50,392 nucleotides of DNA from Chloroflexota bacterium (lineage in GTDB: Bacteria; Chloroflexota; Chloroflexia; Chloroflexales; Chloroflexaceae): positions 1 to 50,392 of the forward strand of contig JAUQOZ010000022.1 of NCBI GenBank assembly GCA_030550625.1, in the 5' to 3' direction. Under the pieces are notes generated by a model. It searched no databases and was not told the DNA's origin. It saw only the letters and a program-made list of their open reading frames with translations. Position numbers and translations under genes: made by a program. Below are positions 1-50,392 of the stretch, piece after piece (position 1 is the first letter of the stretch; each line of letters begins with the position of its first letter).

Positions 1-479
1 CGCGGCATCAACCATTGCCAGAAGGCAAATACCGCCCGTTGCCACCCGGCAGTCAACCGGTTGGCTGTCACTTCATCGTCATCGCAATCAACCAGAAAAG
101 GCCGGCGGCGCAGCAGGCGCACCGCAAACAATGCTGCCATGCCATTAATCGGCTGCGGCTTCCCTAGATGGTACCAATCAGCCGGCGAGCACAGCACACC
201 CCAGATCATGCCGAGCGTTGCCTGCACGACCACCAGCAGCAATTGCCATGGGCTAAACCGCACCGGCACGTTGCCAACCTTTCGGGCATGCATCTGGCCG
301 ACATACCAAACTTCAACCCCATCAACAACGAAGCGACGCTGAGCGCAAGTAGCGAGATCGGGATGGAGCGCCAGCAACCGCACCCGCACGCCACGTCTAA
401 CCAGACCACGGGCAATGTTCAGATAGCGCCGGCCCGATGGCCGGTCAATCCCCATCGGCAAGAGAAAGACAACCCGCAC
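1..479 (-). CDS. Glycosyltransferase, N-terminal part (runs off the left edge)
   Basis: An uninterrupted frame of 159 codons opens with GTG at 479-477 and continues beyond position 1. The GTG overlaps the TAG stop of the upstream glycosyltransferase by one base, which indicates translational coupling. The protein begins MRVVFLLPMGIDRPSGRRYL, followed by NIARGLVRRGVRVRLLALHP. This is the usual start of a GT-B glycosyltransferase (family 4-like) N-terminal Rossmann domain: a hydrophobic strand, a loop, then a helix that ends before the R-x-R-V strand. A later segment, PFLVDCDDDEV, resembles the mid-domain acidic stretch of such enzymes. The donor-binding C-terminal half is outside the window, so the sugar specificity is unknown. 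The frame lacks an early ATG and is easily missed. Confidence 0.75.
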   Translation of the reverse strand, partial: MRVVFLLPMGIDRPSGRRYLNIARGLVRRGVRVRLLALHPDLATCAQRRFVVDGVEVWYVGQMHARKVGNVPVRFSPWQLLLVVVQATLGMIWGVLCSPADWYHLGKPQPINGMAALFAVRLLRRRPFLVDCDDDEVTANRLTAGWQRAVFAFWQWLMP

Positions 480-1654
480 TACTTGGTCGCTCCTTGCAAT
501 TCGCGCGCTAGTTCGGTAATAATCGCTACCAATTGCGGCCACGATTCGGCCCGCTCGACGGTGGCGGCTTGCACATTCGCGGTCAAGATTGGGCCGAGAT
601 CCTCTTGGAAGTAGCGCACAATCGCCCGCGCTAACGCGGTGGCGTCTTGCGGCGGCACAATCAGGCCGTTGACCCCATCATGCACCACTTCGGGCAAGCC
701 GCCAACATTCGTCGTAATCACCGGCTTGCCAAACCCAAACGCCAATTGCACCACTGCGCTCTGCGTAGCCGAAATGTAGGGTAATACAACGACATCGGCT
801 GCGGTAAAGATTGGTGGCAACTCTTCATTCGGTACATAGCGATTCACAAACGTGATCGCATCAGCCACCCCAAATTCAGCCGCATACCGTTGATAATAGG
901 TTAACGACCCCCAAATTTCCCCCACCACCAAGAGATGCGCATCGATCTGTTCGCGCACCTGCGCCATCGCCTGTATCAAATACTCTAGACCCTTGTATGG
1001 CCGCACAAAGCCAAAAAAGAGCAACAGCCGGCGGTGCTCAGGCACTTGCCATTCCGTGCGTAACGCACTTGCCGCTGCGGCGGCTTCGTGCAAGATCGGT
1101 TCGTACGTCGGCAAAAACGCTTTGACAATCTTTGCGTATGGCATCAATGCCCGCGCGCGATACCGATCAAGTTCGCTATGCACAATTAAAGCATCGGCAC
1201 GCCGCAACACCGCCCACGCCAATCGCCGGTCGATCACGCCGCCGCCATCGTGCGGCAACACGTTATGGCAAATCATCGCGATTTTGGTCGCCGGCGGGCG
1301 CTTGAGCAAGCTCGAAATCACCGTCAGGCTCGGCGTCCAATACGGCACCCACCACTGCAAGAGCAGCAGATCAGGCCGATCCGCCCGTACCCGGCGCACT
1401 AACCGCCACCACGTGAGCGGGTTGATCGGATCGAGCAGGTATTCGCAATCAACCCGCAACGGCGCACTGCTCGGATCGCGATCGCTACGACCGGGAAAGA
1501 GTAAAGCCGGATATTGGCGGGTGAAGGAATAGAAAAACGTGGTATGGCCGGCAGCGCGCAAATAACGCACCAGCAACGTCGTATAATGCGCGATCCCGCC
1601 GCGAAACGGATAGGTTGGGCCAACAACTGCCAGACGCACTAGCGGATTCTCCAA
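479..1654 (-). CDS. GT4-family glycosyltransferase
   Basis: 391 residues, the normal length of a GT-B retaining glycosyltransferase. The N-terminus carries the glycine-rich acceptor-domain loop (VGPTYPFRGGIAHY). The C-terminal domain shows FFGFVRPYKGLEYL, the strand-loop-helix that opens the donor domain, and FGKPVITTNVGGLPEVV, the donor-binding loop. The glutamates of the classical EX7E motif are not seen: the position reads SATQSAVVQLAFG, a variant found in a subset of GT4 enzymes. It probably transfers a hexose during surface polysaccharide or glycolipid assembly in the cytoplasm. Its start lies 16 bases inside the end of the membrane-protein gene and its stop overlaps the next glycosyltransferase, so the three form an operon. 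The exact sugar and acceptor cannot be read from the sequence. Confidence 0.85.
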   Translation of the reverse strand: MENPLVRLAVVGPTYPFRGGIAHYTTLLVRYLRAAGHTTFFYSFTRQYPALLFPGRSDRDPSSAPLRVDCEYLLDPINPLTWWRLVRRVRADRPDLLLLQWWVPYWTPSLTVISSLLKRPPATKIAMICHNVLPHDGGGVIDRRLAWAVLRRADALIVHSELDRYRARALMPYAKIVKAFLPTYEPILHEAAAAASALRTEWQVPEHRRLLLFFGFVRPYKGLEYLIQAMAQVREQIDAHLLVVGEIWGSLTYYQRYAAEFGVADAITFVNRYVPNEELPPIFTAADVVVLPYISATQSAVVQLAFGFGKPVITTNVGGLPEVVHDGVNGLIVPPQDATALARAIVRYFQEDLGPILTANVQAATVERAESWPQLVAIITELARELQGATK

Positions 1655-3675
1655 ATACTCACGCCGTCTTGCCGGTAGATTAACTCGTAAAACGGCGCTG
1701 CATCGATCTGTACCGGGTCAAGATACTCTCCGGGCGGATTGGCCGCCGGGCCATCGTAGAGATAGCGAAACCCATGCGCGCGTAACTCTGCCGCCGTCTC
1801 GGCGCTGCCAATGGGGTAACGCTGGATCGCCTGATGTTGTTCGGCAATCAGGCGCAGCATATTCGGCGGATCAGTCGCCTCAAAGCCCACTGCCATCGGC
1901 AAAAGATTAGTGCGGCGTCCGGTGAGAAAGGTTAACCACCACCCGCCATCGTTGCCGGCATAGACATACCCGCCGTAAGCGGGAAATCCGTTCACAAAAA
2001 TTGCCGCATCCAGCGGGAGGTGCTCGCGAATCCATGCGGCTGCCTTGAGATCGGCGGGTGTGGCCAACTGATAATAGGGATCAACCATCTTCGCCTGTAT
2101 CTGCGCTCCCCAACCAACCACCAGCAACCCAACCATGATCTGGATGGTGATCATTGGCGCGCTCATGCGCCGTTGCGTCTGTCTAGCCAGCAGCGCCACC
2201 AACCGCATCAACGCCAATAAACCGGCGCCGGCTGCTGGCGCAATGACCAGATAGGCGCCGATCAAGACGGCAAAGGCGGTAATCAAGCCTTGCCCGGTTA
2301 AGCCGAGCAATTGCGGGTTTGCCGCTAACCACGCTAGCCCGGCCCATAACCCCAGTACCAGCCCCCCGCTCTTTCGCTGCCACAGCAGGCTGGCGAGACC
2401 AATCGCGGCTAACGGGAAGAGACCATATTGAAACGCTGCACCGATAATCTCCAAGGCAATAGGATTGCGCGTCTCGACATCGGTTGTGACAATCTGCGCC
2501 GCCATGCGTGTGATTTGGCCCTGCTGCACGCGCCACAACCACGGCCATGCCAGCAATGCCGCCCCAAGCGCTCCTAATAACCCAACCCCACTGAGCCGGC
2601 CAAACCACCGCCAACCAACGGGCCACAACTGGCCAATCGCCGCCATCGTATACGCTGTCACAAAACAGATAGCGAGAATCGCCACGCGATAGTGAGTAAA
2701 CGCTAACCCAGCGCTAGCAATCATCGCGAGCGCCAACGGCGCGACTAAAGTGCGCCACGCACGCCGTGGCTGCAACGCACCGTCGATCAACGACATCCAC
2801 GCCACCGCCGCCGCCGGCAAGACGGTCTGCCCAGCCAGTTGGGTATACCGGCCCCAATTGACGTAGTAAGCCGGATAGAGGCTGAGAAACCCAACCACAA
2901 CCGCCGCCCACAAGCCGGTCAGGCGAGAGTTGGTCAACCGCGCCGTCAGCAGATAGATCAACGGCGCCGACAGACCATTCATCACCTGCCCAACCAAGAT
3001 CACTGCTTGCGTCGCTGGCATGCCGGCCAGCCAGTGCCACCATGCCGCCATCGCATGAAACCCGTAGTGGTACGTAAAGGTCACTGCCGGCGCGTATGGT
3101 TGCCACGATCGAAACAGTCCGCCATGATCGATCAACAATTGGGTAATGACGGTATGATGGTATGAGTCGCCAAACAACCCTACCGGCACATCCCGCACAG
3201 CAAAGAGGCGTACCGCTAATACGGCCACGCTCAGCAGAGCTGCCATCCATCCAATGAGGCGACGTTGGCCGCGAGCTAGTCGGCGTATCTGTGGCGCTGG
3301 CCAGAGGGCCAGCACCGCAAAGATGATCATCACCAACCACGCGGCAAGGCTGTTCCAGCGCCAGCCAATCGGCTCGCTCACCAACAACAGGAATGGAATG
3401 ACAGCACAACTCAGGCTCGCCGCATACGCTAACCGCTCAAACCAGAGCAATGGGCCGGGATACAGCCAACGCAAGACAGCGAGACCGGGAAGAGTAAAGA
3501 GAAGCGCACCGCTTAGCGCCGCCAGCAGCGAGGTCATCAACGACCACGGCGCCCACCAGAGCAATCCCGGCACAGCCATACTGATGATCGCCGCTAGCCA
3601 GATCGCAGCTAACCAGATTGCTGAACGGGGAAGCGCGCGTTGATCTGTAACCATCATCGTCTCAATATGTCTCAC
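1639..3675 (-). CDS. Polytopic membrane protein, GT-C glycosyltransferase-like
   Basis: 678 residues with about a dozen hydrophobic segments in the first 500, followed by a soluble tail (from about residue 530) that is probably extracytoplasmic. After the early helices comes LFGDSYHHTVITQLLIDHGG, where an acidic residue and histidines sit in the first large loop. This is the pattern of GT-C fold, lipid-phosphate-sugar-using glycosyltransferases and related DUF families. The C-terminal part (AAWIREHLPLDAAIFVNG, then RYLYDGP) resembles the periplasmic domain of such proteins. It is the first gene of the glycosyltransferase operon and probably acts at the membrane in cell-surface glycan assembly. 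Several ATG codons lie at the start (residues 1, 7 and 8), so the start is uncertain by a few residues. Confidence 0.7.
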   Translation of the reverse strand: MRHIETMMVTDQRALPRSAIWLAAIWLAAIISMAVPGLLWWAPWSLMTSLLAALSGALLFTLPGLAVLRWLYPGPLLWFERLAYAASLSCAVIPFLLLVSEPIGWRWNSLAAWLVMIIFAVLALWPAPQIRRLARGQRRLIGWMAALLSVAVLAVRLFAVRDVPVGLFGDSYHHTVITQLLIDHGGLFRSWQPYAPAVTFTYHYGFHAMAAWWHWLAGMPATQAVILVGQVMNGLSAPLIYLLTARLTNSRLTGLWAAVVVGFLSLYPAYYVNWGRYTQLAGQTVLPAAAVAWMSLIDGALQPRRAWRTLVAPLALAMIASAGLAFTHYRVAILAICFVTAYTMAAIGQLWPVGWRWFGRLSGVGLLGALGAALLAWPWLWRVQQGQITRMAAQIVTTDVETRNPIALEIIGAAFQYGLFPLAAIGLASLLWQRKSGGLVLGLWAGLAWLAANPQLLGLTGQGLITAFAVLIGAYLVIAPAAGAGLLALMRLVALLARQTQRRMSAPMITIQIMVGLLVVGWGAQIQAKMVDPYYQLATPADLKAAAWIREHLPLDAAIFVNGFPAYGGYVYAGNDGGWWLTFLTGRRTNLLPMAVGFEATDPPNMLRLIAEQHQAIQRYPIGSAETAAELRAHGFRYLYDGPAANPPGEYLDPVQIDAAPFYELIYRQDGVSIWRIR

Positions 3676-3907
3676 GTCGCATTCAATGCCGCATAGGCCG
3701 GTTTATTGTAGCATGCTTGCCATCCCAAGCAACAGTGCTACCGTCTTGCTCGCCGCCTTACCGTATGGCAAGAACGTGAGGCAACCGCCAAACGATGCCC
3801 CCTCCGCTATAATCTAGGCGGCAGATGCTTCGCTTTGCGGCAGCAACATCAGGCTAGAGACGCCTGCTCAATCGCTCGTTGGACAACTGCCGAGCAACCG
3901 GCTCAAC

Positions 3908-3941
3908 AAAAAAAGCCTGCGGCAGCAATGCTGCCGCAGGC
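3908..3941 (-). terminator. Rho-independent terminator of the MshEN-repeat gene
   Basis: A perfect 12-bp stem (3915-3926 paired with 3930-3941) with a 3-base loop is followed, reading on the minus strand, by seven T residues (3914-3908). It lies 13 bases past the stop of the gene ending at 3955. Confidence 0.92.
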
Positions 3942-3954
3942 CCAATAACACCCC

Positions 3955-4704
3955 TTACGAGTTAAACTTCGACCAGAAAATATTCTCGTACTCTCGTGCC
4001 GCCTGATCGACCCTTTCCTTCGACATCAAGCGCATCCGTACCAATAACTCGCCAATGCTGAGCCGTTTGCCCTGCTGATCGAGCCGGATCTGCTCGGCCA
4101 GCACATCTTCTAATTGGGCAGCGGTAATGTAGCCCCGTTCCACCAGATACTCACCCAACACCTGCGGCGCCGTTCGCGCCCGGCTGCGCTCTTGCTGCTG
4201 AATGATCAATGCCTTGGCTAACTTCGCTGGCGTAATCAGTCCTCGCTTGAGCAGCAACTGGCCAAGCCGCCGATCCGATTTCAGCAGACTCTCCCGCCGC
4301 TGTTCAGACAGCACCTCGTGGAGTTCTGCTTCGGTAATCGCGCCAATCGAGACCAAGATGTCACCTAACAAGCGCGGTTTAGGTTGTTCATGAAAATAAG
4401 GCGTCTTGACGTCAGACAACAAGCGCATTGTGTGAATTTCGTTCAATCGCTGCTGGGCAAAAACATCATTCGGCTGAACTGCTAATCGTGCTTCGAGATA
4501 CGCAATCTGCAACTCTTCGTCATCAGGAGCCAAGATGGCTGCCCGCTCAAGGCAATCTTTACGTTGACGAGCATCATGCACTAATTTGCTTAGTGCAACC
4601 CAAGCGTCGCGGCATTGGTTACCTTCAAGCAAATGCTTGCGAATGCTCGCCATATCGTGGCTATGTTGCGCGATAAACGGGCAAGGATTGGGACATTGTT
4701 CCAT
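3955..4704 (-). CDS. Tandem MshEN/GspE-N repeat protein (possible c-di-GMP receptor)
   Basis: 249 residues. The first 100 form a helical, TPR-like segment (ERAAILAPDDEELQIAYLEA). The rest consists of four copies of a 24-residue unit at about 112-135, 146-170, 182-205 and 216-239, for example RLGQLLLKRGLITPAKLAKA and LGEYLVERGYITAAQLEDVL. This is the LG..L...G.I....L...L..Q pattern of the GspE/PilB N-terminal MshEN domain, in which two units together bind cyclic di-GMP. No ATPase domain follows, so this is a free-standing repeat protein and not a secretion ATPase. The ATG at 4704 is preceded by GAAGG at suitable spacing. It is single-cistron, with its own terminator. Binding of c-di-GMP is inferred from the motif only; the fourth unit is the most divergent. 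Confidence 0.75.
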   Translation of the reverse strand: MEQCPNPCPFIAQHSHDMASIRKHLLEGNQCRDAWVALSKLVHDARQRKDCLERAAILAPDDEELQIAYLEARLAVQPNDVFAQQRLNEIHTMRLLSDVKTPYFHEQPKPRLLGDILVSIGAITEAELHEVLSEQRRESLLKSDRRLGQLLLKRGLITPAKLAKALIIQQQERSRARTAPQVLGEYLVERGYITAAQLEDVLAEQIRLDQQGKRLSIGELLVRMRLMSKERVDQAAREYENIFWSKFNS

Positions 4705-4848
4705 AACCAGACCTTCGATCCCATAGCAGCCGAATTGCTGCTATCATACCGTGTTGGTTTACTCTATGAATCAAACGATCAATGCATCGCATTATCGAGT
4801 ATGGTCTATCAGTATACACGCCATTGGTACTATTGTACAGGAGTACTT

Positions 4849-5904
4849 ATGTCCCATCTCATCGATGCCATTCTAACCGGTCTCGGTAATATTGGCCGCA
4901 CATTCCTCGAAATGTTGGTTACTGATCCCGACCGGCTGCCCCGCCGTTACGGCTTTGGCCTCCGCATTGTCGGCGTCGCCGACTCGAGCGGCGTGGCGTT
5001 TGATCCCGGCGGTCTCGATCTCCCGGCAATTATTGATGTCAAACGGCGCAAGTTGGGGGTGGCGGCCTTGCCGTCGTTTCGCCCTGATCTCGATGTGATC
5101 ACGCTGGCCGAAACCGCTGCGTATGATCTGTTGCTGGAAGCTACCCCGACCAACCTCCGCGATGGTCAGCCCGGCCTCGATATTGTGCGAGCGGCTTTGC
5201 GCCGCGGCAAGCCAGCGGTATTAGCGAGCAAAGGGCCGTTGGTGCTGGCGTTTGCCGAGTTAGCTGCGCTAAGCGATTGGGCCGACGACCTTTCGCCCCG
5301 CAGCCCCCGCCCGGCCTTGCGTTTCTCTGGCGCGGTAGGCGGCGCTTTACCCACCATTAATTTTGGCCGGCGCGATTTGGCCGGCGCCCAGATCGAACGC
5401 GCCGAGCTAGTTGTTAATGGTACCACGCAGGTCATCCTCGAACAGATGGCCGCCGGCGCTGATTTTACCACCGCACTGGCTGAAGCTCAACGGCAGGGCA
5501 TCGTCGAACCCGATCCCTCGCTCGATGTCGATGGCTGGGACGCCGCCAACAAGCTGGTGATCTTCGCCAACGCCGTGCTCGGCCAGCCCACAACGCTGGC
5601 CGATGTGACAGTACGCGGGATTCGTGACGTCACGGCTGCCGAACTAGCCGCAGCATGGCAGGCTGGCGGTCGCATCTCGCTGGTTGCCCGCGCCGAGCGC
5701 CAGCCTGATGGGCGTTACGCCTTATCGGTAGCCCCCGCTGTTCTTGGCCCCGCACACCCGCTGGCCCGGTTAGCCCACGGCGAAATGGGTTTCGTGATCT
5801 ATAGCGATAGCGCCGGGCGCTCGACGATCAGCAGCCTCGAAGATGGCCCTTTAGGGACGTGCCAAGCCATGCTACGCGATCTGATCGAGATTGTGCGCCG
5901 CTAA
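4849..5904 (+). CDS. hom: Homoserine dehydrogenase
   Basis: 351 residues, starting at the ATG at 4849 behind GGAG (4840-4843). The frame is open further upstream, but that part is not protein-like. The enzyme reduces aspartate semialdehyde to homoserine with NAD(P)H, the branch step towards threonine and methionine. Visible marks are the N-terminal Rossmann loop (LTGLGNIGRTFLEML), the LEATPTN and ASKGPLVL segments that contact cofactor and substrate, SGAVGGALPTI, and the family signature around DGWDAANKLVIFANAVLG with the catalytic lysine. There is no C-terminal ACT domain, so feedback control by threonine through that route is not expected. It is monocistronic between the MshEN-repeat gene (divergent) and the LuxR regulator (convergent). 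Confidence 0.92.
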   Translation: MSHLIDAILTGLGNIGRTFLEMLVTDPDRLPRRYGFGLRIVGVADSSGVAFDPGGLDLPAIIDVKRRKLGVAALPSFRPDLDVITLAETAAYDLLLEATPTNLRDGQPGLDIVRAALRRGKPAVLASKGPLVLAFAELAALSDWADDLSPRSPRPALRFSGAVGGALPTINFGRRDLAGAQIERAELVVNGTTQVILEQMAAGADFTTALAEAQRQGIVEPDPSLDVDGWDAANKLVIFANAVLGQPTTLADVTVRGIRDVTAAELAAAWQAGGRISLVARAERQPDGRYALSVAPAVLGPAHPLARLAHGEMGFVIYSDSAGRSTISSLEDGPLGTCQAMLRDLIEIVRR

Positions 5905-5984
5905 GAGCCATCGGACACGGATTGCCACGGATTGAACCGTTTCCTTCCGTTCTTGCCTCTATGGTTCAGATGCGCCCTCCATCA

Positions 5985-8741
5985 TTACGGTATCAACCCT
6001 AGTCGCCTCCCGCGCGCTACCGCTTGCGTGCGCGAGGCGACCCCCAGCTTGCTGAAAATATTGTTGATATGCGATTTAACAGTACTGAGCGCGATGACCA
6101 AACTCGCAGCGATCTCGTGATTGCTGCGCCCTTCCGCCATCAGGCGCAACACCTCTATCTCACGTTGGCTTAAAGGTTCAGGCAGTGCAGTGGAAGACGC
6201 CGGCGAATTGGTCGGCGTTGCCAGCGGCAACTCCTCATCATCAAACAACGAGAGCACATACTCGCCATAGGGCGGCAACTGTTGGCGAGCTGAGAGTTGG
6301 GCGAGTATGCTGCGCAACGGTTCGCCAGCTTGGTAAAAGGGTTCAACAATCCGCTCGCTCGTCGCTAGATCAAGCGCGGCTAACATCGCCTCGCTACTAT
6401 CGGCGCCAGCGGAGGCCAGCGCGATCCCGCGCAACAAAGCAACATCAAGCGGCGCCAATATCTGCCAGATATCACCCTGCAACGGCTTAGCTAATTCGTC
6501 TGCCAACGCGCGCAAGGCTTCACCATCGCCAGCAGCGCGCGCGCTGGCCAGCCGCCATTCATAGCGCGCACGAGTGATATGCTCGCGGGCATAGTAAGCC
6601 GCTACCGGCATGTAGCGAAATTCTACCGGCTTGAGCAATCGATCATCGAGCAGTTGGCCGGCAGCTTCGAGTTCGCCCCGCGCAATCAGAATCTGTGCTT
6701 CGAGACCATCAAGCACGGCGAGCACCCAATGCACTTTCCGCTGGCGGGCCAAAAACCGCGCCTGCCGGATCACGCGCAATGCGCCTTCGACATCGCCACG
6801 CGCGCGCGCAATGCGTGCGGTCACAATCAACAGGTTGAGATAACTCGTGGTTTGGCCAGATTTTATGGCGCTCTCGGCTTCAGCCAACGCTGGCAATGCG
6901 CCAGCAAATTCATGGCGTAATCCATGCAGATCGGCCAACGCTAAAAATGGCAACCCGATGCCGGGTTGCGTGCGGCTGCGATTGCGCCGTAACATCTGAT
7001 TGATCGTATCACGGCAAGCGTTAATCGCCGCTCCAATTGCGCTGCGCAGAGTCAGGGTATAGGCGTAATCAACGGTCGCCATCGCCGAAATGTATGGCAA
7101 GCCAGCGTTAAATCCGTTGATACTCGCCTCGCTGAAGGCTTGCTCGGCGCGTGACACGTCTCCCTGCGCGATGCATGCGTAACCTAAATCCTTCGCCACC
7201 CGCATGCGCAACGCCTGATGATCAGCCTGCAACCACGCTAATGCCTGTTTCCCTTCGTGAATCACCTGCTCGGTGTCTCCTTGCAAAACCGCCAATCGCA
7301 CCCGCACAGCACTCAATTCACCGCGCAAATTAGCAATGATCCCAATCGGCGTTGCTGCGCCGCTGGCCACCCCAGCTAGCGCCCGCTCGGCGACGGCGAT
7401 CCAGTGGGCCGCATCTTCTACTTGATAATCGGCTGCCGCTAGCCATGCGCGCAACAACGCTAACCGCGGGTGCCGGTCAAACGCTTCGTCAGGGATTTCC
7501 GGCAGCCAACGCCGGAGCGTTGCTTCGCCCACTTGCGAAATAAACGCTAATCCAATCGGCTCCAGCATCGCTACTACATCATCAATCGCCCGCGCGCGCA
7601 AGGCGTGGTTGACAGCTTGCGTCAGCATGCCGTGGGCCGCGTACCATGCCCCGGCCCGCCGGTGGAGCATGGCGACATGCTCAGCGCTGCTGCCCGCCTC
7701 AAGTCGATCGCGTAACACATCAGCAAACAAATGGTGATACCGATACCAGACCCGCTCGGCATCGAGCGGAAAGAGAAACAAATTGTTGCGCTCGATTTCG
7801 GCCAGCACCAACTGGCTGTACGACTGGTTGCTCTTGCCATTCTCACTCTGCTCGTGAACGCCAATCACCGCATCGCAGAGCGGCCCGCACAACCGGTCAA
7901 GGATCGAGGTTTGCAGCAGGAATTGTTGCAAGTGCGCCGGTAACTGGTTAAAGACATCCTCGATTAAATAATCAACCACATACCGGTTGCTGGCAATCAA
8001 TTCATCAACCAATTCATCCTGATGCGGACGATTCCGCAGCGCCAGCGCCGCCAGATGCAAACCGGCCGGCCAGCCCTCGGTGCTCTCTAACAAGGCCACA
8101 ATCTGTTCCCGGCTGAGTGATAACTCCATCGATTCCAGCAAAAAGGCAGCCGCCTCTTCGGGATTAAAGGCCAAATCAAAACTACGTAGCTCAGCTAGAT
8201 GCCCGCGCGCCCGCCAGCGGGCCAACGGCAATGGCGGATCGCTGCGGGTGGCGATAATTAACCGGCACCGAGGGGGAAGGTGATCAACCAAGAATGCGAT
8301 CGCTTTATGGATCAGCGCATCGCTAATGAGATGATAGTCATCGAGCACTATCACCGTTGGCCCAGCTATCTCAGCCAAATCATTTAACAGCTCGGCAAAC
8401 CACTGTTCAGCGTCAAGATCGGTTTCCGCTCCCATCAGTGCGCGTAATCGCTCACGGCGTTCGTTTGGCAAATTACTCAATGCTTCCAACAGATAAGCTA
8501 GCAGCCGGCGCAGATCATTGTCTGTCGTATCGAGGCTGAGCCAAGCAATGTGTGCCCAATCTTTGCGCGCTTCGGCCATCCACTCAACCAAGAGTGACGT
8601 TTTGCCATAGCCGGCCGGAGCAGTAATCAAGACCAGCCGGCTATGCAAGGCGGCGCGCAGCCGTTCGTGCAAGCGAGGTCGCGCCAATAGCGATGGCTGC
8701 GTTTCAGGTGGATGCAATTTGGTGCGCACTAGCGGAATCAT
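5985..8741 (-). CDS. MalT-like (LAL/STAND) LuxR-family transcriptional activator
   Basis: 918 residues, typical of large ATP-binding LuxR regulators. Residues 1-25 carry the LVRTKLHPP / LLARPRLHERL start common to MalT relatives. Walker A is at about 41-49 (APAGYGKTS) and Walker B is TVIVLDDYHLI near 127. A long helical, TPR-like sensor region fills the middle (about 350-830). The last 65 residues are a LuxR helix-turn-helix (PLSQREIEVLRLMAEGRSNHE, then STVKSHINNIFSKLGV). Such proteins switch on ATP and ligand binding and activate transcription. It is transcribed divergently from the sugar importer operon at 9036 across a 294-base gap with two palindromes, so it is a plausible regulator of that operon. 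The ligand is not known. Confidence 0.9.
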   Translation of the reverse strand: MIPLVRTKLHPPETQPSLLARPRLHERLRAALHSRLVLITAPAGYGKTSLLVEWMAEARKDWAHIAWLSLDTTDNDLRRLLAYLLEALSNLPNERRERLRALMGAETDLDAEQWFAELLNDLAEIAGPTVIVLDDYHLISDALIHKAIAFLVDHLPPRCRLIIATRSDPPLPLARWRARGHLAELRSFDLAFNPEEAAAFLLESMELSLSREQIVALLESTEGWPAGLHLAALALRNRPHQDELVDELIASNRYVVDYLIEDVFNQLPAHLQQFLLQTSILDRLCGPLCDAVIGVHEQSENGKSNQSYSQLVLAEIERNNLFLFPLDAERVWYRYHHLFADVLRDRLEAGSSAEHVAMLHRRAGAWYAAHGMLTQAVNHALRARAIDDVVAMLEPIGLAFISQVGEATLRRWLPEIPDEAFDRHPRLALLRAWLAAADYQVEDAAHWIAVAERALAGVASGAATPIGIIANLRGELSAVRVRLAVLQGDTEQVIHEGKQALAWLQADHQALRMRVAKDLGYACIAQGDVSRAEQAFSEASINGFNAGLPYISAMATVDYAYTLTLRSAIGAAINACRDTINQMLRRNRSRTQPGIGLPFLALADLHGLRHEFAGALPALAEAESAIKSGQTTSYLNLLIVTARIARARGDVEGALRVIRQARFLARQRKVHWVLAVLDGLEAQILIARGELEAAGQLLDDRLLKPVEFRYMPVAAYYAREHITRARYEWRLASARAAGDGEALRALADELAKPLQGDIWQILAPLDVALLRGIALASAGADSSEAMLAALDLATSERIVEPFYQAGEPLRSILAQLSARQQLPPYGEYVLSLFDDEELPLATPTNSPASSTALPEPLSQREIEVLRLMAEGRSNHEIAASLVIALSTVKSHINNIFSKLGVASRTQAVARGRRLGLIP

Positions 8742-9035
8742 GCGCCATCTCCGAGTGGTGGTGTGGTTGGTTGCTTGGTCGCTGTGTTATGTAGTCTACC
8801 ACAGGCGATGGCAGTATGGGGTATGGTTAGGGGAAATCCCCTAATTCTTGAGTAGGAGTAACTCCCTAGTGTCTTTCAGGGTAGCCGGGATAGGCAAAGC
8901 CGGTGCCGTGTGGTTCAATAGCGCCATCAGGATCGTTGTTGCCATACCCACAAGGAGGTGTACCCGGCAGCGAAAGTTCCCTGCAATGACGTGGTTCGCA
9001 ATGGTGTAGCTTTGCCGTGTTCAAGGAGGACTGTG
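8742..9035. promoter_or_regulatory. Divergent control region between MalT-like regulator and sugar importer
   Basis: A 294-base non-coding interval. It holds an 18-base palindrome at 8827-8844 (8-bp arms TTAGGGGA / TCCCCTAA around AA). Nine bases further on is a second, smaller symmetrical site at 8853-8868 (core GGAGT-A-ACTCC, 8855-8865). Both share a TAGG..CCTA outline, as expected for a dimeric regulator with adjacent operators. The binding protein is unknown; candidates are the MalT-like protein and the REC-LuxR-REC regulator. A strong ribosome binding site AGGAGG lies at 9024-9030 for the binding-protein gene. I could not fix a convincing -35/-10 pair. Confidence 0.55.
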
Positions 9036-10199
9036 ATGTCGAAGAAGACTTTGTGGTTCGTATTGTCGTTGTTGACGGCGTTTACCTTTTTGTTGAGCGC
9101 TTGCGGCGGTGGCGGCAGCACCGGCGGCAGCACCGGCGGCAGCACTGGTGGCAATACCGGTGGCAGCACCGGCGGTAGCCAGCAACTCGCGGTCGGAATC
9201 GTCCTTCCCACTAAAGATGAACCCCGCTGGATCCAAGACGAGACCCGCTTCCGCGAGGCGTTGCAGCAGGCTGGCTATCAGGTTGAAATCCTCTTCAGCC
9301 AAGGTTCGTCGGCCAAAGAGAAAGAGAATGTCGAGGCGCTGCTCGCCAAGGGCATTAAAGTGTTAATCATCTGCCCCCACGATGGCACCGCCGCCGCTGC
9401 GGCTGCCGCCGCTGCCCGCGCCGCCGGCGTCAAGGTCATCTCCTACGACCGCCTGATTCGCGAGACCGACGCCGTTGATTATTATGTCACCTTTGACAGC
9501 ATCGCCGTGGGTGCGCAGCAGGCCCAGTATCTGGTTGATAACGCCAGCGGCAGCGGTAATCCGCTCTACCTCTACGCTGGCGCTGCCTCTGACAACAATG
9601 CTTTCCTCTTCTTTGAAGGCGCGTGGAAGGTGCTCCAACCCAAGATCGCCGATGGCACCTTCGTGATTAAGAATTCGAGCGAGGCTGTCGCGTTGCAGAA
9701 CAAGCTTGATCTCACCCGCGACGAGATGGCCAAGATCCTCGGCCAGATCACGACCAACTGGGATTTCAACACCGCCAAGAATCTTGCTGAGGCGAACCTC
9801 ACCGCCGCGACCGCCGCCGATAAGGGCAAGGTCTACATCCTCGCCCCCAACGATGGCACCGCCCGCGCGATCGCCGATGCCTTCGCCGCCGATAAGGATG
9901 TGACCCAGTACTTCGTGACCGGCCAAGATGCCGAAAAGGCGTCGGTGCAGTACATCATCGATGGTCGCCAGTCAATGACCGTCTTCAAAGATGTGCGCAC
10001 GCTGGTGAAGGATGCGATTAGCGCCGCGGTCGCTCTGCTTGAAAACAAGCAGCCCGAGTCGCGCGGCTCCTACAACAACGGCAAGATCGACGTGCCTGCC
10101 ATCCAGTCGCCGGTTGTGACCGTCACCCGCGACAATGTGCGCGCCGCTCTGATCGACTCTGGCTACTACAGCGCCAGCGACTTCACTAACCTGCCATAA
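9036..10199 (+). CDS. chvE: ChvE-like monosaccharide ABC transporter binding lipoprotein
   Basis: 387 residues from the ATG at 9036, chosen for AGGAGG seven bases upstream and because a signal peptide follows at once. A lipoprotein signal (MSKKTLWFVLSLLTAFTFLLSAC) ends in a lipobox. Next comes a low-complexity GGSTGG linker of about 30 residues that would hold the domain away from the membrane. The mature part matches the periplasmic-binding-protein type 1 fold of ChvE: VGIVLPTKDEPRWIQDE, ISYDRLIRETDAVDYYVTFD, SDNNAFLFFEGA, VTGQDAEKASVQYI and TVFKDVRTL. ChvE binds galactose, glucose, arabinose and related sugars and works with GguA/GguB. It is the first gene of the importer operon, with a hairpin after its stop that could keep its transcript in excess. 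Confidence 0.9.
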   Translation: MSKKTLWFVLSLLTAFTFLLSACGGGGSTGGSTGGSTGGNTGGSTGGSQQLAVGIVLPTKDEPRWIQDETRFREALQQAGYQVEILFSQGSSAKEKENVEALLAKGIKVLIICPHDGTAAAAAAAAARAAGVKVISYDRLIRETDAVDYYVTFDSIAVGAQQAQYLVDNASGSGNPLYLYAGAASDNNAFLFFEGAWKVLQPKIADGTFVIKNSSEAVALQNKLDLTRDEMAKILGQITTNWDFNTAKNLAEANLTAATAADKGKVYILAPNDGTARAIADAFAADKDVTQYFVTGQDAEKASVQYIIDGRQSMTVFKDVRTLVKDAISAAVALLENKQPESRGSYNNGKIDVPAIQSPVVTVTRDNVRAALIDSGYYSASDFTNLP

Positions 10200-10212
10200 A
10201 CCGCATCATTCC

Positions 10213-10250
10213 GCCAGACCGGGATTGAAGATTATCCATCCCGGTCTGGC
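10213..10250 (+). terminator. Intercistronic hairpin after the binding-protein gene
   Basis: A perfect 13-bp stem (10213-10225 with 10238-10250) with a 12-base loop, starting 13 bases after the stop. No T-run follows, so it is more likely an mRNA-stabilising hairpin or partial attenuator than a full terminator. Such hairpins commonly allow more binding protein than ATPase and permease to be made. Confidence 0.6.
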
Positions 10251-10421
10251 TAGAGGCCACAGATACCCTCTCATTTTCTATGTTGGCAATCGTTCCTACT
10301 CACTCCGAGGAACTATCCAGCGTGTTGGTGTGATTGCGCCATCATACTTGTGCATAGAAATGGAATATGCGGTATAGTTTTCACCATCCCGGTATTCCCC
10401 AACAATGAGGCGGTGCGTGTT

Positions 10422-11945
10422 ATGGAAATCCCTATTCTTGAAATGCGCCAGATTACTAAAGAATTCCCCGGTGTACGCGCGCTCGATAACGTCACCTTTA
10501 GCGTCAAGCGCGGCGAGATCCACTGTCTGGTCGGTGAAAATGGCGCTGGTAAGTCAACCCTGATGAAGGTGCTGAGCGGTGTGTATCCGTATGGCTCCTA
10601 CAGCGGCGAAATCTTGATCGATGGTCAGCCCCAACGCTTTTTTGGCATCGCCGATAGCGAACGAGTCGGCATCGGGATTATCTATCAAGAATTAGCCCTC
10701 GTGCCCGAGTTGACCGTCTACGAAAACATCTTTCTTGGTCACGAAATTAGTCGCAACGGCGTGATCGATTGGAACGAAACCATTCGCCGCGCCGATGAGA
10801 TGCTGCGCAAAGTGCGTTTAGATGTCAATCCCGCCGCTAAAATCCGCGATCTCGGCGTCGGCAAGCAGCAATTGGTCGAAATTGCCAAGGCGCTGAGCCG
10901 CGAAGTCAAGATTCTGATTCTCGATGAACCTACCGCCGCCCTCAACGAAAACGACAGCGAGAATTTACTGAATCTGTTACGTGAATTGCGCGATCATGGC
11001 GTAACCTGCATTCTGATTTCACACAAGCTGAAAGAGGTGTTGTCGGTCGCCGATACCGTGACTGTCCTCCGCGACGGCAAGACGGTCTGCACCCTCGATG
11101 CCCACAAAGGTGAGGTGAGCGAGCAGGCGCTCATCCGCAATATGGTCGGGCGCGAGATTGCCAATATCTATCCCCCTCGCAACCATCAGATCAGTGATGA
11201 GGTGATGCTGGAATTGCGGAACTGGACGGTCTATTCGCCTGAGTTGGGCCGCTACTTGCTGCGCGATGTCAATCTACAGGTGCGCAAGGGCGAGATCGTC
11301 GGGCTAGCCGGCTTGATGGGGGCTGGCCGTACCGAGCTGGCCCTCAGCCTGTTCGGCAATGCGCCCGGTTACCGGATCAGCGGCGAGCTGTGGCTGAAGG
11401 GCCGCAAGCGCGCGTTCCGCCATCCTCGCGAAGCGATCGCCGCTGGTTTGGCCTACGTTTCTGAAGACCGCAAAGCTAAAGGGCTGGTCTTGATCCAAGA
11501 TGTGCGCCAAAATATTACCCTCGCCAACCTGCAAGCGTTAGCTCAAAATGGCGTCATTAACCGCAATGCCGAGATTCAGGTCGCCGAAGGATATCGCAAG
11601 TCGCTCAACATCAAAACGCCAACCATCGAACAACAAGTCGTTAACCTGAGCGGCGGCAACCAGCAGAAAGTGTGTCTCGGCAAATGGCTGTTTGTGCGGC
11701 CCGACGTGCTCATCCTTGACGAGCCGACCCGCGGGATCGATGTTGGCGCGAAATACGAAATCTATCAGTTGATGAACCGGCTGGTTGAAGAGGGGATGAG
11801 CATCATCATGATCTCGTCGGAATTGCCTGAAGTGTTGGGTATGAGCGACCGGATCTACGTCGTCTCTGGCGGGAGAATTAAAGGTGAACTGCCGGTTGCG
11901 GCAGCCACCCAAGAAAAGATTATGGAGCTGGCAGTTGACTACTAA
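10422..11945 (+). CDS. gguA: Monosaccharide ABC transporter ATPase (GguA-like, two ABC domains)
   Basis: 507 residues, the usual size of a CUT2-class ATPase with two fused ABC domains. Domain 1 is complete: Walker A 38-45 (GENGAGKS), Q-loop IIYQE, signature LGVGKQQ at 144-150, Walker B LILDEP (165-170) and the H-loop histidine at 201. Domain 2 has a degenerate Walker A (GLMGAGRTEL), a canonical LSGGNQQK signature and LILDEPTRGIDVG; this asymmetry is normal for the class. It powers sugar uptake with the permease that follows. The start at 10422 (MEIPILEMRQI) is preferred; a GTG at 10413 lies closer to the GAGG at 10407-10410. The next gene begins 28 bases after its stop. Confidence 0.92.
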   Translation: MEIPILEMRQITKEFPGVRALDNVTFSVKRGEIHCLVGENGAGKSTLMKVLSGVYPYGSYSGEILIDGQPQRFFGIADSERVGIGIIYQELALVPELTVYENIFLGHEISRNGVIDWNETIRRADEMLRKVRLDVNPAAKIRDLGVGKQQLVEIAKALSREVKILILDEPTAALNENDSENLLNLLRELRDHGVTCILISHKLKEVLSVADTVTVLRDGKTVCTLDAHKGEVSEQALIRNMVGREIANIYPPRNHQISDEVMLELRNWTVYSPELGRYLLRDVNLQVRKGEIVGLAGLMGAGRTELALSLFGNAPGYRISGELWLKGRKRAFRHPREAIAAGLAYVSEDRKAKGLVLIQDVRQNITLANLQALAQNGVINRNAEIQVAEGYRKSLNIKTPTIEQQVVNLSGGNQQKVCLGKWLFVRPDVLILDEPTRGIDVGAKYEIYQLMNRLVEEGMSIIMISSELPEVLGMSDRIYVVSGGRIKGELPVAAATQEKIMELAVDY

Positions 11946-11973
11946 CCGAATACGCAGCGCGGCGGAGGAGACC

Positions 11974-13173
11974 ATGACGACACAAGCAACCTTTGTTACC
12001 AACTTACAACGGACGCTAGGGCAGAATATCCGCCAATACGGCATGTTCATCGCCCTCTTCGTTATTATGATCATCTTTTCCATCACCACTAACGGCATTT
12101 TTATCTCGTCACGCAACCTCAGCAATTTGATCAACCAGACTGGCTATATTGCGGTGCTGGCGGTCGGCATGACGTTGGTGATCGTGATTCGCCATATTGA
12201 TCTCTCGGTTGGCTTTTTGGCCGGTTTCCTCGGCGCAGTCGCCGCGATTGCCCTCCGCTTCTGGGAGCTGCCGACGATTGTGGTGGTGCCGATGGTGCTG
12301 GTTCTCGGCGGGTTGGCCGGCTTGCTAACGGCGTTTCCGGTTGCTGAATTGAAGATCCCCTCGTTTGTCGCTTCACTGGCCGGCTGGCTCATTTATCGCG
12401 GCGCCTTGCAATTGGTCACCGCCGGCACCGGTACGATTATTATCGAAGATGAGACCTTCAACGCGATTGGCAATGGCTTTATTCCCGATGTGCCGTTTAG
12501 CATTGTGCCCGGCTACCACACCCTCACCCTTCTCCTCGGCGTGCTCGCCATCGTTGCCTTCATCATCAGCGAAATCCGCAGCCGCAACAAGAAACTTGCC
12601 TACAATTTCGAGGTCTTGCCCACTGATATGTTTTTGCTCAAGCTGATCTTTATCTCAACCTTGATCGGCTTGCTGGCATGGATTATGGCCGGCTACAACG
12701 GCCTCTCGTGGACGATGGTGATCGTGTTGGCGGTAGTGGCGATTTACCACTTCATTACCACCCAAACCGTGCTGGGCCGGCATATTTATGCGGTTGGCGG
12801 CAACCCCGAAGCGGCTGAGCTAAGCGGCATCAGCGTCAAGCGCATTACCTATATTGTCTTCGCGTCAATGGGAGTGCTCTCGGCCTTGTCGGGCATCTTG
12901 TTCGCTTCGCGGTTACGCTCGGCCACCACCACCGCCGGCACCCTGTTTGAGCTTGACGCGATCGCTGCGGCGTATATTGGCGGTGTGTCCGCCGCTGGCG
13001 GCGTCGGCAATGTGATCGGTTCGATCATCGGAGCGCTGGTGTATGTGTCGTTGACCAGCGGTATGAACCTGATGGGCATTGATATTGCCTACCAATACAT
13101 CGTGCGCGGTTTGGTATTGGTCGCCGCCGTGGTGTTCGACGTGACCACCCGCCGCCGTGGCCGCGCTGGTTGA
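11974..13173 (+). CDS. gguB: Monosaccharide ABC transporter permease (GguB-like)
   Basis: 399 residues from the ATG at 11974, behind GGAGGAG. This is the length of GguB/XylH-class permeases. About ten hydrophobic segments are visible, and the family motif VGMTLVIVIRHIDLSVGFLA lies near residue 65. The cytoplasmic EAA-like loop that contacts the ATPase reads GGNPEAAELSGISVKRI. A second conserved glycine-rich stretch, AIAAAYIGGVSAAGGVGNV, follows. It forms the homodimeric transmembrane channel for sugars delivered by the ChvE-like lipoprotein. It ends the importer operon, and a large palindrome lies 20 bases downstream. Confidence 0.92.
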   Translation: MTTQATFVTNLQRTLGQNIRQYGMFIALFVIMIIFSITTNGIFISSRNLSNLINQTGYIAVLAVGMTLVIVIRHIDLSVGFLAGFLGAVAAIALRFWELPTIVVVPMVLVLGGLAGLLTAFPVAELKIPSFVASLAGWLIYRGALQLVTAGTGTIIIEDETFNAIGNGFIPDVPFSIVPGYHTLTLLLGVLAIVAFIISEIRSRNKKLAYNFEVLPTDMFLLKLIFISTLIGLLAWIMAGYNGLSWTMVIVLAVVAIYHFITTQTVLGRHIYAVGGNPEAAELSGISVKRITYIVFASMGVLSALSGILFASRLRSATTTAGTLFELDAIAAAYIGGVSAAGGVGNVIGSIIGALVYVSLTSGMNLMGIDIAYQYIVRGLVLVAAVVFDVTTRRRGRAG

Positions 13174-13193
13174 TGGATGTTCGGTAACAATAC

Positions 13194-13229
13194 CCATGGA
13201 GAGCCGCACGGCCGTGCGGCTCTCCATGG
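13194..13229. repeat. 36-base perfect palindrome after the permease gene
   Basis: The stretch 13194-13229 is identical to its own reverse complement (arm CCATGGAGAGCCGCACGG). It can form a very stable hairpin and probably ends or protects the importer transcript. The core GAGAGCCGCACGGC recurs as a hairpin at 17991-18014, again between genes, so it belongs to a dispersed palindromic family. The following 13230-13300 is very GC-rich and slippery. Confidence 0.75.
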
Positions 13230-13382
13230 CCCGCGGACGCGCGGGGGCCCGCGCCGTTCCGCCCCCCCGCGCCGTTCCGCCCTCACGTCCGCCCATTTGC
13301 CCCCAGCCGTCTCTTCGGCGATAATAATCTGTATCCCTTGGCGTCATCACGCCGGTACGTCAACCATGGTGGGGAATGGGCG

Positions 13383-14441
13383 ATGGGAACAACCCGCGTC
13401 GTATTGGCCGATGATCATGCCGTTGTGCGGGCTGGTTTGCGCACTGCGCTGGCCGGCTTGCCTGACTTTGAGGTGGTCGGTGAGGCGGCCACCGGCCCGC
13501 AACTATTCGCCGCGCTAGCCCAGCATCACCCCGATCTGCTGGTGGTCGATGTGGCCATGCCGGAATTTGATCCGATTAACGCCATCCGCCAGATTCACGC
13601 CGACTATCCGGCCATGAAGATTTTGGTCGTCAGCGCCTACGATGATCAATCTTACGTCGTTGGCCTACTCGCCGCTGGCGTCAATGGCTACCACCTCAAA
13701 GACCAACCGCTCAGCGATCTGCAATTAGCCGTGCAACGGATTATGGCCGGCGGCAACTGGATCTCGAGCCCACTCCTCAGCCGTCTCATCCAAGCGGCGC
13801 CCCAGTTGGCGCACCCGTCGCTGATCAGCCTCACCAAACGCCAGCGTGACCTCCTCCGTCTCATTGCCCAAGGTTACGACAACCGCCGCATGGCCCAAGA
13901 GATGGATCTGAGTGTCAAGACGATCGAGAATCACTTGACCGCCCTCTACCGCGCCATCCGCGTGAGCAGCCGTCTTGAAGCCTACCAGTTCGCGTTGCGC
14001 CATCCCGAATTGCTGGCCGAATCGGGCCATGAAGCGGCCCAAAACCGCGAACCGCCCGCCGGCCCGGCCCCGCTGACAGTGCTCATCATCGACGACAACG
14101 AACGCTACCGCGCCCAACTCAAGCGCATGGTCGGCAAGGCCTGCGCCGAAGCCCAGCTCTACGAAGCCGAAGATTGCCATGCAGCAACTCACTTGCTCCG
14201 CCAAATCACGCCGGATCTAGCTTTCATTGATGTGATTTTGAACGATGGCGATGGGATTCAATGCCTGCGCCGGGTGAAAAGTATTGCTCCCAACATCCGG
14301 GCGATCTTGATCAGCGCCTACCCTGACCGCGAGTTTCGCCGGTTGGGGTTGGAAGCCGGCGCGCTGGCTTTTCTCGACAAAAAAGACCTCGATGCGGCCA
14401 CCGTACGGCAGGTGGTAGAGGATGCATTGCGGCGGAAGTGA
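13383..14441 (+). CDS. Response regulator with REC-LuxR-REC architecture
   Basis: 352 residues from the ATG at 13383; an earlier ATG at 13338 in frame would add 15 unconserved residues. Receiver 1 spans about 5-120, with acidic pair D10-D11, phosphoacceptor D56 in LLVVDVAMP, S84 and K106. A NarL/LuxR helix-turn-helix spans about 148-205 (SLTKRQRDLLRLIAQGYDN, then VKTIENHLTALYRAI). After an alanine/proline linker, a second full receiver spans 230-350, with D237-D238, D283 in LAFIDVILND, S311 and lysines at 333-334. Both receivers keep every residue needed for phosphorylation. A receiver placed after the DNA-binding domain is unusual for the NarL group. It lies between the sugar importer and the ABC-domain histidine kinase, its likely partner. 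Confidence 0.9.
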   Translation: MGTTRVVLADDHAVVRAGLRTALAGLPDFEVVGEAATGPQLFAALAQHHPDLLVVDVAMPEFDPINAIRQIHADYPAMKILVVSAYDDQSYVVGLLAAGVNGYHLKDQPLSDLQLAVQRIMAGGNWISSPLLSRLIQAAPQLAHPSLISLTKRQRDLLRLIAQGYDNRRMAQEMDLSVKTIENHLTALYRAIRVSSRLEAYQFALRHPELLAESGHEAAQNREPPAGPAPLTVLIIDDNERYRAQLKRMVGKACAEAQLYEAEDCHAATHLLRQITPDLAFIDVILNDGDGIQCLRRVKSIAPNIRAILISAYPDREFRRLGLEAGALAFLDKKDLDAATVRQVVEDALRRK

Positions 14442-14449
14442 TGTAGTTC

Positions 14450-14589
14450 GATTGCAACAATGGATTATAGCCGGCCACCCACTTCAACCATCATAACCCT
14501 TTGCGTCTCTGCGTCTTTGCGTGTTCATTTCTTCGCGTCTTCACGCCTTTGCGTGTGAATCCCTTTGCGCCTTGTCCATCTCTGCGCCT
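14450..14589. repeat. CTTTGCG-type low-complexity repeat between convergent genes
   Basis: Irregular tandem copies of CTTTGCGTCT / CTTTGCGCCTT occupy 14501-14588, between the convergent regulator and kinase genes. The same type of sequence recurs at 25160-25270. No spacer or array order is seen. Function unknown. Confidence 0.6.
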
Positions 14590-16179
14590 TCACCCCACTC
14601 CCACCCCTTCCGCCGGGAACGGAGCTGGATTGGGAATCTCGATCTGCAATTCCAACCCGCCCCACACTGATGGCCCAATCTGCAATGTACCGCGCAAGAG
14701 CGACACCCGCTCGCTGATTCCAATCAAGCCAAAATGCTTCCGTTCCGCGAGGCGTTGCAGATCGGGCGGCGTCGTCATTCCCCTCCCGTTATCGGCCAAC
14801 CGCACCATCACCCCCGCTGCCGAGGTGCGCCGCACCTCAAGCAACACCCGTGTAGCGCCGGCGTGCTTGCGCACGTTGTTCAAGCCCTCTTGCACAATCC
14901 GAAACACCGCCAATTCAATCGTCTCCGGCCAGCGTTCCAACGGCTCGGCCAACAGCAACTCGACCTGAATTCCGGTCTGCTCGCTCCACTGGCTCGCCAA
15001 CGAACGCAACGCCGCCGCCAAGCCATGGCTGTCGAGCGTGGGCGGGCGCAGATCGCTGCACATCTGGCGCAACATCGCCACCACCTCGCGAATCCCGCGC
15101 CGGATGGTTTGCAACTCGCTCAACGCTTCCCCTTGCTCGATCTCCTCTTCGACATGTTCGAGCTGGTAGTTGAAACTGAGCAAATCTTGGATGACCTGAT
15201 CGTGCAATTCGCGCGCCAACGCCTTCCGCTCGGCCTCGCGTTCGAGCATGAGACGGTGATGGGCCTCTTGCAAGGCCTGATTGAGTTGATCGAGCGCCAC
15301 CATTTGCTCTTGCAGCCGTTGCACCAGTTCGCGGTTGAGCGAGTCTTGCGCGGCGAGGTTGTCTTGCAGTTGCAGTTGCTGTTGCCGTAACTGTTCCGCT
15401 TGTTGCTGCGCCTGATAGTAATTCTCAAAGGCCCAAATCAACGGCGTGACCCGCTCTTGCCGCACCGACCCCACCATCAGCTCGACGATCTCGCGCGGCG
15501 TCGTGCTGGCAGTGGCGCGCAACGCCGCTTGCCGGCCTTGGTACAGCACCAGCACCCGGTTGGTGATGGCAAAGATGAGATTGAGGTCGTCGCTGCTGAG
15601 AATAATGCCGGCCTGTGCCGCCGCCAGCTCGCGTAAGTGTTGCAAGACGGCCTGCTGGCGAGCAAAACTCAACGCCGAGAGCGACTCGTCGAGGATCAGC
15701 AGCCGGGCTGGCCGCACAAAGGCCCGGATCAACGCCACCAACTGCCGCTCCTCTTCGGTCAGATCGCCGGCGCGTTGGTGGGCAAGGTTGGGCGGCAAAC
15801 CAAACCGCTCGAGCCACTGGTACGCCGTGGTCGCCATTGCCGCCGGATCGAGCCGCCGTTTGCCCAGTTCACGCCCTAAAAAGATATTATCAAGCACCGG
15901 CATCACTTCGACCAGCGGCGGCGCTGGCGGCACAAACTCGATCCCGCGCCGCTGCGCCGCTTGCCCTGCCCATGTCAAGGGAAGACCATCGACCTGTATC
16001 TCACCCGCTGTAGGCGGATAGATCCCGGCCAGCGCCTGCAAGAGCACCGACTTGCCGGCGCTGCGCAAACCTACCACCCCCAAGATGTCACCGGGGCGCA
16101 GCTCAAAACTGATCCCGCTGAGGATCGGCTTGGCGGCAAAGACGATGTGCAGCTCGCGCACGCTGAGCAAGGGTAGCAT
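14590..16179 (-). CDS. ABC-ATPase domain fused to a NarL-type histidine kinase
   Basis: 529 residues from the ATG at 16179; the frame is open to 16248, but that stretch contains promoter-like TATAAT sequence. Residues 1-240 form one ABC domain most like the first half of a CUT2 sugar ATPase, ending EIVELMVGS as those do. Walker A (37-44, GLRSAGKS) and Walker B with glutamate (LLILDES, 160-166) are intact. The Q-loop glutamine is missing (FVPPAPP, 82-88), the signature is LTEEE (140-144) and the H-loop histidine is D197. A glutamine-rich coiled coil (about 253-315) leads to a HisKA_3 domain with H326 (ARELHDQVIQDLL). An HATPase_c domain follows, with N434-N435, D463-G467 and GLIGISERV. It has no membrane segment. 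It is probably a nucleotide- or permease-linked sensor for the neighbouring importer and phosphorylates the REC-LuxR-REC protein; this role is inferred. Confidence 0.9.
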   Translation of the reverse strand: MLPLLSVRELHIVFAAKPILSGISFELRPGDILGVVGLRSAGKSVLLQALAGIYPPTAGEIQVDGLPLTWAGQAAQRRGIEFVPPAPPLVEVMPVLDNIFLGRELGKRRLDPAAMATTAYQWLERFGLPPNLAHQRAGDLTEEERQLVALIRAFVRPARLLILDESLSALSFARQQAVLQHLRELAAAQAGIILSSDDLNLIFAITNRVLVLYQGRQAALRATASTTPREIVELMVGSVRQERVTPLIWAFENYYQAQQQAEQLRQQQLQLQDNLAAQDSLNRELVQRLQEQMVALDQLNQALQEAHHRLMLEREAERKALARELHDQVIQDLLSFNYQLEHVEEEIEQGEALSELQTIRRGIREVVAMLRQMCSDLRPPTLDSHGLAAALRSLASQWSEQTGIQVELLLAEPLERWPETIELAVFRIVQEGLNNVRKHAGATRVLLEVRRTSAAGVMVRLADNGRGMTTPPDLQRLAERKHFGLIGISERVSLLRGTLQIGPSVWGGLELQIEIPNPAPFPAEGVGVG

Positions 16180-16229
16180 AGCTGTGGCCGTCGTTCTCAC
16201 CCGTGTAATATTCTGGCAATCGTGATCGT

Positions 16230-16235
16230 TATAAT
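16230..16235 (+). promoter_or_regulatory. Candidate -10 element for the PIN-like gene
   Basis: TATAAT lies 38 bases before the ATG at 16273, in the divergent interval with the ABC-kinase gene. The -35 region at about 17 bases upstream is weak. Confidence 0.4.
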
Positions 16236-16272
16236 CCAAGTATAGCATTCACGCCAACAAGGAAACGTGTTC

Positions 16273-16953
16273 ATGCAACCGGTAAACTACCTTTTTATCG
16301 ACTACGAGAATGTCCAGCCCAATCTCGCCGCTATCACAAACCTTTCCTTTGTGCGCGTCATTACCTTTGTCGGTGCAAACCAGAAATTCATCCCGTTCGA
16401 GTTTGCGGTTGCGATGCAGCGACTGGGCAACCGCGCGATGTATATGAAGATCGGCGCGATTGGTGCAAATGCACTCGATTTTCATATCGCGTTTTACCTC
16501 GGCATTCTGGTGAAACGCGATCCAAACGCCTATTTCCACATTATCTCAAATGATACCGGCTTCGACCCGCTCATCCAGCATCTGCGCGAAAAGCATCTGA
16601 AGGTATATCGCTCGGCCAGTATTGATGATCTCCCCTTCTTGCGCAAAGTCACCACGGCCAACGACCAGCAATTAGTCCCTGCGGTCGCTGCCGCAACTGC
16701 GTCACCGTCGCTTTTTACCGCCAACGGTGCGAAACCGTCATTGGACGCGCTGTGCGAGGTGGTGATCGAACGATTAAAACACCATTCGCCATCACGCCCT
16801 AGCACGCTCGATAAGCTGCGCAACCATTTGCCCTCGTTGACCAAACAACAGCTCACCGCCACCGAAACCGAGGCGCTCACGCAGATGCTGTTCGCCAAGC
16901 GCCTGATCTCGCTCGAAGAAGGTACGTCGCAACGGTTGCGGTATCACTTATAA
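16273..16953 (+). CDS. PIN-like / NYN-domain protein, putative ribonuclease
   Basis: 226 residues from the ATG at 16273, preferred over GTG 16267 because AAGGA (16259-16263) then has good spacing. The first 125 residues are a PIN-like (NYN) nuclease fold: an aspartate in YLFIDYENV, another in ANALDFHIAFYLG, and ISNDTGFDPLIQHL. These give the spaced acidic metal-binding residues of the family. A second small helical domain (about 155-226, VIERLKHHSPSRPSTLDKLR to the C-terminus) resembles a winged-helix-like tail found with such domains. It probably cleaves or binds RNA in the cytoplasm; the substrate is unknown. It is convergent with holB, with only one base between them. Confidence 0.75.
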   Translation: MQPVNYLFIDYENVQPNLAAITNLSFVRVITFVGANQKFIPFEFAVAMQRLGNRAMYMKIGAIGANALDFHIAFYLGILVKRDPNAYFHIISNDTGFDPLIQHLREKHLKVYRSASIDDLPFLRKVTTANDQQLVPAVAAATASPSLFTANGAKPSLDALCEVVIERLKHHSPSRPSTLDKLRNHLPSLTKQQLTATETEALTQMLFAKRLISLEEGTSQRLRYHL

Positions 16954-17976
16954 TCACTTCGCCCGCGGCAAGTGCAACACCAGATGCTCAAGCGCCAGTT
17001 GCGGGTTGACGTTCTCGCGCAGTTGTTGGGCAGCAGCAATGATCTGCTGCAAGAAGGCCAGCGCCGCCGCCGGCGTGACCCGCCGGGCCGCCGCCGCGAG
17101 TTCGGCCCGCCGGTCAACGTTTGTCACCGCCTCGTCACAACCGGAAGCGACATATATCACATCACGCCACCAGCTCTGCCACAACTCCAGCCATGCCAGC
17201 GCCGTCTCTTGCTCGCCGGCGCGGTACTCTTTCGCCCGTTGCTCGGCCCAGCGCAAACCCGCGCTCAGGTCTTGCTCGGCCAACCCGATCAATTCCGCCA
17301 ACTGCTCGCGCCGCGCTGCTTGCGCTGCCGGATCGGCCAGCATATTGATCGCCCACCCGACCCGGCCACTGCTCCATGCCGCGAGCTCTGTGGCCAACGC
17401 CGGCGCCGCGCCGCGCGCTTGCAGCGCCGCTGCGACTTGCTCGCGCGGCAGCGGACGCAACCGCAGCACCCGGCAACGCGAGACGATCGTCGGCAGCAAT
17501 TCGCTACTATGCGCTACTAACAACAACGTCGCGTAATCGGGCGGCTCTTCCAGCGTCTTGAGCATCGCGTTGGCCGCCTCTTCGCTTAGCCGCTCGGCAT
17601 CGTGCAAGATCAACACCCGCCGCGCCGCTTCGTAAGGCCGCAAGGCAATATCGCGCTGCCATTCCCGAATCGTCGCAATCTTCAGCTCTTTCTGCCGCGC
17701 CGCCTCATCCGCCTTTGCCGCCGCCGCTTGCGTCGCCATTCCAGCCACCCGCACATCAGGATGGTTGCCGCGCTCGATCCGCCGGCACGTCCGGCATTGC
17801 AAACATGGATCGCCCGTCTGCCGCTCGCAGTTCAACGCCTGCGCCATGCGCAACGCCAGCAGCGATTTGCCGATCCCCGGCGGCCCGGCAAACAAGTAGG
17901 CATGCGCCACCCGGTTCGACCGGATGTTGCTGCGCAATTGTTCAATTGCCCATTCGTGACCGTCAATATCCCACAT
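16954..17976 (-). CDS. holB: DNA polymerase III delta-prime subunit
   Basis: 340 residues from the ATG at 17976 (MWDIDGHEWAIEQL). The frame opens at 18027, but the extra 17 residues are encoded by an intergenic hairpin and are not family-like. AAA+ clamp-loader features are Walker A at 31-38 (GPPGIGKS), a four-cysteine zinc module at C50, C58, C61 and C64, LILHDAERLSEEAANAMLK (Walker B region), LKTLEEPP, and the sensor-1 SRC motif in TIVSRCRVLRLRPL. Delta-prime acts in the clamp-loader complex that places the sliding clamp on DNA. It lies just downstream of the KAS gene on the same strand, separated by a hairpin. Confidence 0.92.
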   Translation of the reverse strand: MWDIDGHEWAIEQLRSNIRSNRVAHAYLFAGPPGIGKSLLALRMAQALNCERQTGDPCLQCRTCRRIERGNHPDVRVAGMATQAAAAKADEAARQKELKIATIREWQRDIALRPYEAARRVLILHDAERLSEEAANAMLKTLEEPPDYATLLLVAHSSELLPTIVSRCRVLRLRPLPREQVAAALQARGAAPALATELAAWSSGRVGWAINMLADPAAQAARREQLAELIGLAEQDLSAGLRWAEQRAKEYRAGEQETALAWLELWQSWWRDVIYVASGCDEAVTNVDRRAELAAAARRVTPAAALAFLQQIIAAAQQLRENVNPQLALEHLVLHLPRAK

Positions 17977-17990
17977 GGCATTTGATGTGC

Positions 17991-18014
17991 GAGAGCCGCA
18001 CGGCGGTGCGGCTC
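17991..18014. repeat. GAGCCGCAC hairpin, second copy of the palindromic element
   Basis: A 9-bp stem (17993-18001 with 18006-18014) sits between the KAS stop and the holB start. The core GAGAGCCGCACGGC is identical to the palindrome at 13194-13229. It probably serves as terminator or mRNA end of the KAS gene. Confidence 0.65.
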
Positions 18015-18042
18015 CCTGCTGCGCCAATGAACCTGTGTTGGA

Positions 18043-19458
18043 TTACAGCAACTTGCGGAAGGCCAACACGGCATTCACCCCGCCAAACCCAAACGAATTG
18101 GAAATCGCCACTTGCAATGCCGCTGGACGGGCTTCGTTCGGCACATAATCCAAATCGCATTCCGGGTCAGGGTGTTCGAGGTTAATTGTCGGTGGAATTA
18201 GACCGTGGTGCAGAGCGAGGATCGTTGCCGCCGCCTCGACCGCACCCGCCGCACCGGTCAGATGGCCGATCATCGACTTGATCGAACTGATCGGCACACT
18301 GTAGGCATATTCACCAAACACGTGCTTAATCGCCCGCGTCTCGGCGATGTCGCCAGCCGGTGTACTGGTAGCATGGGCGTTGATGTAGTCAACTTGCTGC
18401 GGCGCTAGCCGGGCATGCTGCAAGGCCCGCCGCATCGCCAACGCTGCCCCTTCGCCGTCGGGATCGGGGGCGGTCACATGATACGCATCTGCCGAGACGC
18501 CATACCCGATCAGCTCGGCGAGGATCGGCGCGCCACGCCGCTGCGCGCTGCTCAGCCGTTCCAGCACTAGCACCGCCGCGCCTTCTCCCGGCACAAACCC
18601 ATCGCGCAGCGCGTCAAACGGGCGCGAGGCCCGCTCCGGCATATCATTGCTGCGCGTGCTCAAGGCCCGCAACACGCAGAAGGCCCCCAAACTCAGCGCC
18701 GTGATCGGCGCTTCAGCCCCGCCGGCCAGCATCACCTCGGCATCGCCGCGCCGGATCACTTCTGCCGCCTCGCCGATCGCTTGCGCCCCTGCCGCGCACG
18801 CCGTACAGATTGAAGTTGTGTAGCCGCGGAGGCCAAGGTGAATTGCGACTTGGCTCGACGGCATGTTGGGCAAGGCCGCCGGAATAAAGAACGGACTAAT
18901 CTTCATCCCCCCGCGCTGGACGAGCGTTATCGCCGCTTGCTCAACATCCGGCATCGACGTTGTGCCGCTCGCGATCAAGACGCCGATCTCATCGCGCGCC
19001 ATCCGTTCCAGTGGAAGCTGGGCATGCTCAACCGCCATGCGCGCCGCCGCCACCGCCATTTGGCTGGCCCGCGACATCCGCCGCGCCTCTTTCGCATCCA
19101 TAAATGCCTGCGGCTGAAAGTCGTTGGCTTGCCCGGCGAGCTGGCACGGATACCCGCTCGGATCGAAAAAGGTGATCCGCCCGATTGCGCTCCGTCCAGC
19201 CGCTAATCCGGCCCAAAACGGCTCGACGCCGACCCCAAACGGCGAGATGATCCCCATCCCGGTCACCACAATCCGTTGATCAGGCGGCTGCTGATCGTTC
19301 GCTACGGTCTGCGGTTCCACCGCCGGTTCGTCAGCCAGCACTTCGGCCAGCAGCGCCTCGATCTGCGCTTCAATCGCTTCATCTGGCACATGCTCGCGCA
19401 CGAGACCGAGCAGCTCGACCCGCAACGCTGCGCGCCGATCCAGTGCTCGCGGGGTCAT
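18043..19458 (-). CDS. fabF: Beta-ketoacyl-ACP synthase II-type enzyme with N-terminal extension
   Basis: 471 residues, about 60 longer than typical FabF. The condensing-enzyme fold starts at about residue 62 ([14 protein letters not shown]). The catalytic triad is complete: C221 in CTACAAG, H362 in NAHATST and H399 in [10 protein letters not shown]. The glycine-rich [10 protein letters not shown] lies at the end. It elongates acyl-ACP with malonyl-ACP in fatty-acid or polyketide synthesis. The first 60 residues are charged, predicted helical ([20 protein letters not shown]), and not part of the catalytic fold. Their look is loosely reminiscent of a short carrier or docking helix, but there is no phosphopantetheine serine motif. 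It is divergent from hisC. No other fatty-acid gene is adjacent. Confidence 0.85.
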
Positions 19459-19497
19459 GGCGTCCCTCCCTCAATGCAATTATTCAAGGTCTGAATT

Positions 19498-19526
19498 ATA
19501 CCACGCAGCCGTCATGCCTGTGGTAT
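19498..19526. promoter_or_regulatory. Small inverted repeat in the KAS/hisC divergent interval
   Basis: ATACCAC (19498-19504) and GTGGTAT (19520-19526) form an inverted repeat with a 15-base spacer in the 115-base divergent gap. It could be an operator; no known binding protein is recognised. Confidence 0.3.
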
Positions 19527-19573
19527 CATACTCGCCGAAGACGAGTTCAGCACATTCACCAAAAGCAATCATT

Positions 19574-20680
19574 ATGACGCCCGTTTTGCCCGGCCTTATC
19601 CGTCCTGAAATTGCCGATCTCGAAGCCTATACGCCGATCGTGCCGCTCGAAGTGCTCGCCGAGCGCCTTGGCCTGCCGGTTGAGCAGATTGTTAAGCTTG
19701 ACGCGAACGAGAATCCGTATGGCCCCGCGCCGGCGGCGTTGGCAGCGTTGCAACATACCGCAACGTACCATATCTATCCCGACCCCGAACACACCGCGCT
19801 GCGCGCGGCGCTCGCCGGTTACACGGGCCGTCCCTCTGAGGAGATTCTCTGTGGGGCCGGCGCTGATGAGCTCATCGATCTCGTGTTGCGCTTGATTATC
19901 AACCCCGGCGACGCGATCATCGATTGCCCGCCCACCTTCGGCATGTACCGCTTTGACGCCGGGATCTGCGGCGGACGGGTGATCACCATCCCCCGCCAAC
20001 CTGACTTTAGCCTCGATCTACCGGCGATCGAGCGGGCGGCTGCCCAAGGCGCCAAGGCGATCTTCCTCACCGCTCCCAACAACCCCACCGGCAACCCGCT
20101 GCCACGCGCCGATTTGCTGCGCATCCTCGCATTGCCGCTGCTGGTGGTGGTTGATGAGGCGTATGTCGAGTTTGCCGAACCGGGCCGCTTGCCGGTTGGC
20201 GCGAGCGATTTGCTCGACGATTATCCCAATCTGGCGATTTTGCGCACCTTTAGCAAGTGGGCCGGCTTGGCCGGGTTGCGCGTTGGCTATGGTCTTTTCC
20301 CCCGCTGGCTGATCGAGCAGCTCTGGAAGATTAAGCAGCCGTATAACGTCTCGGTGGCTGCCCAAGCCGCCGCCATCGCTTCGCTTGAAGCGGTCGCCGA
20401 ATTGCACCAGCGCGTCCAAGCCATCGTCGCCGAACGCGAACGGCTCTTTACCCGTTTGCAAGCCTTCCCCTTCCTCACCCCCTTCCCCAGCGCCGCCAAC
20501 TTTATCCTCTGCCGGGTTGAAGGGCGCGATGCCCGCGAACTCAAGCTCGCGCTCGAACGGCGCGGTGTGCTGGTGCGCCATTACCGCACCCCGTTGCTCG
20601 ATGGCTATATCCGTATCAGCGTTGGCACCCCCGCCCAAACGGATGCCCTGCTCGCTACCCTCGCCGAGGTGTCGCAATGA
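19574..20680 (+). CDS. hisC: Histidinol-phosphate aminotransferase
   Basis: 368 residues, the usual length of HisC (class I/II PLP aminotransferase). Start at the ATG at 19574; the longer open frame is not conserved. Landmarks are [10 protein letters not shown] (substrate and N-terminal loop), the phosphate-binding [27 protein letters not shown] with the PLP-pyridine aspartate, and K228 in [16 protein letters not shown], which forms the Schiff base. It converts imidazole-acetol phosphate to histidinol phosphate. The stop overlaps the next start as ATGA, and the four genes to 22374 form a compact histidine cluster. Confidence 0.93.
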
Positions 20681-21462
20681 CTGCATCGCTCGAACCTATG
20701 CTGGCGTTTGCCCGCCAGATCGCTCACGAAGCCGGCCAGATCACTCTGCGCTATTTCCAGCAGGGTGTTGCGATTGAACGCAAAGCCGATGAATCGCCGG
20801 TGACGATTGCCGACCGCGAGGCCGAACGCTATCTGCGGGCCGCGATTGCCGCCGCTTACCCCGATCACGCGGTGCTTGGCGAAGAAGATGGTCTGAGTGG
20901 CAGCGAACATGCCACATTTCGCTGGGTGCTCGATCCCATCGACGGCACCAAGAGTTTTGTCCGCGGCGTGCCGTTGTACGGCGTCCTGATCGGCTTGCTC
21001 CGCGATGGCGAGCCGGTGCTCGGCGTAATCCATATTCCCGTCCTCGGTGAAATGGTCGCGGCGGCGCAGGGTTTGGGATGTACGTGGAATGGCCGGCCAT
21101 GCCGCGTTTCCAACGTCTCGTCGCTGCGCGAGAGTCTAGTCGTCGGCACGATTGCCCATGGCTACGAGCAGTATGGCCGCGCTGAAGCCTTCCAGCGCAT
21201 TGTGCGCCGTGCCGGTCTGTTCCGCACGTGGGGCGATTGCTACGGTTATGTGCTGGTGGCCACCGGTCGCGCCGAAGTCGCGCTCGATCCGCAAATGAAT
21301 GTGTGGGACGCCGCCGCGCTCTTGCCGATTCTGACCGAGGCTGGCGGCGCCTATACCGATTGGCAAGGTGCGCCGACAATCTACCATCACGAAGGCATTG
21401 GCAGCAACCGCCACGTCTTGCCCGAACTATTAGCTTTGATTACTGGCGAGGAACAGCCATGA
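20677..21462 (+). CDS. hisN: Inositol-monophosphatase-family phosphatase, probable histidinol-phosphatase
   Basis: 261 residues. Metal-binding motifs of the IMPase superfamily are complete: GEEDG (first metal glutamate), [12 protein letters not shown] (DPIDGT) and [17 protein letters not shown] (WDxAA). The [10 protein letters not shown] stretch after DPIDGTK is characteristic of HisN-type histidinol-phosphatases, whereas inositol phosphatases usually have NF.HG.P. Its position directly after hisC, with overlapping ATGA codons, supports histidinol-phosphate as substrate. It dephosphorylates the product of HisC-catalysed transamination. A more general inositol or sugar phosphatase activity cannot be excluded. 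Confidence 0.85.
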
Positions 21463-21785
21463 ACGCCGACGACTATCAGCGCTTGGCCATGCGCACCTTG
21501 GCCGCCGGCCTGTCACCCCAAGAGCGGCTTGCCAACGCTGCGCTTGGCCTCAATGGCGAAGCCGGCGAGGTTGCCGATACGGTGAAAAAACACCTCTTCC
21601 ACGGCCACCCGCTCGACCGCGACGCCCTGATGAAAGAGTTAGGCGATGTGTTGTGGTACGTGGCGTTGGCCTGCGATACGCTTGACATATCGCTCGGCGC
21701 AGTGATGGCGGCCAATATCGAGAAGTTGCGCCGCCGCTACCCAGAAGGATTCAGCAGTGAGCGAAGCCAACAGCGCAGTGAGTGA
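21459..21785 (+). CDS. MazG-like nucleotide pyrophosphohydrolase in the histidine cluster
   Basis: 108 residues from the ATG at 21459, overlapping the hisN stop as ATGA. The all-alpha NTP pyrophosphatase pattern is visible: [17 protein letters not shown], with two glutamates three apart, then [14 protein letters not shown], giving the E..D pair. Together these form the magnesium site. This superfamily includes MazG, dUTPases and HisE (phosphoribosyl-ATP pyrophosphohydrolase). It is tightly packed between hisN and hisB (29-base overlap with hisB). It could therefore act in histidine synthesis in place of HisE, or clean up nucleotides. The sequence looks more MazG-like than classical HisE, so the role is open. 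Confidence 0.75.
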
Positions 21786-22374
21786 CATCCGTCGCGCTAC
21801 CGTCGATCGCATCACCGGCGAGACGAGCATTTCGCTGACCCTGACGATCGATGGCAGCGGGCAGGCTGATGTGCAGACTGGAATCGGGTTCCTCGACCAC
21901 ATGCTCACCCTGTGGGCGCGTCACGGTCTGTTTGATCTCACCGTCCGCGCTCATGGCGATCTCCACGTCGACGAGCACCATACCGCCGAAGATGTGTGTA
22001 TCTGTTTGGGTCGCGCCATCGATCAGGCCCTCGGCGCGCGCGCCGGCATCGTCCGCACCGCCCATAGCTTCGTGCCGATGGATGAAGCGCTGGCGTTGGT
22101 GGCGATCGATCTAGGCGGCAGACCTTACTGCGTGGTGCAGGCCGAGTTTGTCACGCCCCGCGTGGGCCAGCTTGGCACCGACTTGATCGCGCACCTCTTC
22201 GAGAGTATCGCCTTTCATGGCCGTTTCAACCTACACGCGCAGGTCTTGTACGGGCGCAACGACCACCACAAGATCGAGGCGCTGTTTAAAGCCTGCGGGC
22301 GCGCGCTTGATGCCGCCACCCGCATCGATCCGCGTCTCGGCGGCGCGGTGCCGAGCACGAAGGGGGTCTTGTAA
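21757..22374 (+). CDS. hisB: Imidazoleglycerol-phosphate dehydratase
   Basis: 205 residues from the GTG at 21757, which has AGAAGGA seven bases upstream; an in-frame GTG at 21778 is an alternative. It is the monofunctional HisB dehydratase. Manganese-binding motifs are [29 protein letters not shown], the second-half [18 protein letters not shown] and [17 protein letters not shown]. It dehydrates imidazoleglycerol phosphate to imidazole-acetol phosphate, the substrate of HisC. It is the last gene of the hisC-hisN-mazG-hisB cluster. A hairpin follows at 22390-22411. Confidence 0.95.
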
Positions 22375-22389
22375 GAGTCCGATCATCGG

Positions 22390-22411
22390 TCGTGGGAGCA
22401 ACACCCCACGA
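22390..22411 (+). terminator. Hairpin after hisB
   Basis: A 7-bp stem TCGTGGG (22390-22396) with CCCACGA (22405-22411) lies 16 bases after the hisB stop. The tail TCGCTTATT is only weakly T-rich. The rest of the gap (22430-22480) resembles the hairpin repeats of 24766-25640. Confidence 0.4.
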
Positions 22412-22522
22412 TCGCTTATTCCCCAACCACTACTCGCTCCCGCACCCAAGCGCGGGGTTGTGGGTGAGGGCCGTCGCCCCGCTTAACCCATGCAACTGGA
22501 TACCTACCCTTGAGGAGCTGCT

Positions 22523-23509
22523 ATGATTGGGTTCGTCGCTGCGGCTGTGCTAAGCTTCGTGCCGGCCTTTATCTACGCCAGTATCGCCTACTGGCTCGAC
22601 CGGTTTGAAAAAGAGCCGCGCCGCCTGCTGTTCGGCGCGTTCCTGTGGGGCGCATTTGTCGCCACCTTGGGCGCGATTGTCTGGACAGGCATAGCCCAAG
22701 CGTCGTTAGCCATCTTTATCGGTGAAGCCTCGGCTGAAGTAGCCGGCACCACCTTGCTCGCGCCACTCGTCGAAGAGAGCTTGAAGGGGATTGCCGTCGT
22801 CATCATTATGTTCGCCTTCCCCGAAGAGTTCGACTCGCGCCTCGATGGCATGCTCTATGCAGCGATCACAGCGCTCGGCTTTGCTGCCACCGAAAATCTG
22901 CTCTACCTCTACTTTTTCGGCTATACCGAGGATGGGTTTGGCGGTCTGATCACGCTCTTTGTCCTGAGAGTGATTTTGGGCGGCTGGGGTCACGCCGTCT
23001 ATACCGCATGGATCGGCTTAGGGTTAGCGATGTCTCGCCTGCACCCCAACCGCATTGTGCGCATCATCTCGCCCTTTGCCGGCTGGCTGCTCGCCGTCTG
23101 CCTGCACGCCTTGCACAATACTATGGCGGTCTTTTTGGCCGGCGAATTTGGCTTAACCGGTCTCGGCCTCACCCTGCTGGTTGACTGGTCAACGTGGGTG
23201 GTCGTTTTGGGGTTAGTGATCTGGGAAATTCGGCGCGAACAGCATCACATCGCAACGTACTTGGCCGAAGAGGTCTCTGCCGGGATTATCTCGCCAGCGC
23301 ATTACGCAGCAGCCAAATCATTCAGCGGCCAACTGCGCAACCGGACGCGCAGCGCCGCTGCTCGCCGCTTCTACGAAGCGTGTGCTGAACTGGCCCACAA
23401 GAAACACCACCTCGCCACCGGGGTCGGCAACCAGCGCAATACCATCGTCCGCATCAATCAACTGCGCCGCGAGATTGCCCAACTCGCCCCTGAAGTGCCA
23501 GCAGTGTAA
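22523..23509 (+). CDS. PrsW-family intramembrane metalloprotease
   Basis: 328 residues with about seven or eight hydrophobic segments in the first 230. The conserved PrsW motifs are in order: APLVEESLKGIAVV (EExxK), ALGFAATENLLYLYFFG (ExxN), LRVILGGWGHAVYTAWIGLG (histidine) and CLHALHNTMAV (HxxHN). These glutamates and histidines are thought to form the intramembrane active site. The soluble tail (about 245-328) is basic and helical. In Bacillus, PrsW cleaves an anti-sigma factor. Here no anti-sigma target is adjacent; the STAS/anti-sigma pair at 38109-38860 is soluble and not an obvious substrate. The start has GAGGAG upstream (22511-22516). Confidence 0.85.
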   Translation: MIGFVAAAVLSFVPAFIYASIAYWLDRFEKEPRRLLFGAFLWGAFVATLGAIVWTGIAQASLAIFIGEASAEVAGTTLLAPLVEESLKGIAVVIIMFAFPEEFDSRLDGMLYAAITALGFAATENLLYLYFFGYTEDGFGGLITLFVLRVILGGWGHAVYTAWIGLGLAMSRLHPNRIVRIISPFAGWLLAVCLHALHNTMAVFLAGEFGLTGLGLTLLVDWSTWVVVLGLVIWEIRREQHHIATYLAEEVSAGIISPAHYAAAKSFSGQLRNRTRSAAARRFYEACAELAHKKHHLATGVGNQRNTIVRINQLRREIAQLAPEVPAV

Positions 23510-23512
23510 GAC

Positions 23513-24079
23513 CTACCCGCGCAAGTGTTCAGCGATCCGGTGGCGCGTGCGCCGGTACGAGCGGTGGCACAATTCCAACAACAGTCGTTGTTCGGCTTGC
23601 ACCCGCCGCCGCTCCTCTTCACACTGTTCGGTATGCGCAATCGCTGCCTGCAACTCAGCCGCCATCGCCGTGAGATCCGCCAACGCCTGCTCAGCAAATG
23701 GCGGTTGGGGATGCATCAAGCCCAGCACCGCTGCCAACCGGCGTAAACTATTGAGCAGATCGTTCGCTGTCAACGCCCCCGCCGCCGAGTCAGGCTCAAA
23801 GAGTTGCAAGTACGGCGCATCAGTACCAACCAGCTCGATCACTTGCCGGCGGACATGGGCATACAAACGCTGCGCACGCACCTCACACTCCCACCGTACC
23901 GCCAATGCTGCCCGCCACGCCGCTAATGCCGCCGCACTCTGCTCTTGCTGCTCGGTCAAGATTGCCCGCAGTTGCGTGTGATGCACAAGCTCTTCTTCGG
24001 CAAACGGCAACCGGTGGCGCAATTGATCGAGTAGCGTGATGATCTGATTGAGGGGATCAATAGGTGGAGTTTGAAGCAT
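23513..24079 (-). CDS. Conserved-looking hypothetical protein, helical
   Basis: 188 residues from the ATG at 24079 (MLQTPPIDPLNQI). The frame is open to 24175, but upstream codons run into AT-rich promoter-like sequence. The protein is almost wholly alpha-helical and glutamine/glutamate/arginine rich, with heptad-like stretches (LTEQQEQSAAALAAWRAALA; HTEQCEEERRRVQAEQRLL). No catalytic motif, signal peptide or membrane segment is visible. It is convergent with prsW (3 bases apart) and divergent from the zinc-ribbon gene. I do not recognise the family. Confidence 0.6.
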   Translation of the reverse strand: MLQTPPIDPLNQIITLLDQLRHRLPFAEEELVHHTQLRAILTEQQEQSAAALAAWRAALAVRWECEVRAQRLYAHVRRQVIELVGTDAPYLQLFEPDSAAGALTANDLLNSLRRLAAVLGLMHPQPPFAEQALADLTAMAAELQAAIAHTEQCEEERRRVQAEQRLLLELCHRSYRRTRHRIAEHLRG

Positions 24080-24171
24080 AATGGCTGTCACGGCAGACCT
24101 CGCGGCATTCAAGAGGACAGCGATACAACTACAATATATCGTATCGCTATCTTGTGTTGGTCGTCTATAGT

Positions 24172-24237
24172 ACAACAGGTTGATTTTTGGTTAGGACTAG
24201 TGCCAGTCTAGGCATTGCATCCAGATCAACCTGTTGT
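24172..24237. repeat. 13-bp perfect inverted repeat in divergent promoter region
   Basis: ACAACAGGTTGAT (24172-24184) is repeated inverted as ATCAACCTGTTGT (24225-24237). The 40-base spacer itself contains a small GACT..AGTC symmetry. It lies between two divergent genes. It could be a pair of operator half-sites, a structured leader, or the ends of a tiny element. Confidence 0.5.
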
Positions 24238-24315
24238 TCGTCAAAGCAGTAGGAACGATTGGTTGCATGCTACAATGATCGCAGCGGCCACTGTAGGATA
24301 GATAAGGAGATAGTG

Positions 24316-24765
24316 ATGGGATTGCTCGATCAACTGAGTAAAACCATTTCGCAAGTCGGCGATCGGGCCAAATTCGAGGCCGAAAAGTTTCAGAAGACGA
24401 CCCGCTTGCAAGGCGAGATTAACGAGTTGCGCCGCCAGATCGATCAGAAGCTGTTGGAATTAGGCCAGCGGGCCTACGATCTGCAACGGGCCGGCCAGAT
24501 CCATGCCCCCACCCTCGCTGAGCTGGCGGCTGCGCTTGACCAGCTTCGCGCCATGCTGGTTGCCCGTGAAGAAGAACTTAAACAAGCGCAGAATGAGGTT
24601 TATATCGAACCCACCCCAGTCACGCAGCCAAAGCCTACCGTGCAATCAGTACCGATCAGTGAAGCTCCCCCAACGGCTGCCGGCCCCAAGATATGCCCGC
24701 AATGCGGCTTTCAGATGCCTGCCACCGCGATCTTTTGCCCAAGCTGCGGCACCCGCGTCGGCTAA
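24316..24765 (+). CDS. Zinc-ribbon protein with N-terminal coiled coil
   Basis: 149 residues from the ATG at 24316, behind AAGGAG. Residues 1-95 form a long amphipathic helix or coiled coil (EKFQKTTRLQGEINELRRQI). A proline/threonine/valine linker (about 97-120) follows. The C-terminus is a zinc ribbon with two CxxC pairs (ICPQCGFQMPATAIFCPSCG). Such proteins are common and small, and often pair with membrane or secretion functions; no activity is implied. It is monocistronic, and the non-coding repeat region starts right after it. Confidence 0.8.
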   Translation: MGLLDQLSKTISQVGDRAKFEAEKFQKTTRLQGEINELRRQIDQKLLELGQRAYDLQRAGQIHAPTLAELAAALDQLRAMLVAREEELKQAQNEVYIEPTPVTQPKPTVQSVPISEAPPTAAGPKICPQCGFQMPATAIFCPSCGTRVG

Positions 24766-25640
24766 TTGAGGAGTTGATCACTGTGCAATGCCTCAAAGCT
24801 TAGCCCTGATCCCTGCTCCCGCGCCAATGAGAGCGGGGCTGAGGGTGAGGATTACCCCTCCCCCAGCGGGGGAGGGGTCAGGGGTGGGGGCAAAGCAGTG
24901 CTTTTCCGAGCCATAGCACCCGGCCCTGAAGGGCCGGGCTAGGATGACAAAACCCGCTACGCGGGCTGATGGCCCTCACCCCCTAGCCCCCTCTCCTACC
25001 TGACGGTGGGAGAGAGGGAGCCGCGTGGTTGGCGAGAAAGGCACGGTTGAGCGGAACCCCACAGCGCCCCGCTCCCGCGCCGATATGAGCGGCGCCGGGG
25101 GAGGAGGGTATTTTTTTACCGCAGAGAGCGCAGAGGACGCGGAGGATGATCAGCATCCCAAAAACCTTTACATCCTCTGCGCCTTTGCGTTTTATCCCTC
25201 TGTATTCTTGGCGCCCTTTGCGCCTTTGCGTTCACATCCTTTGCGTCTTTGCCCTCTCTGCGCCTTTGGCGTTGGCCCTCACCCCCCAGCCCCCGCTCCC
25301 ACCTGACGGTGGGAGCGGGGGAGCCGCGTGGTTGGCGGGAACGGCACGGTTGAGCGGAACCCCGCAGCGTCCCGCTCCCGCACCAAGATGAGCGGGGCTG
25401 AGGGTGAGGATTACCCCTCCCCCAGCGGGGGAGAGGTCAGGGGTGGGGGCAAAGCAGTGCTGTTCCGCGCCATAGTACCCGGCCCTTCAGGGCCGGGCTA
25501 GGGGGACGAAGCCCGCAGCGCGGGTTGCTGGCCCTCCCCCCAGCCTCCTATACTGCGTTCCTGTATTCTGTCCACCTTTGAACGTGGGCTAAGAGGGAGC
25601 GGTTAGAACCGCCCCCTATCGCTCACCTCATCACCACATG
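24766..25640. repeat. Non-coding repeat region: nested direct repeats and hairpins
   Basis: This gene-free region is built of two repeated blocks in the order A1-B1-spacer-B2-A2, all in the same direction. A1 (about 24815-24994) matches A2 (about 25374-25553) at roughly nine bases in ten. B1 (24971-25083) matches B2 (25274-25386). Each block carries hairpins: a CCCGGCCCT-type stem with GAA or TTC at its centre (around 24921 and 25480), a CCCGC..GCGGG stem after it, and in B2 a perfect 13-bp stem (25291-25303 with 25308-25320, loop TGAC). Between B1 and B2 lies CTTTGCG-type low-complexity sequence. No coding potential is seen; open frames here are composition artefacts. Confidence 0.8.
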
Positions 25641-25675
25641 AAAAACCCCTTCTTCACGCCATTGTGAAGAAGGGG
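25641..25675 (-). terminator. Rho-independent terminator of the tRNA pair
   Basis: A 12-bp perfect stem (25646-25657 with 25664-25675), a 6-base loop, and five T residues on the minus strand (25645-25641). It lies 17 bases past the 3' end of tRNA-Gln. Confidence 0.9.
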
Positions 25676-25691
25676 CAATGGTATGGATTAT

Positions 25692-25765
<74 letters not shown>

Positions 25766-25768
25766 TCG

Positions 25769-25855
<87 letters not shown>

Positions 25856-25990
25856 ATGGCGCGGTTTCCCGACGCGACAACATAATACTACGCTCCCCCC
25901 ACTTTGTCAAATGGTTGGTGCGAACACCGCAGTGCGCCAACCGCAGCACAATGCGCTTCTGGCGCGCTGCTACGGCGCGCATCACTGCTC

Positions 25991-28117
25991 CTACGACCGG
26001 TCGATCGTTTGCAGGTGTAGCAACAGGTCGGGGTAAATGAGATAGTGTCGTTGCAATGCTGGCGCGTCAATGATCCACACGATGCTGTCGGTCAGCGCCG
26101 TCACCGTCATCCGGTACGGTTCACCCCGCAATGCCGCACGCATCCCAAAGCAATCGCCGCTCCGCTCGCTGATGCCGGTCGTCGTACCGGTAAACGCTAA
26201 TCGCCCCGATACCAGTAAATAGCCAGTTGCGCCAAGCTCGCCCTGCCGGCAAAGGGTTGTCCCCGCCGGAACGGCACGCGGCACAAAATCGAGCGCCAAA
26301 TCAAGCAACGTCGCCCACGGCAACTGCGCCAACGCCGGTTGTTGCCACAACCATTCGGCGCGGGCAAACGCCTCATGCAACCCTAGCCGGCGCGCCACGC
26401 CGGCAAACAGATCAGGCGCAATATGCAGCAATTGCATCTCGCTGTGCGCGCGCATCGTGCTTGTGCGCGGTTCGCCGATCAAGGCCCCCCGCTCACCCAA
26501 GCTGTTGCCGCGTCCCAACAACCGCACCAGTTCGCCGCCAACCAAGATTTCGACGATCCCGTGATGGATCACATACGCGCTGCCATCTGAGTGATCGCCT
26601 TCGTAGGCGATGGTGTATCCTGCTGGATAGGTGAGCACCGCGCACTGCGCCGCCAGTTCCGCCCGTTCAGCCGCCGGCAAGCGGGCAAAGATCGGGCAAA
26701 TGGTGAGAGTCTCAAACCGCTGGCGTTGTTCGTCATCGGCCACGACTTCTCCTAACCCCACAACATGCCCGCTCACCGCCACTTCCACCCGGCCAGCCAA
26801 TTCATTGGCAACTTCCCAATCTTGGCGACTGGTATGGGCCAGCACCAACCGCCGGCTCTTGGCGCTCAGCTCACGCAAGAGTTGCGCTGTCGGCGTGGTG
26901 TGAATGGCGCCACCCCCCATATCATGCACCAGCACCTCTACCCCTTCGGCAAACTGGCGCAAAGCGGCCAGCCGCTCGGCGCTGAGCTGGCCGCTCTGAT
27001 GCAGATGTTCTAACCACGCCTCGTCGTAGCGCATATCACCCGAATAGCCGATCCCCCCCACCCGCACGGCAATGGTCGGGATCGAATGCACCGCGTATGT
27101 TGCTTCAAACCGGTAGCCATGCACGTCCAACGGTTGGCCGGGATCAAGCGGGTAGAAGTCGAATAATTCGGCCACTTCCGCCGGCGGCAGATCGAGCATT
27201 GCCCCAAGCACGCGCAACAACGAGCGATAGATCGGCTGCGCCGTCACTAACTGCACCCGCTTGCCGCCGGTGAGAATGAGTTCAGGCAACCCAGCAATGT
27301 GATCCTCGTGCAGGTGCGAGATGATGACCAAATCAAGTTGGCGTGGCGACAGGCCCAAATGCGCCAATCGCACATTGAGATAGGCCGCTGCGTCGAATAA
27401 TAACGGTTGGCCGGCCCCTAGATAGGCTAGAAAACAGGTAGTGATGCCGGTCGGGTCAAACCCGTCGCTCCCGCCAATAAACTGTAACGTGATCGTCTGC
27501 CGCACCAACGGTCGCGGCGGCGCTACCGCCAAAGGGTGAGCCACACTATTGATCACGGCGGGAACGCGCGCAATCTCGACGCCGTGCTCAAGGAAGCGAA
27601 AATCGCTCCCGTCATACTCGATTTGCACTGGCCCTACATCGCCGCCGCCCTCTGCCAACGCGACGATCGTCACCATATCATCAACCGTTGGCGCGCGCCC
27701 CAATGGCGGGTAGAACGCTACCGTCGCGCATTCTTGCTGCAACCATGCCCCCGGCCACTCGGCAAGCGCCGCCGGGCCGTTGATCGTTTCGCGCAGTAAG
27801 GTGTAGAGCCGTATTGCTTGCGCCGCTGTCACTGTGATGAGTGTGACTTTGCGCTGTTGCCCGAAAAAGTTGGCGTAGATCAGAAACTCGACACTGGCAT
27901 AGTTGATCCCGCGCCGCACAAATCCGCGCGAACTGGGTTCGCTCCCTGCCGGCGCATCTGGAGGCAAAACAACATACGCCGGCGGCGGCAAACCCTGCGC
28001 TAGCAGAAATTTCAAGCTTTCCGGCGGGCTGTTAACCAATATATTGCCGGCTGCTGTGGTCACAACATAGATGTCGTTGGGGAGACAATGCACCCGATCC
28101 GTCAGCAAAGGTTTCAT
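25991..28117 (-). CDS. Metallo-beta-lactamase-fold protein with two cyclic-nucleotide-binding domains
   Basis: 708 residues from the ATG at 28117, with AGGAG upstream; 10 further residues are open but not supported. An N-terminal region of about 200 residues has no recognised motif. Residues 215-465 form a metallo-beta-lactamase-fold hydrolase, with HLHEDH at 268-273, SGDMRYDEAW and a later LVLAHTSRQDW. This layout resembles RNase Z-like or phosphodiesterase-like members. Two Crp-type cyclic-nucleotide-binding folds follow: ICPIFARLPAAERAELAAQC with GHVV/LLGRGNSLGERGALIGEP, then a shorter one (GTTLCRQGELGATGYLLVSG). The second lacks a clear arginine-containing phosphate cassette. It is probably a hydrolase gated by a cyclic nucleotide; the substrate is unknown. 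It is single-cistron, divergent from yebC. Confidence 0.8.
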   Translation of the reverse strand: MKPLLTDRVHCLPNDIYVVTTAAGNILVNSPPESLKFLLAQGLPPPAYVVLPPDAPAGSEPSSRGFVRRGINYASVEFLIYANFFGQQRKVTLITVTAAQAIRLYTLLRETINGPAALAEWPGAWLQQECATVAFYPPLGRAPTVDDMVTIVALAEGGGDVGPVQIEYDGSDFRFLEHGVEIARVPAVINSVAHPLAVAPPRPLVRQTITLQFIGGSDGFDPTGITTCFLAYLGAGQPLLFDAAAYLNVRLAHLGLSPRQLDLVIISHLHEDHIAGLPELILTGGKRVQLVTAQPIYRSLLRVLGAMLDLPPAEVAELFDFYPLDPGQPLDVHGYRFEATYAVHSIPTIAVRVGGIGYSGDMRYDEAWLEHLHQSGQLSAERLAALRQFAEGVEVLVHDMGGGAIHTTPTAQLLRELSAKSRRLVLAHTSRQDWEVANELAGRVEVAVSGHVVGLGEVVADDEQRQRFETLTICPIFARLPAAERAELAAQCAVLTYPAGYTIAYEGDHSDGSAYVIHHGIVEILVGGELVRLLGRGNSLGERGALIGEPRTSTMRAHSEMQLLHIAPDLFAGVARRLGLHEAFARAEWLWQQPALAQLPWATLLDLALDFVPRAVPAGTTLCRQGELGATGYLLVSGRLAFTGTTTGISERSGDCFGMRAALRGEPYRMTVTALTDSIVWIIDAPALQRHYLIYPDLLLHLQTIDRS

Positions 28118-28211
28118 ACCATTCTCCTGCCGGCAGCCGTTTGCCATTCTGTCTACTTAAACGCCGCCGCCAGCCAAATTGATCCAACCGCGCAGTGTTA
28201 CTCAATGACCA

Positions 28212-28220
28212 TGCTATAAT
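28212..28220 (+). promoter_or_regulatory. Extended -10 promoter of yebC
   Basis: TGCTATAAT (TG-N-TATAAT, with TATAAT at 28215-28220) lies 42 bases before the yebC ATG. No good -35 is seen, which is common for extended -10 promoters. Confidence 0.5.
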
Positions 28221-28262
28221 TGGGTACAGTATAACCTTCTATGACTAAGGAGGCTAGGTACT

Positions 28263-29021
28263 ATGTCCGGCCATTCGAAATGGCATACCATTCGCCGTAC
28301 CAAAGGCGTGAATGATCAACGTCGCGGCCAGCTCTTTACTAAATTGGCCCGCGATATTACGATTGCCACCCGCGAAGGCGGCAGCGGCGATCCCGATATG
28401 AATTTCCGCTTGCGGCTGGCAGTGGAAAAGGCGCGCGCCAATAATATGCCGAACGAGAATATTCAGCGCGCGATTGACCGCGGCTTGGGCAAATCGAACG
28501 AAGCCGCCCTCGAAGAGATTTTCTACGAAGGGTATGGTCCCGGCGGCGTTGCCATTTTGATCGAAGCCGCGACCGATAACCGTAACCGCACCAACTCTGA
28601 GGTGCGCGCGACCTTCAACAAGAATGGCGGTAACCCCGGCGAGCCCGGTTCGGTGTCGTGGATGTTTGAGCAGAAGGGTTTGATTACTGTTGACCTCAGT
28701 GCGACCAAGCGCGATCCCGATGAGCTGCAATTGATCGCGATCGACGCTGGCGCTGATGATGTTGTGGTTGATGACGAGACGCTCGAAATTTACTGCGAGT
28801 GGACTCAACTCAACGCCATCCGGCAAGCATTGCTCGATCAAGGTGTGCCGATCAGCAACGCCGAGAAGATCATGCGCGCCAAGACGCTTATCCAACCCGA
28901 TGAGAAGGATGCACTGGCTGCGCTGCGCTTGATTGAGAAGCTCGAAGATCTCGACGATGTGCAGAAGGTCTATTCCAACCTCGATATTACCGCCGAGCTG
29001 GTGGCTCGCTTTGACTCATAA
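28263..29021 (+). CDS. yebC: YebC/TACO1-family regulator or translation factor
   Basis: 252 residues, full length, with AAGGAGG upstream of the ATG at 28263. The family start [15 protein letters not shown] is present, followed by [72 protein letters not shown] and [11 protein letters not shown]. YebC proteins were described as DNA-binding regulators. Some members act on ribosomes stalled at proline-rich sequences. It is followed 38 bases on by ruvC, the conserved yebC-ruvC neighbourhood of many bacteria. Confidence 0.96.
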
Positions 29022-29059
29022 CGCGCGGTCAGCAGCAGAGATCACAGACTAGGAGTATT

Positions 29060-29557
29060 GTGCGCGCGCTTGGGATTGATCCGGGTACCGCAACCATGGG
29101 GTGGGGCGTGGTCGAGATCACGGGTGGTCATCTGCGCCTGATCGAGACTGGCGCCCTCACCACCCCCGCAGGCATGCCTCAGCCCGAACGGTTGTTGCAG
29201 CTCTATGACGGGTTACGCGCTATTATCGAACGCCTCCGCCCCGATACCGCTGCGGTCGAAGAACTCTTCTTCGGCAAGAATGTCAATACGGCGCTAACCG
29301 TCGGCCAAGCGCGCGGAGTAGCGTTGCTGGCGCTCGCCCAAGCCGGTATTCCAGTGCATGAATATAAGCCGCTGGCGGTGAAGCAGGCCGTAGCCGGCTA
29401 TGGCGGCGCTGATAAGCGCCAAATGCAAGAGATGGTGCGCCTGACGCTTGGCCTGACCGCTGTGCCTCGCCCGGATGATGCCGCCGATGCGCTCGCGATC
29501 GCGATTTGTCACGCTTATACCGCGCCTAATCTGCAACGGTTCGGGTTATCGTCGTGA
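29060..29557 (+). CDS. ruvC: Crossover junction endodeoxyribonuclease RuvC
   Basis: 165 residues with a GTG start at 29060 behind TAGGAG. The RNase H-like fold of RuvC is clear: D7 in LGIDPGTATMGWG, the second acidic residue in AAVEELFFGKNVNTAL, and the C-terminal pair in PRPDDAADALAIAICHA. It resolves Holliday junctions as a dimer together with RuvAB. ruvA and ruvB are not in the window; instead an unrecognised gene follows. Confidence 0.96.
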   Translation: MRALGIDPGTATMGWGVVEITGGHLRLIETGALTTPAGMPQPERLLQLYDGLRAIIERLRPDTAAVEELFFGKNVNTALTVGQARGVALLALAQAGIPVHEYKPLAVKQAVAGYGGADKRQMQEMVRLTLGLTAVPRPDDAADALAIAICHAYTAPNLQRFGLSS

Positions 29558-29678
29558 GATGGCCGCCACCGGAGCGCAGCGTTTGCGTCGCGCCGATGCA
29601 CGCGATAATATGCACTAGAACATCACTTGTTCAAGGTCAACCTTCTGCGTCTCTTTATGGCTATTCCCAATCACCGCT

Positions 29679-30365
29679 ATGGCTTCTCGTCGCCGCCCCG
29701 GCGCTCCCGCCGATTTTGAAGAGATCCGTCCCAACCTCTTCCTCATCCACAACCCGGCGCTTGGCCCCGTCTTGCGCGGTGAAGGCGAGCGCGAGGGGTT
29801 TCATTTTCACCTCACCAGTTGGCGGCGCGCCGGTCTGCTTGGCCGGCTTGCTAGCCGTGGCTTCGTCACCCTGACCATCCCCGACCGGATCGCCGCCCTC
29901 CCCGCGCCGCCATCAACGCAACTCGGCCCGCTACGCCATCTTACCATCAGCGCCAAGCAGCAATTCAGCGTGCTCGATCTGGCCGCACCCAACGGTTGGC
30001 GCAACCTACCGGCCAGTCCTGATGGTGCGCTCGAACTGCCAGAAGGCCAGATTGTGCGCCGGCGTCACGGGCGTGGGCCGGCTGATTATCTGCGCATCAC
30101 GGCCACCGGCTGGCAGGCGCTGCCCGCTGACGAAGCCATCTTGGCTGCTTATGGCCAATTGCCCGCTTCGCCAACACTGCGCCTTGCCCCCACCGCTGAA
30201 GGCTGGATACTGCCTGACATCCCGCTGCCAGAGGCGTACCGCAAAGTGCTCGGCATGATCGCGCAATCTCACCCCGCTGGCTGGCTGCTGGCCGGCGAGC
30301 TGGCGCGTGAGTGGGGTGAAATGGTAGTAGCCAAATTAGGGGTGAAGGTAAGGGCGGTTCAATGA
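29679..30365 (+). CDS. Hypothetical protein
   Basis: 228 residues, beginning at the ATG at 29679 (MASRRRPGAPADFEEIRPNL). It is rich in arginine, proline and leucine, without signal peptide, membrane segment or known motif. Segments such as NLFLIHNPALGPVLRGEGER and the ADYLRITATGWQALPADEAI stretch suggest a beta-rich soluble fold. The last codons and the TGA stop are inside a 10-bp hairpin (30352-30372). An upstream in-frame extension is not supported by a ribosome binding site. No function can be assigned. Confidence 0.55.
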   Translation: MASRRRPGAPADFEEIRPNLFLIHNPALGPVLRGEGEREGFHFHLTSWRRAGLLGRLASRGFVTLTIPDRIAALPAPPSTQLGPLRHLTISAKQQFSVLDLAAPNGWRNLPASPDGALELPEGQIVRRRHGRGPADYLRITATGWQALPADEAILAAYGQLPASPTLRLAPTAEGWILPDIPLPEAYRKVLGMIAQSHPAGWLLAGELAREWGEMVVAKLGVKVRAVQ

Positions 30366-30372
30366 ACCGCCC
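30352..30372. terminator. Hairpin spanning the stop codon of the hypothetical gene
   Basis: GGGCGGTTCA (30352-30361) is followed after one base by its reverse complement (30363-30372), so the TGA at 30363-30365 lies in the stem. A related half (ATGAACCGCCCCTA) recurs at 30409-30422, and a GCGGTT..AACCGC palindrome at 25599-25612. Convergent genes meet here, so it may end both transcripts. Confidence 0.5.
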
Positions 30373-30428
30373 CTAAAACAGCGAGTGACATCGTGCCGGA
30401 GCGGTGCTATGAACCGCCCCTAGCGCAT

Positions 30429-31757
30429 TTACGGCGCGACAAACCGGCCCTGCCACGTCTTGATCTGCGCAATCGTGTCTTGTGCGCGCAAATATGACAG
30501 CCGCGGACTCCAATCAGGGTTGAGAATCGCAAACGCCGCCTGCTCGTGGTTCGGATTGCCCTGCTCGCCCCAGAGCACGGCAAAGTTGATGTTCCAGAGG
30601 AACATATTACCTACAAACGGGTAATTGTCGTAGACGCGCAGCATCGCTGCCCGGATATACTCCGCCTGCTGCTCAGGCGTCACGTAGTTACCGAACTCAT
30701 AGCCCGGCGTGTTATTTGCCGTCGCCCAGCCGTACTCGGTAATCCAAATCTCCTTATCACCCATCCCGTACTGTTCCATCCACTTGCGCACATTCTCGAC
30801 GTGGCGGAAATAGTGCGTCTCGTGGTCATTCCAACAGCGATCGGGCGCCGGCTGGCAACCGGGAATATAACTCGGATTATCAGGCCAGAGTGTGTCGGGC
30901 GGATTCGCCGCGCCACCCGGATGCACCGCCTGCACGTCGAAGTAGTTGCGCACTTCACCGTTGTTATAGGTGTACATCAGGCGGTAAAACTCTTGATCCG
31001 AAAGCGCAATCGCCGGATTCGTTACGCCGCTCGACGACGACGCAGCCGCAAGCACGATCGCATCCGGCTTCAGCGACTTAATCCGGGTGTACGCCGCCTT
31101 CAGAATCTCAACATAGTGCCCCACATCCTCCGGCACGATTTCGCCGCCGTTTTCAACCGCCAGATTCGGCTCGTTCCAAATTTCATACGCCTGAATCTTA
31201 TCACCGTAGCGGCGCACCATCTGCTCAAGGAAATTGGCCAGCGTCTCAGGGTCGTCGGGTAAGCCATTAGTTGCATTGTAGGCGGTCGGCGACCGCACCA
31301 CATTCACCAACAACTTAATCCCAAACCGGTTAGCGGCGTCCACAATCCGATCCAACTCATCCCAGCCATAGATGCCCTTGACCGGATCCTCGATATCCAT
31401 CCAGACCACTTGCTGGCGGAACCAGTCGAAACCGGCGTTTTTCGTCAATTGCAACACCCGATCGCGATCGGTGTAATAGAGGTGGCCGACGATGCCAAAC
31501 TCAAGATAATCAGGATTGACCGGTACTGGCGTCGGTTCCGCTGGGGTCGCCGTCGATTCGACCGGCGCTGCGGTCGGCGCCGCCGTGGGCACAGCGGTCG
31601 GCGCCGTCGCGGTATCAGGCGTCGCCACAACCGCCGCCGTCGGCACATTACTCACTGGCGGGTTGGCCGGTTGTCCGCCACATGCTGCCAATAAGGCCGC
31701 CAAGAGCATCAAAATCAATACCAGCGCCGGCCAGCGCCGGGAATGAAACCGTTTCAT
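30429..31757 (-). CDS. Secreted lipoprotein, clan GH-A glycoside hydrolase-like
   Basis: 442 residues. A lipoprotein signal (MKRFHSRRWPALVLILMLLA, then lipobox LLAAC at about 22-26) is followed by an Ala/Pro/Thr linker to about residue 80. The catalytic domain is a TIM barrel of the GH5/GH39 type: FDWFRQQVVWMDIEDPVKG, LVNVVRSPTAYNATNG, the acid/base glutamate in QAYEIWNEPNLAVENGG, and the probable nucleophile in DKEIWITEYGWATANN. It is probably a beta-glycosidase acting outside the cell on polysaccharide; the substrate is not evident. It is the second gene of a pair with its longer paralogue, starting 67 bases after that gene's stop. GAGG precedes its ATG. Confidence 0.8.
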   Translation of the reverse strand: MKRFHSRRWPALVLILMLLAALLAACGGQPANPPVSNVPTAAVVATPDTATAPTAVPTAAPTAAPVESTATPAEPTPVPVNPDYLEFGIVGHLYYTDRDRVLQLTKNAGFDWFRQQVVWMDIEDPVKGIYGWDELDRIVDAANRFGIKLLVNVVRSPTAYNATNGLPDDPETLANFLEQMVRRYGDKIQAYEIWNEPNLAVENGGEIVPEDVGHYVEILKAAYTRIKSLKPDAIVLAAASSSSGVTNPAIALSDQEFYRLMYTYNNGEVRNYFDVQAVHPGGAANPPDTLWPDNPSYIPGCQPAPDRCWNDHETHYFRHVENVRKWMEQYGMGDKEIWITEYGWATANNTPGYEFGNYVTPEQQAEYIRAAMLRVYDNYPFVGNMFLWNINFAVLWGEQGNPNHEQAAFAILNPDWSPRLSYLRAQDTIAQIKTWQGRFVAP

Positions 31758-31799
31758 ACGTACCTCGACATATCATGTTGTGGTCAAAGACCTACGATG

Positions 31800-31821
31800 G
31801 GGGTAAGACACGTCTTGCCCC
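31800..31821 (-). terminator. Hairpin after the first glycosidase gene
   Basis: Arms GGGGTAAGAC (31800-31809) and GTCTTGCCCC (31812-31821) pair over 10 positions with one G-T wobble or mismatch, three bases beyond the stop of the 600-residue gene. There is no T-run, so it is probably an mRNA-protecting or attenuating hairpin between the paralogues. Confidence 0.45.
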
Positions 31822-31823
31822 TA

Positions 31824-33626
31824 TTAATCCTTCGGCATCGCCTGAATGGCAAACCAAGCTGGACGCGGGCTCCAATCGCCATTGATCACGCCAAACGAGG
31901 CTTGTTCGTGCAACTCATTACCTTGCGCCCGCCACGGCACAGCAAAGTTCAAGTTCCAGAGAAACATCGCCCCCACCCACGGCGCATACTCACGGCGACC
32001 GATCTGGAAGGCGCGCACGATCCACTCAGCCTGTTGTTCAAATGAGATCGAGTTGCCGTACTCGTAACCCGGCGTATTATTGCGCGTCGCCCACCCAAAC
32101 TCGGTAATCCAGATCTGCTTGTCGGCCAGACCGTTCTGCACCAATACATTGCGAATGTCTTCAATCCGGCGGAAGTAGAATTCGCGGCTGGTGCGCCATT
32201 GTGGACCGGGGCCGGGCCGGTCAGGCCAGAGTGTGTCAGGCGGATTGTAGTGGCCGCCCGGATGCACGCCAATTGCGTCAACATTGGCGCGGAACTTGGG
32301 GTTTGACGCCATCGAGCGCATATACGACGTATCGCTCAACGCGATATTGGGATTGTTGGTCTCGGTGCTAGTTGGCGCGCCGCTGACCACAATCGCCATG
32401 GGGTCATTGGCCTTGATCGCCTTGTAAGCGACTTCAAGCAGATCAACGTAGTAGCTCGCATCAGCCACCCGCCCGCCAACACCACCATCGCGAGCGCAAT
32501 CGCCACCGTTTTCACAAGCGCGGTTCTGTTCATTCCAGATCTGATAGGCTTGCACCCGCCCCTTGTAGCGTTTCGCCATCTCGCCCATAAAATAGGCGAA
32601 ATCCTTGAAGTTTTCGCGCCGCGGCATACCGTTGCTGCCATTGGCTGTCGCCCAACTAGGGGCTGCAACCACGCTGATCAACAGATTCACGCCTTGGCGG
32701 TTGGCATCAGCCACAATGTCATCCAGCTCGGCCCAGTAGATCGCCCCCGAACGATCGTGCAAATCCATCCAGCGCACCTGCTGGCGGATCCAGTAGATAC
32801 CAGCATCGCGGCTCATCTGCAACACGCGGTTGCGATCTTGCCACGCCGTGCCCTGCCCGTAGAGATGCGCATTGAAGCCATAGATAAACGGGCGCGGCAA
32901 CGACTGGTCAGGTGGGCGATAGTTAAACGCCGGATTGTTACGATGACGTAAATCGCGATATTCATTCCCCAACAAGCCGAGCAGAATGCGATAGCGCGGG
33001 TCGGGCTCATCGGGGTGCCACTCCATGCGTTGGCGCTCGAAATACTGCACCCAGTAAACCTCGCCAGTCGCCTGATTGCGCTCTTGGAATTGCTCGGAGA
33101 GCGGATAGCCAAACACCTCAAGGCCGCCATTGTTGAGCCAGAAGGTACGGAATGGGGCCGGACTATCGCGCAACGTATGGCCGGTCTGCGCAAACCATGT
33201 GCCGTCACCCGGATCGGGTACACGCTGGAAGGGCGGTTCATTCTCGCGCCCTTGTACTAACCGGCTGCCCAACAACCGGCCCAAAATGTAGTAGCGATTA
33301 TTCTGGATGCCGAAGTTTTCGGGGTGTTCTTCGAGGATGGCACGCTCGAAATACTGAACGCGATAAAACTTGCCCGGCTCGGTAAAGCTCTCTTCGATAA
33401 ACGGCTCTGAGATCGGGTAGCCGAGTACAAAGAGCGCATTAGGCGTATTCTTCCACGCCTCTAGAAACCAATTGACCGCGCTATGCCCGGTTTCGGGAAA
33501 ATAGCGGGCCTGATACGGCGGATAGGTATCGGGCACACCGCCCTGCGCTGCACCGGGCTGAGGCCATGCCAGCAATGAAACCGCCAATACCAACAACCCC
33601 AGCGCAGCAAAGATCCGTCGTGTCAT
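31824..33626 (-). CDS. Exported clan GH-A glycoside hydrolase-like protein with N-terminal repeats
   Basis: 600 residues with a cleavable signal (MTRRIFAALGLLVLAVSLLA..PGAAQG). Residues 35-230 hold two copies of a 75-90 residue unit. Each runs from an ETGH/QTGH motif through a FGYPLSEQF-type motif and VQYFERxxxExHPE to LGRLLG/LGLLG. The GH-A barrel follows (about 245-590), with the acid/base glutamate in QAYQIWNEQNRACENGG and the nucleophile candidate in DKQIWITEFGWATRNN. Its barrel is clearly paralogous to the following lipoprotein (shared VRWMDL / ITEYGWAT and PGYEYGN blocks). It probably binds and cleaves an extracellular or sheath polysaccharide. It is first in a two-gene operon, with a strong promoter at 33796-33825 and GGGAG before the ATG. 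Confidence 0.8.
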   Translation of the reverse strand: MTRRIFAALGLLVLAVSLLAWPQPGAAQGGVPDTYPPYQARYFPETGHSAVNWFLEAWKNTPNALFVLGYPISEPFIEESFTEPGKFYRVQYFERAILEEHPENFGIQNNRYYILGRLLGSRLVQGRENEPPFQRVPDPGDGTWFAQTGHTLRDSPAPFRTFWLNNGGLEVFGYPLSEQFQERNQATGEVYWVQYFERQRMEWHPDEPDPRYRILLGLLGNEYRDLRHRNNPAFNYRPPDQSLPRPFIYGFNAHLYGQGTAWQDRNRVLQMSRDAGIYWIRQQVRWMDLHDRSGAIYWAELDDIVADANRQGVNLLISVVAAPSWATANGSNGMPRRENFKDFAYFMGEMAKRYKGRVQAYQIWNEQNRACENGGDCARDGGVGGRVADASYYVDLLEVAYKAIKANDPMAIVVSGAPTSTETNNPNIALSDTSYMRSMASNPKFRANVDAIGVHPGGHYNPPDTLWPDRPGPGPQWRTSREFYFRRIEDIRNVLVQNGLADKQIWITEFGWATRNNTPGYEYGNSISFEQQAEWIVRAFQIGRREYAPWVGAMFLWNLNFAVPWRAQGNELHEQASFGVINGDWSPRPAWFAIQAMPKD

Positions 33627-33995
33627 GCAGTATCTCCCTTACTTCATCACTCCGCGCCATTGCGGCATGATCGCGATGATCAGCCTGCTTCGTCTATGGT
33701 AGCTAATCTCCACCGAAACCGAACTGATCCTTCCCTGATACGTGACTGGCAAATCACATACAAGCTGAGACGATCTTCGGTGAAGAGCCACGGCGATTAT
33801 ACCCGCCTGTCTGATTCAACGTCAAGCGCATAGCAGCGGTTCCCGGCGCCTGCACAGCATGCTAAGTAATACCTCTAGCCCTTTCCAATCGCACAAGCGC
33901 AAATCCCCCAATGCAACAAAACCCCCGCCCCAAACGTACAATGGGCAACACGTACCAGCCGCCACGCTCAGCATCCCCAGCGAAATGGAGATCGT
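33627..33995. promoter_or_regulatory. Intergenic region with sigma-70-type promoter for the glycosidase pair
   Basis: A 369-base gap between divergent genes. On the minus strand, TTGACG (33825-33820) and TATAAT (33801-33796) are separated by 18 bases, giving a leader of about 160 bases to the ATG at 33626. A small TGATC..GATCA symmetry lies in this leader (33669-33683). Towards the M23 gene only a weak TACAAT (33937-33942) and the GGAG (33985-33988) are seen. No other gene or RNA is apparent. Confidence 0.65.
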
Positions 33996-34907
33996 ATGAG
34001 CAACTCATTACAGACGCTCAGAATCATCGCTGCGTATTTCATCTCAGCCACGATTTGGAGCCTTTTCAACATCCATGGTTTCGCGCTTACTCTCCGGCAA
34101 GCTAGCGGGCAAGTGGCGGCACAATGGCGTGGTCTCCGGCGCGGCGTTGCATATCATGAGACCTTTGCCGTGCAATTACCGTTTCACGGGCGCTGGAAGG
34201 TGTTCAACGGCGGAGTCACTCCCCAGACATCTCATTCTTGGGGCCTTATTAGCCAGCGGTATGCGTATGATTTTGTGATTATCGATGAAGCGACCGGGTT
34301 GACCTATCGCGGCGATCCACGCCAACCGGCCAACTACCTCGCGTTCGGGCAGCCAGTGCTGGCCGCCGCCGATGGCATCGTCGTCGCCGTGCGCAACGAC
34401 ATTCGCGACGATCCCCGCGCTGGTACGGGCTGGATCGATGTCACCACGCCAGATTTGCGCGGGAATTACGTCATCATCAAGCATCACGAGCACGCCTACA
34501 CCCTCTATGCCCACTTGCAGCAGGGCAGTGTCTGCGTAACCACTGGCGAGACGGTGCGCGCCGGCCAGCCGATCGGCGCCTGCGGCAACTCTGGTCATTC
34601 CAGCGAACCGCACCTGCACTTTCAATTGCAAGATCGAGCCGACTTCTTTACCGCCATCGGGCTGCCGATCGCCTTTCGCCATGTGCTGCGCAGTGACCGC
34701 AACGGCACAGCTTGCCTTGCCCACGGCTTCATCCAGCGTGATCAGACTGTGGAGCCTGCTCAAGCAGACTGCCCCGTACAGACCGTCGAAACAGTCGCCG
34801 TCGCCAAACCGACGGTTGGTGAATTCATTGGGGGAATGGTGATCTTCGGGTTAGTCATACTCGGCCTCTTCGCGATCATCGCACGCATCATTGAGGCCGT
34901 GATCTGA
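33996..34907 (+). CDS. Membrane-anchored M23-family peptidase (LytM-like)
   Basis: 303 residues. An N-terminal hydrophobic segment (about 8-32) and a C-terminal one (about 278-300) flank an extracytoplasmic M23 domain. Zinc-ligand motifs are a histidine in TSHSWGLI, the aspartate of SQRYAYDFVI, and HLHFQL, with the catalytic HHEHAYTLYAHLQQGS before it. GNYVIIKH and GQPIGACGNSGHSSEPH are the classical surrounding strands. It would cut peptide crosslinks in peptidoglycan, or act as a scaffold if inactive. The two-ended membrane anchoring is less common than a single signal anchor. The start has GGAG seven bases upstream. It is alone between the divergent glycosidase operon and the convergent HD-GYP gene. 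Confidence 0.85.
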   Translation: MSNSLQTLRIIAAYFISATIWSLFNIHGFALTLRQASGQVAAQWRGLRRGVAYHETFAVQLPFHGRWKVFNGGVTPQTSHSWGLISQRYAYDFVIIDEATGLTYRGDPRQPANYLAFGQPVLAAADGIVVAVRNDIRDDPRAGTGWIDVTTPDLRGNYVIIKHHEHAYTLYAHLQQGSVCVTTGETVRAGQPIGACGNSGHSSEPHLHFQLQDRADFFTAIGLPIAFRHVLRSDRNGTACLAHGFIQRDQTVEPAQADCPVQTVETVAVAKPTVGEFIGGMVIFGLVILGLFAIIARIIEAVI

Positions 34908-34916
34908 CAGCGCCGT

Positions 34917-36392
34917 CTACAACTCAACCGGCGCTTGCACCCGTGTGGCTTGGCGCAAGCGGGGCGACTGTTCCCACAGCCGTTCGCGCCGCATCATTGC
35001 CACGAAGACATCAACGATCTGCGCATCCCAATGACTGCCTCGCCCACGTTGAATGACCTGTAGCGCCTGTTCGGGATCAAGCGCCGCGCGATAGGCGCGA
35101 TCGGCAGTCAGCGCCTCGAAGGCATCGGCGACTGCCAAAATCCGCGCGCCGAGCGGAATTTCATCACCCCGCAGACCCAACGGATAGCCATTGCCATCGA
35201 CGCGCTCGTGGTGGGCCGCAATCAGCGGCAATATATCGCGCAATCCGTGAATCTGTTCGAGGATACGCACCCCGATTTGGGGGTGGCGGCGCATTTGGAG
35301 CAACTCTTCGGCAGTCAGTGGCCCCGCCTTGAGCAAGACATCGTCACGCACCCCGATCTTGCCAATGTCATGCAGCAACCCGGCATAATGAATCCGCTCG
35401 ATTTCAGCCTCGCTCAGGCCCAATTCCATCGCCAAGCGGACGGCATAGCGCGTGACTTGGCGCGAGTGGCCGTATGTATAGGCATCACGCGCCTCGATAG
35501 CGCCTGCCAGCGCCGCAATCATCTGCTCGTATTGATCCTTGAGCGCGCGGTACAGCCGGGCATTGTCAAGAGCGGCGGCAATCTGCGACGCAAAGACTTC
35601 GATCAGGTGCCGTTCGGCGGCATCAAAGGGCGGCTGTTCATCAGAGCGCGCCAAATCAAGCATACCAATCGCCCGATCGCGACTGCGCAACACCACTTCG
35701 ATCGAGCGTCCCTGTGATGTGGCTGGCAAGGCGACGAGGCTACGATGAGCAGCAGACAGCGTCTGTTCATCAACCGCAGCCAAGCGCAGATGATGGCCCG
35801 CCGCGGAACCGATCAGCACCACTAAGGTCTCATCATTGGCATCAATCAGCGACAAACCGATATGGATGGGCGCAAAACGCCGGCCTACGAACTCGACCAA
35901 ACGAGCGGTCTGCTCTTCAATATCAAGTGAGGTAGCGATCGCTTGGCTAAACTGATACATCAACACCAGATCCGACAACCGTTCTTTCTCACGCCGGATC
36001 CGGCGTATCTCCAACGCCGTGCGGATCGTTTTTTGCAACTGCTCGGCATCAACCGGCTTGGCGATGTAATCAAGCGCACCGAGTTTCAACGCCTCGCGCG
36101 CCGTTTCAACCGTCGCATTCGCCGTCATGACAATAACGTCGGTGTCGAGATAGTGAGTGCGCAGATGGTGGATTAAGGTAATGCCATCGACGTGCGGCAT
36201 TTGAAGATCGGTCACCACGAGATCAAAGGGTTGCTGTTGCAGAATTGTGAGCGCCGCCAGCCCATGCTCGGCGACAACCACGTCATAGTCACGGCGCAGG
36301 AGGAGACGGCAAAACTCGCGGATATTGGTCTCATCTTCCACAACGAGGATCCGGGGGCGGGCAATCGGAGAGGGACTTGCATAATCCGCCAT
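34917..36392 (-). CDS. Response regulator REC-GAF-HD-GYP (c-di-GMP phosphodiesterase)
   Basis: 491 residues. The receiver spans about 13-130 (ILVVEDETNIREF, phosphoacceptor in LVVTDLQMPHVDG, lysine in YIAKPVDA). A GAF-like sensor domain spans about 150-290. The HD-GYP domain has HSRQVTRYAVRLAM, YAGLLHDIGKIGV, HHERVDGNGYPLG and ILAVADAFEALTADRAYR, with every canonical metal residue and the GYP loop. Such enzymes hydrolyse cyclic di-GMP to pGpG or GMP when the receiver is phosphorylated. This is the only c-di-GMP metabolic enzyme in the window; a possible receptor is the MshEN-repeat protein at 3955. No kinase is directly adjacent; the chemosensory CheA upstream on the same strand is one candidate. 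Confidence 0.93.
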   Translation of the reverse strand: MADYASPSPIARPRILVVEDETNIREFCRLLLRRDYDVVVAEHGLAALTILQQQPFDLVVTDLQMPHVDGITLIHHLRTHYLDTDVIVMTANATVETAREALKLGALDYIAKPVDAEQLQKTIRTALEIRRIRREKERLSDLVLMYQFSQAIATSLDIEEQTARLVEFVGRRFAPIHIGLSLIDANDETLVVLIGSAAGHHLRLAAVDEQTLSAAHRSLVALPATSQGRSIEVVLRSRDRAIGMLDLARSDEQPPFDAAERHLIEVFASQIAAALDNARLYRALKDQYEQMIAALAGAIEARDAYTYGHSRQVTRYAVRLAMELGLSEAEIERIHYAGLLHDIGKIGVRDDVLLKAGPLTAEELLQMRRHPQIGVRILEQIHGLRDILPLIAAHHERVDGNGYPLGLRGDEIPLGARILAVADAFEALTADRAYRAALDPEQALQVIQRGRGSHWDAQIVDVFVAMMRRERLWEQSPRLRQATRVQAPVEL

Positions 36393-36571
36393 ATGAGAGG
36401 CTCCTCAGATCGACAATAGGCAGGCGCAGTGCATGATCAATTACTACCCTAAGGTAGTATAACCATGCCAACGTTGCACCAAGACTACAGCGGCAACGTG
36501 GCTGATGACAATATTGCCATTAGCATGTGGATTTGGCGCGCCGCCCATCAGCCCGTGTGCAGCGCCGGCCC

Positions 36572-36952
36572 TCACGATTCCGCTTGATTACGGCGAGCGA
36601 AGTAATTTTGCAACCGCCGCTCAAGCTCATCAAAATCGAACGGTTTGGTTAAATATTCGTTCACACCAGTGCGGAGGGCATTCTTCTCGGTGTCGGGGGT
36701 GCCGAAGGCCGTCACCATAATGACATAGATTTGCGAGCGATTCTGGCGAAGCGTGCGCACCAACTCGATGCCACCCATGCGCGGCATATTCATGTCGGTG
36801 ATGATCACATCACAATCATGAACCGCCAACTTCTCAAGGGCATCAATCCCATCTTCGGCTTCGATGACATCGTAGCCGCTATTCCGCAGCAAAAACCGGT
36901 ACAACCGGCGTGTTGCGGCATCATCTTCAACAACCATGATTGTGGGTGGCAC
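36572..36952 (-). CDS. Single-domain response regulator (receiver only)
   Basis: 126 residues, one CheY-like receiver with the acidic pair in IMVVEDDAATRRLY, phosphoacceptor aspartate in DVIITDMNMPRMGG, threonine in IMVTAFG and lysine in EYLTKPFDFDE. It has no output domain, so it would signal by protein contact or as a phosphate sink. It lies between ldh and the HD-GYP gene on the same strand (about 180 bases from the latter), so it may be expressed separately. Confidence 0.9.
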   Translation of the reverse strand: MPPTIMVVEDDAATRRLYRFLLRNSGYDVIEAEDGIDALEKLAVHDCDVIITDMNMPRMGGIELVRTLRQNRSQIYVIMVTAFGTPDTEKNALRTGVNEYLTKPFDFDELERRLQNYFARRNQAES

Positions 36953-36982
36953 GGCGCACTCTCCTCGGCTGCTGGGTTCGCC

Positions 36983-37933
36983 CTAACTGACGTGAGCCAG
37001 ATTCTCTTTCAGGATCGCGGCTGAACGCTGGAAGAGCGCAATTTCTTGTTCCGACAAGGGCAAATTGAGCACTTCTTCCGCGCCATCGCGCCCGACGATC
37101 GTCGGCAAGCTGATTGCAATCCCGGTCACGCCATACTGGCCGGTCATCAGGCTACTAATCGTCATGACCGTATGTTGGTCGCGCAGCACCGCTTCAGCAA
37201 TCGAAAGCAAGCCCAAACCAATCGCGTAATAGGTTGCTCGCTTGCGCTTGATAATCTCATACGCGGCATTGCGCGTCTGTTCGAGAATGGCATCGAGCGC
37301 CGCTTGATCGTACCCCTGCCCATTAGCGCCGACAAAATCGACCAGCCGGACGCCGGCGATATTTGCCAAGCTCCAAAGCGCTAGCTCGCTATCACCATGT
37401 TCACCGACAATATAGGCATGCACCGAGCGCGGATCAACCCCATAATGCTGGCCGAGCAAGTACCGGAAGCGGGCGGTATCAAGGATCGTGCCCGACCCGA
37501 TCACCCGATTGGCTGCCGGGCCAGCAATCTGGGCGCCGATCGTGGTGAGAATGTCAACCGGGTTGGTGGCTACCACAATAATGCCATCATCGTTGGCGGC
37601 AAGAATGGCTGGGATGATCTCGCGGAAGATGGCGGCATTGCGGCCAAGCAGGTCGAGGCGGGTTTCACCGGGCCGCTGGTTGGCGCCGGCAGCGATGACG
37701 ATCAGGTCTGCGCCGGCTAGATCGGCGTAGGTGCCGGCATAGATCCGCATCGGGCGCACGAAGGGCAAGCCGTGGTTGAGATCCATCGCTTCACCTTCGG
37801 CGCGGGCATGATCAATATCAATCAGCACCAACTCGTTGGCAAGGCTACGCTGCATCAGCGCATATGCAAAGGAGGTGCCAACCATCCCTGTGCCCACCAC
37901 GCCAACTTTGCCGGTGCGTTTCCGTAAACTCAT
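36983..37933 (-). CDS. ldh: L-lactate dehydrogenase
   Basis: 316 residues from the ATG at 37933, which has AGGAGG upstream; 15 more residues are open but unsupported. The NAD-binding loop is VVGTGMVGTSFAYALM, the acidic residue after strand 2 is VLIDID, the active-site loop is GANQRPGETRLDLL, and the catalytic pair lies in ILDTARFRYLL and GEHGDSELALWS. The loop position that separates lactate from malate dehydrogenase is Q (malate enzymes have R), which points to pyruvate/lactate. It interconverts pyruvate and L-lactate in the cytoplasm. Its neighbours are signalling genes with no metabolic link. Confidence 0.92.
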   Translation of the reverse strand: MSLRKRTGKVGVVGTGMVGTSFAYALMQRSLANELVLIDIDHARAEGEAMDLNHGLPFVRPMRIYAGTYADLAGADLIVIAAGANQRPGETRLDLLGRNAAIFREIIPAILAANDDGIIVVATNPVDILTTIGAQIAGPAANRVIGSGTILDTARFRYLLGQHYGVDPRSVHAYIVGEHGDSELALWSLANIAGVRLVDFVGANGQGYDQAALDAILEQTRNAAYEIIKRKRATYYAIGLGLLSIAEAVLRDQHTVMTISSLMTGQYGVTGIAISLPTIVGRDGAEEVLNLPLSEQEIALFQRSAAILKENLAHVS

Positions 37934-38048
37934 GCGCAACCTCCTGTCACTTTCCTTTTTAATCATACCATATCGCACTAGAGGTTGCGCATCTGGCGCC
38001 GGTAATCGACCGATGTCATCAATTTGTTATCTGTGGCAAACATAAGAA

Positions 38049-38068
38049 GGCCGGATCATCATCCGGCC
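38049..38068 (-). terminator. Hairpin after the STAS gene
   Basis: An 8-bp stem GGCCGGAT/ATCCGGCC (38049-38056 with 38061-38068) with a 4-base loop and a short TTCTT tail on the minus strand, 41 bases past the STAS stop. Confidence 0.6.
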
Positions 38069-38108
38069 CTTGCGCTGATTGCACCCACTGTCTGCCTTTT
38101 CGCAGACC

Positions 38109-38435
38109 TTAACGATATGCCGCAAGATCGCGCTCTTCGATCGTGGGCATATACCGCGCCATTTCAACCATTTTAAAGATTTTCTGGTGATGTGGCGTCA
38201 CATTCATCGCAAAGAGTTGATACCCCGATTTGCGCGCATTCACGACAAATTTCAGCAATGCTGAAATACCGGCTGAATTGATAAACGAGACTTCACTAAA
38301 ATCGAGCACGGTAATTGGACGCATCTCTTGGCATTCAGCAGCAATGGCGGCAGCCGAGATTGCATCAACGCTCGTGGTCAGGATGTGGAGCACCACCACA
38401 TCACCAAACTCTTCCCGTCGAATAATGTCGCTCAT
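38109..38435 (-). CDS. STAS-domain anti-sigma factor antagonist
   Basis: 108 residues, one SpoIIAA/RsbV-like STAS domain. VLDFSEVSFINSAGISALLKF carries the conserved serine that the partner kinase would phosphorylate. Its ATG overlaps the TGA of the upstream anti-sigma kinase gene (ATGA), so the two are made together. In partner switching the unphosphorylated form sequesters the kinase and frees a sigma factor or other target. No sigma gene is adjacent. The SpoIIE-type phosphatase at 40670 is the likely enzyme that reactivates it. Confidence 0.9.
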   Translation of the reverse strand: MSDIIRREEFGDVVVLHILTTSVDAISAAAIAAECQEMRPITVLDFSEVSFINSAGISALLKFVVNARKSGYQLFAMNVTPHHQKIFKMVEMARYMPTIEERDLAAYR

Positions 38436-38860
38436 TGTTGCCGATCCTTCCGATACAAACGGAGCGTAAGCACCGTCCCTTGCTGTGATGAATCCACTTC
38501 GTAATCGTCCACCAGCGCGCTAATCAGGTACATCCCGAAGCCGCGCAAGTAACCGGCATCGAGCCGTTCATCATCAATCACATGCCGCGAGAAATCGAGC
38601 CGTTCCACCCCGCCGCCCTGATCGCTGATCCGGATTTCGAGCTTATCGCCGTCGATATCAAAGATCACACCGACGAGCTTCGCCGTATCACCGCGGTTGC
38701 CGTGATCAATCGCATTATTAACCGCCTCACTCACCGCAAGTTTCAGATCTTCGACTCGTTCCGGGCTCAGGCCGGCGGCGCTGCCGATTTCAGCCGCACT
38801 GGCGCGCACCACTCGTTCGAAGATCGGAATTGACGGAATTCGCAGCTCTACTCGTTGCAT
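38432..38860 (-). CDS. Anti-sigma factor serine kinase (RsbW/SpoIIAB-like)
   Basis: 142 residues, a GHKL ATP-binding domain. The N-box is LAVSEAVNNAIDHGN, G1 is IRISDQGGGV and G2 is YLRGFGMYLISALVDDYEVD. There is no histidine phosphoacceptor, so it is of the serine-kinase type that phosphorylates a STAS protein. It is translationally coupled to the STAS gene downstream. The target it binds when free (sigma factor or other) is not in the window. Confidence 0.9.
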   Translation of the reverse strand: MQRVELRIPSIPIFERVVRASAAEIGSAAGLSPERVEDLKLAVSEAVNNAIDHGNRGDTAKLVGVIFDIDGDKLEIRISDQGGGVERLDFSRHVIDDERLDAGYLRGFGMYLISALVDDYEVDSSQQGTVLTLRLYRKDRQQ

Positions 38861-38937
38861 GCTTGTGCCTCTACGCGCGTTGCTCGATTCGCACCAATCC
38901 TAGTGTAGCGAACGGAGCGAACCAGAGTATTGCCAAA

Positions 38938-40500
38938 TTACGAGGAGAGACGAGAGGTCGAAGGAGAACGTGGCCGTGTCACTCCATTCATTGTCGCCGT
39001 CTGGCGCACGAGATGATCGTAGCGGCGCAGGTAGGCTTTGCCCAGCGACGTATTGCCAACTTGCAGATAGCAGGCGCCGAGGTAATAGAGCGCTTGCGCA
39101 TGGCGCGGATTGCGGCGTAGCACCTTTTCAAACAGCGGGATGGCGCGCGCCGGCTCAAGCAATTCTTTGTAACAGAGGCCGAGCATAAACTGCGTTTCCA
39201 GATCGTCGGGCCACTGTTCGAGCACCTGCTGAAATTCGCGCGCTGCGAGATCGTAGCGACCGCGCCGGATGTACATGTAACCTAGATCAAAGCGCAACGA
39301 ATGGGCATCAGGGGCTAATTGAACTGCTTTGCGCCACGCAGCCAGCGCCCACGTATCACGCCCCAACGAGTTATAGACGAAACCAAGCAGGTAGTGAGCC
39401 TGCGCATCGGTAGGCATCAGTTGCACAGCACGCTCGAACGCGCGTGCCGCCTGCGCATTCATCCCCATATCATAGAGGAGTTTGCCCATCTGTAAGAAGA
39501 GCTGGCCGTGGTGCGGGTTGAGACGGGCGCAAGCGAAGAGAATTTCGTAGGCCTGTTTCGGCTTCTTTTGCAACCGCAAGATGGCGCTCATGCGCAAGCG
39601 GGCATCGACATAGTGGCGATGCTGCGGCGGCACCTGTTCGTATTCCTCGTAAGCTTCTTCAAACCGGCGCTGGCGGGCGAGCAGGTTGCCCAACAAGTAG
39701 CGCGCAGCGTATTCTTGTGGCCGCCATTGCAACAACGCGCGATAGATCCGTTCAGCCTCTTCTTCGTAGCCTTGTTGCTTGAGGGCTTGGCTTAAGCGGT
39801 AATACCACTGCGCCACCTCTTCTTCGCTGCGGTTGACCAGCGGTTCGTCGGGCACCGGCTCCGGCGAGACAAAGGTCGGCTCGACCCGCAACGCTTCAGC
39901 AAAGCAGCGCTGGGCCAATTCGTGCGCGCCGTGACTCTGGTGCATCAAGCCCATGTAGTAGCGCGGTTCGGCGGCTTGCGGGCGGGCGTTGCAGGCGCTG
40001 CTAAAGTGAATGTACGCCCTCCCGGCGTCGTCAATCCGCTGGTAGCAGCGGCCAAGCGCAAAGTGGGCTTCGTAGAGGTTGGGGTTGTGTTCGAGCGTCT
40101 CTTTGAACGCGGCAATCGCCCGATCGATCTGGCCAAGCGCGGCAAACGCTACCCCAAGGTTGTAGTGCGCTTCAGCCAATTGCGGATCGGTTTGCACTGC
40201 CTCAAGATACTCGCGCAACGCCTCTTCCCAATGATCCTGAAACGCGAGCGAATTGCCGATATAGAGGTAGATGATGGCCCGTTCTCGCTCGTAGATTTGG
40301 GCCTGCTCTTCACCATCAACATACGCGGCGATGAGCGCTGCTTTGAAATGTTCGATCGCATCGGCATAGGCCGCGCGCAGGTATGAACGCATCCCCTGAC
40401 TAAACGCTGCCCCTAGCCGTGTGCCGGTCATGAAACGCTCGCTACCGCTAAAGGTGTCAAGGTCGAGGGGCATAAATTGGAGTTCGTTCGTTGATGCCAT
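38938..40500 (-). CDS. TPR-repeat protein
   Basis: 520 residues, almost entirely tetratricopeptide repeats (about ten, e.g. LAEAHYNLGVAFAALGQIDR, YEAHFALGRCYQRIDDAGR, DAQAHYLLGFVYNSLGRDT). It has no signal peptide or membrane segment. It is probably a cytoplasmic scaffold for protein complexes. It lies between the chemosensory operon (170 bases upstream) and the anti-sigma pair on the same strand, so a role in coupling these signalling modules is possible but not shown. A gap of about 75 bases separates it from the kinase gene. Confidence 0.85.
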   Translation of the reverse strand: MASTNELQFMPLDLDTFSGSERFMTGTRLGAAFSQGMRSYLRAAYADAIEHFKAALIAAYVDGEEQAQIYERERAIIYLYIGNSLAFQDHWEEALREYLEAVQTDPQLAEAHYNLGVAFAALGQIDRAIAAFKETLEHNPNLYEAHFALGRCYQRIDDAGRAYIHFSSACNARPQAAEPRYYMGLMHQSHGAHELAQRCFAEALRVEPTFVSPEPVPDEPLVNRSEEEVAQWYYRLSQALKQQGYEEEAERIYRALLQWRPQEYAARYLLGNLLARQRRFEEAYEEYEQVPPQHRHYVDARLRMSAILRLQKKPKQAYEILFACARLNPHHGQLFLQMGKLLYDMGMNAQAARAFERAVQLMPTDAQAHYLLGFVYNSLGRDTWALAAWRKAVQLAPDAHSLRFDLGYMYIRRGRYDLAAREFQQVLEQWPDDLETQFMLGLCYKELLEPARAIPLFEKVLRRNPRHAQALYYLGACYLQVGNTSLGKAYLRRYDHLVRQTATMNGVTRPRSPSTSRLSS

Positions 40501-40669
40501 GGCTCACCTCGGCGACCAGACAGATGCTGATTTCTACTATAACATGCCCCTCGCCCTCCGTATATTGGAGAATCGTCATTTAGAAGTATACGACAGTATA
40601 TAGTTTTCTTCACGATCGGCGTCATTGGGGCAGGCGCGCGCACCTGCCCCAACCACGCTAACCCGGCGA

Positions 40670-41806
40670 TTACGCAACCTCGCGGTAATCATCTAACGTC
40701 AATCGGATCTGTTGGATCAATTCGCGCGCCAAGCCACGGCCCAACATGGCCTGCGCCGGTGCTTGCAGGCGGGGCAACAGTTCGCGCCATGCCTCAGCGT
40801 CAGCCGGAATGTCGCCGGCAAAGAGGGTATCCCATAACGGTTCGAGGCGATCACTGCCGACGACATCCGCGACGACGCTGCGGATTTCCGCGGTGAGATC
40901 GAGCAAGCGCCGCCGCAAAATCACCATAGTCATATCATCGCTCAGCACGCCGTTTGTCCACGCCCGCACTTCATGCACGAGCGCCGCAGCCAGCGCGCGC
41001 GGTTTGCGCTGCGGTTGGGCCATGACCAACTCAGCCAGCCGCTCGAAACCTAAGATTTGACCATCAGGGCTCTCGGCTTCGATCAGGCCATCGGTATAGA
41101 GCAACAGGCTCTCGCCGGGGGCAATGGCGGCGCTTAACTCAGTATATTCGCTCTCATAATCCACTCCTAACGGCAACCCGCTGACTTCCAGCTCGCGCAG
41201 CTCATCAGTGACTATCAGCGGAAAGGTATGCCCGGCGTTGGCGCAACAGATCACGCCGCTCCGCGGTTCGAGCTGCAAGTAGAGCATGGTCACCATGCCA
41301 TGCGGAATCTCGCTCAACACACCGCGATTGACGGCAGCCAGCGTGGTCGCCGGATCAGCGTTACGGCGCGCTTCGTGCCGAAAGACAGTGCGCGCCACCG
41401 CCATGCGCAAGGCGGCGGGCAAGCCCTTGCCGCTGACATCACCAATCATGATGCCGTGCCTCCCATTAGCCAACGGCAAAAAGTCGTACAAATCACCGCC
41501 AAGATCGCGAGCCGGCAGCGAAATGGCCGTCACTTCCCAGCCGGGCAGGTGCGGCGCCGCCTCTAACAGCAAGCCCTGCTGAATATCGCGGGCCAATTGC
41601 AATTCTTGTTCGATCTCGCGCGCCCGCCGCTGGGCCGCTTCATCAATGACCGGCGCTGGCATCGGCGGCGGCGGCGGTGGCGGATCAGGAGGTGCGGCGC
41701 TGCGCCGTGCGGTGATCAGGCTACGCGGGTGATGGGCCAAGAGACTCGGCCACACCCGCCGCCGGATCACGAGTTCGGATAACACACGACCGTTACGGGC
41801 AGCCAT
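40670..41806 (-). CDS. SpoIIE/RsbU-type PP2C phosphatase
   Basis: 378 residues. An Ala/Pro-rich N-terminus with a run of prolines (about 42-50) leads to a signalling helix (EIEQELQLARDIQQGLLL). The PP2C domain has metal aspartates in ARDLGGDLYDFLPL, GIMIGDVSGKGLPAALRM, LLLYTDGLIEA and LSDDMTMVIL. A C-terminal helical tail (about 310-378) follows. Such enzymes dephosphorylate STAS proteins of the SpoIIAA type. It follows cheR with no gap, as the last gene of the chemosensory operon. A phosphatase as operon output is unusual and points to the STAS/kinase pair at 38109-38860. Confidence 0.92.
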   Translation of the reverse strand: MAARNGRVLSELVIRRRVWPSLLAHHPRSLITARRSAAPPDPPPPPPPMPAPVIDEAAQRRAREIEQELQLARDIQQGLLLEAAPHLPGWEVTAISLPARDLGGDLYDFLPLANGRHGIMIGDVSGKGLPAALRMAVARTVFRHEARRNADPATTLAAVNRGVLSEIPHGMVTMLYLQLEPRSGVICCANAGHTFPLIVTDELRELEVSGLPLGVDYESEYTELSAAIAPGESLLLYTDGLIEAESPDGQILGFERLAELVMAQPQRKPRALAAALVHEVRAWTNGVLSDDMTMVILRRRLLDLTAEIRSVVADVVGSDRLEPLWDTLFAGDIPADAEAWRELLPRLQAPAQAMLGRGLARELIQQIRLTLDDYREVA

Positions 41807-43231
41807 TTAACGCTCTCCATCGAGCCGGTCGATCCAACGCCGGCAACTCTCGGCCAGCCAATGGGCAGCCACGCCTTCAAGCAGGTGATCGGGCGGCAAC
41901 GTGGCCAACAATCGCTCTGCATTCCGGTATTCACGCACTGCATCCGTCATCCGTCCCGTTTGGCGGTAGCACTCGGCAAGGTGAAACGCCACCAACGGCG
42001 ACTCGGTGCTCAAATAGCGCGCCCGCTCAAAATGGCGAATGGCCAACGGCAGTTGTTGCTGCCGCTCGTAAATCAACCCCAGCAAGATGTGCGCCTCAGT
42101 GACCAATGGATTCAATTCGAGTGCGCGGCGCGCTTCGGCCAACGCCAGATCGAGATCGCCCCGATTAGCATGGGCCTGCGCCGCCAATGCCAACACTGCC
42201 GGCGCGTGGCGTCCGGCCAACGGCGCGCGGGCAAACAAGTCGAGCGCCGCCTCAAGCTGCCCACTGTCAATCAAGCGCCGGCCCTCGTGTACCACCGTCT
42301 CATCGGTAAACAGTGGCGCCCCCACCCCCGCTTGCACCGCCGGACGCAACCGACCCGATCGGGGAGATGAGACGGGCCGTTTATCCGCCGGCGCCACCGT
42401 TGCGCGCTGCCGTGGCGGATCTTTCCGGTACAGAAACGCGCCATCAACCGCCACTGGGCGTAGCCGGTCAAAAATGTTCCACAACGTTTCAGAAAAACCC
42501 AAACAGAGCGTACCGCCCTCCGCTAGAATATCATAGAAGCGCGCCATGAGAGTCCGGCAGGTATCGATCGAGAAGTAGATGGTCACATTTTGGCAAAAGA
42601 GAATGTGTGTCCCTCGCGCCGCCAACGGAAACGGTTCGAGCAAGTTATGCTGTGCAAAAGTTACCAACCGGCGCACCCGTTCATGGACAGCCAAGCCGCC
42701 TTCAGCAGGAACAAAGAAACGGGCGCGTTGCCCCGGCGTGACATTGGCCAGCGTCCGCCCGCGATAAACGCCATGGCGCGCTTTGTCGAGCGCGGCCGCG
42801 CTGAGATCGGTGGCCAGAATCTCGACCGGGCGCGGCAGCGGTTCCCCTAGCGCCTCGAGCGCAGTGATCGCAATCGAATAGGGTTCTTCACCGGTAGCGC
42901 AGCCAGCGCTCCAGATTTTGATCGGCGCTCCCGGCGGCAAGGTTGCGTGCAAGGCGGGCAACAAGGTTTTGCGCAGCGCCTCAATATGGGGCCGATTCCG
43001 AAAGAACACCGTCTCGTGATTGAGCAACAACTCAGCCAGTTGTTGCAATTCAGCCCGATCGGCGCTCAACGCCAGATCAGCCACGTACTGCGCCGGCGCG
43101 CGCCGCACTGCCTCAGCGCGCCGTTCGACCGCACTGCGTAACGTCATCAGCCGCGCATCGTCGAGCAACACGCCACAGTAGCGCGCCAACAAATCGCGCA
43201 AGGCGCTCAGCGATTCAGGCGGCAGTGTCAT
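41807..43231 (-). CDS. cheR: Chemotaxis methyltransferase CheR with TPR tail
   Basis: 474 residues. The N-terminal helical domain and SAM-binding domain are typical: LLNHETVFFRNRPHIEALRK, IKIWSAGCATGEEPYSIAI, ILATDLSAAALDKARHGVYRG, and the FCQNVTIYFS-type motif. The last 180 residues are TPR repeats (LALAAQAHANRGDLDLALAE; AHILLGLIYERQQQLPLAI), as in CheR proteins of alternative (Frz, Pil-Chp or ACF-type) systems. It methylates glutamates of the MCP at 46946. It overlaps cheB by four bases. Confidence 0.93.
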   Translation of the reverse strand: MTLPPESLSALRDLLARYCGVLLDDARLMTLRSAVERRAEAVRRAPAQYVADLALSADRAELQQLAELLLNHETVFFRNRPHIEALRKTLLPALHATLPPGAPIKIWSAGCATGEEPYSIAITALEALGEPLPRPVEILATDLSAAALDKARHGVYRGRTLANVTPGQRARFFVPAEGGLAVHERVRRLVTFAQHNLLEPFPLAARGTHILFCQNVTIYFSIDTCRTLMARFYDILAEGGTLCLGFSETLWNIFDRLRPVAVDGAFLYRKDPPRQRATVAPADKRPVSSPRSGRLRPAVQAGVGAPLFTDETVVHEGRRLIDSGQLEAALDLFARAPLAGRHAPAVLALAAQAHANRGDLDLALAEARRALELNPLVTEAHILLGLIYERQQQLPLAIRHFERARYLSTESPLVAFHLAECYRQTGRMTDAVREYRNAERLLATLPPDHLLEGVAAHWLAESCRRWIDRLDGER

Positions 43232-44313
43232 ACAATGCTCGCAGAAGCAGAAAACCGTTCACGCAACACGGCAAGAATCTGATCGGGCGACAAAACTAGT
43301 TCCGCCGCTCCTAATTCAATCGCCGCCCGCGGCATGCCGAAGATGGTGCAACTCGCCTCATCTTGGGCGATGGTCAGGCCGCCAGCCCGCCGGATAGCGC
43401 GCATGCCCACTGCGCCATCGCGTCCCATGCCGGTGAGCAAGACCCCTACCGCACTCGCGCCGTACAATTCGGCCACCGCCGTCATCGTAATATCGATCGA
43501 TGGCCGTTGCAGCAACAGCGGCGACATGCTCAGCCGCACCGTCCCATCAGGTTTGATCAGCAGATCAGCCCGATCAGGTGCAAGCAGGGCCACGCCGGGG
43601 CGCACCGGCCTCCCCTCGGCAGCCAGTTCGATCGGAATGGCGCTCGCTTCGGCGAGCCATTCGGCCATCCCGGCGCCAAAGCCCTGCGCGATATGCTGCA
43701 CCACCAACACTGCCGCCGGGAACTGCGCCGGCAAGCCGGCCAACAATTGGCGCACGACCTTGGGGCCGCCGGTAGAAGCGCCTATCACGATCACCGGAAA
43801 GTGACCGGGAGCGATCCGCGGCCCACGCACATGATGCGGCGTGTCAGCGAGCGCGTTGTCGAGTTCGGGTGGCGGGTGGCGCCGCCCGCGCAGATGAGTG
43901 ACCACCTTCACCCGCGCTAGCAACTTCACGCGCCGGATCAACATGCGGCGCAGATGATCAAGCGATCCGCTATCGGTTAAGCTTGGCTTCTCCATAACCT
44001 CGAGCGCGCCGGCGGCCAACGCTTCAAATGAGGTGTTGGCGTCTTGCCCGCTGACCGCAGCCGACAAGACTAGAATCGGCGTCGGATGGTACGCCATAAT
44101 CTGGCGCGTCGTCTCGACGCCATCGAGCACCGGCATGCGCACATCGAGCGTGATCAGATCAGGGCGAAGTTCGGCAGTCAGCGCGATCGCCGTCTTGCCA
44201 TCGCCGGCCTCACCGACAACCCGAATAGCCGGATCGCTTTCCAGCATTTGGCGCAGCAAGCGCCGCATCAGCGCCGAGTCATCGACGATCAGGATGCGCA
44301 GCGGGTTGGTCAT
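43228..44313 (-). CDS. cheB: Chemotaxis methylesterase CheB
   Basis: 361 residues. An N-terminal receiver (ILIVDDSALMRRLLRQML, phosphoacceptor in LITLDVRMPVLDG) is linked to a CheB methylesterase domain with serine in VIVIGASTGGPK, histidine in LVVQHIAQGFGAGMAEWL and aspartate in LLTGMGRDGAVGM. It removes methyl groups or deamidates the MCP when phosphorylated by CheA. Tight spacing with cheR supports adaptation within one system. Confidence 0.95.
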   Translation of the reverse strand: MTNPLRILIVDDSALMRRLLRQMLESDPAIRVVGEAGDGKTAIALTAELRPDLITLDVRMPVLDGVETTRQIMAYHPTPILVLSAAVSGQDANTSFEALAAGALEVMEKPSLTDSGSLDHLRRMLIRRVKLLARVKVVTHLRGRRHPPPELDNALADTPHHVRGPRIAPGHFPVIVIGASTGGPKVVRQLLAGLPAQFPAAVLVVQHIAQGFGAGMAEWLAEASAIPIELAAEGRPVRPGVALLAPDRADLLIKPDGTVRLSMSPLLLQRPSIDITMTAVAELYGASAVGVLLTGMGRDGAVGMRAIRRAGGLTIAQDEASCTIFGMPRAAIELGAAELVLSPDQILAVLRERFSASASIV

Positions 44314-44354
44314 GGGTATCTACTCGCCGGGTATGCCGCCGATTGGCTGCGCTG

Positions 44355-44714
44355 CTATTCCATATCTAACACCAACCGCACCCGATTAGGCAGATTGAGG
44401 AGATCGATGTCTTTGTTCAAATAATCATCAACGCCAGCCTCAAACGCGGCACGCTTGTCATCCGACGAGGTCAGCATAATGATGCGCAAATCGTCAAGGG
44501 CCGGATTCTCGCGAATGCGCCGGCACACCTCGTAGCCATCAATGCCGGGCATTTGCACATCGAGCACCAGCAGATCGGGCGGCTCGGCGGCAATTGCCGC
44601 CAGCGCCTCTTCACCGCTATGCGCAAGCTGAACGGTGTAGCCATACATCTCGAGCCGCATTTTGACAATGTCAGTAACGAGACGGCTATCATCGACGACC
44701 AGAATGGTTGGCAT
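44355..44714 (-). CDS. CheY/PilG-like single-domain response regulator
   Basis: 119 residues, one receiver with acidic residues in ILVVDDSRLVTDIVK, phosphoacceptor in LLVLDVQMPGIDGYE, serine/threonine in IIMLTSSDD, and a lysine in DYLNKDIDLL. It lies between cheA and cheB, so it is the direct output or phosphate sink of this array. No flagellar switch protein is present. The target is probably pilus, gliding or regulatory proteins. Confidence 0.92.
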   Translation of the reverse strand: MPTILVVDDSRLVTDIVKMRLEMYGYTVQLAHSGEEALAAIAAEPPDLLVLDVQMPGIDGYEVCRRIRENPALDDLRIIMLTSSDDKRAAFEAGVDDYLNKDIDLLNLPNRVRLVLDME

Positions 44715-44716
44715 AG

Positions 44717-46939
44717 CTACTCCTCGTGGCCGAGCAGTTGCTGAATCACGTTCAGCAAGCTGTCTTGATTAAACTGGCTCTTCACGATGTAGGCCTGCGC
44801 CCCTGCTTCGAGACCACGGCGGCGATGTTCTTCAGAGGCAAGGCTGGTAATCAGCACGACCGGCAGTTCCGAGAGGGCTAACTCGCGCCGGATCCGAGTC
44901 GTGAGGGTAAATCCATCGACACGAGGCATCTCAATATCGCTCACAACCAGATCGTAGGCGGTTGAGCGAAGCCTGTCAAGAGCGTCGGCCCCATCAATTG
45001 CAGCAGTCACATCGTAGCCAGCCGATTGCAGAATGCTGCGCAAGAGTTCGCGGGTCGTGAATGAGTCATCAACCACGAGTAAGCGTGCTCGCCGCGGTTC
45101 ATCGCGCAGCGACTGGCTGAGCACTGGTAGCGCTGCCGTGCGCCGCGCGCCGCCTTCGATGAGTTGGAGCGGATTGATCAGCAAGGCGAGACCGCCATCA
45201 CCGAGTTGCACCGCGCCACTCAAGGCCGGACGGCGGGCAAAGAGCGGGCCAAGCGGTTTGACGACCGCCTCACGCTCGTCGAGCAGATCGTCCACCAACA
45301 GGGCAATACGCCGTTGGCGCGCATTGAGCAACAGCGCCGGTGCGCGCGGATGGCGCGCCAGCGGCGAATCGACGTTCATGCCTAACAGTTCCGCCAATGA
45401 CAGTAGCGCCACGGTGCGTTGTTGGTAGGCAATGGTCGGTTGGCCATCGATCAACTGCACCTGATCGCGCCGCACCCACAGAATACCCCGAATCGTCGCT
45501 GCCGGCAATGCTAATATCTGGCGACCAGCCTGCACCAACAACACCCGGCTAGTGATCAACGTGAGCGGGATGGTTAGGGTGACGGTTGTGCCTTGGCCTA
45601 CGGTCGAATCGACCCGTACCTGCCCGCCGAGTTCGATCAGATTGGCGCGGACGATGTCCATCCCAACGCCGCGGCCTGAGATCTCGGTCACGGTGCGGGC
45701 GGTCGAAAAACCCGGCTGGAAGATCAAATCTAGCGCTTCTTGCGTATCGAGTTGATGTGCCCGTTCGGCGGCCAGCATCCCCAGCTCCACCGCCCGCCGG
45801 CGCACCCGCTCGGGATCAATCCCGCGCCCATCATCGCGGATCTGGATGCGCACCTCATTGCCAGCCGGCTCGGCGCTGATCTGAATCAAACCGGCGGGCG
45901 GCTTCCCGGCGGCAACCCGCTCATCCGGCGCTTCTAGACCGTGATCCACCGCATTCCGCACCAGATGCACCAGCGGGTCGCTGATCAATTCCAGCACCTT
46001 CCGGTCGAGTTCGGTCGTCTCACCGCGGATCTCGATCGTCGCCTGCTTGTTCGTCGCCGCTGCCAGATCACGCACAAGGCGCGGTAAGGAATTGAAGATC
46101 GTCGCAATCGGCAACAGCCGCACCGCCATGACCTCTTGCTCAAGGTCTTTGACCAGCATCTGCTGGCGAGCCAGATGGCGATCAAGCCGGTCGCTCTGGC
46201 GCTGGGCAAGATCGGCCAGCGCCGCCTGCGCATCGCGCAACGTCGCCAGACGCGCATCCAGCGCCTGACGCTGGGTGGGTGAAAACCGCAACCGGGCCAA
46301 TTCACGTTCAAGCGCCTGCACCGCGCGCTGTTGGCGCTCCACCGCCTCTTGCAAGCGATACAGTTCTTGCCCAACCTCCCCTAGCCACTGCTGATTAACC
46401 GCCAACTCGCCGGCCAGATTAAACAGCCGGTCGAGCCGATCGACCCGTACCCGCACGGTCTGGCGGGTTGCGCGTGGCGCCGTTTCAGCCAGCGCCGGCG
46501 GTGATTGCGACGCGACTGCCGATGGTGGTTGCGGCTCGGCTGCCGGCTTAGCCGGGCTAGCAGCGCCCAACGCTTGCACGATCTCAGGCACGGCAGCCAG
46601 CGCCGGGGCCGGCATCTGGGGCGCCTCAGCCGCCAACTGTCCAATCAGGTCGCCGCCGCGCAGCAGCAAATCAACCAATGGTCGATCGAGCGCGCGCCGC
46701 TCTTGACGGATCTCACCTAACACGTGTTCAAGCGCATGCGCCACCTGCGCGATCGGATCGAAGCCGAGCATCCGGGCCGACCCCTTAATCGTATGCACAG
46801 CGCGAAAGGCGCGATCTAACTCGCTGCGACGCAGCGTTTCGCCAGCTTGCCCCTCGATCGCCAGCAACGCATCATTCAAGACGCGCAGGTTGTCAGCCGT
46901 CTCATCACGAAATTGGGTGTAGAAACTCGTCAGATCCAT
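44717..46939 (-). CDS. cheA: Hybrid chemotaxis histidine kinase CheA with C-terminal receiver
   Basis: 740 residues. The Hpt domain has H49 in AVHTIKGSARMLGF. An Ala/Pro linker (about 120-165) follows, then a dimerisation helical region longer than in classical CheA (LYRLQEAVERQQRAVQALER). The HATPase has LVRNAVDHGLE, IRDDGRGIDPERV and SGRGVGMDIV. A CheW-like domain (about 480-600) precedes a full receiver (about 615-740, LVVDDSFTTRELLRSIL; phosphoacceptor in LVVSDIEMPRVDGF). There is no separate P2 CheY-binding domain. A CheA-REC fusion is typical of Frz/Pil-Chp/ACF-type arrays. Seven bases separate it from the MCP gene. Confidence 0.95.
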   Translation of the reverse strand: MDLTSFYTQFRDETADNLRVLNDALLAIEGQAGETLRRSELDRAFRAVHTIKGSARMLGFDPIAQVAHALEHVLGEIRQERRALDRPLVDLLLRGGDLIGQLAAEAPQMPAPALAAVPEIVQALGAASPAKPAAEPQPPSAVASQSPPALAETAPRATRQTVRVRVDRLDRLFNLAGELAVNQQWLGEVGQELYRLQEAVERQQRAVQALERELARLRFSPTQRQALDARLATLRDAQAALADLAQRQSDRLDRHLARQQMLVKDLEQEVMAVRLLPIATIFNSLPRLVRDLAAATNKQATIEIRGETTELDRKVLELISDPLVHLVRNAVDHGLEAPDERVAAGKPPAGLIQISAEPAGNEVRIQIRDDGRGIDPERVRRRAVELGMLAAERAHQLDTQEALDLIFQPGFSTARTVTEISGRGVGMDIVRANLIELGGQVRVDSTVGQGTTVTLTIPLTLITSRVLLVQAGRQILALPAATIRGILWVRRDQVQLIDGQPTIAYQQRTVALLSLAELLGMNVDSPLARHPRAPALLLNARQRRIALLVDDLLDEREAVVKPLGPLFARRPALSGAVQLGDGGLALLINPLQLIEGGARRTAALPVLSQSLRDEPRRARLLVVDDSFTTRELLRSILQSAGYDVTAAIDGADALDRLRSTAYDLVVSDIEMPRVDGFTLTTRIRRELALSELPVVLITSLASEEHRRRGLEAGAQAYIVKSQFNQDSLLNVIQQLLGHEE

Positions 46940-46945
46940 ACGTTG

Positions 46946-48439
46946 TCAGCGATCCCGCCACTGCGAGGGGCGATCATGATCAATATTCGCAATCCCGTGC
47001 AGACGGGCCGCGATGGCAGTTAGCTTTGCGGCTGACTCGGCCATCTGGCGCGCGCTCAGCGCCGACTGACGGGCCACCTCGGCAATCTCGCGCATCGTCT
47101 CCACCACCTGCTCGCTGGCGCTCTGCTGCTGCGCCGTCGCCAAGCCAATTTCGGCAGCCGCCTGCGCCGTCCGTTCAGCTACCATGACAATGTTATCCAT
47201 CACTTGCCCAGCGCGATGGGCCAACTCCACGCCGCGCTCCACTTCTTTGCTGCCCTCTTCGGCAGCCAACACTGCGGCACTGGTTGCCTGCCGGATCTCG
47301 GCAATTACCCCCTTCACCTCTTTGGCGGCGGCCAACGTGCGGTTAGCCAAACTCTTCACTTCGGCGGCGACAACGGCAAAACGACGGCCATACTCACCGG
47401 CGCCAGCCGCCTCGATCGCGGCATTCAGCGCCAGCAGATGCGTTTCATCTGAAATATCGTCAATCAGATCAATAATCTCGCCAATCTGCTGCGACCGTTC
47501 GCCAAGACCGAGCACACGGGTTGAGATGTCTTGCACCCGCTGGCGGATGCGCTCCATCGCTTGAATGCTCTCGTCAACCGCATCTTGGCCGCTGCTAAGC
47601 TGTTCGAGCGTCTGCTGCGCCGCTTCCGAGACATGCTCGGCAGCCTGCGCAATTTGGCGGGCCGTGCTGCCCAACTCCTCAATCGTGGTCGAGACTTCCG
47701 AAACAGCGCTCGCCTGCTCACTGGCGCCGCCGGCCTGTTGTTGCGAATTGGCTTGCAGCTCGGCTGCCGCTGCCGCCAACTCACTGCCCAACTCAACCTG
47801 CTGGATATTCTTCTCCATCAACGTTTCAGTATTGCGCAACAGCTCTTCAGCGCGTGAATGCGACTCGGCCAGCGCCCGGCTCAAATCGCGGCTACTCAGC
47901 CATGCCAGCGTCCCGATCGCGATGGTCGTGAAGACGAGAAAGAGCGAATCTATGACCAGATTATCGGCCAGAAACGGTTGCAAAGCCGCCAATTGTTCGG
48001 CTGCCAGCAACACGATATACACCAACACGCCAGCAGCGCTGACCAACAACGTATCCCGCCCGCTGCCGAGCAGGCCGGCGCTCACAATCGGCACAAACAG
48101 CACCACAACCCGCACCCCGTCAGCGCCGCCAAAGATCAGAAGCACCATCGCCGCGCCGGCCACCATCGCCAGAAAAAGCCAACGCCGGCCAAGCATTGTT
48201 TGCTGCCGGCGGACAAACCACGCCGCAGTGCCATACATCGCAAAGCCAGCCAGCGTAACCAGACTCGCAAACACAAATGGCGGCAGATCAACGTAGCTCA
48301 TCAGCCATAATGCTAGCCCAAATACCCAGAAAGCCGCCAGCACCACCGTACTGACGATGATCAACCAGCGCAACAGCGTGCGATTTTCGCGCAAGGCCGA
48401 GAGTTCGGCCATCGAAACAGCGGAGGTTTCCGATTTCAT
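46946..48439 (-). CDS. Methyl-accepting chemotaxis protein with membrane-only N-terminus
   Basis: 497 residues. The first 200 hold about six hydrophobic segments separated by short loops ([20 protein letters not shown] and similar). There is no periplasmic ligand domain and no HAMP motif is evident. The signalling domain has the conserved hairpin tip ([39 protein letters not shown]) and glutamine/glutamate methylation sites in the helices around it. It would sense a membrane, redox, lipid or internal cue and control CheA through the CheW proteins. It overlaps the CheW-like gene upstream by four bases (ATGA type). Confidence 0.92.
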
Positions 48440-48849
48440 AGCGCATCCTCAATATGAGCCAGACGAAGACCAAGCGCCACATCGGCAGCCAAGCGGCGCA
48501 GATCAAGCGCCACGACCGGCTGATCATCAAGCAGAGCCACCCCGTTGGCCCACGGTAGTTGCAAGCGTGCCGCTAAAAACGGCGCCAGCGGTCTGATCAC
48601 CGGCGCTTCAGCCAACAGATCAACCCGTAGCGCCAACAACTCCACCACCCGCCGCCGCAACGTGATGGTAAGCGCATGCAACCGGCCAGACGCGGGAGGA
48701 TCAGCGGGATCAAGCAACGGCCCTAGGTGATGGCGAATAATGCGACGTCCACGCTCGTCATGATCGGCCTGAGTGGCCACACCAATGTGATCAACATCGT
48801 GCTGCCGGCACACATAGCGGCGCGCGACCGTTTCAATCAACAAGATCAC
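48436..48849 (-). CDS. Divergent CheW-like adaptor
   Basis: 137 residues with weak resemblance to Che[55 protein letters not shown]. The order of beta strands and the [14 protein letters not shown] ending fit a CheW beta-barrel, but the usual GxxxLRG-type motif is missing. It is coupled on both sides by 4-base overlaps (cheW and mcp). It may be a second adaptor tuned to this receptor. Confidence 0.7.
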
Positions 48850-49307
48850 GTCGCCTCCTGCACCAGCGCAAACAGCGCAGCCAGATCAAGAATTGCCACC
48901 GGCTGATCATGATGGCGATAGAGGGCATGAATCACTCGTTGCGCCGGGCCGGTCAGATTGGCCGGCGGCGGTTCGAGTTGCGCAGCATCAACCGGAATCA
49001 GATCATCAACAGCATCAACCAACAGGGCCGCATCAATATCGCCGTGATGCACCCAAATCAGGCGCGTGGCGCGATCGGGCGCAGCGGCGGCCAGCCCCAG
49101 CAACAAGCGCAGATCAATGATCGCCAAAATCTGCCCGCGCTGGTTGATCACACCGGGCAGCAGCGGCGGCGCCCCCGGCACCGGCGTTGGCGCGCGCCAG
49201 CGCATAATCTCGCGCACCGGCGCACTAGCCAGCGCATAATGCTCGGTGGCGACCCGAAACAAGAGATATTCGGCAGTGGAAACCGGTTGGGCTGGCGACG
49301 ATTGCAT
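48846..49307 (-). CDS. cheW: CheW chemotaxis adaptor
   Basis: 153 residues. CheW features are EYLLFRVATEHYALASAPVREIMRW, PPLLPGVINQRGQILAIIDL (the characteristic G-V-x-N-x-R-G loop), and LLVDAVDDLIPVD. It links the MCP to CheA in the signalling array. It is the first gene of the operon; a -10-like TATAAT lies at 49353-49348 on the minus strand. Confidence 0.93.
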   Translation of the reverse strand: MQSSPAQPVSTAEYLLFRVATEHYALASAPVREIMRWRAPTPVPGAPPLLPGVINQRGQILAIIDLRLLLGLAAAAPDRATRLIWVHHGDIDAALLVDAVDDLIPVDAAQLEPPPANLTGPAQRVIHALYRHHDQPVAILDLAALFALVQEAT

Positions 49308-49576
49308 ACGAGAGCGTTACCCCGTCGAACGAGTGTTGTTCGCGGCGATTATAGCGTGTTTTGGGGTGATTGGCTAGATGTCTTTGCACCAGAATGCAGG
49401 GTCATGTATCTGCGACCTGCTCATGATCATGGGGGAGAGAAACAGAGGAAGATCGCTGCACGAGGAGCATTTTCACGCTTACTCATTTGCCTAAGCGGAA
49501 GCCTACAATACTGTTTTCCAAGCGCTTCAACCCATAGACCTTGCCGGAACAACATTAGGTATAGAACATCGTTCCC
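49308..49576. promoter_or_regulatory. Intergenic region upstream of the chemosensory operon
   Basis: 269 bases without a convincing gene. On the minus strand TATAAT (49353-49348) lies about 40 bases before the cheW ATG; no clear -35 is seen. It separates the operon from the toxin-antitoxin pair. Confidence 0.45.
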
Positions 49577-49945
49577 TTACACGTAGGGTTGAATTTGAGC
49601 GGCAAAGGCACGAAAGTCGTCTAGACGATCAAGGAGATCGTACACACGTTTGAGTTCGACCGAGATATATTCGTGAACAATAATATTCCGCAAACCAACC
49701 ATTCCCGCCACCGTTTTCGCCACATCACCACTCAATAAGCCGGCCCGGCTCAATAGCCCGACACATTCGGCGTAGGTTGCCGGCACACTCAGATTTCTCG
49801 CACTAACGATATGGCAACTCAGATCGATGACAATCTGAATCGCTTCCAGCAATCCATACTGCAACGCCCATTCCAAATGAGGATCGCGCCGCACATCCTC
49901 GGGCGAATACATCTGGCGAAAGCGCGCTAGCTCGCGCATATTCAC
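49577..49945 (-). CDS. hepT: HepT-like HEPN toxin (RX4HXY ribonuclease)
   Basis: 122 residues from a GTG at 49945 (an ATG two codons later is possible). It is an all-helical HEPN protein. The conserved nuclease motif is GLRNIIVHEYISV, with R86, H91 and Y93, giving RX4HXY. In this class the toxin is an RNase, and the partner MntA nucleotidyltransferase inactivates it by AMPylating the tyrosine of this motif. The mntA-like gene lies just upstream and ends 18 bases before this start, which is the standard order. The toxin looks intact. Confidence 0.85.
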   Translation of the reverse strand: MNMRELARFRQMYSPEDVRRDPHLEWALQYGLLEAIQIVIDLSCHIVSARNLSVPATYAECVGLLSRAGLLSGDVAKTVAGMVGLRNIIVHEYISVELKRVYDLLDRLDDFRAFAAQIQPYV

Positions 49946-49963
49946 ATCGAGGGTAACAACCGT

Positions 49964-50392
49964 TCACGCATGGCATCCTCCTGTGCCGAAGCGACCGGTT
50001 TTCAGACGCTCGGCCAGCGCGCGTTCAACCATTGCCCGCAGAAATGCAGTATCGAGATATTGCAGCATAATCTTGGTTTTGCAATCCACAAATGTTTCGC
50101 GCCGGCGACAAAACAGCAACGATCCTTCGCGAATAACATTGTAAGCGAGCGCAGGATTGCGTTCGATAGCAGTATTCAAGACCACGAGATCCACTGCCCG
50201 GCCCACGCTGCGCTCGAGTGCTGCCGTAAGCTGGCCAATACCCAAGAGGTCAAGCGGCTGCGTAACTGAAGATAGCAATATCCACATCGCTCCACGGTCG
50301 CGGGTGTCCGCGGGCAAAGGAACCAAACAGGAGCGCGAACTCGATGGCATCGTCAGCCGCAAGCAGATCGCGAGCTTGTTCGATGGCAAGCA
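49964..50392 (-). pseudogene. mntA: MntA-like nucleotidyltransferase antitoxin, frame-broken and partial
   Basis: Two frames are needed. From the right edge, one frame reads LAIEQARDLLAADDAIEFA, then LLFGSFARGHPRPWSDVDIA, which is the nucleotidyltransferase GSxxxG..SD.D motif. It runs to a TGA at 50252-50250. The rest of the family sequence (QPLDLLGIGQLTAALERSVG, AVDLVVLNTA, TFVDCKTKIMLQYLDT) continues in the next frame to the TGA at 49966-49964. The switch falls between about 50275 and 50255 and fits one extra base. The gene begins outside the window. It is either a real frameshift (inactivated or programmed) or a sequence error. Confidence 0.8.

Follow-up and report, generated by a model that had tools for sequence, protein, structure and literature searches.

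A histidine kinase fused to an importer-type ABC cassette in Chloroflexota: a candidate receptor for control of an adjacent sugar importer

What does a cassette of the kind that powers sugar uptake do at the head of a soluble histidine kinase? The question is raised by one gene in the window, the whole stretch of 50,392 nucleotides that was analysed, from a Chloroflexus genome, C. islandicus being the nearest named relative at 96%. No description of an ABC-kinase fusion was found in the literature, which was searched largely outside subscription journals, and we found no described case of an importer ATPase that had itself turned into a kinase input domain. On balance we favour the reading that the fusion belongs to a catalytically dead ABC importer that may serve as a receptor and control the adjacent sugar importer.

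The gene was placed on the minus strand, the plus strand of the same interval being interrupted by stops; the preliminary description had given the right position, 14590-16179, and left out the strand. The longest open reading frame covers 14590-16248 (-), begins with an upstream ATG at 16248 and encodes 552 aa, and since the relatives align from Met24, 16179 is the likelier start. The features of the locus are as follows.

8828..8843, no strand: palindrome TAGGGGAAATCCCCTA, putative operator; no other exact TAGGGGN4CCCCTA occurs in the 4.74-Mb genome
8853..8868, no strand: degenerate second copy of the palindrome, TAGGAGTAACTCCCTA, 25 bp downstream of the first
8958..10199, plus: ChvE-like sugar-binding protein (Pfam, NCBIfam)
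10350..11945, plus: GguA-like dual-NBD transport ATPase, the importer's own ATPase (Pfam, NCBIfam)
11884..13173, plus: GguB-like sugar permease, BPD_transp_2 (Pfam, NCBIfam)
13338..14441, plus: REC-LuxR-REC response regulator, probable cognate (domains; orthologue co-occurrence)
14590..16179, minus: ABC-histidine kinase fusion gene, 529 aa from Met24
14632..14916, minus: HATPase_c, kinase ATP-binding domain (Pfam)
15034..15231, minus: HisKA_3, dimerisation and phosphoacceptor domain with invariant phospho-His residue 326
15241..15459, minus: Gln-rich linker or coil, helix unbroken into the H-box, starting at the invariant P246/W249 (TPxIWA)
15460..16179, minus: ABC domain, residues 1-240 (Pfam ABC_tran; motif columns over 35 relatives; model)
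15589-15591, minus: H-loop position of the ABC domain, Asp in the window's protein
15748-15762, minus: signature of the ABC domain, LTEEE
15925-15927, minus: Q-loop position of the ABC domain, Pro in the window's protein
16048-16071, minus: Walker A of the ABC domain, GLRSAGKS

Pfam domains were assigned on the 552-aa frame as ABC_tran (residues 43-189, E 9.5e-22, 78.5 bits against a cut-off of 25), HisKA_3 (residues 340-405, E 6.1e-14) and HATPase_c (residues 445-539, E 4.9e-6), the last two also above their cut-offs. The AlphaFold model, for which the input was a 14-row alignment, gives a complete and confident ABC fold (core pLDDT about 90), one continuous helix over residues 241-345 and then the DHp and CA domains of the kinase; the PDB structures that match, along residues 1-255 and with Z as high as 29.6, are ABC ATPases. 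Domains and model agree with the architecture claimed earlier, an ABC domain followed by a glutamine-rich coil and a complete HisKA_3/HATPase_c kinase, and no membrane or extracytoplasmic domain was found in either. Directly after the ABC domain lies a TPxIWA-like motif (residues 245-252, about 15424-15447) with P246 and W249 present in 35/35 proteins, which is perhaps a hinge between cassette and helix.

The fusion is convergent with the REC-LuxR-REC regulator, which comes after an importer of the ChvE-GguA-GguB type. The neighbours agree with the preliminary description and are ChvE-, GguA- and GguB-like proteins and the regulator, the NCBIfam matches of the three importer proteins falling below the curated cut-offs.

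Cassette motifs and distribution of the family

Motifs were counted over 35 aligned fusion proteins, the window's protein included. In the window's protein Walker A (GLRSAGKS) and Walker B (LLILDE) are intact, the Q-loop Gln is replaced by Pro, the signature reads LTEEE and the H-loop His is Asp. Over the whole family the Walker A residues G37, G42, K43 and S44 and the Walker B D164 are each found in 35/35, the catalytic E165 in 31/35 (Asp in three, Gln in one). The signature LSxG has become LSxE, with Glu in place of Gly at the fourth residue in 35/35, and the H-loop His is missing in 35/35, its place being taken by D, Q, S, N, G or K. The Q-loop Gln is kept in 33/35, the exceptions being the Pro of the window's protein and a Glu in L045, so its loss is no family feature and is particular to the window's species. 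In the kinase half His326 and the N-box Asn435 are invariant. The earlier observations on the Walker motifs, signature and H-loop hold family-wide, that on the Q-loop for the window's protein and not as a family trait; canonical signature and H-loop motifs, which the preliminary description had thought could turn up in homologues and count against it, are retained in none of the 35 members.

From the invariant ATP-binding residues together with the invariant loss of the signature Gly and the H-loop His we infer a cassette that would bind ATP without productive hydrolysis. The non-hydrolysing sensor proposed earlier survives in kind, as the cassette is the sole input domain of a soluble kinase and in every member the binding residues are kept and the hydrolysis residues lost; GguB as its general partner does not. 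The H-loop His is kept in the conventional single-NBD cassettes and in NBD1 of the same or related loci, and those single-NBD cassettes keep an LSGGQ-type signature too; NBD2 of the dual ATPases is without the His and the Gln, yet retains LSGGN. In a tree of 52 cassettes the fusion ABC domains form one clade (support 100/99) on the side of NBD1 and the single NBDs, apart from NBD2, and the Chloroflexus/f11 clade is the most diverged among them. An origin from a degenerate CUT2 NBD2, also without His and Gln, was ruled out by this tree and by the intact Walker A GKS.

The full-length fusion was found in 36 genomes, all of Chloroflexota and belonging to seven families (22/251 and 26/400 Chloroflexota genomes, and 29/158 in the window's class, in overlapping surveys that give 36 together). 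With the fusion present in 36 genomes, a chance fusion, a frameshift or a misassembly was ruled out; it is no assembly artefact. No genome examined showed the two halves as separate proteins, the case that the preliminary description had set against its own reading. With the family profile the full-length fusion was absent from 299 Bacillota, 299 Pseudomonadota and 146 genomes of a cyanobacterium's phylum; two of the profile searches outside Chloroflexota held no positive genome, the same profile scoring Chloroflexota members at about 600-880 bits. The matches listed in one such search were ABC-only or kinase-only, none of full length occurred on the plasmids searched, and the survey outside Chloroflexota left out Actinomycetota chromosomes. 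Judging from the sequences, the fusion is an old family of single origin.

Gene order at the fusion loci

Importer genes are linked to the fusion at 28 of the 36 loci, while six are unlinked and two lie on short contigs; a lack of linkage to importers, the remaining objection foreseen in the preliminary description, was thus not what was seen. The layout differs between genera. In the eight Chloroflexus genomes the fusion stands alone, in convergent orientation to the importer and the regulator. Families f39 and f2/g7, g236 have a binding protein, a single-NBD ATPase, a permease and the fusion in this order, with the regulator divergent (L045, L056, L145), and in f43/g115 the regulator adjoins the fusion, both being divergent from the importer (L057, L119). 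Family f11 shows the fusion with the regulator and a ChvE-like gene (L043, L044), and six genomes of f2/g6 carry a lone fusion with no linked transporter, the regulator being elsewhere in the genome. At L057 an open reading frame at 5444-7630 (-) encodes a ChvE-like binding protein of 728 aa that scores above a single-domain protein and has the look of a tandem duplication.

In 14 genomes the fusion is the last gene of a tandem on one strand, permease2 - binding protein 2 (SBP2) - ABC-kinase. Permease2 is a full BPD_transp_2 protein, SBP2 is a full Peripla_BP_4 protein, and because the trio comes without any other ATPase the fusion fills the ATPase slot of an importer. The order was read first at L046, L047, L048, L050, L054 and L118, with gaps mostly small or overlapping, and it recurred in 8 of 10 loci fetched after the hypothesis had been formed (L140-L144, L146-L148; some of these trios show frame breaks in draft contigs). 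The other two were a single-NBD importer with fusion and regulator (L145) and the Chloroflexus layout (L149). In the 26 fusion genomes searched, permease2 orthologues above 500 bits occur in exactly the six whose order was read first, and in every one at the fusion locus; the next match, of 328 bits, comes from a conventional importer that has a 508-aa ATPase of its own. SBP2 orthologues above 400 bits lie at the fusion locus in the five of those six genomes that were searched, the SBP2 of L118 being known from reading the locus. The coupling loop of a permease contacts the ABC cassette in ABC importers. In permease2 this loop is altered and usually reads GRDERA or GNNERA, where the conventional CUT2 permeases used for comparison usually have GGNxEA.

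Conventional importers with a similar binding protein and permease but their own dual ATPase were seen at L123, in a genome of the Bacillota set, and at L124, in the same genome as L046. At L123 (6810-9839) the binding protein (L086:233-1336) resembles SBP2 with 485 bits and the permease resembles permease2 with 329 bits; this importer is a possible relative of the source of the trio.

No permease2 orthologue was found in the genomes searched of Chloroflexus (seven) and f11 (three), where no permease2 or SBP2 is linked to the fusion either, so a membrane partner named there is a guess. As dedicated SBP2 and permease2 elsewhere in Chloroflexus the best matches (about 75-84 bits for the binding protein, about 261-268 bits for the permease) were rejected; they are mutually adjacent genes, and the thresholds were reached in 3/7 genomes only.

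An apparent fossil of the trio lies at L150 (G024:C472) 6155-7307. In this genome the ChvE-GguA-GguB importer, the palindrome and the regulator are kept and SBP2 is gone, while downstream no more than remnants persist of permease2 (residues 91-197 and 223-336) and of the kinase (residues 441-526, a C-terminal stretch of 86 residues). The pattern of decay in this one draft genome suggests that the trio was lost as a unit.

Regulator and palindrome

One orthologue of the REC-LuxR-REC protein per genome was present in 22/22 fusion genomes tested and none in three relatives without the fusion; G024 keeps the regulator without an intact fusion. The protein is the probable cognate regulator of the fusion kinase, which would pass its phosphoryl group to it. 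Where the kinase is unlinked (f2/g6), the regulator still stands divergent from a sugar-binding protein gene at the two loci read (L135, L136), the importer there being binding protein - single NBD - permease. In two genomes (G061, G246) a separate contig carries the regulator, away from the importer.

When the region upstream of ChvE was aligned in Chloroflexus, a conserved and often doubled palindrome was found. A scan for perfect inverted repeats with 7-base arms missed most sites, and an arm-based scan was therefore used. Over 33 loci (597 kb) it gave 14 sites in which neither arm has a mismatch (gap 4-6), where shuffled sequence gave 0. All 14 stand no more than 500 bp in front of an importer, regulator, permease2 or MalT gene, and so do 15 one-mismatch sites, about 6 being expected anywhere. 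One of the 14, at L118:19175, is made of G and C in its core and looks like a repeat that is dispersed in its genome. An exact copy is missing from some fusion genomes, of which several carry versions with one or two mismatches or a gap of 5. Across families the same palindrome stands before importers of the dual-NBD as well as the single-NBD kind; it thus goes with the regulator and not with the type of transporter, and the REC-LuxR-REC protein would be expected to bind TAGGGG-N4-CCCCTA. The GC-core copies of TAGGGGN4CCCCTA in G604 (about 114, mostly CTGG/CCAG) appear to be a dispersed repeat and were discounted as support for an operator.

A MalT-like LuxR regulator (AAA_16, TPR_MalT, GerE) at 5985-8741 (-) of the window is divergent from the importer and also flanks the palindrome, which makes it a second candidate binder in Chloroflexus; in no other genus examined was it found next to the importer. 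The reversed pattern ATCCCCNNNNGGGGAT has 91-275 copies in the Chloroflexus genomes G118, G1004, G134 and G238 and 0 in the window's genome, and may represent a dispersed repeat or CRISPR repeats.

Proposed mechanism, alternatives and related systems

In the mechanism that we propose, the ABC cassette, once the ATPase of an importer, would bind ATP without productive hydrolysis and serve as kinase input. The lipoprotein SBP2 would take up a sugar or sugar-like ligand and dock on permease2, whose coupling loops would shift the dimeric ABC domains, and the movement would reach the kinase along the continuous helix. Phosphorylated by the kinase, the REC-LuxR-REC regulator would bind TAGGGG-N4-CCCCTA and control the neighbouring sugar importer, so that an importer-like receptor would signal the cell when to make the real importer. 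In Chloroflexus, without a dedicated permease2 and SBP2, the fusion would most likely listen to the adjacent GguB permease. What the sequences show is the fusion, its motif pattern and single origin, the order of the trio, the linkage of regulator and importer and the conserved palindrome; docking, signalling direction and ligand we infer, as well as the phosphotransfer to this regulator and its binding to the palindrome. Whether the fusion also founds a new class of receptor, a whole ABC importer with its pseudo-ATPase fused to a histidine kinase and its conformational change used only for signalling, we regard as an even question.

The nearest alternative, which we hold possible though the less likely account, lets the fusion dock on the working importer (GguB, perhaps paired with GguA) and report transport flux. 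In all eight Chloroflexus genomes the fusion stands beside a GguA-GguB importer and a dedicated permease is absent, and it follows or adjoins a complete importer in f2, f39 and f43 (L056, L145, L045, L057, L119). It is opposed by the 14 genomes in which a permease and a binding protein are supplied separately, nearly always next to a full importer, and as the importer's own ATPase is intact the fusion would need to compete for the same docking site. The docking on GguB in place of GguA suggested earlier is accordingly possible by default in Chloroflexus only, most other genera carrying the dedicated pair. That the ABC domain is instead a soluble sensor of ATP/ADP, of energy, with no need of a permease, is unlikely: the invariant Walker A and Walker B Asp (35/35), the missing membrane segment and the lone kinase gene of f2/g6 would suit it, but the trio and its loss as a unit in G024, as well as the importer-specific regulator and palindrome, are left unexplained.

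The fusion takes the place of the ATPase in a complete set of importer genes and keeps the catalytic Glu in 31/35 and the Q-loop Gln in 33/35, which could also mean a working transport ATPase of permease2 with a kinase tail, transporting and signalling at once. We think this quite improbable, since every member has lost the signature Gly (to Glu) and the H-loop His, residues that the conventional single-NBD relatives keep, and a homodimer would have both sites defective. There is very little to be said for the ABC domain as a decaying passenger of a kinase that is regulated by something else; the ABC half does evolve faster than the kinase half (36% against 53% identity to L046), but neither its nucleotide-binding residues nor its fold nor the Glu substitution varies between families.

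Borrowed transporters are already known from several bacterial sensors. If the receptor reading is true, conformational signalling from an ABC transporter to a kinase becomes simply testable, in a system with a permease and a binding protein dedicated to it, one covalent link, only one regulator and a short palindrome as DNA site, and the fusion system would be a modular scaffold for sugar biosensors. Among transporters its closest likeness is to the CUT2-type importers (ChvE-GguAB, RbsABC, FrcBCA), with whose NBD1 and single-NBD cassettes the fusion ABC domain groups and like which it has a full-length permease and binding protein in permease2 and SBP2; it differs in an ATPase that bears a kinase and is without the signature Gly and H-loop His, and in a trio without other ATPase.

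Kinases of the UhpC-UhpB, DctA-DcuS, PstSCAB-PhoR and BceAB-BceS type have a membrane part of their own. In these transporter-coupled histidine kinases (PMC5703999, PMC11109136) a kinase in control of genes for transport or resistance likewise takes its information from a transporter or a homologue of one, but the kinase is separate and bound non-covalently to the transporter, whereas here it is fused to the cassette in the position of the ATPase. In the three-component systems XylFII-LytS and CuaD-CuaS-CuaR (PMC10384115), too, a two-component system in control of a sugar ABC importer is accompanied by an additional binding protein. That protein makes contact with an extracytoplasmic domain of the kinase, the defining trait of such systems, whereas the fusion kinase is soluble, has no such domain and would need to be reached by relay through a permease. 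In the transporter-kinase 'transceptor' CbrA (PMC13022988) transporter part and histidine kinase share one polypeptide as in the fusion, but the fused part of CbrA is a membrane transporter domain, whereas here it is a cytoplasmic ABC ATPase and the membrane part is a separate gene.
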